Part shown: positions 1-42,542 of the stretch, in pieces
Position numbering within the stretch: the first letter of the stretch is position 1
How the letters are laid out: each line of letters opens with the position of its first letter
DNA from: Terriglobia bacterium
Lineage (GTDB): Bacteria > Acidobacteriota > Terriglobia > JAIQFV01
Assembly (NCBI GenBank): GCA_020072965.1
Contig: JAIQFY010000043.1
Coordinates: forward strand, 1-42,542
Direction of reading: 5' to 3'
DNA length: 42,542 nt
Translations under genes and position numbers: made by a program
Notes under the pieces: model-generated
The model's input: only the letters and a program-made list of their open reading frames with translations
Told to the model about the DNA's origin: nothing
The model's database searches: none

Positions 1-80
1 CCTTCTCCCGCCAGCATCCGATCCACTGCGAGCCTTTTAAACTCTCGACTGAAAACTCGCCTTTTCTTCGTCTGGGACAT
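1..80 (-). CDS. IS3-family transposase OrfA, N-terminal fragment
   Basis: The reading frame starts at ATG 80 on the minus strand and runs off the window after 26 codons. The visible protein begins MSQTKKRRVFSREFKRLAVD, which is the typical start of the HTH_Tnp_1 domain of IS3/IS911-type OrfA: a basic leader, then the R-x-F-S-x-E-F-K motif of the first helix. A good ribosome-binding site (AAGGAGAG) lies a few bases upstream. OrfA normally binds the element's inverted repeats and is joined to OrfB by a programmed frameshift. Whether the element is complete cannot be seen. The family call rests on only 26 residues. Confidence 0.6.
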   Translation of the reverse strand, partial: MSQTKKRRVFSREFKRLAVDRMLAGE

Positions 81-139
81 GGCTCTCCTTTGTGAGCACC
101 GTCCCTATTATCCATGTCTCAGTTTTGGGGTCCACTCCA
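1..139 (-). mobile_element. IS3-like insertion sequence, one end, cut by window edge
   Basis: The window begins inside an insertion sequence. The minus strand carries the first codons of a transposase OrfA from position 80, and the 25 bases at 115-139 look like an IS3-type end (minus strand TGGAGTGGACCCCAAAACTG onward). The end at about 139 is immediately followed by the REP-like arm GTGTCTGTCCCT at 140, so the element seems to have inserted into or beside a REP palindrome. The other end and any target duplication are outside the window. Seen: the OrfA start and end-like bases. Inferred: the exact boundary. Confidence 0.5.
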
Positions 140-235
140 GTGTCTGTCCCTTTTGTTTCGGCTGGTCCGGGCTAGGGACAGACACCTGGATTCGAGAATC
201 TTTCAAAAAGGTCGAGCGAAAAGGTGTCAGTCCCT
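140..235. repeat. REP-like palindrome cluster (GGTGTCTGTCCCT arms)
   Basis: Three arms of one short motif lie close together: GTGTCTGTCCCT at 140-151, AGGGACAGACACC at 174-186 and AGGTGTCAGTCCCT at 222-235. Arms 1 and 2 form a hairpin, and arms 2 and 3 form another with one mismatch. Further arm pairs occur at 1315-1377 and 27081-27140. Dispersed palindromes with this core are known in many bacteria beside RAYT (REP-associated) transposases. No RAYT gene is in this window, so the link is by motif only. Confidence 0.6.
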
Positions 236-243
236 GGCGGCCA

Positions 244-281
244 TAAAAAAAGCGATGGTCCCGATACTCGGGACCATCGCC
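244..281 (-). terminator. Rho-independent terminator of pilA
   Basis: A perfect inverted repeat, arms GCGATGGTCCCGA and TCGGGACCATCGC around a 3-base loop (252-280), is followed on the minus strand by a run of seven T. It starts 24 bases after the pilA stop codon, which is right for ending the pilA transcript. Confidence 0.9.
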
Positions 282-303
282 TTTGGATAAAACCGTGCAT
301 CCT

Positions 304-813
304 TTATTGAACAGGATCGTATTGCACTTTGACAGGTGGACCTACCGGAAATGCGTTTCCAGCTGATACTGCAAAGTACCTGACCACTGCATCAGTGCCA
401 CTGCAGTAACCAAATCGTGCGGCGCCTGCCTGAGGCGTTTGAGAGAATCCATACGACAGCGGGGGGGCTCCACTAACGGTCAACCCGGTTCCGCCATTGT
501 CAAGTATCCCTGCAACACCCTCTGCATAGACCTCTCCATGGAGTCCAGGAGCAACGGCCACATTGGCGAACCGGCCATCGAGCAAGCCCGCTGCCATCAA
601 ATTTGCAAAGGTTCCGAATTGCTGTGCGTTCGATGAGGAATAAGTGACTTCGGACGTATTAATTGTTCTCATGTCACCCACTGCTGACGATTCATTGGAT
701 GCTTGGCGAGATCTCAGCAAGCTAGGGATGGCGATCGTGGCAATGATCAGGATGATCGCTACGACGATCAGCAGTTCCAGGAGCGAGAAGCCTTTCGTAT
801 TTTTCTTTTTCAT
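304..813 (-). CDS. pilA: type IV major pilin / prepilin PilA
   Basis: This is the structural pilin of the type IV pilus (169 residues). The prepilin signal is canonical: a short basic leader MKKKNTKG, cleavage before F9, then FSLLELLIVVAIILIIATIA with the glutamate at mature position 5 that is needed for assembly. The hydrophobic N-terminal helix is followed by a globular part rich in Gly, Ala and Ser. Only one cysteine (in GYCSG) is visible, so the disulfide-bounded D-loop of many pseudopilins and pilins is absent. The start at 813 is chosen because GGAGGAT lies six bases upstream and the leader has normal length; an upstream ATG at 885 would add an atypical 24 residues. It is the last gene of the pil locus, with its own terminator and a sigma-54-like promoter. 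PilB extends it and PilT retracts it. Confidence 0.93.
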   Translation of the reverse strand: MKKKNTKGFSLLELLIVVAIILIIATIAIPSLLRSRQASNESSAVGDMRTINTSEVTYSSSNAQQFGTFANLMAAGLLDGRFANVAVAPGLHGEVYAEGVAGILDNGGTGLTVSGAPPLSYGFSQTPQAGAARFGYCSGTDAVVRYFAVSAGNAFPVGPPVKVQYDPVQ

Positions 814-865
814 GATTAGATCCTCCGGAGATTTATCGACCGCGATCATCGCAGCCTGCCCTAGT

Positions 866-887
866 TGATGCACACTGGAGTCCAAAG
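866..887 (-). promoter_or_regulatory. putative sigma-54 (-24/-12) promoter of pilA
   Basis: On the minus strand the bases TTGGACTCCAGTGTGCAT place GG and GC exactly 10 bases apart (GG at 883-882, GC at 871-870), as in the sigma-54 consensus TTGGCAC-N5-TTGCAT. The -24 CAC part is poor and the -12 box reads GTGC instead of TTGC. The predicted start site near 857 gives a leader of about 44 bases before pilA. A sigma-54 activator (PilR) is encoded in the same locus, which supports the call. The match is partial. Confidence 0.4.
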
Positions 888-910
888 GCCTCGGTCAAGT
901 TGACCGAGGC
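888..910. promoter_or_regulatory. 10-bp inverted repeat just upstream of the pilA -24 element
   Basis: Perfect arms GCCTCGGTCA and TGACCGAGGC are separated by 3 bases. The repeat lies immediately upstream of the sigma-54-like element of pilA. It could be an operator or activator site, or a hairpin ending transcripts from the gene at 1384-3339. It lacks a following T-run on the minus strand (CTTTGG only), so termination would be weak. Confidence 0.45.
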
Positions 911-1082
911 GCCCCCCCAATGCAACCGCTTGAAATTAATGGGTTTAAATTGGTGTTGTCGAAATTGCTCCTTGGGAGGGATTATTGCCAGTATGTCTCG
1001 AGGCAGTAGTAATTACACTTTCTGTGAGTCGCCATAACGTTTTATGTCAGAGAGGGTGGTGGGGGATATATTTGAAGGAAAG

Positions 1083-1298
1083 CGATGAATCGGTTAAATC
1101 GCGGGAGGGGGAGGATGGTGGACACTCCGATGAATCGGGGTGCTGTTTACAATGAGATTCGCAGCACCCGGATTAATCCGGGTGGGTAGACGTTCACAGA
1201 AACAAATCCAAACCGTTTCAACGGTTTCTAAATGAAACCGATGAATCGGTTGAATCCAGGGACGTTGGAGACAATTAACACCCCGATAAATCGGGGTG
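1083..1298. repeat. cluster of short palindromes with CCGAT/ATCGG core
   Basis: At least four palindromes lie within about 220 bases: CACCCGGATTAATCCGGGTG (1165-1184, perfect), AAACCGTT/AACGGTTT (1210-1227), AACCGAT/ATCGGTT (1236-1251) and CACCCCGAT/ATCGGGGTG (1279-1298). Imperfect copies start at 1083 and 1122. The blocks around 1122-1148 and 1278-1305 also share the flanks ACAC before and TG-GTTTA after, so they look like diverged copies of one element. The rest of the 570-base gap between pilA and the next gene shows nothing else that codes. Confidence 0.6.
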
Positions 1299-1314
1299 CC
1301 GTTTAAGAGACCAC

Positions 1315-1377
1315 AGGGACAGACACCCGCTTTGCCGCCACCCCTGCGAAATTTCTTATGGGAAGGTGGCTGTCCCT
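1315..1377. repeat. REP-like hairpin
   Basis: Arms AGGGACAGACACC (1315-1327) and GGTGGCTGTCCCT (1365-1377) pair with one mismatch. They are the same motif as at 140-235 and 27081-27140. The hairpin ends seven bases before the stop codon of the next gene and may stabilise or end its transcript. Confidence 0.55.
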
Positions 1378-1383
1378 AACCCT

Positions 1384-3339
1384 CTACCTCGCATTCAATT
1401 CCGCTTCTATCTTCTTTCTCAGTGCTTGATCCTTGGCATCCTGTAGGGCACGGGTCCATTGTGAGCGTGCCTCCTCAACCCGGTTCAGGCTCTTTAGTGT
1501 GTTCCCGAATTGCCACCGCGCTTCAGCATCACCCGGACTGAGCCGCACCAAATGGTCCCATGTGTCCGCAGCGGCTTGCATATCCCTACGGGCCATTTGG
1601 AGCCGGGCCAGGTTGTAAAGCGCTTCCTTCGACTGAGGGTCGATTCCCAAAGCCCTACGAAAGGTTTTTTCGGCAGCGGAGAGATCGTCTCTTCTGAACT
1701 GGAGTGTTCCCAGGTTGTTGTAGGCCTCCACAAGACTGGGATCGACCTGGATGGCGTGCTCAAAACTCTGGAGGGCGCGATCGCTCTCAGTGAGGTTCAT
1801 CTGGGCTAGACCGAGGTTGTTCATCACCGCGGGGTTTTCAGGCGCGAGTCTCGCCGCTTCGAGCAGTTCCCGCTCCGATTCGGCAAAGCGCCGGTGTTCC
1901 AACAATGCCAGTCCTCGATTGTAACGGACATCCCAGGAATGCGGTCGGTTCACCTCGGCCCTGCTCCACAAGGCCACGGAATCGTGCCAGATTCTGTTTC
2001 CCTGGGCAGTCCCAGCCACGAAACCAACAACAAGGGCCGCGGTCAGTCCTATTTGAGGCCAGCCTGGCTTGATTCTTGTTAGCAGCAGAATCCAGAACAG
2101 CGCGATTCCGACGCAAAATCCCACGGAAGGTAAGTACGCGTATCGATCCTGCACCAGGTACTCGGGGTGAAATGCCCTTAAATTCAGCACTGGGAGCAAT
2201 GGAATCCAGAACAGAAGACCCGCAAAAACAAAGGCATTGATGCCTGTTTTGTCTTGATACGCCGACAGAAACCTCCAGAGCCAAAACAGAATAATCGCGA
2301 GGAGGACCAGGATCAAAGTGGAGATCAAGAATGCCCGGGATGTTCCGCTGTGAATAAAGTCAACACAGTAAATCAGGCTCAGCCGGAATGGAAAAGTCAA
2401 GTGCACCAGATAGCTTGACAGCACTGAGGGAATCGTGAGGATCACATCGAATATGGCGACGTCCTTGTTGAGGGGGTGCTCCCAACCTAGAAATCCCAAC
2501 CCCCGGTAGCGGTCCAACAGATAAAGGAGACTGATGATAAGGAAGCCTGAAGAGTGAACCAGGACTCTGCGAATCCCGTCGAAGGGATGACTTGGCAGCC
2601 GGCTGCCTCCATTTCTTTCCGGGAGCAGCAACTCCAGCCCGATCACAACAAGAGTCAGGCTCAGGGCGCTCTCTTTGAACATCGTCGAAACAGCAAAAAA
2701 AGTCAGCGACAATATCCAGTACCGGATGGCATGCGTGCTTCGTGCCCGCAAATAAAAGAACAGCGAGAGCAGGAAGAATAACGTCAGAAGCGCATGCGCT
2801 CCTGCGGTCGCCCACGCGATCGCCTGCGAATGAATGGGATGGACGGCAAACAAAATGGCAGTCACTGCGGCGATGGACTTTTGGCCGAGAAATTCCCGTA
2901 CTGTGAGAAACACGAGCAGGGTCGCCCCCAAGTGCACCAGGATACTCAAGAGGTGCCACCCGGGCGTCCACAGGTGGAACCAGCGGTAGCCTAACATCAG
3001 ACAGAGAGTAAACAGGCGGCCGTGATAAGGGAGAGCAATGTCCCTCGAATAATTCGTTGAAAAGACCAGTTCATCCGTGGTCAGCACCCTCACCAGATTG
3101 AATGGGGCCCGAAGGCTTTCATTGTGGACGATGTACTTGACGTCATCAAAAACGAATTCGCCGGAGAGGGAATTGGCAAAGGCCAGGAGGACGAGCAAGA
3201 GCAGGGCAGCAAGGATTTTATAGGTAGGAAGAGATTCAAGCCAGGAGAACTCGAGCGGAAGCAGGGCCAACGCCGATTCGGAGGGTTGACCGAAGGTCGG
3301 TGTCTGCCTGTGAACTTTGGGTTTCGATCTGGATCGCAC
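1384..3339 (-). CDS. TMTC-like multi-pass membrane protein with C-terminal TPR repeats (candidate glycosyltransferase)
   Basis: The protein has 651 residues. Residues about 40-460 hold roughly ten or more hydrophobic segments. After the first segment comes an acidic pair in FVFDDVKYIVHN (about 62-73), as in the first lumenal loop of GT-C enzymes and the TMTC/PMT O-mannosyltransferases. Residues about 470-650 hold about five TPR repeats (for example the stretches starting RYNRGLALLEH, NNLGLAQMNL, NNLGTLQFRR, YNLARLQMAR). That architecture, a GT-C-like membrane half plus periplasmic TPRs, is typical of TMTC-type proteins, which transfer sugars to proteins. Lying between pilR and pilA, it could modify the pilin; this is inference. 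The start is GTG 3339; an in-frame stop lies just upstream, so no longer form is possible. No clear ribosome-binding site is visible. A non-catalytic TPR membrane scaffold is the main alternative. Confidence 0.75.
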   Translation of the reverse strand: MRSRSKPKVHRQTPTFGQPSESALALLPLEFSWLESLPTYKILAALLLLVLLAFANSLSGEFVFDDVKYIVHNESLRAPFNLVRVLTTDELVFSTNYSRDIALPYHGRLFTLCLMLGYRWFHLWTPGWHLLSILVHLGATLLVFLTVREFLGQKSIAAVTAILFAVHPIHSQAIAWATAGAHALLTLFFLLSLFFYLRARSTHAIRYWILSLTFFAVSTMFKESALSLTLVVIGLELLLPERNGGSRLPSHPFDGIRRVLVHSSGFLIISLLYLLDRYRGLGFLGWEHPLNKDVAIFDVILTIPSVLSSYLVHLTFPFRLSLIYCVDFIHSGTSRAFLISTLILVLLAIILFWLWRFLSAYQDKTGINAFVFAGLLFWIPLLPVLNLRAFHPEYLVQDRYAYLPSVGFCVGIALFWILLLTRIKPGWPQIGLTAALVVGFVAGTAQGNRIWHDSVALWSRAEVNRPHSWDVRYNRGLALLEHRRFAESERELLEAARLAPENPAVMNNLGLAQMNLTESDRALQSFEHAIQVDPSLVEAYNNLGTLQFRRDDLSAAEKTFRRALGIDPQSKEALYNLARLQMARRDMQAAADTWDHLVRLSPGDAEARWQFGNTLKSLNRVEEARSQWTRALQDAKDQALRKKIEAELNAR

Positions 3340-3404
3340 TGAGATGATGTCTTATGCAGGGTGCCCGGAATCCATGTGGATCCGCAGGATTTTTGAAGAA
3401 CCAT

Positions 3405-3505
3405 TTAACCGCAAAGTGCGCAATGGAATCGCAAAGGCCGCTAAATCCCTCCTAATGAAGTGTCCTTTTTGCGCACTTGCTGCCCACTTGGCGGACTTTG
3501 CGGTT
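3405..3505. repeat. imperfect inverted repeat, pilR to TMTC-like gene
   Basis: The arm TTAACCGCAAAGTGCGCAA (3405-3423) faces TTGCGCACTT (3469-3478) and CTTTGCGGTT (3496-3505). The right arm is split by an 17-base insertion. It fills most of the 197-base spacer and is non-coding. Confidence 0.5.
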
Positions 3506-3536
3506 CGCTCTTGTACGCACTTAACCTTCAGGTACC

Positions 3537-4907
3537 CTATTTCTGAATATTATATTTCGCCATGTAATGCCGAAAGGAGCGGTAGGTCATCTTCAAGAGC
3601 TCTGCGGCCCGGGTCTGGACCCCGTCGGCTTTTCGCAGGGCGGCTTCCAGAAGCTTTCTTTCCACCTCGGAGATCTGCTGATCGAAATTGATTCCCTCCT
3701 GAGGAAAAGACGCCTCGATTTCAGGAATCTTAATCTCGGGCATCACAATGCGCTCCGGCAATCGCTCCAGTTTCAATGTTTCCGTGGATTCAAACGCCAC
3801 TGCCCGCTCGATCGTGTTTTCGAGCTCACGGACGTTACCCGGCCATTCATAGGCCTCCAGCGCTCCGTACACTTCCGGTTCCACGGCGGTAATGCTTTTA
3901 CCCATCGTTTTAGAGAAGCGCTTTACAAAGTGATCTGTGAGGGCTCGAATATCTTCCCTTCTTTCCCGCAGCGGCGGCACGGGGATTGGAATCACCGAAA
4001 TTCGGTAATACAGGTCCTCGCGGAAGCTCTTCTCCGCCACCATCTTCTGCAGGTTGCGATTGGTGGCGGCAATGACCCGCACATCCACTGCAATCTCCTC
4101 GGTTCCCCCGACCGGGCGAATCTTGAGATCCTGGAGGACGCGGAGCAATTTCACCTGCATGGTGGGGCTCATTTCTCCGATCTCGTCCAGAAAGATCGTC
4201 CCCCGGTCCGACACCTCAAACAGTCCTTTTCGATTGCTGGAGGCGCCCGTAAACGCCCCTTTGACGTAACCAAACAACTCCGACTCCAGGAGCGTCTCGG
4301 GAAAGGCGCCACAGTTGATGGAGGTAAAGGGCTCGCGCTCGCGCGGACTTAACCGATGTAGGGCCCGGGCCACCAGTTCCTTCCCCGTGCCGCTGTCTCC
4401 GGTGATCAGGACGGTGCTATTGGTGGAAGCGACCGTGTGAATCAACTCGGTCAACGCCCGCATGGCGGCGCTCGTTCCAATGAGGTTCTCGATGCCGCTC
4501 AAACGTCCGAGTTCATGCTTCAGGCCACGGTTCTCCTGCCGGACCTTCATTTCCTGCAATTCTTTCTCGACCACGACCTGGAGCTCATCAACAAAACTCT
4601 CGGTTTTGATGATGTAATTGTTCGCCCCCATCCGGAGCGCCTGGATCGCCGTCGAAGTTGAGGCAAAGGCCGTCATAAAGATGAACACGGCGTCAGGCAC
4701 CAGCGAACGGGCTTCTTGCAAAAGCTCGAGCCCTGTCATGCCTGGCATCTTGATGTCAGAGATCACCAGGTCAACGGATTCTTTGGAGAGAAGATCCAGG
4801 GCAGCACGACCACTGGAGGCCGTTTTCACCTCGTAGCCGTCCCGCTTAAAAACGATTTCCAGCAGGTCACAAATCGATTTTTCGTCGTCAACAATGAGAA
4901 GTTTCAT
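3537..4907 (-). CDS. pilR: sigma-54-dependent response regulator PilR
   Basis: This NtrC-family activator has 456 residues. The receiver domain (1-120) has the acidic pair D7/D8, the phosphoacceptor D51 (VISDIKMPG) and K101. The AAA+ domain (about 140-370) has Walker A GDSGTGKE (170-177), the sigma-54 contact loop GAFTGA (217-222) and Walker B GTIFLDEIGEM (236-246). A Fis-type helix-turn-helix closes the protein (about 432-452). All residues needed for phosphorylation-dependent sigma-54 activation are present. It lies 197 bases downstream of pilS and upstream of pilA, the order seen in Geobacter and Myxococcus, where PilR activates pilA. A sigma-54-like element at 866-887 fits that role. The C-terminal domain matches Fis type but its target site is not known here. 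Confidence 0.93.
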   Translation of the reverse strand: MKLLIVDDEKSICDLLEIVFKRDGYEVKTASSGRAALDLLSKESVDLVISDIKMPGMTGLELLQEARSLVPDAVFIFMTAFASTSTAIQALRMGANNYIIKTESFVDELQVVVEKELQEMKVRQENRGLKHELGRLSGIENLIGTSAAMRALTELIHTVASTNSTVLITGDSGTGKELVARALHRLSPREREPFTSINCGAFPETLLESELFGYVKGAFTGASSNRKGLFEVSDRGTIFLDEIGEMSPTMQVKLLRVLQDLKIRPVGGTEEIAVDVRVIAATNRNLQKMVAEKSFREDLYYRISVIPIPVPPLRERREDIRALTDHFVKRFSKTMGKSITAVEPEVYGALEAYEWPGNVRELENTIERAVAFESTETLKLERLPERIVMPEIKIPEIEASFPQEGINFDQQISEVERKLLEAALRKADGVQTRAAELLKMTYRSFRHYMAKYNIQK

Positions 4908-4919
4908 AAGGTCGAATTA

Positions 4920-5103
4920 GGACGCGGATGAACACCGACGAACACGGAAGTAGTTGGGTTAAAAGCAATGGCTTGCGTTCAAATGCTCATGACCAAGATC
5001 GGAATGACCCATGCGACGGAACCCCTGTCGTGCATCAAACGGGCCGACTCAATTCACCCCTACTATATTTATTTCTGTGTTTGTCGGTGTTTGTCTGTGT
5101 CCC
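4920..5103. repeat. long-loop inverted repeat between pilS and pilR
   Basis: The left arm (4920-4947, containing GAACACCGACGAACACGG) is complementary, with some mismatches, to the right arm (5075-5103, containing CTGTGTTTGTCGGTGTTTGT). The loop of about 127 bases has no convincing gene. Pairs of this type, built on ACACCGAC, look like a mobile or decaying repeat family. They may also uncouple pilS and pilR expression. Confidence 0.5.
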
Positions 5104-5104
5104 A

Positions 5105-6751
5105 TCAATGGACAGGGACAGGGACCTTGCAGGGGAGGGAGATTTCAAACACAGATCCCAGTCCCTGGCTCGAGTGCGCTTCGATGCGTCCGTGATGCGC
5201 CTGGACAATCTGATAAACAATCGCCAACCCTAACCCGGTGCCGTTGGCAAATGAAGAGTGGAACGGCTCGAAAATTCTGTCAATCCGATCCTCTTCAATG
5301 CCCACGCCGGTATCCCGAAACACAATTCTGACTTCGTCGTCGTCGGCCTTCTTCAGTTCGATGGTCAGGGTGCCGCCCTCCGGCATGGCCCGGATGGCAT
5401 TATGCGACAAATTCCAAAATACTTGCTTGATGAGATCGGGGTCGAGATGGCACTCCAGCGGACGCTGATCCGAGACACTTTCGATCCGATGCTGGGCGGT
5501 GACCTCCGGATTGTTATGCAACAAAGTCACCGTATCGTCCATCAACTCATTTAAATCCACGCTCCGGGGGTTGTACGTAATCTGACGCGAATAGATTAAA
5601 AACCCATCAATAATCTTATTGAGGCGCTGCGACTCGTGGAGCACGATGCTCATCAATTTATCCTGCTCTTCGTTCATGGGGACTTCCTTCCGGAGCAATC
5701 CCACCGAACCGGAAATGGAAGCCAGCGGATTGCGGATCTCATGAGCCATCCCCGCCGCCATTTCGCCCACGGCGGCCATGCGGTCCTTGGCGCGGATTTC
5801 CCCCTCCAAGTGTTTCATCTCAGTGAGGTCCTGAAAATTCACGAGGTATCCAATCAAAACATGCTGGTCCCCAAAGAGCGGAGAGGTAGACAGTCCGAGA
5901 AATTTTTCCTCCCCGGGCCGGTCTCGAAGAATGGAATCGACGCGGACGTTGCGACGCCCATCCCTCAGCTGATTGATGCAACGCTCAAAGTCGACGTCGG
6001 GAAAGGTCTCCTTGATAGATCGGCCAAGCACCTCGTCCCGGCGACGCCCAACGATTTCTTCCCCGGCGGGATTGAGCATGGTCACTTTTCCATCGAGGTC
6101 GGTGGTCAACAATCCTCCACGCAGGCTTTGAATGATATTATCATTGAGCGCCTTCAAGCTGGCGAGGGCTCCCGTCTTGTTAACCAGCTCTGCACCCTTG
6201 CGTCGAAGGTTTTCAGATAGATATCCGCTGAAATAACCCACCACGAGAAAAGCGAATGTGTTCAGGGTAATGAAAGCAATCAATGTCCTCAAAGATGGAC
6301 GTGACAGGGCGCTGCTCGGAATGAATCTCGCCTGGGTCAGGAGGAGAAGAGAAGCGTGTACCATGGAGGCCGAAAAAGCGGTAAGCAGGGCGCCTCGCTG
6401 ATAAAGGACCAGGCTGGAAAAAGCGATCGGTAGAAAATAGAGGATCGAGAAATAGCTCTCGGTTCCTCCCGTGAGGTAGATGATTAGGGTGATAGACACC
6501 AGATCGGTGACAATATGAGTCAGGGCTTGGACCAGGTAGTTGGAGGAATAGTTGACCCACAGAGAAAAAATCAGGGTCAAGGTCAAGGCAACCAGCAACA
6601 CCCCCATCACCGCCCCAAAAGGCACAGCGGGGGTGGCAATCCGCTCCACCCCGACCAGGATGCCGAGGATTACCGTGTAGATGACCACGCGGAGCTTTAG
6701 AAACCACAGCAACCAGTCACGGATCTCAGACGCTGCTACCGCGTTAGCCAC
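5105..6751 (-). CDS. pilS: membrane sensor histidine kinase PilS
   Basis: The protein has 548 residues. Six hydrophobic segments fill residues about 15-180, the usual PilS membrane anchor. A PAS domain follows (about 200-310), then the HisKA phosphoacceptor helix with H337 in GMAHEIRNPL. The ATP-binding domain has the N box (N447, NLSHNAIRAM), the G1 box DTGVG (481-485) and G2 box GTGLGLA (504-510). All catalytic motifs are intact. The likely partner is PilR, encoded next. In the family, PilS senses pilin level through its membrane domain. The start is GTG 6751 with GGAG about ten bases upstream. The 217-base gap to pilC is filled by tandem repeats, so pilS may have its own promoter. Confidence 0.92.
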   Translation of the reverse strand: MANAVAASEIRDWLLWFLKLRVVIYTVILGILVGVERIATPAVPFGAVMGVLLVALTLTLIFSLWVNYSSNYLVQALTHIVTDLVSITLIIYLTGGTESYFSILYFLPIAFSSLVLYQRGALLTAFSASMVHASLLLLTQARFIPSSALSRPSLRTLIAFITLNTFAFLVVGYFSGYLSENLRRKGAELVNKTGALASLKALNDNIIQSLRGGLLTTDLDGKVTMLNPAGEEIVGRRRDEVLGRSIKETFPDVDFERCINQLRDGRRNVRVDSILRDRPGEEKFLGLSTSPLFGDQHVLIGYLVNFQDLTEMKHLEGEIRAKDRMAAVGEMAAGMAHEIRNPLASISGSVGLLRKEVPMNEEQDKLMSIVLHESQRLNKIIDGFLIYSRQITYNPRSVDLNELMDDTVTLLHNNPEVTAQHRIESVSDQRPLECHLDPDLIKQVFWNLSHNAIRAMPEGGTLTIELKKADDDEVRIVFRDTGVGIEEDRIDRIFEPFHSSFANGTGLGLAIVYQIVQAHHGRIEAHSSQGLGSVFEISLPCKVPVPVH

Positions 6752-6774
6752 TCAGGATATCTCCGGGGTTAAAG

Positions 6775-6816
6775 ATAGGTAATAGGGCATAGGTAATAGG
6801 GCATAGGTAATAGGGG
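6775..6816. repeat. tandem repeat, three 14-bp units (ATAGGTAATAGGGC)
   Basis: Three head-to-tail copies of ATAGGTAATAGGGC occupy 6775-6788, 6789-6802 and 6803-6816, the last with one change. Each 14-mer is two copies of a diverged 7-mer. The same 7-mer family appears in opposite orientation at 6926-6974. Confidence 0.85.
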
Positions 6817-6925
6817 CCCAGGTAAAAGGTCTTAGGCCTTTGGCAGTGAACAACAGGAAAAAGAAAAGGTGGGAGTGAAAGGAGCTCGTGAATCAATCGG
6901 CAGAGGGAAGCACCTTAGGCTGAAA

Positions 6926-6974
6926 CCTATCCCCTATCCCCTATCCCCTATGACCTATCACCTATCACCTATCC
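6926..6974. repeat. tandem 7-bp repeat (CCTATCC/CCTATCA), overlaps pilC stop
   Basis: About seven copies of a CCTAT(C/G)(C/A)-type 7-mer run through the intergenic end and over the pilC stop codon (6969-6971). It is the reverse complement of the 7-mer in the repeat at 6775-6816, so the two arrays could pair across about 110 bases. Slippage here could alter the pilC end or the spacer. Confidence 0.8.
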
Positions 6975-8174
6975 CGACAGCTTATCAATGAGCGTAAACA
7001 GCGGCAAGTACATTGAAATTACGATTCCGCCCACGACCACGCCCAGGAACACAATTAACATGGGCTCCATAGCGGTCAGCAAATCCTTGACGCCGGCATC
7101 CACTTCTTCCTCATAAAACTCTGCAATCTTTGTCAACATGGCGTCCATAGCGCCGGTTTGTTCGCCCACGGAAATCATCTGGGTCACCATTGGGGGAAAG
7201 ATATTGGATTGTTTCAGGGGATCAACGATCGTGCGTCCCTGTTCTACTGCTTTCCGGGTGTCTTGGATGGCCTTTTCGATCACGGCATTCCCCGCCGTTT
7301 TTGCCGTCACATCCAGGGCCTCCAGCAGTGGGACACCGCTGGTGATCAAAGTGGAGAGTGTGCGTGAGAACCGGGCGACCGCAATTTTTCGAAGCAACAT
7401 CCCAAAGACAGGGAGTTTCAGGAGCAAGGCATCCACGTTGTACCGGCCGGCTTGCGTGGAGTAATAGGAGCGAAATGCGACAGCGAAGATGCCCAGACCA
7501 AAGAGGATGAACAGGCCGTAACGCGTCATGAAACGACTCAACGCAATGACGATTTGTGTGGGTATGGGGAGTGGAACCCCCAAACCCGCAAATAGGGTAA
7601 TGAAGGTGGGTACCACATAAACCAAGATCAGGGCGACCACGCCCATCGCAATGGTCATGATGGAGCAGGGATAAATCAGGGCGGAGCGAACGGCCCGCTT
7701 CAACTTTACCGACTTCTCAATGTAGGTGGAAAGGCGCTGCAAGATCGTATCCAGAATGCCGCCGGCTTCTCCGGCGGCAATCATGTTGGTGTAAAGATCG
7801 TCAAACACCTTGGGCTGATTGCGCATCGCATTGGCAAGGGTGGAACCGCCTTCCACGTCAGAGCGGACGGCCGTGACCACTTTCTTAAAAACCTTGTTTT
7901 CCATCTGCGAGCCGAGGCTTTCGAGCGCCTGCACCAGGGGCAAGCCGGCATCGATCATGACAGAGAATTGCCGGGTAAAAATCGCCAGCTCCTTGGCCTT
8001 GACCTTCCCTCCAAAGGAGGGACCGGCAAACCCCTTCCGTTTCTCTTTGATTGCCAGCGGGCTGACTTGCTCACGGCGCAAAATGGCTGCCAGCACCTGC
8101 TGGTTGTCAGCTGTCCGCTCTCCGGAAATGGTAGTTCCCGTTCTTGTTCTAGCTCGATACGTATATACAGGCAT
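6969..8174 (-). CDS. pilC: type IV pilus inner-membrane platform protein PilC
   Basis: This is the polytopic platform protein (GspF/PilC family) that couples the PilB and PilT motors to pilus assembly. It has 401 residues, the normal family length. Two homologous T2SSF domains are visible (about 65-190 and 265-390), each with the family pattern F-x-R-x-x-x-x-L-I-x-x-G-x-P-L-x-x-A-L and a G-E-x-x-G-x-L/M motif (AAGEAGGIL about 133-141, SVGEQTGAM about 335-343). Hydrophobic segments lie at about 170-195, 218-238 and 372-392. ATG 8174 has GGAG seven bases upstream. The gene sits 105 bases after pilT. The stop codon lies inside a 7-bp tandem repeat. Confidence 0.94.
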   Translation of the reverse strand: MPVYTYRARTRTGTTISGERTADNQQVLAAILRREQVSPLAIKEKRKGFAGPSFGGKVKAKELAIFTRQFSVMIDAGLPLVQALESLGSQMENKVFKKVVTAVRSDVEGGSTLANAMRNQPKVFDDLYTNMIAAGEAGGILDTILQRLSTYIEKSVKLKRAVRSALIYPCSIMTIAMGVVALILVYVVPTFITLFAGLGVPLPIPTQIVIALSRFMTRYGLFILFGLGIFAVAFRSYYSTQAGRYNVDALLLKLPVFGMLLRKIAVARFSRTLSTLITSGVPLLEALDVTAKTAGNAVIEKAIQDTRKAVEQGRTIVDPLKQSNIFPPMVTQMISVGEQTGAMDAMLTKIAEFYEEEVDAGVKDLLTAMEPMLIVFLGVVVGGIVISMYLPLFTLIDKLSG

Positions 8175-8279
8175 CTCTGATCTCCTTTAAAACTCCATTG
8201 CTACAGCTCTGCAATTTTGAAGGACCTGAAACCTCAAATTCCCGGAACGACCACGCGCCACCCCCGCTTCCCGGGCGAT

Positions 8280-9404
8280 TTAATGCGACACCTTATAAGA
8301 GGGATGAACCGGCCGCTTGTAGGCTTGAGTCACCACCCCGGCGCCGCGGTTGATCATCTCCTGCAGTTCGTCCACATTCGATGTGTGACTCAACGCCGTC
8401 TGGAGCGTGATCTGCTTCTGGAAGTAAAGTGTCGCCAACGACTGGTTGAAGGTCTGCATCCCAAACTTCTCCTGTCCCGCCTGCATAGAGGAGTAAATCT
8501 GATGGATCTTGTCTTCACGGATCAGGTTGCGGATCGCCGCGTTCGGAATCAGGATTTCCATGGCCATCACCCGTCCGCTGCCGGAAGCCCGGGGCAGCAG
8601 CGCCTGCGTGAGAATGGCTTCGAGCACCAGAGAGAGTTGCGCCCGGATCTGGTTCTGCTGGTGGGAGGGAAACACGTCTACAATGCGGGTAATCGACGAA
8701 ATGGCCGAATTGGTGTGCAGGGTGGCAAAGGTCAAGTGGCCGGTCTCGGCAATGCGTAACGCCGATTCGACCGTTTCAAAGTCCCGCATTTCACCGATCA
8801 GGACGACATCCGGATCCTCGCGCAAGGCCGATCGCAGGGCATCGCTGAAGGAATGAGTGTCGTTATTCACCTCCCGCTGGTTCACCAGGCAGTTCTTGTG
8901 AGGATGCAAATATTCGATGGGGTCTTCGATGGTGACAATGTGTTCGTGCCGGTCGGAATTAATCTTGTCGATCATGGCGGCCAGCGAAGTCGATTTTCCA
9001 CAGCCAGTGGGCCCGGTCACCAGGATCAACCCGCGGGGCTTATCGCACAGCGTGCGTATGATGGGGGGCAAGCCCAGCTGATCGAAATTCCGAATGGAAA
9101 AAGGGATATTCCGAAAGACCGCCGCGACGGCCCCTCGCTGATGAAAAACGTTGGTTCGAAAACGCGCCAGCCCCTTGATGCCGAATGAAAGGTCAAGCTG
9201 GAGGTCCTCTTCGAGGCGTTTCTTCTGGGAGTCCGTCAGGACGCTGTAGGCAAGCTGTTTAGTGTCGGCGGGTGTCAAGGGAGGCGTATCCAGTGGGCGC
9301 AGCACCCCGTCCACCCGGATTTGTGGAGGTGACCCCGTGGTGATGTGAAGATCACTGCCGTTCTGCTCCATCATTGTTTTCAGAAGGTCACTGAGCGAAA
9401 TCAT
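8280..9404 (-). CDS. pilT: pilus retraction ATPase PilT
   Basis: This hexameric ATPase powers pilus disassembly and twitching. It has 374 residues. Motifs in order are Walker A GPTGCGKST (131-139), the Asp box TIEDPIEY (158-165), Walker B with GEMRD (204-208), the His box HLTFATLHTN (223-232) and the PilT-specific AIRNLIRE (290-297) required for retraction. The GEMRD and AIRNLIRE signatures separate it from PilB. It has no N-terminal GspE domain and no zinc-binding cysteines. It follows pilB after an unusual 503-base gap that holds a CRP-type palindrome, so it may be driven from its own regulated promoter. Confidence 0.95.
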   Translation of the reverse strand: MISLSDLLKTMMEQNGSDLHITTGSPPQIRVDGVLRPLDTPPLTPADTKQLAYSVLTDSQKKRLEEDLQLDLSFGIKGLARFRTNVFHQRGAVAAVFRNIPFSIRNFDQLGLPPIIRTLCDKPRGLILVTGPTGCGKSTSLAAMIDKINSDRHEHIVTIEDPIEYLHPHKNCLVNQREVNNDTHSFSDALRSALREDPDVVLIGEMRDFETVESALRIAETGHLTFATLHTNSAISSITRIVDVFPSHQQNQIRAQLSLVLEAILTQALLPRASGSGRVMAMEILIPNAAIRNLIREDKIHQIYSSMQAGQEKFGMQTFNQSLATLYFQKQITLQTALSHTSNVDELQEMINRGAGVVTQAYKRPVHPSYKVSH

Positions 9405-9907
9405 GAAAAATCCTTTCCCGACCTGGCCAACATCAAATAGAGAAACATTCGCGGGACCAACCCTGAAGAAGGCCGCCCAGGATCCGAGCTCCGAGGCCGC
9501 GGGTCCGTCTCACTGTGGACACATCCTGATCTCTGCCGCTCCTCTTTGGTTGAGGTGTCCTCCGCGGAAAGTGCGTCAATCACCACTTCTTCTAATCTCA
9601 ATCTTTTGTAACTCTTTGCGTCCTCCCGTTAAATGCTCTCAAATGTCTTATCGGACCATTACAAAAATATTTCATATGTATTTTTTGCTTGTGATCCAGA
9701 TCACAAAGTGGATAGAAATTTTGAATCTGGGTGTTCTGGCGACCAGAAGCGGATTCTTTCCCAGGGGGCTGGTTTCAAGCCTAAGGCTCACAAAATTTGA
9801 GAGTTTCAGGTGAGATTGACAGCAGAGGAAAGCAGATTCCTTCGTCCCAGAGGTTACACCATTGTGTTAACTAAAACGCCGGAGTCCGCTCGCGCCTGTT
9901 CCCTGTT
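9405..9907. other. 503-base gap between pilB and pilT
   Basis: No convincing gene lies here; open frames cross it but lack ribosome-binding sites and family features. It holds a CRP-type palindrome (9690-9705) and, just beyond it in the minus direction, an AT-rich stretch (9659-9690) suited to a promoter for pilT. Confidence 0.6.
9690..9705 (-). promoter_or_regulatory. CRP/FNR-family operator, TGTGATCCAGATCACA
   Basis: The sequence matches the classical CRP half-sites TGTGA-N6-TCACA perfectly. It is centred about 290 bases upstream of the pilT start. An AT-rich segment (minus strand TATGAAATATTTTT) begins about 14 bases downstream and could carry the -10 region, placing the site near -41 as in class II activation. 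The regulator gene is not in the window. Strand is given for the presumed target pilT. Confidence 0.65.
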
Positions 9908-11674
9908 TCACAGAACTGTTTCACGGAGCACTTCTTCGAGGGTTGTCACTCCATCTTTTATTTTCCGCAGGCCACTGCCGCGCAAGGAAATCATTCCGTT
10001 CTCTATAGATTTCTTGCGTAATTCCAGCGAGGACGCGCCCACCATCACCAACTCACGAATATCGTCGGAGATTTCCATCACCTCGTACAATCCCACACGC
10101 CCCTTGTAGCCGGTCCCGTTACACAAGGGACATCCCTTCCCCTTGAAAAGTTTCACTTTCTTCGCTTCTTCGGGTGAGAAACCAGCTTCGACGAACACCT
10201 TATGCGGCGTGGGAACCTCCTCCTTACAGACCTTGCAGATCCGGCGCACCAAACGCTGGGCGGCGATCAAGTGGACCGATGTCGCCACCAGGAAGGGCTC
10301 AATCCCCATATTCATCAGGCGCGAAACCGTCGAAGGTGCATCGTTGGTGTGTAATGTGGAGAGAACAAGGTGACCCGTTAAAGCCGCCTTGATGGCGATT
10401 TCCGCAGTTTCGAAATCACGGATTTCACCCACCAGAATGATGTTGGGGTCCTGGCGTAGAAAGGCCCGCAAAGATGCGGCAAAATTCAGGCCGATCTGTT
10501 CCTTCATCTGCACCTGGTTGATGCCCGCCAATTGGAACTCGACGGGATCTTCCGCGGTCATGATGTTGGTTTCGGCCGTGTTCAGGCGCGAAATGGCCGA
10601 GTAGAGCGTGTTGGTTTTGCCGCTGCCGGTGGGACCGGTTACCAGAACCATGCCGTAGGGCTTAAGAATCGCGGCTTCAAACTTCACAAGCGACTCCGCT
10701 TCAAACCCCAGCCGGGTCATATCGAGCATCAAGTTCTCTTTGTCCAACAAACGCAGAACTACTTTTTCGCCATAGAGGGTCGGCAGAACGGAAACGCGGA
10801 AATCGAGTTCCTTGCGTTTTCCCTGATGCCTCATCTTCATCAGGATACGGCCGTCCTGCGGCAGGCGTTTCTCCGATATATCGAGTTTTGCCATGATCTT
10901 TAATCGGGAGATGATGGCATCCCTGAGTTTCAAAGGGGGCGTCATGATGTTGTAAAGAACACCGTCCATGCGGAACCGCACCCGATATTCTTTTTCGTAA
11001 GGCTCAAGATGAATATCGGAAGCCCCCCGTCGCAGGGCGTCGACCAGAATGAGATTCACGAGCTTTACGACAGGCGCCTCTTCGGCTGCCCGCTCCAATT
11101 CCGCCAGGTCAACCTGCTCTTCAGTACCCGTCTGAAGTTCCACGTCTGCGTCAATTTCACCGGCGATGACTTCCCCATCTCCCCCCGAACCGCTGATCGA
11201 GTCCATGACCTTCTTGAGTTCGATGGCGTGTGGGGACCCGTAATATTTTTCGATAGCCTCCGTAATAGAGGACTCTGACGCCACCACAGGCTCGATATTA
11301 AAGCCCGTCATGAACTTGATGTCGTCGAGCGCAGTCACATTGGTGGGATCGAGCATCGCAATGGTGAGCACCGATCCGACCCGGCTCAAGGGGAGTAGAT
11401 GGTATTTCTGGGCAGTCTCCCGGGGGATTAAGTTGATGACGGCGGTGTCAATTTCGAAATAGGAGAGATTGATCGAAGGAACCCCGTAGCGTCGGGAGAG
11501 GACTTTTGCAATATCCTCATCGCTGACATAACCCAACTTCACAAGGCACTGGGCCAGCCGCGTTCCTGAGCGACGCTGCAGCTCAACCGCTTCGTCCAAT
11601 TGTGTCGTGGTGATCAGGTTCTCGCTGACGAGAAGATCACCTAGTTTTGAGGCCATTCCTTCTCTTACCGACAC
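9908..11674 (-). CDS. pilB: pilus extension ATPase PilB (GspE family)
   Basis: This ATPase drives pilus assembly. It is about 588 residues long. The N-terminal GspE_N/MshEN-type domain covers about 10-150 and can bind c-di-GMP in some homologues. The ATPase core has Walker A GPTGSGKT (about 347-354), the Asp box AEDPVEF, Walker B with GEIRD (about 416-420) and the His box HLVLSTLHTND. Two CxxC pairs (CKVC, CPLC) form the zinc site typical of PilB/GspE and absent from PilT. Three starts are possible: GTG 11680, GTG 11674 and ATG 11656. GGAGG lies one base before the first and seven bases before the second, so 11674 is preferred; ATG 11656 would give the classical beginning MASKLGDLL. The neighbouring PilZ protein hints at c-di-GMP control. 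Confidence 0.93.
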   Translation of the reverse strand: MSVREGMASKLGDLLVSENLITTTQLDEAVELQRRSGTRLAQCLVKLGYVSDEDIAKVLSRRYGVPSINLSYFEIDTAVINLIPRETAQKYHLLPLSRVGSVLTIAMLDPTNVTALDDIKFMTGFNIEPVVASESSITEAIEKYYGSPHAIELKKVMDSISGSGGDGEVIAGEIDADVELQTGTEEQVDLAELERAAEEAPVVKLVNLILVDALRRGASDIHLEPYEKEYRVRFRMDGVLYNIMTPPLKLRDAIISRLKIMAKLDISEKRLPQDGRILMKMRHQGKRKELDFRVSVLPTLYGEKVVLRLLDKENLMLDMTRLGFEAESLVKFEAAILKPYGMVLVTGPTGSGKTNTLYSAISRLNTAETNIMTAEDPVEFQLAGINQVQMKEQIGLNFAASLRAFLRQDPNIILVGEIRDFETAEIAIKAALTGHLVLSTLHTNDAPSTVSRLMNMGIEPFLVATSVHLIAAQRLVRRICKVCKEEVPTPHKVFVEAGFSPEEAKKVKLFKGKGCPLCNGTGYKGRVGLYEVMEISDDIRELVMVGASSLELRKKSIENGMISLRGSGLRKIKDGVTTLEEVLRETVL

Positions 11675-12354
11675 AAACACGCCTCCGGGAATACTTTTAA
11701 TCGAATTTCAAGGTCAATCAAAGCAAATAGTGGAGAGGACCCAAAAGAATTCTTCACAGAAAATGCCGATGGTTATGTGCCAAATGAGTTTTGCTGCTGA
11801 AGCTGGAGTTTCCTCCTCCCGCCCCCACAGCACCTTGACGCAAAAGCGATAGAATCATTGAATTGTTATGAGACTTTGTCGAAGGAGCAGACAACTCCCT
11901 CCACATGGGCCAATCGAAGAGTCTTAAGGTCGGGGGACCAAATGTGGGTCGATTAAACCAATGCTCGATGGCCAAAAACACTGTGTTCCTGAAAAGCACA
12001 AACACAGAATCCTGGCCACCACCATCACCTCGATCCTCTGGGGCAACCTCCTGAATCGTCCAAGGCGAATTTTGGCCCAACCTCTAGAAACTTAAATAGA
12101 CTGCCGTTACCGACACTAGCTCCTTCGCCTGCTTGCGTAACATAGTGAATCATGCATGCAAAGTCAAGGCCTTTCAGGAGCTGCCTTGTCCACCTCAGAA
12201 GTCTTCAGGCTTCCTTGTCTTGACTCCATTTCTCTTCTCGCGATAGAGTGAACCGAGCACTGTGGTTGAATTGCAACAGTCCCGACATTAGAATCGCCCC
12301 ATTGGAGGTGCGGAAATCAGGAGACCCGGAAGGAGAAAGAAACCCCGCGGACCT
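11675..12354. other. 680-base divergent intergenic region, pilB / glycosylase
   Basis: This gap separates the minus-strand pil locus from the plus-strand ntrYX operon, so it should hold both promoters. I could not pick a convincing -35/-10 pair or sigma-54 site for either. A minus-strand frame at 11754-12080 is open for 108 codons but has no recognisable features and is probably not a gene. Confidence 0.5.
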
Positions 12355-13020
12355 TTGCATGAAGCGTTCCAACTCCTGGATGGGGTGCTTGGGCCGCAAC
12401 ATTGGTGGCCAGGTGACACTTCGTTCGAAGTCATTGTCGGGGCGATATTGGCCCAGTCGACGGCGTGGTCGAACGTGGAAAAGGCAATCGCGAACCTGAA
12501 GCGCGAGGGCCTGCTGGCCCCCCAGGCCCTGTCCCGAGTCGGGCTTCGAAGACTCGCTTCTCTCATCCACTCGGCCGGTTATTTTAATCAAAAGGCCAAG
12601 CGACTGAAGAATTTCCTCTCCTACCTGTCTCGCTATGGAACTTTGGACAGGATGTTCCAGGAACCGACGGAAATCCTCAGGGAAGAGTTGCTGGCGATCA
12701 ATGGCCTGGGACCCGAGACGGTTGATTCAATTTTGCTTTATGCAGCAGGACGCCCCGTCTTTGTCGTCGATGCTTACACACGGAGAATCCTTTCCCGGCA
12801 TGGCTGGTCAGACGAGAAGGCGGCTTACAGGGAACTTCAGGCCCTTTTCGACTCTCAGCTGCCGCGTGATGTACGACTTTTTAATCAGTATCATGCCCTG
12901 CTCGTGAATGTCGGGAAGCACTACTGCAGGCGGAAGCAACCCCGATGTTCGCAATGCCCTTTGCAACCCATGTTGCCCGATGGCTGGAAGCGGGGAGAGG
13001 AAGATGCAAAATCCCGGTGA
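12355..13020 (+). CDS. endonuclease III-like DNA glycosylase (HhH-GPD), monofunctional type
   Basis: The protein has 221 residues. An early W-W-P-x-x-T-x-F-E-V motif (17-26) is followed by the helix-hairpin-helix INGLGPETVD (115-124) and the catalytic aspartate D139 (FVVDAYTRR). The lysine that makes endonuclease III a beta-lyase is replaced by E121, so it should act as a simple base-removing glycosylase, like MagIII-type 3-methyladenine enzymes. Near the C-terminus three cysteines (C191, C198, C201) have the spacing of the 4Fe-4S loop, but the fourth position is L207. The start is TTG 12355; no ATG or GTG is in frame nearby and the ribosome-binding site is weak, so the true N-terminus is uncertain. 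It is six bases ahead of ntrY and probably co-transcribed. Confidence 0.85.
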   Translation: MHEAFQLLDGVLGPQHWWPGDTSFEVIVGAILAQSTAWSNVEKAIANLKREGLLAPQALSRVGLRRLASLIHSAGYFNQKAKRLKNFLSYLSRYGTLDRMFQEPTEILREELLAINGLGPETVDSILLYAAGRPVFVVDAYTRRILSRHGWSDEKAAYRELQALFDSQLPRDVRLFNQYHALLVNVGKHYCRRKQPRCSQCPLQPMLPDGWKRGEEDAKSR

Positions 13021-13026
13021 CTTAAC

Positions 13027-15273
13027 ATGACCCCAAGAAGCAGGAGAATATGGGCGCTTGCGGGGATCGCCTCGCTGATCCTGGTCCTCGTTGCCATTGT
13101 ATTCATCGAGGCGGCCTTCAATATCACGAAGTTCCTTTCTCCCTCTGACCCGTCTCAGACCGTTGTGTTATTTGCGCTGACGACGCTCATTGTCGTGGCC
13201 CTGATCGTGTTCTCTCTGATCCTCTCCCGGTCTCTCATCAAGATCTATGTGGAGCGGCGGTCGATAAAGCTCGGATCCAAGTTCAAGACCAAATTGCTCG
13301 GCGCCTTCCTGGGGCTGGCATTTATCCCCGCCATCTTCCTTTTCATCTTCGCTTACGGACTCATCAATCGCAGCCTGGACAAGTGGTTCAGTGTCCCTGT
13401 GGATACTGTCCTCGACAGCGCCCGCGATATCGTGGCCCAATATCAAGGGGTCTTCGCAACTCAGACCTATTTCTATGTCAAGCAGCTTGCCAGTTCGCCT
13501 GTGCTGCTCACTGCTCTCAAGGCCCATGACACCGCCAAGCTCCAGGCCTATATCGGGCAATCAGCGCAGAAGTTTCAGGTGGAGGGTGTTGCTCTCTATG
13601 ACCGGGAGGGGAAAGGGATTCTGCTCTACCATTTGCCTTCGGCGGAACAGTGGACACATCCGATGGGCCAGGAGTTCACCCTGGCGGCCTCCGCTCTGAG
13701 GGAAACTGCCGAAATTTCGCGAGACGGCCAGATCAACGGCCGGACTTTCTCCCTGGCGGGCACCGGCATTTTTGATGAACGACTGCATCTGGTGGCCTCG
13801 GTTTCAGCCCTTAACTTTTACCCGTCCAACCTGCAGGAAAAAGTCGAGCAGATCAATACCGAGCGGGCCAAGTACTCGGCGCTGGCCCGGGACATTAAAA
13901 CCTTCAAGAAGGTCAAGGTCCTCACCCTCCTGTTGATTACCCTCTCCATCCTATTCAGCGCCTCGTGGATCGCCATTTACCTTTCCAAGCGCATCACCGT
14001 GCCCATCCAGGCCCTTGCGGAAGCGACCCAGGCGGTGGCATCCGGCGATCTGGACTACCGGGTGTCAGTGGAGGCCCAGGACGAAATCAAGCTCCTTGTC
14101 GATTCTTTCAATGCGATGACACAGCAGCTTCATGAAAAGAATAAGACCATTCAACGATCGACCGAAGCGCTGGAACAGGCGAATCGTGAGTTGGAAGCCC
14201 GCCGGCATTACATCGAAACCGTGGTGGAGTCGATTCCGACCGGGGTCATCTCGTTGACAGACGATTTTCGGGTGACGCAATTAAATGGCGCCGCCAAGCG
14301 GATGCTGAACTCTGAATTGGGCCCGATGTGTTCGCTCCTTGACTTGTTTGGTCCGGCCGTCACTCCCCTGTTGGAACAAATCCTCGGGCGGGCTCGATTG
14401 CTTTCAATTGCCAGCCGCGAGATCACTTTGTCCATCGGCGGGGAACGAAGTCTCTACTGCGCGATCACGGCGTGTGCCTTGCGCGAGGGCAGCAATCAGG
14501 ATCTCGGGTTTATCCTCGTCGTCGAAGATTTGACGGAGATGCTGAAGGCCCAGAAAAGCGCGGCCTGGCGCGAGGTGGCGAGGCGTATGGCCCACGAGAT
14601 CAAGAACCCTCTGACGCCGATCCATCTGAGCGCCGAACGGATCCTCAAAAATCTAACGCGCGCCCAGGATCCTCCCGGCAGCCTCGCTAATGCCAACAGG
14701 GTCTCGGGCCCGCTCGGCCAGCTCATCGCTGAATGCGCCTCTACCATCACTCAGGAAGTCTCCGCGCTGAAGAACATGGTCGATGAGTTTTCCCGTTTCG
14801 CGAGGCTTCCCTCCGCCGATCCCGTCCCGAGCAACCTGAACCGGATCATTGAGCAGACTCTCGCGACCTACGACGGACGCTTGAAGGACATTTCCATCGA
14901 AAAACACTTCCGGGATGGACTGCCCAATGTCAAGGTGGACCCGGAACAGTTCAAACGCGTGCTGATCAACCTGATTGACAATGCCGTGGAAGCCATGGCC
15001 GATATGCCCGAAAAACATCTGAAGTTCCAGACACGGTTTGATGAGCGGCGCGAGACCGTGGAAGTGGCGGTGGAGGATTCCGGGCATGGCGTGCGCCCCC
15101 AGGACAAGGACAAGCTGTTTCTCCCTTACTTTTCAACCCGAAAGCGGGGCACCGGGCTGGGGCTGGCGATCGTCAACCGCATCGTCGCCGATCACAACGG
15201 CATCATCCGCGTGGAAGAGAATCCTCCCCACGGCGCTCGATTCATCATCGAATTGCCCATGCTCAGCTCTTGA
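13027..15273 (+). CDS. ntrY: NtrY-like membrane sensor histidine kinase
   Basis: The protein has 748 residues. Hydrophobic segments lie at about 10-30, 45-67, 92-112 and 297-320. The extracytoplasmic part is about 113-296. A HAMP domain follows (about 315-370), then a PAS domain (about 390-500), HisKA with H523 in RMAHEIKNPLTPIHL and the ATPase domain with N box NLIDNAVEAM, DSGHG (about 684-688) and GTGLGLA (708-714). The topology with three N-terminal segments, HAMP, PAS and HEIKNPLTPIHLSAER is that of the NtrY family. It partners with NtrX, encoded 88 bases downstream. NtrYX systems respond to nitrogen, redox or envelope signals in different bacteria; the signal here is unknown. Start ATG 13027. 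Confidence 0.9.
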   Translation: MTPRSRRIWALAGIASLILVLVAIVFIEAAFNITKFLSPSDPSQTVVLFALTTLIVVALIVFSLILSRSLIKIYVERRSIKLGSKFKTKLLGAFLGLAFIPAIFLFIFAYGLINRSLDKWFSVPVDTVLDSARDIVAQYQGVFATQTYFYVKQLASSPVLLTALKAHDTAKLQAYIGQSAQKFQVEGVALYDREGKGILLYHLPSAEQWTHPMGQEFTLAASALRETAEISRDGQINGRTFSLAGTGIFDERLHLVASVSALNFYPSNLQEKVEQINTERAKYSALARDIKTFKKVKVLTLLLITLSILFSASWIAIYLSKRITVPIQALAEATQAVASGDLDYRVSVEAQDEIKLLVDSFNAMTQQLHEKNKTIQRSTEALEQANRELEARRHYIETVVESIPTGVISLTDDFRVTQLNGAAKRMLNSELGPMCSLLDLFGPAVTPLLEQILGRARLLSIASREITLSIGGERSLYCAITACALREGSNQDLGFILVVEDLTEMLKAQKSAAWREVARRMAHEIKNPLTPIHLSAERILKNLTRAQDPPGSLANANRVSGPLGQLIAECASTITQEVSALKNMVDEFSRFARLPSADPVPSNLNRIIEQTLATYDGRLKDISIEKHFRDGLPNVKVDPEQFKRVLINLIDNAVEAMADMPEKHLKFQTRFDERRETVEVAVEDSGHGVRPQDKDKLFLPYFSTRKRGTGLGLAIVNRIVADHNGIIRVEENPPHGARFIIELPMLSS

Positions 15274-15361
15274 GGGACACGTGTCGGCGGTTCGGGGAGA
15301 CAATCGTAACCGGTCGGGGAGGTTCCCCAGGCCGGCGATCCTGTAAATCCATGGGGGATGT

Positions 15362-16714
15362 TTGAAGAACACCATCTTGATCGTGGACGACGAAAAGAAC
15401 ATACGAGGCTCCCTGAAGGGCGTCCTGGAGGACGAGGGGTTCAAGGCGGATGCGGTCGCGAACGGCGAGGCGTGTCTCGAGGCCATTCAGAGAAAGGAGT
15501 ATGATCTGGTCCTCCTCGACGTCTGGATGCCGGGCATCGATGGGCTGGAAACATTGCGGCTCATCAGGGAGGAAGAGCATCCCCCCACCGTGGTGATGAT
15601 TTCAGGCCACGGCAACATCGAGACAGCGGTCAAATGCACCAAGCTGGGAGCGTTTGACTTCATCGAAAAGCCCCTCTCCATCGACAAATTGATGCTGGTG
15701 CTTCGGCACGCCCTGGAGCAACGCCACCTGGCCGAGCAGAACGAAGCGCTGCGCGGTGAACTCAGGAAAAAATATGTGATCATCGGCGACAGCGTGCCCA
15801 TGCGCGCACTCCGCCAGCAACTCGCCCTTGCTGCGCCTACCAACGGCCGCGTTCTCATTTACGGGGAAAGCGGGACGGGGAAGGAATTGATCGCCCACGC
15901 CCTGCATCAACAGTCCCTCCGCTCGAACGACCCCTTCGTCGAAGTGAATTGCGCGGCGATTCCTGAGGAGCTCATCGAAAGTGAGCTGTTCGGCCATGTC
16001 AAGGGGGCGTTCACGGGCGCCACGGAAGACAAGATTGGTAAGTTTGCGAAAGCGGATCGCGGCACGGTCTTCCTGGATGAGATCGGGGATATGAGTCTGA
16101 AAACTCAAGCCAAGGTCCTGCGGGTGCTGGAGACCCAGCGCTTCGAACGCGTCGGCGGCAGCGAACCCACGGAGGTGGACGTCCGTGTCATTGCCGCCAC
16201 CAACAAGAATATCGACGACGAAATTGCAAAGGGGAATTTCCGGGAGGATCTGTTTTATCGGCTCAACGTCATCCCGTTCTATGTGCCCGCCCTGCGCGAG
16301 CGCGTGGAGGATGTCCCGGTGCTGGCCCGCTATTTCGTCCAGGAGTTTTCACGGGAATACGGCCGCAAGGAAAGAATCCTTACCAACGACGCGATCGATG
16401 CCCTGATGAAGCATTCCTGGCCAGGGAACGTCCGTGAACTGAAAAACATGATGGAGCGTGTCGTGATCATGACCTCGGCGGTGCGGATCGAGCTCCGCCA
16501 TCTACCGGCCGCCTTGCTTCGAGAGGGGCCGTCTTCAGAAGAAACTCCCTCCACCCCTTCTTCCCTGGAGACTGCGCGCAAAGCCTATGAGCGGGATTTT
16601 ATCCTGCGAAAGCTGGAAGAGAACCACGGCAACATCACCCATACCGCACGGGCACTCGGATTGGAGCGAAGCCACCTCTACCGGAAAATGAAAGCCCTGC
16701 AGATCCGGTCCTGA
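15362..16714 (+). CDS. ntrX: NtrX-like sigma-54-dependent response regulator
   Basis: The protein has 450 residues. The receiver domain (1-120) has D9/D10, phosphoacceptor D53 (VLLDVWMPG) and K103. The AAA+ domain has Walker A GESGTGKE (168-175), GAFTGA (215-220) and Walker [12 protein letters not shown] (234-244). A Fis-type helix-turn-helix (about 424-446, [20 protein letters not shown]) ends the protein, as in NtrX. The start is TTG 15362 with GGGGGA just upstream; no better start is near. It forms a two-component pair with the kinase before it. GAFTGA is intact, so it should be able to activate sigma-54 promoters, although some NtrX proteins act without it. Confidence 0.9.
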
Positions 16715-16925
16715 CCCCCCGGACCCCGGGTGCGAATTGGAAACCCTCCGGCGGATCATCCTTGAACCCCGGGAAAGCCGTTTCCACGGCGGGAAAGATA
16801 ATGTCCGGTCGTTCAAAAAGTTGTAATATTTGTGAAGTACTCTCAGGTCGAATGGAAAGCAAGGAGTTTGTAGCGACCTCGCAGTCAACCAATAAATTAA
16901 TCACCAAGTCTGCCGGATAAATTTT

Positions 16926-17291
16926 ATGGCCTCACAAAATCAAAATGATCCTAGCTTGAACGGCGATGCCCTCCACAGTGATGCGGTTTGGAAGTTGCGG
17001 CGCGGAGAGCCCCGTGTCACGCTCAAATTCCCGATCTGCCTCATTGGCAAGGACAAGGCCGATAGACCCTTTGTCGAAGACACGGTCACGGAAAACGTCA
17101 GCCGGCATGGGGCCTGTGTGGAGACAATCCAAGAGATGGAAGTCGGCATGCTGATCCAGGTTTCTGCTTTTGATCAGAGGTTTTTGGCTCAGGCCCGCGT
17201 TGCCATGATCTGGTCCAGAAGATCCCAGTCCGGGAAGTATCGAGTGGGATTGCGCTTTGTGGATGCGCATGAAAACTGGATCATTCACTAA
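16926..17291 (+). CDS. PilZ domain protein, c-di-GMP binding
   Basis: A single PilZ domain fills this 121-residue protein. Both ligand motifs are present: RxxxR as RGEPR (26-30) and D/NxSxxG as NVSRHG (57-62). It should therefore bind cyclic di-GMP. There is no membrane segment or extra domain. The C-terminal beta-strand with YRVGLRFVD is typical. It lies 211 bases after ntrX on the same strand and close to the pil locus, so it could link c-di-GMP to pili or surface behaviour; this is inference from location. Confidence 0.88.
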   Translation: MASQNQNDPSLNGDALHSDAVWKLRRGEPRVTLKFPICLIGKDKADRPFVEDTVTENVSRHGACVETIQEMEVGMLIQVSAFDQRFLAQARVAMIWSRRSQSGKYRVGLRFVDAHENWIIH

Positions 17292-17717
17292 TCCGTCCTC
17301 CAGCCCATTTCGCTGAAACATCCAGCCTGGGGTTGATTCCTGAAATGACCCTTATTCCGGAAAAGGACAGCGCGAGTTCCGCTCTGCCCTCCCGGAAGAG
17401 GTGTCTTCACTTGAAAGCTGGAGCCCTTTTCACGAAAAGACAACGAACCGCACGACAGAGCACTGAAGCAAACCTGTGGCACTGCGAGGGACTGGATCGG
17501 GGTTACACCACCCCTTACTTCATACCCTTGAGAGCCGGGTCAGCGTACAACGGAGGCGCCGTGCCCTGAACGGGGCGTCCTGGCGTGAAGGTTGAAGTTC
17601 GGGGCAGAGCCTGACCGACGGACACTCCATCCGGCGCGGACCGGTGCCCGCCTCCACCCCCGTTTTGTGGCTCTCCTCCCACGAAAAACGAGGACTGAAA
17701 GGGGCCATCAGAATGTG
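17292..17717. other. 426-base convergent gap, no gene seen
   Basis: The gap lies between the PilZ gene (plus) and the DGQHR gene (minus). Open frames through it are short, overlap each other and lack family features. I see no clear terminator. Confidence 0.5.
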
Positions 17718-18872
17718 CTAACGAGGTTGCAGGCCGGCGCGCAATTCCCGCGTCAGCAGGTCCACCGTGGATTGGGTACCTCCCAAGAGCTTCAATTTCC
17801 ACTCTCCTTCGGTTTCAAATCGCCGATCCCCGATGCTGAGGGCCCACGGGGCAATCGCCTCGCGGATTTTCAGGGCGTCGGTCACTTCCCCGCGCCGGGA
17901 CCGGATGATCTGCAACACATCGGGAACGATGCGAATGAACGCCCGCAGGGCGGTCCCGGACTTGATGGAGTACTTGCGTCCATACCAGGCCGATTCAAAA
18001 GTCCGGGCCACCTGCTTGAAATAGCTCACGAAAAATCTCCGGGAATCATCGCGAAATTGTTTTGCCGCCGATTCTGAGGCCGCTGCCATGTTGGTAAAAA
18101 TCGCTTTGATCTCGTCCGCAAGCGCAGCCTGTGACACTTTTCCGGGTCCTACACCAAGCACCTTGATCTGACCGGCCAGGGGCGAGTCCCGGTCTTCATT
18201 CAGTGCCCGGATGGTGTCGTGCGCCGCCGCCAACCATTCGTCTTTATAGAGGCGGCGCCCTGCCAGGGAAATGATGTGGGAGGGGTTAAGCCGGGTGTGT
18301 TTGGCGTTAATCGTGACAAACATTTCCACGGCATGGTCCGGCGGCAGGAAGTCAAAGATGACGGTGGGGACGTAGAATTCTTTGAGACTTCTGCCGCCAC
18401 TGGTGACAGCGGGATCCGTCTGCATCTGATGCAAGGCCAGGAGTCGATGCTGGCCATCCAGTACGCGAAGGACACCCACCTCGGCGGGGATGATCAAGTT
18501 TCCGTAAAACTTGTCGCGGCCGCTCTGCTGAAAATCCAGCCGCCGGTCCGCGACAAGCAGAACCGACCCTGGAATGGAAGGGAGCGTATTCAGTTCTGCG
18601 CACAAGTGATAGTATTCCGCCAATTCCGAGATTTTCTTGCTGATGATCGGGCGCTGATAAGCCTCGGCCGATGCGCGAATGACGTTTTCCAGCAGTTCCC
18701 AGTTTATTTTTGCCTTGTCCGCGCCGGACTTGCTGGGTCGTCGCGACATCTTGGTGCGGGCATCATAAGTCAGCACTTCAAAGGCCACCAGTTGCCCCAC
18801 CGCCTCGGCCGACAGCGCTGCTTGATAGAACTGAACTCCGAATTGCTGAATGCGGATGGCAGGAACGTCCAC
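17718..18872 (-). CDS. orphan DGQHR-domain protein (DndB-like)
   Basis: The protein has 384 residues. The family signature VLDGQHRLLAL lies at 137-147, and a second motif FVTINAKHTRLNPSHI follows at 185-200, as in DGQHR/DndB-like proteins, in which the asparagine-rich stretch follows the DGQHR loop. DndB is a regulator in DNA phosphorothioation, but many DGQHR proteins occur alone with unknown roles. No dndA, dndC, dndD or dndE gene, DNA-modification gene or restriction gene is nearby. The start is GTG 18872, with GGAGG eleven bases upstream. Neighbouring genes point the other way, so it is a single-gene unit. A DNA-related role is a family-based guess. Confidence 0.75.
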   Translation of the reverse strand: MDVPAIRIQQFGVQFYQAALSAEAVGQLVAFEVLTYDARTKMSRRPSKSGADKAKINWELLENVIRASAEAYQRPIISKKISELAEYYHLCAELNTLPSIPGSVLLVADRRLDFQQSGRDKFYGNLIIPAEVGVLRVLDGQHRLLALHQMQTDPAVTSGGRSLKEFYVPTVIFDFLPPDHAVEMFVTINAKHTRLNPSHIISLAGRRLYKDEWLAAAHDTIRALNEDRDSPLAGQIKVLGVGPGKVSQAALADEIKAIFTNMAAASESAAKQFRDDSRRFFVSYFKQVARTFESAWYGRKYSIKSGTALRAFIRIVPDVLQIIRSRRGEVTDALKIREAIAPWALSIGDRRFETEGEWKLKLLGGTQSTVDLLTRELRAGLQPR

Positions 18873-19342
18873 TGTTTAGGTGCCTCCTTTGTATAATCTG
18901 GAATCGCCACGGGGTTTCCGAGCAGACACACCCGCAAACCATCGGAAAGTCCGTTCCCCGAAACGAGCCCCAAACCCAACGTCAGAGTCCCCCGGGGGAA
19001 GACGCTGGGTTCAGAACCCAATGACGCCCGGTTATGGGGTGATCCAAGCGCAAGACTTCTAAAGTGTCTGGCTAAGCGCCATACGATTCAGCCCGAAACA
19101 TCATCCCCCAGCGCCAGAACCTTTTTCAAGCAAAAAGTCGAAGACGCATGGAGGCAGAAATTGCAGCTTGCTTCGATTGTTTTCATTGTGCGAGAATGAT
19201 CACTAAATGCTCGGTCGGCCCGAAAGGCGGGAGGTCCGAGCACCAGAGGATCCAGGGGGCTTCAGAACAATTCAGGGTTACGGCACGACAATCTCCGGTT
19301 TGCCCCAGGTCTGAAGACAATTTTCGTGCGAGGAAAACAGCC
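18873..19342. other. 470-base divergent gap, no gene seen
   Basis: This region holds the promoters of the DGQHR gene and the TPR gene. An in-frame extension of the TPR gene to 19148 exists, but it would place about 65 non-hydrophobic residues before the signal peptide and is unlikely to be translated. Confidence 0.5.
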
Positions 19343-20557
19343 ATGCGCGGTCGCTCCTTTCAAATGATGACCGGGATTGCAGTATTCTTGTTTCTGATGG
19401 CTCCATTGGCGCAGTGGGCTCAGGTGATCGCGGGTTCACCCGAGGATAAGGCCTACCAGGCAATTGCGCGCGAAACGGATGCAAAGAAGCGCATCGAATA
19501 TCTGGACGCATTCCTAAGAAACTTTCCCAAGACGACAGATCTCGCACAGATTTACGAATTCTATGCTATCTCGTACCGCGACCTTGGGGACGCGGACAAG
19601 GAGATCGAATATTCTGAAAAATCCCTCGCTCTCCGCCGGGACTCGCAATTGATGCTCATGTTAGGTCGAGTCCTGGCCGTCAAGGGTGAAGACCTGCCTA
19701 AGGCGATCCAAACGATCCAGGAGGCTTCTGCCCTCGCTGCCAAGGTCAAAGACATCCCGCCTTCGGGTGTCTCGCCGAAGGAATGGGTGCAGTCACAAGA
19801 AACCGTTATTTCGACTGCCAAACAGTTGCTCGCGTACGCGGTCGATCGCTACAAGCAGGTTTTCTTCACCCGGCTGTCTTCTGAAACCGATCCGGCGAAA
19901 ATCGTTTCAATGCTCGATGAATATAGGAAATTCGCAGATGATCCGGAGACTCGAGCCCCCATTTATGAATTGTACATGCGGGCCTATTTGCGCCTGGAAG
20001 ACCGGGCCAAAGTCCTGGAGTATGCGGAGAAAACACTCGCGCTTAACCCCGATAACGTCGAGGTCATCACCCTGACCGTGAGGGCCTATCTGATGAAGCC
20101 CATGGAGCTCGAGGCGGCAAAGACACAGGCACAAAAGGGGGTCGTTATCGCCGATGCACTCGACACCCGGTCGAAACCGACGGCCCTCTCCGAGGAGGAA
20201 TGGGCAAAGCAGAAGATTCAGTGGAAGAGCCTGGCGTATTCCACTCGCGGTCTCGTGGAATTGCAGAAAGACGAGACGCTCGAGGCGGCCGTCGCGGACC
20301 TCGAAAAGTCGCGCGACTTCTTGCCCGCCGATCCTCTGGTGGAATACCGGCTGGGCATCGCGTATTGGAAGTCAAAGAAAATTGATGAGGCAATTGCCGC
20401 TTTGGCCAGGAGTGCCGCTATCCCCAGTGAAATCCAAACCGAAGCCAGCCAGGTGCTGGAGGAATATTACAAGCGCCTCCACAATGGCTCCACTACCGGA
20501 TTGAAAGAACTGATTGAAAGATCCCGGGATACCTCGGTAAGGCCCAACGGGATCTAA
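19343..20557 (+). CDS. secreted TPR-repeat protein
   Basis: The protein has 404 residues. ATG 19343 is chosen because GAGGA lies eight bases upstream and the protein then begins with a clear signal peptide (hydrophobic core MTGIAVFLFLMAPLAQWA). The mature part is helical and rich in charged residues, with degenerate TPR-like units such as EKSLALRRDSQLMLMLGRVL, AEKTLALNPDNVEVITLTV and a final unit near VEYRLGIAYWKSKKIDEAI. It is probably periplasmic and should mediate protein contacts; no catalytic motif is seen. It precedes the OmpA-family gene by 737 bases, so co-transcription is doubtful. Confidence 0.8.
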   Translation: MRGRSFQMMTGIAVFLFLMAPLAQWAQVIAGSPEDKAYQAIARETDAKKRIEYLDAFLRNFPKTTDLAQIYEFYAISYRDLGDADKEIEYSEKSLALRRDSQLMLMLGRVLAVKGEDLPKAIQTIQEASALAAKVKDIPPSGVSPKEWVQSQETVISTAKQLLAYAVDRYKQVFFTRLSSETDPAKIVSMLDEYRKFADDPETRAPIYELYMRAYLRLEDRAKVLEYAEKTLALNPDNVEVITLTVRAYLMKPMELEAAKTQAQKGVVIADALDTRSKPTALSEEEWAKQKIQWKSLAYSTRGLVELQKDETLEAAVADLEKSRDFLPADPLVEYRLGIAYWKSKKIDEAIAALARSAAIPSEIQTEASQVLEEYYKRLHNGSTTGLKELIERSRDTSVRPNGI

Positions 20558-21294
20558 ACCGCCTCTTCTGATTTGGAGCGCCAAGTCGTCTGACGAAGAT
20601 TGTCCATCCCCCGCTCCGGGCCCTCGACCTCGAATATCCCCCTAATGAAATATGTCGCCATCCACCCTGTTGCGAACAGCTTAGCCTTTTTCCCCAACAT
20701 GTCCAACATGTTTGGATTTCCTCTCCTCCGATCGGATCCGGCCAGCCTTCATGAACGGTATCTCATCGTTGCGGCCGTCCCCTGCATACGGAATAGCACC
20801 CCAGGATTTGGCAGGTTATCCCTGTCGCGGGAATTATCTTGACTTTTTGCAGCCGAAATTGAAAGATTGTCATGTTCGGGTGATAGGCCGAAGCAGAATC
20901 AAGTTCGGAATAATGAGGTTCAAGAGGCAGTTCCAGGCGCCCTATCCCCGAAGTGGGGCTATGAATTGAAATTTCCTGAAATTTCCAAGAGAGACAAGAT
21001 TTTGGCCCGTGAGGTAGTGGAATTTTAGGACGGAGTTAGCCCCGAGTGGCAAGGGAAGGTTTTGACGGTTGCTGCGAAACCTTCTGACCGCCGGATCCGG
21101 AACAGTGATTCCGTATGGCTTGAATTCCAGGCGATTTGCGGACTTGCAGGACTGACAATCTGCGGGCCGTAAAGGAAATCTTCATTTCTTGTGCTGCAAT
21201 TTTGTTCCAATTTATCTTATCGGAAATCGAACAGGATCATCCTATCCCGGCAACGGGCCATTGCAACCCAAAGCTGACAGTGGAGGCACATTTC
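20558..21294. other. 737-base gap upstream of the OmpA-family gene
   Basis: No gene is convincing. The stretch includes the near-palindrome CCAACATGTCCAACATGTTTGG split over 20695-20714, with two direct copies of CCAACATGT, and a short direct repeat of GAAATTTCC near 20970-20990. Either could be a regulatory site, but nothing confirms this. Confidence 0.4.
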
Positions 21295-23676
21295 ATGAAC
21301 TCTTCAAGACCTAAAGCATGCATTAGTGATTATTTTCGTTGCGGGACTGGTTTCTCGCGTCGGTTTGTTCGAGGAAGTATTTTGGGACTCATTTTGACAT
21401 TTGTGGTCCTCGCTCAAACCTCGACTGGATTGGCCGCGACCCAGGCGAGTGATCAATCCTTCTTCACCGTGAAGCGCTGCACCGATGGGGCGGGAATTCA
21501 GACCTTCGTTTTCCTGACCAATAGCAGTGACATCCCGGTTCAATACACGGTCGAGGGCTATACCTCTAGCGACCAGCCCGCAAGGATTCTGCTGGCCGAT
21601 CCGGCCGCGAAACCTTCCTCTCTTCTGACCGGAACTCTCACTCCTCATGCCTCCGTTTCAATATCAACGTGGGGGCGGGGCCTGAACAGCCGGCCCGTGG
21701 AGGGATGGATTCGTGTCGAGGCAGATCGTCCGATCGAGATCACTTCCTCGACGCGGGCCTTTGATGGAGGCAAATCCGGCGGAGGCGGGGCGCATGTGGA
21801 CGATGCGGACCTGGCACGCCCGTCAACGACCCGGGGGCCGACCGGACTTTTCCATGTTCAAAATGCCGAAAATCTAAGGCATAAGGAATGGAATGTGGGG
21901 CTCCACGTGGACAACCTGGATCGCATGCCGGGGGATCTGGATATCACCAGCTATAATTTCAGCTTTGCTTACGGGGTGACGAACCGGGTGGAATTCTCGG
22001 CGATGGTCGAAGCGCAGAAAGGCGTCAAGGTGGGCCAACCCAATCTGTTGAGCACATACCAGCCGCCCACGCAGGGCATTTTCCCCGGAACCGGTTTGCA
22101 GCGGTTGCAGTTGTTCACGCCCAATGGATTTATTCCTTGCGCCGGCTGCAATCCGGGTTTTTACAACGACATTCCACTGGTCAGCGGGAAACGCTTCCAG
22201 CAGGACCTGGGTGACATTTACCTGAACCTTAAATTCAACCTGCTTTCCCAATCGCGGGGTTCGCCCATCGGGATAGCCGTGACCCCGTTCTTTAAGATTC
22301 CCACCGCCTTTAGTGCGGCCAAGCTGGATCGCGGTCGCGGCACCGGCGCCATAGAAGGGGGTGCGGACCTCATCTTCAGTCGCGTGTGGGGGGATCTGGT
22401 CGGGACACATTTCAACGCAGGCCTTTCGCTCCTGGACTCACCCAAACTGAATGGCATAGAAGTGGTTGGGCTCAGCAAGAAGTGGAATTTCAGTTTTGGA
22501 CTCAATGTTCCGAACAGCTCCCGCGTGCAGTTCATTGGAGAAATTCTCAGCACGATATATTGGGGAGGCTCGCCCAATACCTCCTTTGACGCGCGGGATC
22601 CGGTCGACGGGTTGATCGGGTTGCGCATGATCCCGGCGCGCTGGATTTCATTGAGCGGGGGCTATCGACGCAACCTGAACCAGTTCAGCAGGAATGGGTT
22701 TGGCGATGGCAACGGCTATGTGGCACAGGTGCAGTTCCACTCCCTGCCGGAAAAGCCGATACCTCCAAACCATCCCCCGACGGTAACTTGCTCGGCTTCC
22801 CCGGACAGTGTACAGACGGGAGGGACGGTACGGCTGACCGCCACGGCGTCAGATCCTGATAACGACCCCCTGAGCTACGTCTGGAAAACCGGCCAGGGCA
22901 AACTGACGCAGGACAACGCCACCGCCTCTTGGGATACCACCGGGCTCGCCGCGGGGAGCTACACCCTCTCGGTGCACGTGAGTGACGGGAAGGGAGGCAC
23001 CGCCGACTGCAGCACTACGGTCACCGTCACAGCACTGCCGGCGCCCGTCAACCATCCGCCCGTGTGCAATGCCACAGCGGACCGCACGACGTTGTTGTCA
23101 GGTGAGAGGACGCGGCTGGTGGCCAACGCCAGCGATCCGGATGGCGATCCGCTGACCTATCAATGGAGCGCCACGGCGGGACAGATCACCGGCACCGGCG
23201 ACACGGTCAGCTTCGTGGCCGATGGCCCCGGCCCGGCAACAATCACTGTGACGGTCAACGACGGCAAGGGCGGCTCGACCCCCTGTAGCGTGGCCATGAC
23301 CGTGCAGTCACCTCCAGCACCCCCTGAGGCGCAGCATCTGGCGGACGTGCTGTTCAAACTGAACAGCGCGCGAGTGGATAATCTGGCCAAGGCCCAGTTG
23401 GATGACCTGGCGCTGAAGCTCCAGCAGGATCCCAAGGCGCACGTGGTGTTGATCGGACATGCCGACAAGGGGGAACTCAACGCTCAACGACTCTCAAAAC
23501 AGCGGGCCGAGAACACAAAGGCGTACCTGGTGAAAGACAAGAAAATCGATGCGGCGCGAATTGAAGTCCGCGACGTCGGCACGACCAAGCCGGCCGACAC
23601 GGGCAAAACCCAAGATGCATACAAGAAGAATCGCCGTGTAGAAATGATCTTCGTGCCCGAAGGCGCAACGTTTTAG
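21295..23676 (+). CDS. large outer-membrane protein: barrel region, two PKD-like domains and OmpA C-terminal domain
   Basis: The protein has 793 residues. ATG 21295 is chosen because GGAGG lies eight bases upstream and a signal peptide follows (hydrophobic ILGLILTFVVLAQTS, cleavage after GLAA). The N-terminal part is a beta-rich domain of unknown family (about 50-165). A barrel-like region of alternating hydrophobic strands follows (about 180-500). Two Ig/PKD-like repeats come next, each starting NHPP and containing ASDPD-(N/G)-DPL and VSDGKGG or VNDGKGG (about 505-685). The C-terminal OmpA domain (about 690-790) has the peptidoglycan-binding pattern N-x-x-L-S-x-x-R-A (NAQRLSKQRA). It likely anchors the outer membrane to the cell wall and may act as a porin or surface structure. 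Confidence 0.85.
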   Translation: MNSSRPKACISDYFRCGTGFSRRFVRGSILGLILTFVVLAQTSTGLAATQASDQSFFTVKRCTDGAGIQTFVFLTNSSDIPVQYTVEGYTSSDQPARILLADPAAKPSSLLTGTLTPHASVSISTWGRGLNSRPVEGWIRVEADRPIEITSSTRAFDGGKSGGGGAHVDDADLARPSTTRGPTGLFHVQNAENLRHKEWNVGLHVDNLDRMPGDLDITSYNFSFAYGVTNRVEFSAMVEAQKGVKVGQPNLLSTYQPPTQGIFPGTGLQRLQLFTPNGFIPCAGCNPGFYNDIPLVSGKRFQQDLGDIYLNLKFNLLSQSRGSPIGIAVTPFFKIPTAFSAAKLDRGRGTGAIEGGADLIFSRVWGDLVGTHFNAGLSLLDSPKLNGIEVVGLSKKWNFSFGLNVPNSSRVQFIGEILSTIYWGGSPNTSFDARDPVDGLIGLRMIPARWISLSGGYRRNLNQFSRNGFGDGNGYVAQVQFHSLPEKPIPPNHPPTVTCSASPDSVQTGGTVRLTATASDPDNDPLSYVWKTGQGKLTQDNATASWDTTGLAAGSYTLSVHVSDGKGGTADCSTTVTVTALPAPVNHPPVCNATADRTTLLSGERTRLVANASDPDGDPLTYQWSATAGQITGTGDTVSFVADGPGPATITVTVNDGKGGSTPCSVAMTVQSPPAPPEAQHLADVLFKLNSARVDNLAKAQLDDLALKLQQDPKAHVVLIGHADKGELNAQRLSKQRAENTKAYLVKDKKIDAARIEVRDVGTTKPADTGKTQDAYKKNRRVEMIFVPEGATF

Positions 23677-23809
23677 ATTGGTCCGTTGTGTCGACCAGCG
23701 CGATTTCGGATAGAAGAGAAGAGTCCTTGCAGGAGGAGCCTTTCTTCTGCAAAACACCTGGTTCCCAAATCGGTTGCCCGCCGGGGTAACGGAGGGGGGA
23801 CGCTAGTTC

Positions 23810-23862
23810 AACGCGATAGGCAGGCACCGGATCGCTCGTCCGGCGATCCTGCCTGTCGCGTT
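23810..23862. repeat. extended intergenic palindrome
   Basis: Fifteen-base arms, AACGCGATAGGCAGG and CCTGCCTGTCGCGTT, pair with one mismatch. A second stem (CCGGA/TCCGG) lies inside. It is 134 bases after the OmpA-family stop codon and has no T-run, so it resembles a REP-type palindrome more than an intrinsic terminator. Confidence 0.6.
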
Positions 23863-24184
23863 CCATCCAATCTTCGCGGTCCTGACGGTTACCCAATCCC
23901 CCTCTTGATGATTCAGCCTCGCGTTTTCCTAACCCCACCGGTGCGGCAACTCCAATTGAATCGCCGAATCACCCCCCGGATTAAAATAAACACACATTCC
24001 TTAAACCTTCTTCTTGGCGGTCTGTCTAAAATAAGTTGTAACAAGCCTCGGCTGATCTAAGGAATGGGCGGCCGAGCCGAAGGTCGGGCAATGACGCAGT
24101 GGATGAGCTTAGGAACACCCCCTTCCTAAATCCTCAGAAAAGGGAAGAGATCAACAGTCGAGTTGCCTCCTACCTCCTGCCCAA

Positions 24185-24255
24185 AGCTATCCTCCGAGGA
24201 TAGCTGTAGTGAGGCCAGAAACCTTCCAGCAAAAGATCGCTGGAAGGTTTTTTTT
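24185..24255 (+). terminator. double hairpin with strong Rho-independent terminator
   Basis: A perfect hairpin (AGCTATCCTC / GAGGATAGCT, 24185-24205) is followed by a second, ACCTTCCAGC / GCTGGAAGGT (24221-24248), ending in a run of eight T. It is a strong plus-strand terminator. It lies more than 500 bases beyond the OmpA-family stop codon, so it may end a long 3' untranslated region or an unannotated small RNA. Confidence 0.8.
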
Positions 24256-24319
24256 GTGGGGGGACGAGTGTCGCGGAGCGGCGGTAAGAATCTGGACGCA
24301 GGACGTCAGCTAATAGCGA

Positions 24320-24550
24320 CAAGGTGTCGGGTGCCGGGTGTCAGGTGTCAGAGGAAAGAAGCTGGAAGTCAGAGGTCAGAAGGCAGAGGTCGGAGGCCAG
24401 AAGCCAAAAGTCGGAGATGAGAGGCCAGGGGCAGGAAAGCGGAAGCCAGAGGTTGAGAAGCAGAGGTCAGAAGTCGGAAGCCAGAGGCCGAAAGAAGTAT
24501 CAGGGTTTTAGCTTTGAACTTGGAACCTTGAACTTTGAACTAGGTTTTCA
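24320..24550. repeat. degenerate tandem repeats (AGAAGTCAGAGGTC-like, then TTGAACTT-like)
   Basis: The segment 24350-24500 is a purine-rich run of diverged units such as AGTCAGAGGTCAGA and AGAGGCCAGAAGC. A second run around 24510-24545 repeats TTGAACTT/TTGGAACC. Frames that cross it are low-complexity and not genes. Together with 23677-24320 this makes an 890-base gap without a coding gene. Confidence 0.7.
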
Positions 24551-24568
24551 CACTTTGGACCTTGGACT

Positions 24569-25885
24569 CTATTGAGTGACACGCGGTGCTTGCCGTACCC
24601 AGCGCCGAATCCTGGATATGAAGGCCAGCATGGTCACTGAAAACAAGAAAACAACCCAGCCGCCCAGTTGGAGGGCAAATGGGGCGCCCCGCCAGCCTGC
24701 CAGCGTTCCCGAGATCAGATTCCCGAGCGGAAAGAAACCGACTGCACAAAAGAAATACATGCTGATGACCCGACCTCGCATCTCGAAGGAAGCGGTGGAT
24801 TGAAGCAGGGTTTTGGCCAACGTTAATGCTCCAATCATCATCATGCCCACGAACGACAATAACAGAAGGGAAATATGAAAGTCCCGACTGCGGGCAAAAA
24901 GGGCGATCGAGATTCCGAACAGAGAGGAACAACAAAGAATCGTAATCCCTTTGTGCTTCAAGTCTCGAAGAAAAGCGAGAGTCAAGGTCCCAATAACGGC
25001 CCCGATCCCAGCCGCCCCGTATAGGTATCCCAGCCCACTCGCCCCCGCTCCAAGGATGTCCCGTGCAAAGACCGGAAGCATCGTGACGTAGGGCAATCCG
25101 AAGAGTGACATCACAACAATAATCGACAACACAACCACAATGAGTGGAGTGTGCCGGACATAATGCAGGCCCTCCATGAGATCACGCCACACCGTGTTCC
25201 GGCGCACCCCTCCATTCGAGGGGAGGCGGATCAGGGACAAAGCTACCAGGAGTGCCAGAAAGCTGGCCGCATTGAGCAAGTAACAGACGGCGACGCCAAA
25301 CGCCGCGAGCGCCAAGCCGCCCAAGGTCGGACCGATCACGCGGGAGAGGTTGAATTGAGCCGAGTCGAGGGCAATCGCGTTCAGGAGATCTTTCTCGCCG
25401 ACCAAGTCGGGCAGGGTTGCCTGGTACGCCGGCCCGTTGACGGAGTTTGCGAGCCCGGAGATAAAGCCCAGCAGAATGATCTCACTGATCAGGATGGTGT
25501 GAAAAGCGGTAAGAAGCCCGATGGCCAGCGCTGAGGTCATCATGACGGACTGCGTGAAAAAGAGCAGCTTGCGACGATTGACACGGTCAGCCAGAACGCC
25601 CCCCATCAGCGAAAAGATCAGGGAGGGCAGCGAGCTGGAGAACCCCACCAGTCCGAGCCAGAAGGCAGAGTTGGTCAGTTGAAGGACCAGCCATCCCTGC
25701 GCCACCGACTGCATCCACGTTCCCGTGTTGGAAAGAAAACTGCCGATCCAAAAGGCGCGATAGTTGGGCGCCTTCAAAGCCTGAAAGGCAGAAGCCCGCA
25801 CTTCCACCATTTCATTGGCGACGGTGGACTCCACCGGGGCCGTGGCCTCAATCATTTGGGGGGTCTCAATTCTTCTCTGGGACAT
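24569..25885 (-). CDS. MFS exporter (EntS/MFS_3-like)
   Basis: The protein has 438 residues and about twelve hydrophobic segments. The N-terminal part FRAFWIGSF-like (NYRAFWIGSFLSNTGTWMQ, about 41-59) is typical of the MFS_3 group that includes the enterobactin exporter EntS. The MFS motif between segments 2 and 3 appears as GGVLADRVNRRK (about 94-105). A further family stretch, NGPAYQATLPDLV, lies near 150. It should export small molecules by proton antiport; the substrate is unknown. It is the last gene of a run of minus-strand genes starting with the efflux operon, 124 bases after the dehydrogenase, so co-transcription is possible. Start ATG 25885. Confidence 0.88.
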   Translation of the reverse strand: MSQRRIETPQMIEATAPVESTVANEMVEVRASAFQALKAPNYRAFWIGSFLSNTGTWMQSVAQGWLVLQLTNSAFWLGLVGFSSSLPSLIFSLMGGVLADRVNRRKLLFFTQSVMMTSALAIGLLTAFHTILISEIILLGFISGLANSVNGPAYQATLPDLVGEKDLLNAIALDSAQFNLSRVIGPTLGGLALAAFGVAVCYLLNAASFLALLVALSLIRLPSNGGVRRNTVWRDLMEGLHYVRHTPLIVVVLSIIVVMSLFGLPYVTMLPVFARDILGAGASGLGYLYGAAGIGAVIGTLTLAFLRDLKHKGITILCCSSLFGISIALFARSRDFHISLLLLSFVGMMMIGALTLAKTLLQSTASFEMRGRVISMYFFCAVGFFPLGNLISGTLAGWRGAPFALQLGGWVVFLFSVTMLAFISRIRRWVRQAPRVTQ

Positions 25886-26009
25886 TGGAACGCTGTCTTG
25901 AAGCCACCCCTTTCACTCAGGGGAGACGGGATTCCCGTCCCTCTCCCTCCCCGCCTGGGGGCTGATGGAATTACCAGGGTCGCATCTTACAGGGACGGTT
26001 TAGTCGTGA

Positions 26010-27047
26010 TCAGCGCGCGAACCGCACGATCACTTTCCCGAACTGCTTCCCGGTCTCGAGGTATTCGTGGGCTTCCCTGATCGCCTCAGCATCGAAGGCG
26101 CGGTCAACCACGGCCTTGAGCTTGCCGCGCTCCACCAGCTGAAGCACCTTGAACAGGTCTCCGCGGTCCCCCATGGTCGAACCCAGAATGGACTGTTGCT
26201 TGAAAAATAAAAAGCGCTGATCAAAACTCACCTGAGGTCCCGTCGTGGCGCCACAAAAAACCAGTCTACCGCCCTTCGCCAGCGATCGTAGACTCTTCTC
26301 CCATGTCGCCTGGCCCACATGATCGACCACGATGTCCGCCCCATGGCCGCGAGTGAGAGAACGGATTTCCTTCACCACATCCTGCGTGCGGTAGTCGATG
26401 ACCAAATCCGGGTTGAGCAATTGTTGTGCCTTGGCCACTTTCTCCGGACCCCCGGCCGTAGTCACGACACGAGCGCCGTACAGCTTGGCAATCTGAACCG
26501 CAGCGCTGCCCACTCCACTTGACGCACTCCAAACCAACACGGTATGCCATGGTTGAACGCCCGCCTTGTTGACCAGCATCTCCCATGCGGTCAAATACAC
26601 CAACGGAATGGCTGCACCCTCGTCGAAGGAGATATTGGGAGGCATCACGAGGAGCCGTCGGCTGTCGACCGCCAGATTCTCCATTTGAATACCATCCCCA
26701 TGCTCTCCATAAATGGCATATTCGAGGCAGTAATTTTCCCGCCCGGAGAAACATTCCTCGCATTCCCCGCAGCCGTAGCCCGGTACCACCAATACTCGGT
26801 CGCCCACCTTGATGTTTTTGACGGTTGCTCCGATCCCCTTGACTACCCCGGAGGCATCGCTTCCCAGAATCAACGGAAGTGGAAGTTGAACCCCAGGCAT
26901 CCCATTACGAACCCATAGGTCCAGGTGGTTGAGGGAGGTCGACTTCACTTCCAGAAGCGCCTCATGCGGTTTGATGATGGGGACGGGGATATCATCAATT
27001 CGTATCTCGCCCGGCCCTCCGTGTTTGTGAATGCGGATAGCCCTCAT
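26010..27047 (-). CDS. zinc-containing alcohol dehydrogenase / quinone oxidoreductase
   Basis: This MDR-superfamily oxidoreductase has 345 residues. The N-terminal GroES-like domain contains SLNHLDLWVRNG (about 38-49) and the structural zinc site C-x2-C-x2-C-x7-C (GYGCGECEECFSGRENYC, about 91-108). The nucleotide-binding fold follows with SGVGSAAVQIAKLYGA (about 176-191). The catalytic-zinc cysteine of classical alcohol dehydrogenases is replaced (N-H-L-D in that position), so a reductase acting on enones or quinones is as likely as an alcohol dehydrogenase. ATG 27047 is chosen over an upstream start because GGAGG lies ten bases before it and the protein then begins with the family's MRAIRIHKHG. 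The substrate is not known. Confidence 0.88.
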   Translation of the reverse strand: MRAIRIHKHGGPGEIRIDDIPVPIIKPHEALLEVKSTSLNHLDLWVRNGMPGVQLPLPLILGSDASGVVKGIGATVKNIKVGDRVLVVPGYGCGECEECFSGRENYCLEYAIYGEHGDGIQMENLAVDSRRLLVMPPNISFDEGAAIPLVYLTAWEMLVNKAGVQPWHTVLVWSASSGVGSAAVQIAKLYGARVVTTAGGPEKVAKAQQLLNPDLVIDYRTQDVVKEIRSLTRGHGADIVVDHVGQATWEKSLRSLAKGGRLVFCGATTGPQVSFDQRFLFFKQQSILGSTMGDRGDLFKVLQLVERGKLKAVVDRAFDAEAIREAHEYLETGKQFGKVIVRFAR

Positions 27048-27080
27048 GAATGATTGACCTCCTTCTCCTCGTTCAGGGTT

Positions 27081-27140
27081 AGGGACAGACACCTTCTCTT
27101 AAGTAACTTCGCCGAATGGCAGCAAAGCAGGTGTCTCCCC
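27081..27140. repeat. REP-like half-diverged palindrome
   Basis: AGGGACAGACACCT (27081-27094) faces AGGTGTCTCCCC (27129-27140). It is the third occurrence of the motif seen at 140-235 and 1315-1377. The right arm is diverged. Confidence 0.5.
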
Positions 27141-27203
27141 CTCTTTATTCTCTTTATTAATCCAATTGTGCCGCGAATGAGAGAACATTAGGAATAAATC
27201 CGT

Positions 27204-27470
27204 TTAATGATTTATCTTGCTGCCAGCCATCGTCCAGGTGATCCATACATGGATCGCCTCAAACGGAAGTGGAACCTCCTCCAATCGCATGGTGGGAGCG
27301 TCAGAAATCACCTTTTCCTTCAAAGCCTTCGAGGCAGTTTCAAATTCTACCAAATCATGGACTAAAGCCTGCGTCGAGCCGTCGAGGTCGATCCCTGACT
27401 TGTTTGCGACCAGTCTTCCTTCAGTGAGTTTCCACCACAGAGCACGAGATTTGCCTTGGGTCATATGCAT
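27204..27470 (-). CDS. small protein of unknown function
   Basis: The frame encodes 88 residues. GGAGGAAT lies just before ATG 27470, with a second ATG two codons on (27464) at better spacing. The protein has no signal peptide or membrane segment. Visible features are a basic start (TQGKSRALWWKLTEG), a middle helix (LVHDLVEFETASKALKEKV) and a C-terminal stretch rich in W and I (IHVWITWTMAG). A plus-strand frame of equal length covers the same bases but lacks a ribosome-binding site, so the minus strand is preferred. It lies between the EmrB-like gene and the dehydrogenase on the same strand. I do not recognise the family. Confidence 0.5.
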   Translation of the reverse strand: MHMTQGKSRALWWKLTEGRLVANKSGIDLDGSTQALVHDLVEFETASKALKEKVISDAPTMRLEEVPLPFEAIHVWITWTMAGSKINH

Positions 27471-27628
27471 ATTCCTCCGGTGATGAGTCGCTGTGTGGAT
27501 AAAAGATTAAGAAAACAGTTCTGACGATGGATAGCCCGGTGTTGCAGGAAAGACAGCCCCGTATGCTTTATCGATTCTACCAGTTCGGACTCCATCTTTA
27601 AACCCTTTCTTTGCCCGAATTTCATTCT

Positions 27629-29275
27629 CTAATGCATTACAATCTCCGAATCCTTCGCGGGCTTCCGCATGAACAGAAGCAATGGAAGCATGGCCAGCAT
27701 CAGCACGCCCAACATCCAAAAATCATCCACAAACGCCTGCATGGCGGCATTCCGCTCGAGCAAGCCATTCAACAAACCCAGGGAATGTTGCTGGGCGGTT
27801 GCCGCGCCAGATCCCGAGTTCGCGACAAACTGCTGGACTCCCTGAACACGGGACTGGAAATTGGGGTTGAGCGGATTGATGAATTCGCTTAAGTGCGCGG
27901 AGTGAACCTGCTGCCGTCGCGACAACACCGTGGCGACCGCCGCAATTCCGAAGCTGCCGCCGAGATTGCGCATCAGGTTAAATAATCCTGTGCCTTCGTT
28001 CATGGTCTCCCTGGGCATCGCGGCAAATGCCGCGGTGTTCACTGGGATAAACAAGAAGGCCAGGCCGATTCCCTGCACAATGCGGGGCCAGATAAAGTTC
28101 GCGAATCCTGCCTCCAGATTAAATTGTGACATCTGAAAGACCGAGGCGGCGGTCACGACCAATCCAATGAAAATTAAGATCCGGGGATCGACTCGTTTGC
28201 TGACTAGGGCGCCCACCAGCGGCATCATTAGCAGGGTTGCGATGCCCCCCGGCGAAATCACCAGACCGGAGAGCATGGCCGTGTATCCCATCAAGCTCTG
28301 CAAATAAATCGGGAGCAAGACGATCGAACCGTACAGCACAAATCCGGTCATAAAAATAAGAACCATCCCCGTTGAAAACGTCCGATCTTTGAGGATACGG
28401 AGGTTGACGACTGGATGAGCCACACGCAATTCCCATATGACGAAAAAGACCAAAGCGAGCGCCGAACAAATTGCCATTCGAAAGATGAATCCCGACTCGA
28501 ACCAATCCTCGCGCTGACCCTTGTCAAGGATGATTTGAAGGAAGCCGAGTCCCAGCGCCACCATGCCGAGCCCGACGGCATCGATCTTTCCGACCTTGTT
28601 TTTCAGCGCCTTGATATAAGGAGGATCGAACACCACCAGCTGCGTCATGAAAATGGAAAGTGCTCCCACCGGAAGGTTGATAAAAAAGATCCATCTCCAC
28701 GAATAGTTGTCTGTAATCCATCCGCCCAGGGTGGGTCCGATGATCGGCGCAAACAGGACGCCCATACCGTAAACCGCGGCGGCCATTCCGCGTTTCTCGG
28801 CTGGGAACGATTCGAACAGGATGGCCTGCTCCGTCGGTTGCAGTCCCCCGCCGCCTAATCCCTGAAGGATACGAAAGAAGATCAGCATGCCCAGTGAGGG
28901 GGCCAAACCACACAGCAGGGAGGACACGGTGAACAAAATGACGCAGAGTTGATAGAACCGCTTGCGTCCGATCCGGCCGCCCAGCCAAGGGGAAATAGGA
29001 AGAATTATGGCATTTGAGACGAGATAGGAGGTCAGCACCCAGGTCGACTCGTCGACCCCTGCCGAAAGACTCCCGGCGATGTGCGGCAAGGCCACATTGG
29101 CCACACTGGTATCCAGCACTTCCATGAAGGTTGCCATGGTGACCGTGACCGCGATCAGCCAGGGGTTGATCCGGGGCATCCCGTCGACGTGAAAATTTAC
29201 ATCCTCCCCGACAGTTTGGCTTGGAGCTGTGCTTTGGGTTTCTTGTAAGAATACATCCTGTGTTATGGCCGACAT
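27629..29275 (-). CDS. EmrB/QacA-type (DHA2) MFS multidrug transporter
   Basis: The protein has 548 residues and about fourteen hydrophobic segments, as in the DHA2 family of drug:proton antiporters. Typical features are MATFMEVLDTSVANVALPHIAG in segment 1 (motif D1 region), WVLTSYLVSNAIILP in segment 2, GGRIGRKRFYQ (motif A) and RILQGLGGGGLQP (motif B, about 135-147). It works with the membrane-fusion protein (29408-30697) and TolC-type channel (30819-32411) encoded just upstream. The three together form a tripartite pump spanning both membranes. GAGG lies eight bases before ATG 29275. Substrates cannot be told from sequence. Confidence 0.93.
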   Translation of the reverse strand: MSAITQDVFLQETQSTAPSQTVGEDVNFHVDGMPRINPWLIAVTVTMATFMEVLDTSVANVALPHIAGSLSAGVDESTWVLTSYLVSNAIILPISPWLGGRIGRKRFYQLCVILFTVSSLLCGLAPSLGMLIFFRILQGLGGGGLQPTEQAILFESFPAEKRGMAAAVYGMGVLFAPIIGPTLGGWITDNYSWRWIFFINLPVGALSIFMTQLVVFDPPYIKALKNKVGKIDAVGLGMVALGLGFLQIILDKGQREDWFESGFIFRMAICSALALVFFVIWELRVAHPVVNLRILKDRTFSTGMVLIFMTGFVLYGSIVLLPIYLQSLMGYTAMLSGLVISPGGIATLLMMPLVGALVSKRVDPRILIFIGLVVTAASVFQMSQFNLEAGFANFIWPRIVQGIGLAFLFIPVNTAAFAAMPRETMNEGTGLFNLMRNLGGSFGIAAVATVLSRRQQVHSAHLSEFINPLNPNFQSRVQGVQQFVANSGSGAATAQQHSLGLLNGLLERNAAMQAFVDDFWMLGVLMLAMLPLLLFMRKPAKDSEIVMH

Positions 29276-29407
29276 TTCAAAGTCCTCTTGCTACCCGGAT
29301 GGTTTGTCGATCAGGGATCACTCCCACTTCCGAAGTCAAGGGGTTGTCCGGGGCGTCATTCTATAGGGCCCCCTAGGACAATCTCGACCGTCGGTGAGAA
29401 CCCCTCA

Positions 29408-30697
29408 TCAACGGGTATGAATGGTGACCACCACGTTCATGCCGGGGCGAAGGACCTCTCCCGGCTTCTGCCCGGTCAGTATGATCTTCACAGGAATTCG
29501 TTGAACCACCTTGACGTAGTTGCCCGTGGCATTTTCCGGGGGGAGCAGGGAGAATACTGCGCCTGTGCCGGCGGCGATGGAGTCCACCTTTCCGTGGAAC
29601 ACTTTTCCAGAATAAGTATCAACATCGACATCAGCACTTTGTCCCGCCTGCACATTCTTCAACTGCGTTTCTTTAAAATTGGCCAACACCCAGACATCAT
29701 CCAGCGATACCAGGGCCATCAACGGCTGGCCAATCGCGACATTCTGGCCAATCTCCACGCTCTTCTTGCTGACGATCCCGTGAAGCGGGGCATAGATCTT
29801 GGTGTAGCTCAGTTCCAGCCGGCGCGCTTCCAAATCAGCCTCCGCCCGTTTGACTTTTGCATCAGCGTTGGAGGCTTGTGATTGTGAGATGGAGACCTGC
29901 GCCGGCGCGGTCTCCGCGCCAATTAAGCGGGCCTGAGAATCGTTTAACTGGGCCTTAGCCTGCGTGACGCGGGCCTCGGCCCAGGCGACCTTGGCGCGTG
30001 CCGCCTGTTCATTTTGAACCGCGCTTGTGACGCTCGCCTGGGCCGTCACTGCACCATTCTCGGCGGACTCTAGGGTTTGACGGGGGATCTCCTCTTTGGC
30101 GGCCAGCTTCCGGTAGCGGGTCACATCATCCTCAGTTTTTTTCAAATTGGATTTTGCGGCGACTACACCCGACTCTGCCCCCCGGAGCATTGCCCGCGTT
30201 TGCTCAAGGTCTTTTTCCGCCGTTTCCACGCCGGCCCGGGCGCTGGTCACACCGGCCTTCGCCTGATCGACCAGCGAGGTTGTGGTCTGGCTGGTGACAG
30301 ACACCTGGGTCGATGAAGCCCTCGCCGTAGCGCGGGCCACGGCCAGATCCGCCTCGGCCTGCGCGAGACGGACCTGGTAGTCCCGGTCGTCAATCTCCGC
30401 CAGCAACTGCCCCGACTGGACTTCCTGATTGTCCAGAACGTAGACATTCTTAATGAATCCGGTCGCCTTGGGGCTGATGACAATAATATGTCCGGCCACT
30501 TGAGCATCATCGGTGCCGACATGCCCCGCGGAGTAAATCCTCCACCCCCCGAACACAAGGGCAAAGACCAGGGTTCCGACAATCAGCCCGATCCGAAGCT
30601 GTCTCTTACGGCGCGCATTAAAGCCGTTTCCATTGCTGACAGGCGCTGTCTTGGAAGGGTTTTCATTCGGTGTCACTGCATTTGGCTCGTTTGCCAT
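29408..30697 (-). CDS. EmrA/HlyD-type membrane-fusion protein
   Basis: This is the periplasmic adaptor of the tripartite pump (429 residues). One N-terminal membrane segment (about 34-53) is followed by the HlyD signature GTDDAQVAGH (about 59-68) and the first biotinyl-lipoyl half-motif. A long helical hairpin rich in Ala, Gln and Glu follows (about 110-275). The second lipoyl half, YTKIYAPLHGIVSKKSVEIGQNV, comes next, with a beta-barrel domain ending in GMNVVVTIHTR. The start at 30697 is preferred to GTG 30703 because GAGGAGA has the right spacing to the ATG. The coiled hairpin is long, as in EmrA proteins that dock to TolC. Confidence 0.92.
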   Translation of the reverse strand: MANEPNAVTPNENPSKTAPVSNGNGFNARRKRQLRIGLIVGTLVFALVFGGWRIYSAGHVGTDDAQVAGHIIVISPKATGFIKNVYVLDNQEVQSGQLLAEIDDRDYQVRLAQAEADLAVARATARASSTQVSVTSQTTTSLVDQAKAGVTSARAGVETAEKDLEQTRAMLRGAESGVVAAKSNLKKTEDDVTRYRKLAAKEEIPRQTLESAENGAVTAQASVTSAVQNEQAARAKVAWAEARVTQAKAQLNDSQARLIGAETAPAQVSISQSQASNADAKVKRAEADLEARRLELSYTKIYAPLHGIVSKKSVEIGQNVAIGQPLMALVSLDDVWVLANFKETQLKNVQAGQSADVDVDTYSGKVFHGKVDSIAAGTGAVFSLLPPENATGNYVKVVQRIPVKIILTGQKPGEVLRPGMNVVVTIHTR

Positions 30698-30818
30698 AAC
30701 CACATCTCCTCATGACCCATCGTTCGAGTTTCCTGGGTCAGTCCAAAGTCTGATCCACCTGCCGAGCGGAGCCCATTGGACGCATCGAAATTCTCATTGG
30801 CGGGCTCCACCCTTCTGC

Positions 30819-32411
30819 TTACTGATAGATTTTTTCAACCTGGCCCACCGCCCGAACCAAACCGACGCGGGCCAGGTTGAACAGATACAACGCTTCGATC
30901 CTCCCATCCCGCGCCTGCGCCAGAGAGGTTTGGGCATTGACCACTTCAATGTTGCTCGTGACACCCTCCTGAAACCGGTCCCGGGCGAGTTCGAGCTCAG
31001 TCAGCGATAACTTAAGATTTTCTTCCGCCACCACCACTTGCTGACGGGCTGATTCCAAGGTCTTCAAGGCGCGGCGGACCTCTAATTCCACTTGTTGTTT
31101 GACATCGGTCAACCGGATCGCCTCCTCTCGCGTTCGAGCGGACTGTTCCGCTATTCGCCCTTCCCGGCGCCCACCATCAAAAATGGGAAGGGTCGCGGCG
31201 ACCCCGTAGGTGCGAGTGGGAAGAGCCGAGTCGCTGGGGGTCAATCCGCTGGATCCATAATCCGCAAAAAAACCCACCGAGGGATACCGTTCCGCTTTGA
31301 CGGAACTCAACTGCAAACGTGCGGCGTGTTCCCGCTCCGCTTGCGACTGCAGTTCTATCCGGTTTTCATTGGAAATCGTGAGCGCCTCGGGTATGCTCAG
31401 GATGGGCTCGTCCCGAACCGTCAGGGTATCCGCCAGCTGGACCTCGATCGAGACATCCTTCCCCATCGTCTTCAGTAACCTTAATCGCGAATCCTCATAT
31501 TCGACCTGATCACTGAGCAGGCGTTGTCGTTGCTGCGCGAGTTGCACCTGCGCCCGCGTGACATCTACTGCCGTCCCCGTGCCGGCATCCTTTTGGTGCA
31601 CGGCCAGTTCCAGCAAGCTCTCGTTCAAGCGGATATTCGCCTGCGTGGCCTCGATGTGAGCCGCCGCCTGCAGGACCCTGTAGTAGAGCACCGCCACCGT
31701 CGCAATCGTGTCACGCCGGGCCGCCTCAGCCTCCAGGGTCGAAACTTTGTAGCCAGCGCGTGCGGCCTGGTACTGACGGATGGCTGCGAAGTTGATCAAA
31801 TTCTGTTGCAGGAAAGCACGGGCATCAAAACGATCGAAGGGGCCGACGAGCGCTCCAATGGTGCTGAACCCAGGAACGGGAATCCTGGAAAAGTCAATCC
31901 CTTGAGCTTTGAGGTTCAAAGTAATATTGGACTGAGACACCTGGCCATCCAAATTCGGCAGGAGAGCCGCCCGCGCCTGGTTCGATCGCCCTTTCGCAGC
32001 TTGTATTTCCTCAGCACTCAATTGCACCTGGGTATTGTTCTGGAGTGCCGTCTCAACCGCCTGACGCAACGTCAGCACTTGAGGAGATTGTGCGGCCGGT
32101 TGAGCCGACGCAGCCCCCTGGCTTGGAGTTGGTGACTGGGAATATGCCGGGAAGTTGGCGAGCACCAAAACTACGCCCAGCATCACCGCCTGACTGGCCC
32201 GAAGTAGTACAGGAAACGGTTCAGACAATCCCCTCGACTTCCAGGACCACTTTCGGCGCTGCAGCAATCCATTGCCAGCAAGTATTAAAAGCGTGATCAC
32301 GACGCCTTCAATTCCCAAGACCTGGTACTGCTGTATCAGCGAGGTCCAAAGATCAGATATTTTTCTGAAGTCCAAAACTTCCATGAGTTTTTGCATTGCC
32401 GCCCACCTCAT
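30819..32411 (-). CDS. TolC-type outer-membrane efflux channel with unusual N-terminal extension
   Basis: The protein has about 530 residues. The two OEP repeats are visible: the first from about 110 (LTLRQAVETALQNNTQVQLSAEEI) and the second from about 330 (LSIPEALTISNENRIELQSQAERE). The exit channel of the tripartite pump is their known role. The first 95 residues are odd. Before the apparent signal sequence (VMLGVVLVLANFPAYSQ, about 74-90) lies an extra stretch with a hydrophobic segment (GVVITLLILAGNGLL, about 35-49). ATG 32411 overlaps the TGA of the STAS gene (TGATG), implying translational coupling. An alternative start, ATG 32396, has a better ribosome-binding site (GAGGTG); an internal start nearer the signal sequence is also possible. 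Confidence 0.88.
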   Translation of the reverse strand: MRWAAMQKLMEVLDFRKISDLWTSLIQQYQVLGIEGVVITLLILAGNGLLQRRKWSWKSRGLSEPFPVLLRASQAVMLGVVLVLANFPAYSQSPTPSQGAASAQPAAQSPQVLTLRQAVETALQNNTQVQLSAEEIQAAKGRSNQARAALLPNLDGQVSQSNITLNLKAQGIDFSRIPVPGFSTIGALVGPFDRFDARAFLQQNLINFAAIRQYQAARAGYKVSTLEAEAARRDTIATVAVLYYRVLQAAAHIEATQANIRLNESLLELAVHQKDAGTGTAVDVTRAQVQLAQQRQRLLSDQVEYEDSRLRLLKTMGKDVSIEVQLADTLTVRDEPILSIPEALTISNENRIELQSQAEREHAARLQLSSVKAERYPSVGFFADYGSSGLTPSDSALPTRTYGVAATLPIFDGGRREGRIAEQSARTREEAIRLTDVKQQVELEVRRALKTLESARQQVVVAEENLKLSLTELELARDRFQEGVTSNIEVVNAQTSLAQARDGRIEALYLFNLARVGLVRAVGQVEKIYQ

Positions 32412-32767
32412 CAAGAAATTCTTCTTCCGCCTGGAAATCCCTTTGGAGACGACTTAACCGTGCCGTGTTTGGAATCTGCCTCAATCTTCGACTGCTTCAA
32501 CTTCGTACCTTGAATCAGGTCATTCAGAAACATGTTGCAGCAGACAATTTTTATCCTCGGACAATCCACCTTCTTCAGTAGGTTCAGTCCCTCGCGGTCG
32601 ATGCTGGTCACCGATGAAAAGTCCAGGATGAGTTGTTGAACGTTTCCTTCCAGGATTTGAAGGCAAGTCTGCTTGAATTCCTGCGCCCAGGCCCCGCAGA
32701 TTTTACCTTCGATTTTGAGCTCGACGGTCCTTCCTTCATTGCTTTCCTTTTTCGAAATCTTAATCAT
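32411..32767 (-). CDS. STAS-domain protein, first gene of efflux operon
   Basis: The protein has 118 residues. A STAS fold covers about 1-95: beta-strand start TVELKIEGKICGAW, then LILDFSSVTSIDREGLNLLKK (about 46-66). In anti-anti-sigma factors the loop reads D-S-G-L with a phosphorylatable serine; here it is D-R-E-G-L, so the phosphoacceptor is replaced by arginine. The tail (about 97-118) is basic and probably disordered. It overlaps the TolC-type gene by one base (TGATG). A regulatory or membrane-lipid/partner-binding role is possible, but phosphorylation control of the classical type is not expected. Confidence 0.8.
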   Translation of the reverse strand: MIKISKKESNEGRTVELKIEGKICGAWAQEFKQTCLQILEGNVQQLILDFSSVTSIDREGLNLLKKVDCPRIKIVCCNMFLNDLIQGTKLKQSKIEADSKHGTVKSSPKGFPGGRRIS

Positions 32768-33168
32768 GGTCGTTGTCCCGTCTGGAAGCCCGTTCTTGAT
32801 GGCCTATCAGGCTACCCGCTGTCGCGATTCGTAACAATAGGTGCACGCCTGAACCCAAAAATGAAATCGATTTGTAGACTCTATGTAACTTGTTTAAAAA
32901 CAACAGGATTGTTTTGAAGTCAAAGGATCTTTGACCACGGCGGACACTGGGGGCCATGACGACATTCCATCACTGCGATGGAACCTCGTCACTCCGGCTC
33001 GAGTTTGAGGGAAAGAATTGTGAGGATTCAGCGAGGGAATAGAGTGCCTAAGCTCCGAGCAACCTTGAATTAAGAGGTGGTGAGCAGCGATCGGGAGGGA
33101 TCAAGTCAGCCGTCTGACACAAAAAGTTCCGGTGCACCGCCTCCGCAAGGGGAGCGACTTCCGGTTTC
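32768..33168. other. 401-base gap upstream of the STAS-efflux operon
   Basis: No gene is convincing. It should hold the operon promoter. The main structure is an interrupted inverted repeat at 32957-32991. Confidence 0.5.
32957..32991. promoter_or_regulatory. two-part inverted repeat upstream of efflux operon
   Basis: Outer arms TGACGA/TCGTCA and inner arms TTCCATC/GATGGAA are separated by 2-base mismatches and a 5-base loop. It lies about 190 bases upstream of the STAS gene. It could be an operator for a repressor such as a TetR- or MarR-type protein, or simply a hairpin. No such regulator gene is adjacent. Confidence 0.45.
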
Positions 33169-35625
33169 TCACCGGGAACACAGCACATCATTAAAGTAAT
33201 TCAGCATGACCCGTTTAGGTTTTTCCTTCAACCCTTCGAGTGGAACATCCTGTTCAATTGATTTGTTACCTTGAAGGAGCACACTGCCTAGACGGATGAC
33301 CCGCGAATCGGCAAGCTCCAAATAGATCGGAACTCGCATTGCAAAGCGGTCATCCACGTCGGACTGAACCATCTTGACGTGGAGCACGAGCTTGCCGTCC
33401 GGGCTGCTGTTCACCGAGTAATCCAAGGCATAATTGGGCAGTGCGGTGCCATAAACATACTCGTCGAAAAACCAATCCATTTTCCCGTCACCCGTCACAT
33501 TCATCATCGGAAGCATGTGTTTCTCGACCATGGCCTTGAAATCCTCGGTTGTGGCCGACTGGTTGGCATAGGTCTTGACAAATTCCTTCATCATCTCAAT
33601 GAATTTTTCATCCGCGGTGCGGTTGTTCCACATCATCATGCGGATCATGTGGAGGATGTAGGCTCCTTTGGGATAGATCAACCGCCGATAAATGTCAAAG
33701 CCGGACTTGCTGTTACTAAGCCGGTATCCCATTGTCAGGGGACCCACATCAATGGCGCGTTTCCCAAAGTTATTTTTTTCGAGCATGAGATTGCGTTCGT
33801 CATCCCAGAATTTCTTGAACTCCTGATTCTTCTTTTGAATGACCTGGACATAAATGGAAGATGAAAATTCAGCGAAGCCCTCGCTCATCCATTGATCGCG
33901 GTAGGAGGCAAATCCGACCCCATGTCCCCACCACTGGTGGGCGACCTCATGCGGGGCGACGATCTTGAAGAATCCCTTGGTGTCATCCATGCCCTTCTGA
34001 TGACGAATGGTGGCGTCCCAATAGGCGGAGATGGGGAGATAGACTAGCGTCGGCCACGACTGGCCAAAGTTATCGGCGGTTTGCTGTGTCATCGCCACCC
34101 GCTTGTAAGGGAGTGGCCCAAAATAGTTGCTGTACAACGAAATGGAGAGCTGTCCTTCCGCCAGTACCTTCTTCATCATCCCGGTTGTGTCCAAACTGCC
34201 CAAAATACTGCCTTGTTGTTCGCGGGACTCATCCGGCTGCTCGGTGTTGGCATAAGATTCGATGGTGTACCCTAGGTTTTCGTCCTTGGCCTCCTGTTTT
34301 CTGAACTTCCCGAAATTGAAGCCTGCCACCGCCAGGGGCACCTCACTGTGCCACCGCGAGATGTTCTGGTTCCCCTGGGTCTCCTCGCCTAGCGGCGTGC
34401 CAGTGGCCACCATGATGAGACCCTTGGGTATTCGGAAGGTCATATCATATTGGGCATAATCCCCGAAGCGGCTGTTGGGATACCAGTTGTCTCGGGCCAC
34501 GGGGAAATAATTTCCGCTTCCCGTGTCCTTCACGGCATCTTTCCCCGCATAAGTCGTCTTAATGGTGTAACTCTCGCCGTCGTTGAGGGACTTAGGAAGG
34601 ATCACCGAGAATTGAGGATCGTCATCCTTTCCCTCTTGAATGTACGGAAGCGCCTGACCGCTTGAGTCGGCCACGCTTTCAACTCGCAATGAAGGAAATA
34701 GATCGAACGGCACCACGCGCACCCCACCCGACAACACTTTGACTTGCGCTAAGGCGATCCCCTGGATTCTTCCATTTTTCTCAATGGTCGTGTCCAGCTG
34801 CTGGTGTTCAATGTGGATCACGGCATTCTTCTGATTCCCGGTGGCCTTGCCCGTGGTGTATTCATTCGCAAAATGAAAGGAGCACCAGATGCCCAGTTTT
34901 GATTCGTCATAAGTCAGGAATGCCACTTCTTCGGGCTCCACGGGGGGAAGATCTCCAATGCCGGGTACGCCGTGAGGATCAATGGCATAAAGCAGCTTGC
35001 TGCCGTATTTCTTCCCCTTAATGAATGCGTAGAACAGGCCTCCCGGGTGATCACCCAAAAGATCCTGAAGTATTCTCCCGCTGAGATTGTAATGGAGCGT
35101 GCGGCGCAGGAGAGTTTGGTTTTCGGCGAGAAGATCCCTGGAATGGTTATCCCCTGTCCCCGGGGTCACATTCCCTGCTTTCTGGAGCTCCTCGTATGTC
35201 CCGTCGGTAAACCGCAACACCAGCTGATTGAATTCTTCATTGATGACCCCTTCGGAGTCCTTGGTCAGGATCGACAAACTCTGACGTTCACCCTTCAGCG
35301 TCGGAGCCAGTTGGAAATTCCCTTCCCCCACAAACACGGCCCCGGTCACTTTGCCCGCCACAGGCGACAGGAAGTGGAGATTGCCCGATTTGAAGATGAA
35401 GGTCCCTGCCTCGCGCTTCAACACGAGATTGTTGACGGCAGAAACCTCACCGCTCAGCCCGACCGTACGGAGCGCCTGGTAGGTAGGATCCTGATTGGCC
35501 TTGGCGGATGAAGCATCGTTGGCACCGGGTCCGGCGCCGGACCCAACTGGGCCAGCCCCTTCCATAATCGCCGCCACGGTAGATAGGGTGAGGATGAGAA
35601 TCATCCTCAAAAATCGAAATAACAT
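33169..35625 (-). CDS. secreted M1-family metallopeptidase
   Basis: The protein has 818 residues. It starts with a signal peptide (MILILTLSTVAAIMEG). A long beta-rich N-terminal half (about 45-450) precedes the gluzincin core. The zinc site is complete: HEVAH (559-563) followed by glutamate E582 in SEGFAEF, giving HExxH-x18-E. Aminopeptidases of the M1 family bind the substrate N-terminus through a GxMEN motif; I see no clear copy, only TADNFGQSWP about 40 residues before the zinc site. Its exact activity (aminopeptidase or other) is therefore open. ATG 35625 has AAGGAG seven bases upstream. It stands alone on the minus strand. Confidence 0.88.
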   Translation of the reverse strand: MLFRFLRMILILTLSTVAAIMEGAGPVGSGAGPGANDASSAKANQDPTYQALRTVGLSGEVSAVNNLVLKREAGTFIFKSGNLHFLSPVAGKVTGAVFVGEGNFQLAPTLKGERQSLSILTKDSEGVINEEFNQLVLRFTDGTYEELQKAGNVTPGTGDNHSRDLLAENQTLLRRTLHYNLSGRILQDLLGDHPGGLFYAFIKGKKYGSKLLYAIDPHGVPGIGDLPPVEPEEVAFLTYDESKLGIWCSFHFANEYTTGKATGNQKNAVIHIEHQQLDTTIEKNGRIQGIALAQVKVLSGGVRVVPFDLFPSLRVESVADSSGQALPYIQEGKDDDPQFSVILPKSLNDGESYTIKTTYAGKDAVKDTGSGNYFPVARDNWYPNSRFGDYAQYDMTFRIPKGLIMVATGTPLGEETQGNQNISRWHSEVPLAVAGFNFGKFRKQEAKDENLGYTIESYANTEQPDESREQQGSILGSLDTTGMMKKVLAEGQLSISLYSNYFGPLPYKRVAMTQQTADNFGQSWPTLVYLPISAYWDATIRHQKGMDDTKGFFKIVAPHEVAHQWWGHGVGFASYRDQWMSEGFAEFSSSIYVQVIQKKNQEFKKFWDDERNLMLEKNNFGKRAIDVGPLTMGYRLSNSKSGFDIYRRLIYPKGAYILHMIRMMMWNNRTADEKFIEMMKEFVKTYANQSATTEDFKAMVEKHMLPMMNVTGDGKMDWFFDEYVYGTALPNYALDYSVNSSPDGKLVLHVKMVQSDVDDRFAMRVPIYLELADSRVIRLGSVLLQGNKSIEQDVPLEGLKEKPKRVMLNYFNDVLCSR

Positions 35626-35692
35626 AAATGGACTCCTTTAACCTGGGGAATGAGTGGTGGACGGCACTGGCCGTCAGGGGAGGTTTGAACTT

Positions 35693-35770
35693 TGGGGTGG
35701 GTGATGGGGATCGAACCCACGGCCACCAGGGCCACAACCTGGCGCTCTACCTAGCTGAGCTACACCCACC
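35693..35770 (-). tRNA. tRNA-His (GTG)
   Basis: The minus strand folds as a full tRNA: acceptor GTGGGTG with CACCCAC, D-arm GCTC/GAGC, anticodon loop TTGTGGC giving anticodon GTG, and T-loop TTCGATC. An extra G at the 5' end (35770) faces C73, the identity feature of tRNA-His. CCA is encoded (35695-35693). Confidence 0.95.
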
Positions 35771-35904
35771 GTACTCGATGCGAAGTCAGGGAGCATACCT
35801 TCCACGCAACGGGAAAGGGGCATTCCTTAAAAATGGAGCCTGGCTCCGACAACAACTCCACTTTGCCTCCGATGCTACCTGACTCTTTAATCATAACAAA
35901 AAAC

Positions 35905-35949
35905 TGGTGCGCCCGACAGGATTTGAACCTGCGACCTGCGGATTCGAAG
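35905..35949 (-). other. 3' half of tRNA-Arg (TCG), probable attachment site
   Basis: On the minus strand the bases from the anticodon loop (CTTCGAA, anticodon TCG) to the CCA end form the 3' half of a tRNA-Arg: anticodon-stem strand TCCGC, T-arm with TTCAAAT and acceptor strand CGGGCGC plus ACCA. The 5' half is absent; the bases beyond 35950 do not pair. The break at the anticodon loop is where many tyrosine integrases cross over. The complete tRNA-Arg should lie at the other end of the island, outside the window. Confidence 0.8.
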
Positions 35950-36401
35950 TTCAAGCCGAGCCGAACACACTTTATCAAAAAATAACCGAAATTAACAGAG
36001 ACTCAGTGGCTTATTGTTCCAGAGGCAGGACCGAAGTTACCCGAAAAAATTAAGATTTGTTAAGCCTTGAGGGCACAAAATTGGGCACAGCAAAAAGGAC
36101 CAACCACAGAGCCTTCTCCCCCTAGCAAACCATCCTGAGAGGCTTAGGAATCGAACCTTGTAATTGTAATGACGAAGAAAGGGCAATTCTCGAAGCCTGC
36201 CCCTTCCTCAGAATTCTCTTGCGACGGCACAGCAAATCCCCCCACAGGCTGGCCTGATAAACCTTCATTGTCGGGCTCCCAACGCTGCAAATTTTTTTGA
36301 ATTCGGGCACCAACGTACTCCCTCGCGACACCAAGGCAGCAGCGAGGCTCTAATTGATTTCTAGGGGTCCCCAGGAGAAAGCTTTCACCTTCATGGATTC
36401 A

Positions 36402-36429
36402 TTTTAGGGGGCATCAAATCCCCCTAAAA
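36402..36429. terminator. bidirectional terminator-like hairpin
   Basis: Perfect arms TTTTAGGGGG and CCCCCTAAAA flank an 8-base loop. In either direction the stem is G/C-rich at the top and ends in four T, so it could stop transcripts from both sides. It lies 205 bases beyond the third gene of the cassette on the minus strand. Confidence 0.5.
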
Positions 36430-36498
36430 GGAGAATGAATCTCCTTCCGCCAGGCATCGGATGATTTCAGATTGCTTTGTGTTATCGAGTTTGTTCAT
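36424..36498 (-). pseudogene. N-terminal stub of IS1-like transposase
   Basis: ATG 36498 opens a 24-codon frame, MNKLDNTKQSEIIRCLAEGD followed by SFSF and a stop. The start MNKL-x3-K-x2-(E/Q)-I-I-x-C-L-x-E-G-(D/N)-S is the standard beginning of the N-terminal helix-turn-helix of IS1-family transposases in Acidobacteria and rhizobia. The frame then ends in the hairpin at 36402-36429. It is a remnant of a transposon, not an active gene. Confidence 0.5.
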
Positions 36499-36633
36499 GC
36501 GCAGAATTATGCTTGAGCCGTTCACGCGTTGTCGGGGCAAAATATCCGTGGGTTTAACCTCGTGCTTGGCTTGCACTTTGAGGGGGTTCGGCGGCTAAAT
36601 GAATATCCTTCTCAGGCATGTTTACCATTATCG

Positions 36634-36915
36634 TTATTTCTTCTTTTTTGTTCTCTTGCCTGCCTTATTCTTTGCTGCATTTACAACTGAGGCGTCAACG
36701 CTGAGATCATTTGGTTGATCAAACCTTTGTATTCCCAACTCCAGGATTGGAACGAGAGCGGTTGGTACAAAGGCCCCACTTTGATGGGGAGCATTAATCG
36801 CTCCTATGCCAAACTTAACAAAGATCCCCCAATGTCCTTCGTGAATATCTTCTTTTTCGACAAGTATTTCAGCCAATTCTTTAAAATTGAATATTACTTG
36901 CGTGGCTCGTGGCAT
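36634..36915 (-). CDS. small protein, third gene of toxin-antitoxin-like cassette
   Basis: The protein has 93 residues. It starts 35 bases inside the end of the HTH gene, so the two are translated together. The sequence begins with FNFKELAEILVEKEDIHEGH and continues with a beta-rich middle (GIFVKFGIGA, AFVPTALVPILELGIQRF) and a lysine-rich tail (KNKAGKRTKKKK). It has no signal peptide, membrane segment or known catalytic motif. The basic tail suggests contact with nucleic acid or another protein. A link with the toxin and antitoxin genes comes from position only. Function unknown. Confidence 0.7.
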   Translation of the reverse strand: MPRATQVIFNFKELAEILVEKEDIHEGHWGIFVKFGIGAINAPHQSGAFVPTALVPILELGIQRFDQPNDLSVDASVVNAAKNKAGKRTKKKK

Positions 36916-37507
36916 TGAATGTTCTCCAAGCTGTCTTGTTGTAGGCGTATTCTCGTTTAGAATCTATAACTACCCTCTGACCCTTCCCTTTACCTGCAAA
37001 GACTAAATCCGTTGCATTTAGACTGAGATAAATACTGATTAAGGTGTTCTCCCATCTGGGATCAGAGAGCGTTCTCCTTTCTGCATTCCACGCTATGTTG
37101 TTTTCAAGCGACAAAAAATCGAGCGGCTTCTTCATGCTTTCCCAACAAATATTGAATATCTCTGAGTTCACAGGTCCACGCTCGTTCTTCGGATCATTAT
37201 CGTCATATGCAACCACCGCAACCTTCATGCCCAGCGCCCTAGAAAGTTTGATAATCGTCTTCAAAGTCATATTTCCCGGATCATTCAACTTTTGCGATAC
37301 GCGGCCGGGAGTCAAATTCATCTTCTGTGCTAAATCAGCCTGGTCCATCGGAACAGATTCCATTCTCTTCTCGATTTGAGCAATGAAGTCAAAAACGATT
37401 CGATGGAAGAAGGAATCGGTGTTCTGTGCAGTCCAATGCCCAGTTGTCTTCACATTATCTGATTGATTCTGGAATTGCGCTTTTGATCGCATGGATGACT
37501 TTTTCAT
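36881..37507 (-). CDS. XRE-family HTH protein, probable antitoxin/repressor
   Basis: The protein has 208 residues. A helix-turn-helix lies at about 53-95: DQADLAQKMNLTPGRVSQKL, then LKTIIKLSRALGMKV, as in HigA-type XRE antitoxins. The remaining 110 residues are not recognised and make the protein longer than usual antitoxins (about 90-130). Its start overlaps the end of the upstream RelE/HigB-like gene by 53 bases (toxin first, antitoxin second, the HigBA order). A later ATG at 37492 is possible. The palindrome GTTTAGTTATAACTAAAC in the promoter is its likely operator. It should repress the cassette. Confidence 0.78.
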   Translation of the reverse strand: MKKSSMRSKAQFQNQSDNVKTTGHWTAQNTDSFFHRIVFDFIAQIEKRMESVPMDQADLAQKMNLTPGRVSQKLNDPGNMTLKTIIKLSRALGMKVAVVAYDDNDPKNERGPVNSEIFNICWESMKKPLDFLSLENNIAWNAERRTLSDPRWENTLISIYLSLNATDLVFAGKGKGQRVVIDSKREYAYNKTAWRTFNATSHASNIQF

Positions 37508-37925
37508 TTGCCCTCAATTCCATCATCCAATCCAAGATAGTTGGATCGGTTTCGTCTTTTTTGTGCGCACGAGAACATAGGATACACACTTGATAAGCGG
37601 GAAGGGTAACAGGCCGTGGGTTTATTAGAAAACCGTAAAGACGATGATTTGTCCCGGCTTCTTTCCATTTAAAGACAAAACACTCTTTATGTCTTGCATC
37701 GTTTGGCCAACCGTGAAAGTATTTATTTTGTACGCCGCCACTTATCCAATACTCGAATCTGGACAATAAATTTCTTCGAATCTTTTCTTTTAATGATTCA
37801 AATGTTATCCGTGCATCTATTTCATCCTCTTTCCCTGTTTCCTCCAAAAAAGCGATACCCCGCTTTTGGCTGTTGTAACACAAGCCTTGGACACGTGAAA
37901 CAAAATAAGGGGGGTCGTTTGACAT
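37455..37925 (-). CDS. RelE/HigB-like protein, candidate toxin
   Basis: The protein has 156 residues. The C-terminal half follows the RelE/HigB (Gp49-like) pattern: a strand with basic and aromatic residues (ECFVFKWKEAGTNHRLYGFL), then a hydrophobic strand YQVCILCSRAHKKDETD, then a terminal helix (TILDWMMELRANEKVI). The -K-K-x-x-T- motif after the last strand is typical of these ribosome-dependent RNases or their relatives. The N-terminal 70 residues are extra and not recognised. It is the first gene of the cassette, followed with overlap by the XRE gene. The start is ATG 37925; its leader is very short (about 19 bases) and lacks a good ribosome-binding site. The toxin call is by pattern and context. 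Confidence 0.6.
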   Translation of the reverse strand: MSNDPPYFVSRVQGLCYNSQKRGIAFLEETGKEDEIDARITFESLKEKIRRNLLSRFEYWISGGVQNKYFHGWPNDARHKECFVFKWKEAGTNHRLYGFLINPRPVTLPAYQVCILCSRAHKKDETDPTILDWMMELRANEKVIHAIKSAIPESIR

Positions 37926-37950
37926 TGATTAGACAACACTTCACGAAGGT

Positions 37951-37979
37951 AGTTTAGTTATAACTAAACATTCTGTCAA
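37951..37979 (-). promoter_or_regulatory. promoter of the toxin-antitoxin-like cassette
   Basis: On the minus strand TTGACA (37979-37974) is separated by exactly 17 bases from TAAACT (37956-37951). The -35 is perfect; the -10 matches four of six. The start would be near 37944, about 19 bases before the first ATG. The operator palindrome fills the spacer and covers the -10. Confidence 0.7.
37952..37969. promoter_or_regulatory. 18-bp perfect palindrome, likely operator of the XRE protein
   Basis: GTTTAGTTATAACTAAAC is perfectly symmetrical and lies in the promoter spacer and -10 of the cassette. Binding here would block RNA polymerase, the usual autoregulation of XRE antitoxins. It is the longest perfect palindrome I noticed in the island without a hairpin loop. 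Confidence 0.75.
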
Positions 37980-38087
37980 GCACAATAATGCATGATAAAT
38001 CACTCGTTTGTGGCCTCGCGAATACTCTTCCAGCTCTTGATTGCTGCTCTACTGGCTATTTCTTTACGCCTCTTGGACTAGAATGCT

Positions 38088-38255
38088 TCAGCCTTGCCTC
38101 CCGCCGTTACGCTCCGTCTTGGCGAGATACTCCAACACGCGTGAATTATTAATTTCGGCCGTTCCTTCTTCTGTGGACATCGTGACGATCTCGAAACCTC
38201 TTTTGTTGGGGTCTACTGGTGGTTTGCCTGATCGCCTATGCACAAAGGATGGCAT
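38088..38255 (-). CDS. short frame, possible small protein
   Basis: A 55-codon frame starts at ATG 38255: basic beginning (MPSFVHRRSGKPPVDPNKRG), a middle FEIVTMSTEEGTAEINNS and a helix VLEYLAKTERNGG. Composition is protein-like, but there is no ribosome-binding site and a plus-strand frame overlaps. The remainder of the 509-base gap 37926-38434 shows nothing else but the promoter-like elements listed. Confidence 0.3.
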   Translation of the reverse strand: MPSFVHRRSGKPPVDPNKRGFEIVTMSTEEGTAEINNSRVLEYLAKTERNGGRQG

Positions 38256-38323
38256 AGCTAAATGAAGAAGGCAAGAAAATCACCCAACAACAAATTCAAA
38301 ATGATGCGCTACGTGTTTGTCTT

Positions 38324-38357
38324 TTGACTCGAAAACAACCAATCCCTTTGGTATAAT
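38324..38357 (+). promoter_or_regulatory. weak promoter candidate for the 38435 gene
   Basis: A consensus -10, TATAAT (38352-38357), lies 78 bases upstream of the start codon. TTGACT (38324-38329) is 22 bases away, which is too far for a normal -35, so the site may rely on the -10 alone or an activator. Confidence 0.35.
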
Positions 38358-38434
38358 ACTGTTAGTTGAAGTTGGCCTACCTTGAAAACTACTCCTGAAT
38401 TTGGAATCGAAGTGTCAACTATTTCGAGGCCACT

Positions 38435-39286
38435 ATGGATAAGCCAGAACCCAAGAACGAAGGGCAACACACAAAGGTCCATCCGAGTGAGAAGCCAGCG
38501 AAACCCACCATCGAAGCCGTTAAAAATCCAAGCCCGCAAGAAAACAGTGGACGTGGCGACACAGAGAGACCCCAAAATCAGAAGCAACCATCCAAGATAG
38601 ACAGATTTCTTGAAAAGGTATTTGGGGAGAGCAGTCGCTCCAATCACGTGATTACCCTCGCCACCATAGTAATAGCCATTTCGACGTGTGCTTATACTGT
38701 TTACGCCATAAGGCTGTATTTTATCGAGCAAAGAGTGAATGAAATCGCCGTGGGTACTCAGCGCGCTTTCGTAAACTTTTCTAGCACTCTCAACGGGGGA
38801 GGCATCGTCAGTCAAGGTAAGACCGTAAGGATGGTGTTTGAGGTGGGATGGGAAAACAGCGGAACAACCCCAACAAAGGTCGCGCTGGGAAAAGCCAACA
38901 TTCAAGCATGGTCCACTGATTTGCCCCGCAGCTTCGACTATAGGGACTTGGATGATTCCCGGCCTTCGCCAGCCGTGATCGGACCTAAAGCGACAGCGCG
39001 TATACCAGTCGCCATTCCCATTGACGATCTTATAGATGTCCCAAGGAAGGGACATCATCTGTTCCTCTGGGGCTGGATGTCATATAGAGATATATTCGAA
39101 GGAACGCCCCCTAGACTGACAGAATTCTGCGCTGAGATTACCAATATCAGAAGCGACAAAGAGGACATGACCGACCCCGCCGCTCGTTTCCTCTGGAATG
39201 TGGTATCTTCTTGCCCAGGCTACCACAATTGCTATGACGAGGATTGCAAGGACTACCAAGCACGAATAAAGCAAGCTTTTCCATAA
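38435..39286 (+). CDS. single-pass membrane protein of unknown function
   Basis: The protein has 283 residues. A charged, low-complexity N-terminal region (1-60, rich in P, K, E, Q) leads to one membrane segment (about 71-92, HVITLATIVIAISTCAYTVY). The C-terminal domain is beta-rich, with a stretch common in island-borne membrane proteins: QRAFVNF, then VGWENSGTTPTKV. Three cysteines cluster at the end (SSCPGYHNCYDEDC). GAGG lies six bases before ATG 38435. A longer minus-strand frame runs across the same region, but it lacks a start context and family features. I do not recognise the function; the membrane topology suggests an envelope role. Confidence 0.75.
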   Translation: MDKPEPKNEGQHTKVHPSEKPAKPTIEAVKNPSPQENSGRGDTERPQNQKQPSKIDRFLEKVFGESSRSNHVITLATIVIAISTCAYTVYAIRLYFIEQRVNEIAVGTQRAFVNFSSTLNGGGIVSQGKTVRMVFEVGWENSGTTPTKVALGKANIQAWSTDLPRSFDYRDLDDSRPSPAVIGPKATARIPVAIPIDDLIDVPRKGHHLFLWGWMSYRDIFEGTPPRLTEFCAEITNIRSDKEDMTDPAARFLWNVVSSCPGYHNCYDEDCKDYQARIKQAFP

Positions 39287-39338
39287 CCTTCCATATCTTT
39301 GCGTCCCAATACAAACTGAGCCACTACCGAATTTTGCC

Positions 39339-39367
39339 TTGAGTTGACTCTTCAGGTGCGATAAAAT
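39339..39367 (+). promoter_or_regulatory. promoter candidate upstream of 39486 gene
   Basis: TTGAGT (39339-39344) and TAAAAT (39362-39367) are 17 bases apart, each matching five of six consensus bases. The start would be about 110 bases before the small secreted protein gene. Confidence 0.45.
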
Positions 39368-39485
39368 TGTCGTGGGTTAGTCACCTCCCATCGTCGGTCA
39401 ATAACCATCATCCGGCGGGCTGGCCTCAAGGGTTCCCGGCCAAAGATCACAAACCATCCACGAAAAGAGAAGAGGAGACACTCCC

Positions 39486-39704
39486 ATGTCAAGGCTCCGC
39501 AAGTCTCTTGTCTTCCTGTTTGTGTTCCTCCTGCTTTCAACTGCCCTTCATGCTGAATTTGTGGCATCAAAAAAATCAAATAAATATCACCTCCCAACTT
39601 GCAGGTACGGGCAAAAAATAAAACCAGAAAATAGGATCACGTTCAAAGATGCGAAGGAGGCCCAGGCGGCGGGCTATGTGCCCTGCAAGATATGCAACCC
39701 CTGA
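39486..39704 (+). CDS. small secreted Ada-like zinc-binding protein
   Basis: The protein has 72 residues. A signal peptide (core LVFLFVFLLLSTALHA) is followed by a 47-residue domain that matches the Ada-type metal-binding module: VASKKSNKYHLPTCRYGQKI, then ENRITFKDAKEAQAAGYVPCKICNP. In Ada this module holds a structural zinc through four cysteines; here only three cysteines (CRYG, CKIC) are visible with H in YHLPTC as a probable fourth ligand. Similar short modules occur after nucleases and as separate secreted proteins. GAGGAGA lies nine bases before ATG 39486. Role unknown. Confidence 0.75.
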   Translation: MSRLRKSLVFLFVFLLLSTALHAEFVASKKSNKYHLPTCRYGQKIKPENRITFKDAKEAQAAGYVPCKICNP

Positions 39705-39838
39705 AACAATTCGATTAGGGCGACTGACCTTTTCCTCTCTCAAGAGATTGGCTTAAGCTGAAAGCATCAGACATCCCAGTGTTATATCATCCGGAGTAAA
39801 CACGCCTATCACTTGCTGATTTGAAACTGCACAGAAAA

Positions 39839-40636
39839 ATGGAGAAAAAAGTGAATATCCAACGCTTGTTACCATTAGTCCTTATTCTATTTTTCTCTTT
39901 TGCCCATATTTCCTTTCCCCAAACAAAGAGAGAAGTGACGCTTTCAACTCCTCCACAGTTCATGGATCTGGGCTCAGACGGAACCGATTCGGCAGTTACA
40001 ATGGAATGCAAAGGGGAATCACCATTTCTGACTGTATCATGCACATTTACCTACGTCTCGGTGAGCAAGCCGACAGAGAAAGATCTGGCGGATTCGCGGA
40101 ATAACCTCATTAGAGACCTCACATCTAAGACCGAATCACAAGTCCTCAAAGAGAAGGATGCTGTCTGTCAAGGTTGGGCCAAGCAGCAAATCGGACTGAA
40201 TGAGCGCATCCCAGGGTTCACAGCAGGAAGGGCAGCAAATGCACGTCACGGAATAGAATTAATGAAGCAATTTTGCTCATGCCAGTCAAAAGAGTGTGTG
40301 GTAAATGCAACATTGGAGCAACAGAATGAGGACAGAGACAAGTGCACAATCAGATCAAATTCTTTTTCCGCCGGATTTACAAAGGTGACTGATCGAAAAT
40401 GGGTGAGCAACAACGGCCCTGAAGGAATCTGTGCCGTAGTTTCTCTGTATACAATTGAGCATGAGGCAAATTATGACAGCCTGTGGACCTATTCAGCAAA
40501 GTTCGTTCATACCAATAAAGAGCCCCCCTCCTGTAATCGGCTTCCAGAATCAAGTTATGTTTATTCTTGGAAAAGTCCAACAGCTGTAAGACTCCATTGT
40601 GAAGAGTTTTCATTCAGCATTTGGCCCCAATACTAG
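39839..40636 (+). CDS. secreted protein of unknown function
   Basis: The protein has about 265 residues. It begins with a signal peptide (RLLPLVLILFFSFAHISFP). The mature part is beta-rich with about nine cysteines, such as the pairs in MECKGESPFLTVSCTF and KQFCSCQSKEC, and may be disulfide-bonded in the periplasm. Starts TTG 39821, ATG 39839 and GTG 39851 are all possible; GGAG lies six bases before the last, which would give the cleanest signal peptide. I do not recognise the family. It follows the Ada-like protein by 134 bases and may belong to the same transcript. Confidence 0.65.
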   Translation: MEKKVNIQRLLPLVLILFFSFAHISFPQTKREVTLSTPPQFMDLGSDGTDSAVTMECKGESPFLTVSCTFTYVSVSKPTEKDLADSRNNLIRDLTSKTESQVLKEKDAVCQGWAKQQIGLNERIPGFTAGRAANARHGIELMKQFCSCQSKECVVNATLEQQNEDRDKCTIRSNSFSAGFTKVTDRKWVSNNGPEGICAVVSLYTIEHEANYDSLWTYSAKFVHTNKEPPSCNRLPESSYVYSWKSPTAVRLHCEEFSFSIWPQY

Positions 40637-40709
40637 GGCTATTACCAGATCTGATTGACCCCTTCAATTGTACTCAATGGTCCTATCCAGAAAATTCCGA
40701 AGGAGGAAC

Positions 40710-41324
40710 ATGCTCAGATTTATGCCGAAGAGATCGGCGCTATTCCCGCTTGCAACAATCTTGCTTTGCATTGGATGTAGGGAAATCTGGGCTCCCGAGT
40801 GGCGATTGCCTATAAAGCTCGGCCAATCAGTGGAAGAAGTAAGGCAAACGCTGGGATCACCGAATGATAAATATTCCCCATACAAGATTGCAAGAGATAT
40901 TGATCCCCAGTTAATTGAACTCCTGTCCTTATCACCATCCAACACCGTCGAAATCTACTATTCTTCAGGGATTCTTTGCATGTATGAGGGCAAGGTACTC
41001 TATAGAATAACGCTGAACCCAATCTCTGATTATCAGGGCTTCCTGGTGTACTCCGGTGAAATTATCAATGGGGTAAGACTTACAGACAGCAAGGACATGA
41101 TCCTGCGCAAATTGGGAAACCCAACAAAAGTTGAAGACGACCCGATTGAGACGGGCAATGACCTGAACGTCCCGGCGGTCTGGCCTGCACATAGCAGATA
41201 TTATTGGCGAAAACGGAATTACACGATTGAGGTGGATCTCCTGCGCCAAGCACAGAGCATCGATGAAAGCAAAGGCATCACGCGACCGATAGGCTCCATC
41301 AGTCTTGTTACGATTTACAAGTAA
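40710..41324 (+). CDS. lipoprotein with two BamE/SmpA-like repeats
   Basis: The protein has about 204 residues. The start ATG 40710 has GGAGGA three bases upstream; ATG 40722 is a second option. A lipoprotein signal follows (ALFPLATILLCIGC, with lipobox LCIGC or CIGC and acylation at the last Cys). Two units follow the BamE/SmpA pattern: LGQSVEEVRQTLGSPNDKYS and NGVRLTDSKDMILRKLGNPT, where a G-x-S/T-x-x-(E/D)-V/M-x-x-x-L-G-x-P core marks an outer-membrane assembly or binding module. The middle (EIYYSSGILCMYEG) is beta-rich. Tandem SmpA-like units occur in proteins that bind other envelope proteins. Exact function unknown. Confidence 0.7.
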   Translation: MLRFMPKRSALFPLATILLCIGCREIWAPEWRLPIKLGQSVEEVRQTLGSPNDKYSPYKIARDIDPQLIELLSLSPSNTVEIYYSSGILCMYEGKVLYRITLNPISDYQGFLVYSGEIINGVRLTDSKDMILRKLGNPTKVEDDPIETGNDLNVPAVWPAHSRYYWRKRNYTIEVDLLRQAQSIDESKGITRPIGSISLVTIYK

Positions 41325-41396
41325 CACATCTAATCAAAGTTCTGCACCCCCATTCATTAATGTGGTCGGGGTTCACGGTTGCAATGGAGGAAACTA

Positions 41397-41542
41397 ATGG
41401 ATAATGCAGCACAGGATTCTCAAGTAATTCTCGAACGCTTGGACATCCTGGAAAACAGAATCGCAACCTGAAGTATTTGTTTCTCGGAATGCTCCTTCTC
41501 GTCTGCGCAGTTCTTGTAATGGGACAGGCAAGCCCCAATTGA
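41397..41542 (+). pseudogene. frameshifted small coiled-coil membrane protein
   Basis: GGAGGAA precedes ATG 41397. The frame reads MDNAAQDSQVILERLDILEN and ends at a stop 24 codons on. The other frame continues in register as CGC-AAC-CTG-AAG with RNLKYLFLGMLLLVCAVLVM, then GQASPN and stop at 41540-41542. If one A were added to the run at 41452-41455, the two halves would join as LERLDILEKQNRNLKYLFLG, a natural short coiled coil plus one membrane segment. This form is common in small acidobacterial proteins (E-K-Q-N-R-x-L-K then a membrane helix and MGQA). A single-base deletion or a sequencing error in the A-run explains it. Confidence 0.55.
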
Positions 41543-42171
41543 ACTGGGATCCTCAGCCTTGGACAAATGAAATGAACGACTTGCTCAAAAGGGTCAAATC
41601 TTCAATCGCCGATGCTCTCGCGAATGAACTAATCACTAAACTTCTGAAGTGGGTGTTGAGTGTTGCCGTCTTCTCTTCCCCAAGCGCAATCCTCTGGAGA
41701 CGGAAAGGCTTAAGGTTTTTTACAAGTGTCCACCTCGTTCAAGGCTGGATAATAGCTGTTTGCCTAGGCGTAATTCTGCTAGCTTTGTTCATACTGGTAA
41801 AAGGCATCGTTACCCGGTATAGAAAACACAAACGGAAACTTCGATATTTCTCTTGGCGGGGTCTGAAATGGCCACTGACAGAGCCATTTTTTCAGAATTA
41901 TAATCATCTCAATGCGACCGCAATCTTACGTGGATTTATAGACCAAATGATTTTGACTCCTATCTGTCCAAACTGTGAGCGAGATGTGCAAATTGGCGAA
42001 TTTGATGCTTTTGAGGATAAAAACTCTTGCCCGCATTGCCAACAGTCGTTTGAGTTAAAATTTGCCGAACCATTCCTGCGTGAAGCTGTTGACCTGGGAA
42101 CACTGAAGGTACTGAAGAAAGAAGTCTATATTGAAGCGCAAGCGTCGGCACGCAAGGGAAAGATCCATTGA
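41539..42171 (+). CDS. membrane protein with C-terminal zinc-ribbon-like CxxC pairs
   Basis: The protein has 210 residues. The start TTG 41539 overlaps the stop of the preceding frame (TTGA), which suggests coupling; ATG 41572 is an alternative but has no clear ribosome-binding site. Two hydrophobic segments are visible: about 35-50 (KWVLSVAVFSSPSAIL) and about 70-90 (IIAVCLGVILLALFILV). A C-terminal part carries CPNCERDV and CPHCQQSF, two CxxC motifs 26 residues apart, suited to bind one zinc ion (about 143-173). The final helix is charged. Membrane proteins with a soluble zinc ribbon at the end are found in several defence and envelope systems, but no specific family can be named. Confidence 0.65.
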   Translation: MNWDPQPWTNEMNDLLKRVKSSIADALANELITKLLKWVLSVAVFSSPSAILWRRKGLRFFTSVHLVQGWIIAVCLGVILLALFILVKGIVTRYRKHKRKLRYFSWRGLKWPLTEPFFQNYNHLNATAILRGFIDQMILTPICPNCERDVQIGEFDAFEDKNSCPHCQQSFELKFAEPFLREAVDLGTLKVLKKEVYIEAQASARKGKIH

Positions 42172-42176
42172 ACTGA

Positions 42177-42353
42177 CGTAGGCGTCAGGTCACTATTGCT
42201 TATTCATTTGCCCTTTTTCCGTTCGGGGATACTTGGGTACTGTCAGCAATTCTACTCATCGATATTATTTGGACATTGGTGAGAACTGAACGCAAGATCG
42301 AGAAGAGTGGTGAAACAAATCCTGATTACTTGGAAAATATCTTGGCTTCTTGA
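42177..42353 (+). pseudogene. possible remnant of a membrane protein
   Basis: A 58-codon open stretch starts right after an in-frame stop (42174-42176) and has no ATG, GTG or TTG near its beginning. Its translation looks protein-like: FPFGDTWVLSAILLIDIIWT (one membrane segment) then a charged helix with RTERKIEKSGETNPDYLEN and a stop. It may be the end of a broken gene or the C-terminal part of a frame disrupted upstream. Low confidence. Confidence 0.3.
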
Positions 42354-42542
42354 AGTTTCAACAGGTTAAGTTGAAGGAGCATCCATGATGAAGAGGAGCG
42401 ATGTGTAAGGTGTACCCCATTGTCTAGACCAAAAAACAAGAAAGTTAAGCTAGTCTGCTGCGGGGTTGAATTGAGCTCCGGACGTGCTGGTTCTTGACAG
42501 GTGCGGATGATGAGGCCTGTGGGAAATGTGGGAAAGTCGAGC
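42354..42542. other. window end, no gene seen
   Basis: About 190 bases with only very short frames. GGAG-x5-ATG at 42385 opens a frame of seven codons. Confidence 0.4.

Follow-up and report, generated by a model that had tools for sequence, protein, structure and literature searches.

The window analyzed here, a stretch of 42,542 nucleotides that makes up a whole contig (JAIQFY010000043.1) of a Terriglobia bacterium, carries a type IV pilus locus on its minus strand in the order pilB, pilT, pilC, pilS, pilR, P0001 and pilA, and the contig ends approximately 300 bases past pilA. The genes pilB (9908–11680) and pilT (8280–9404) were assigned by the models TIGR02538 (780 bits, cut-off 676) and TIGR01420 (498 bits, cut-off 319), and pilC (6969–8174) by a T2SSF match of 227 bits, well above the Pfam cut-off; its score against the best NCBIfam PilC model, 483 bits, is below the cut-off of 700. 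The product of pilS (5105–6751) matches 6TM_PilS, HisKA and HATPase_c, all above the Pfam cut-offs, that of pilR (3537–4907) contains Sigma54_activat and Response_reg domains, and pilA (304–813, with the ATG at 813 and the stop at 304) encodes a prepilin with an N_methyl motif (PF07963) above cut-off, which is the presumed substrate discussed below. Between pilR and pilA, a 651-amino-acid open reading frame with a GTG start and no internal stops (P0001, 1384–3339, minus strand) was confirmed and assigned as a GT-C/TPR protein by its Pfam matches; this is where the first-pass annotation, made from the letters alone, had placed the gene, and both neighbors were identified by Pfam.

P0001 is separated from pilA by 570 bp with palindromic repeats in between, so that the two genes need not share a transcript. 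The repeats (window positions 1075–1305) are of the kind CACCCCGATT(A/T)ATCGGGGTG, for which 21 strand-wise matches with at most one mismatch were found genome-wide, compared with 0 for the reversed control, and they resemble a dispersed REP-type element. A sigma-54-like pattern was found 35 times against a chance mean of 42.6, which is no excess. At positions 1–81, the start of an open reading frame (MSQTKKRRVFSREFKRLA...) leaves the contig end on the minus strand and is transposase-like as judged by eye only; at 27629–32414, also on the minus strand, consecutive genes for MFS_1, HlyD and OEP (outer membrane efflux) proteins are arranged like a tripartite efflux set.

P0001 comprises a membrane domain at amino acids 30–467 (1939–3252) and a TPR domain at amino acids 468–640 (1420–1938). 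Several Pfam TPR families score above cut-off in the latter, with the best stretches between amino acids 509 and 602, and the C-terminal part of the predicted model forms approximately five TPR helix pairs from amino acid 469 to 634, with TPR-type fold matches, so that the C-terminal repeats proposed at first sight are borne out. Within the membrane domain, amino acids 129–234 (2638–2955) match PMT_2 (PF13231) at 38.4 bits (cut-off 26.1). The full-length model has a pLDDT of 91.0 and a pTM of 0.90. Because a PDB fold search with this model gave TPR-type entries only in the best 50, the membrane domain was folded alone using AF2 (pLDDT 91.7, pTM 0.93), from a first alignment of 48 rows that was cut to 44 by leaving out rows from L055 and two from L074 and L077; a profile search of PDB sequences likewise had TPR chains in the best 60 listed. 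The separate domain gave ten Foldseek matches at E ≤0.001, which are AglB, STT3/OST, ArnT and PglB entries. Using VIA, it was aligned with AglB (3waj; Z 21.0, 333 aligned residues, 4.4 Å), yeast STT3 (8agb; Z 20.5, 331 aligned, 4.6 Å), Pmt4 (9i5k; Z 18.8, 355 aligned, 4.6 Å) and ArnT (5f15; Z 18.5, 334 aligned, 4.3 Å), and among the best 50 VIA matches listed, 46 are entries for GT-C enzymes or complexes containing them, the other four being GPI-transamidase U subunits, which are GT-C-like. A GT-C structural match, the absence of which had been set beforehand as the finding that would count against a GT-C nature, is thus clear by both methods, and the N-terminal domain of P0001 is predicted to adopt the fold of the GT-C glycosyltransferase superfamily. 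ArnT, PMT and STT3/AglB/PglB have this fold in common with P0001 (Z 15.7–21.0) yet are only 9–14% identical to it, and they are not known to have a TPR tail; a shared GT-C fold is by itself no demonstration of function.

The combination of an N-terminal GT-C domain with C-terminal TPRs is found in TMTC1–4, the eukaryotic O-mannosyltransferases of CAZy family GT105, and P0001 was therefore read against the TMTC motifs M1–M7 as listed in PMC7801869, with residues counted in an alignment of 64 GT-C domains and numbered as in P0001. The acidic pair D65–D66 (M1; 3142–3147), which follows the first predicted membrane helix, is present in 64/64 rows, as are P168, E223 and P317; H129, R399 and Y402 occur in 63 rows and K222 in 62. 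The acidic pair, whose absence among homologs would have counted against the first-pass reading, thus persists together with several further motif residues, and P0001 has the acidic motif that characterizes the first extracytoplasmic loop of GT-C enzymes. For M4, KE(T/Q)xxT, P0001 has K222–E223 (2671–2676), followed by S-A-L-S, and for M7, ERxxY, it has D398-R-Y-A-Y402 (2134–2148), in which R and Y are kept and E is replaced by D. M6 (PxxP) is matched by P380 and P383; for M5 (DW), P0001 has YCVDF and a clear equivalent is absent, in a region where the alignment is loose.

The remaining two motifs are altered in the window genus, i.e., in the window genome (G000) and a congener (G001). In place of M2, SHKSYRP, P0001 has YHGRL (Y105-H-G-R108 at 3016–3027), although Y-R-P is found in nearly all other rows: the M2 Arg, present in 62/64, is missing only in P0001 and G001, and the Pro, present in 61/64, is missing in these two and one more. 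In place of M3, RxD, P0001 has GAHAL, the acid (D or E) being present in 59/64 rows, missing in P0001 and G001, and replaced by Ser in three others; the own-genome paralogs of L079, L081 and L082 have GR(A/S/P)D at this position. In addition, the Glu at position 172 (62/64) is a Gln only in P0001 and G001. A third genome of the same family (f1), G002, retains Y-R-P, the Glu and the M3 acid, and the losses in P0001 and G001 represent one evolutionary change rather than repeated evidence. In TMTC models the M2 and M3 equivalents sit near the sugar, and their replacement, together with that of E172, indicates that the donor may have changed or that activity may be reduced; we consider a switch to another donor sugar or another acceptor more likely than an inactive enzyme. 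The 21 Pfam families listed for P0001 at E ≤1 do not include DUF1736 (PF08409), a loop of TMTCs. With this match absent and M2 and M3 replaced, P0001 was rejected as a member of the TMTC family proper, from which it also differs by its location in a bacterial pilus locus.

The corresponding gene lies downstream of pilR, at the same locus as in the window, in both G001 (60% identity) and G002 (47%). In the latter, three opposite-strand genes separate the enzyme from pilA (L065, 4022–9340), one of them PMT_2-like (25.6 bits, just below the cut-off of 26.1) and one with TPRs. A pilC ortholog at the limit used was present in 61 of 101 genomes of the class, and 13 of these 61 anchored genomes carry a GT-C/TPR gene within 10 kb downstream of pilC: 3/3 in f1, 7/19 in f4, 2/16 in f6 and 1/1 in f11, the last cut by a contig end, and 0/22 in f2, f3, f7, f8, f9 and f10 together. 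These counts were obtained by tblastn and a six-frame HMM search, as ORF calling drops genes under longer antisense ORFs. Seventeen of the 19 pilC-linked genes are on the pil strand, and fewer than one linked locus of 61 would be expected by chance, assuming seven such genes per 5.9 Mb genome. The linkage to pilus loci, which the first-pass annotation had suggested surveying in relatives, thus recurs in four families and is more than chance. The 48 anchored genomes without a gene within 10 kb (14/16 in f6), in several of which the contig ends within a few kb, indicate that the gene is not generally needed for pili.

One further f4 gene is located 12 kb from pilC, and in the f4 genomes G027 and G034 the pilC contigs break early and pilR, GT-C/TPR genes and pilA are found together on other contigs. 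In the f4 genomes G055, G041, G081, G034 and G027, pilA is flanked by one or more such genes ahead of it and one behind it, and the two sides belong to two different clades; G077 and G089 are exceptions to this pattern. In three f4 and f6 loci, a gene for a LolA-like protein (PF03548) comes directly after the pilins or the post-pilA enzyme (L067, 5750–6472; L071, 5289–5981; L070, 10810–11508), and f4 pilus loci contain ABC-transporter genes (PF00005 and/or PF12679; L071, 9054–10822; L068, 14423–15406; L069, 12963–13748), presumably reminiscent of Myxococcus pilGHI. A phylum survey at E ≤1e-60 identified GT-C/TPR genes in 40 of 99 genomes, 37 of them outside the class; among the 33 of these 37 that also have a pilC anchor, 0/33 have both within 20 kb on one contig, a comparison of two lists by eye under E-value limits in which neighbors on split contigs are invisible. 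The nearest out-of-class distance is approximately 28 kb (G179), and a scan of genome contigs with a single-protein query gave one distant locus.

A search of the window genome with P0001 identified five GT-C/TPR proteins that are 26–28% identical to it and a sixth, weaker match (25%), and no pil gene lies within 6 kb of any of the six in the stretches around them that were examined. Three GT-C/TPR genes occur in tandem on contig C80 of this genome (19876–25371, L079) and have motifs nearer to those of TMTC, GR(A/S)D and DYSFNQIP; three pilin-like genes are found at 93–1315 of the same contig, more than 18 kb from the tandem. In a tree of 64 rows, with which a quick tree agrees, P0001 and its G001 and G002 counterparts form a clade (support 100/100) inside a 24-row clade (100/99) containing 19 pilus-linked rows from f1, f4, f6 and f9. 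Of the six own-genome paralogs, five group with their G001 and G002 counterparts in another clade of 11 rows (100/100), none of them pilus-linked; the remaining paralog sits close to this clade on a long branch. The pilus-linked label changes 10 times on the tree, compared with a mean of 21 after shuffling, and 0 of 500 shuffles was as low; in f6 and f9, the label was also given to rows that neighbor a second pilC of lower similarity. The rows were picked by similarity and by closeness to pilC, with the short row L084_00 left out, and the share of pilus-linked rows is consequently inflated. Because the tree rows were partly chosen by location, the best location-blind evidence of linkage is a similarity search, in which the six best matches outside f1 (one in G055, three in G034, one in G041 and one in G027) are all in pilus loci; the seventh (G048, on a 7.6-kb contig) is in no pilus locus.

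The composition of the presumed substrate was compared among 45 pilins. The first-pass annotation had described the exposed part of the window pilin as rich in Ser, Thr and Gly; the description holds for Gly (0.14, toward the top of the range) and fails for Ser plus Thr, which at 0.15 is at the bottom (0.15–0.34; one other pilin is also at 0.15). A Ser/Thr-rich pilin was accordingly rejected as support for glycosylation in the window. The exposed Ser plus Thr content is 16% in the G001 pilin, 22% in the two G002 pilins and 25–34% in f4 pilins from loci with a GT-C/TPR gene, which often have a Ser/Thr-rich C-terminus, and the pilin argument thus fits f4 better than the window. By locus, the mean is 0.25 for the 20 pilins with the gene and 0.21 for the 25 without it (p 0.001), a difference confounded by family, as all f4 pilins are in the former group and 24/25 of the latter are from f6, with L094 counted as lacking the gene although an opposite-strand copy is present.

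We consider that P0001 is, with a probability of about 60%, a periplasm-facing, polyprenyl-phosphate-sugar-dependent GT-C glycosyltransferase of the type IV pilus locus whose likeliest target is a pilus protein, either the major pilin or a different one. The basis for this reading is computational: the predicted GT-C fold, the invariant acidic pair, K-E and D-R-x-x-Y, the TPR tail and the linkage to pilR and pilA. On this reading, the TPRs would bind a pilus protein, onto which the enzyme would transfer, on the periplasmic side of the membrane, a sugar carried by polyprenyl phosphate. A lipid-linked donor is suggested by the GT-C class, and a periplasmic location of the TPRs by the TMTC-like topology and by positive charges at the N-terminus and in loops near residues 200–206, 238–257 and 418–427. 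The TPRs are the probable acceptor-holding part and the pilin the probable acceptor, which may be O-glycosylated by P0001. The low pilin Ser/Thr content and the missing M2, E172 and M3 residues count against an active pilin glycosyltransferase, and would also fit a weakened enzyme.

P0001 would work like the TMTCs and TfpW, a likeness of action that carries no claim of membership of either. The tfpW gene adjoins pilA, and both TfpW and P0001 are GT-C enzymes encoded in a pilA locus; the likeness is one of fold class and gene location, and the TPRs and the position upstream of pilA, between pilR and pilA, are features of P0001. TfpW is described as a GT-C pilin D-arabinofuranosyltransferase of Pseudomonas aeruginosa group IV that is dedicated to the pilin of its own strain, the group I and group IV strains having mutually unrelated pilin glycosyltransferases (PMC11841053), and lipid-linked arabinofuranose has been proposed as the donor for P. 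aeruginosa pili (PMC11127046). Recruitment of substrates by the TPRs has been proposed for TMTC1–4 (PMC11292533). The Caulobacter protein FlmG, which joins a TPR part to a glycosyltransferase part and acts on flagellins (PMC7591256), resembles P0001 in this fusion, its substrates being filament subunits, but is cytoplasmic, belongs to an OTase-independent pathway and has an N-terminal TPR domain. The PglL/TfpO-type pilin O-oligosaccharyltransferases (Wzy_C) have the same presumed periplasmic job of pilin glycosylation; Wzy_C (PF04932) is not among the Pfam families listed for P0001 at E ≤1, and four Wzy_C proteins encoded elsewhere in the window genome could serve as pilin OTases instead of P0001.

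P0001 might instead be a GT-C enzyme that glycosylates a polysaccharide or lipid of the cell surface (LPS or exopolysaccharide) and has only the locus, or its regulation, in common with the pili, since the fold is not protein-specific and ArnT and arabinosyltransferases match it too; the at least five related paralogs in the same genome that have no pil gene within 6 kb would agree with this. The TPR tail of P0001 suggests a protein partner, however, the closest relatives outside f1 are pilus-linked and the linkage recurs in f1, f4, f6 and f11, and such a role is considered rather unlikely. Genomes carry several GT-C/TPR genes each, and a chance placement of one of them, P0001, beside pilA would fit the lack of linkage in the 33 out-of-class genomes, but is very improbable in view of the conserved locus in three f1 genomes at 47–60% identity; it was rejected on the pilus-linked best relatives, the 13/61 loci and the clustering of the label on the tree.

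It is also possible, if quite unlikely, that in the window genus the protein is a non-catalytic or reduced enzyme that serves as a TPR accessory of pilus assembly, like PilF/PilW or TfpY. PilW (2vq2) and PilF (2fi7) are among the TPR fold matches, but these matches are generic and the best NCBIfam PilW match (TIGR02521, 62.3 bits) is far below the cut-off of 154, which places P0001 outside the PilF/PilW lipoproteins as defined by that model. The loss of the M2 Arg and of E172 in G000 and G001 alone, the missing M2 Pro and M3 acid, and the Ser/Thr-poor pilins of both genomes (0.15 and 0.16) would suit an accessory, as would the lower identity between the two in the GT-C domain (0.54) than in the TPR domain (0.73); compared with the G002 protein, the two domains are equally diverged (0.46 each), and D65, D66, K222, E223, R399 and Y402 are all retained. 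The dN/dS of the whole gene between G000 and G001 is 0.21, with dS at 1.4 and near saturation, close to the 0.22 of pilA and above the 0.03–0.07 of pilB, pilT, pilC, pilR and pilS, and this counts against the accessory reading and in favor of a pilus-protein glycosyltransferase. For three unlinked paralog pairs compared between G000 and G001, the GT-C identities are 0.80, 0.75 and 0.57; the last is close to the 0.54 of P0001, so that fast divergence does not set the pilus copy apart.

A pilin-dedicated GT-C enzyme (TfpW) and GT-C enzymes with TPRs in animals (TMTCs) are already known. A TPR-bearing GT-C family in type IV pilus loci was not found among the titles and abstract openings searched, which covered open-licence PMC literature; for Geobacter GSU1498 no paper was found, and the text of PMC5174107 contains none of the terms GSU1498, TPR and glycosyl. 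More tentatively, TMTC-like GT-C/TPR enzymes might constitute a pilin glycosylation system of the class's own, in which the TPRs select the pilin and pilA is preceded by one to three copies, with an enzyme of a second clade downstream of it in part of the genomes; in the window genus, the rewired sugar-binding side and the drop in pilin Ser/Thr might then reflect a switch of donor sugar or modified site. If glycosylation of pilus proteins by P0001 is borne out, the way in which TPRs guide GT-C enzymes to an acceptor could be studied in bacteria, where these loci define the candidate substrates, and pilus glycosylation would be added to the biology of a group known here from genomes alone.
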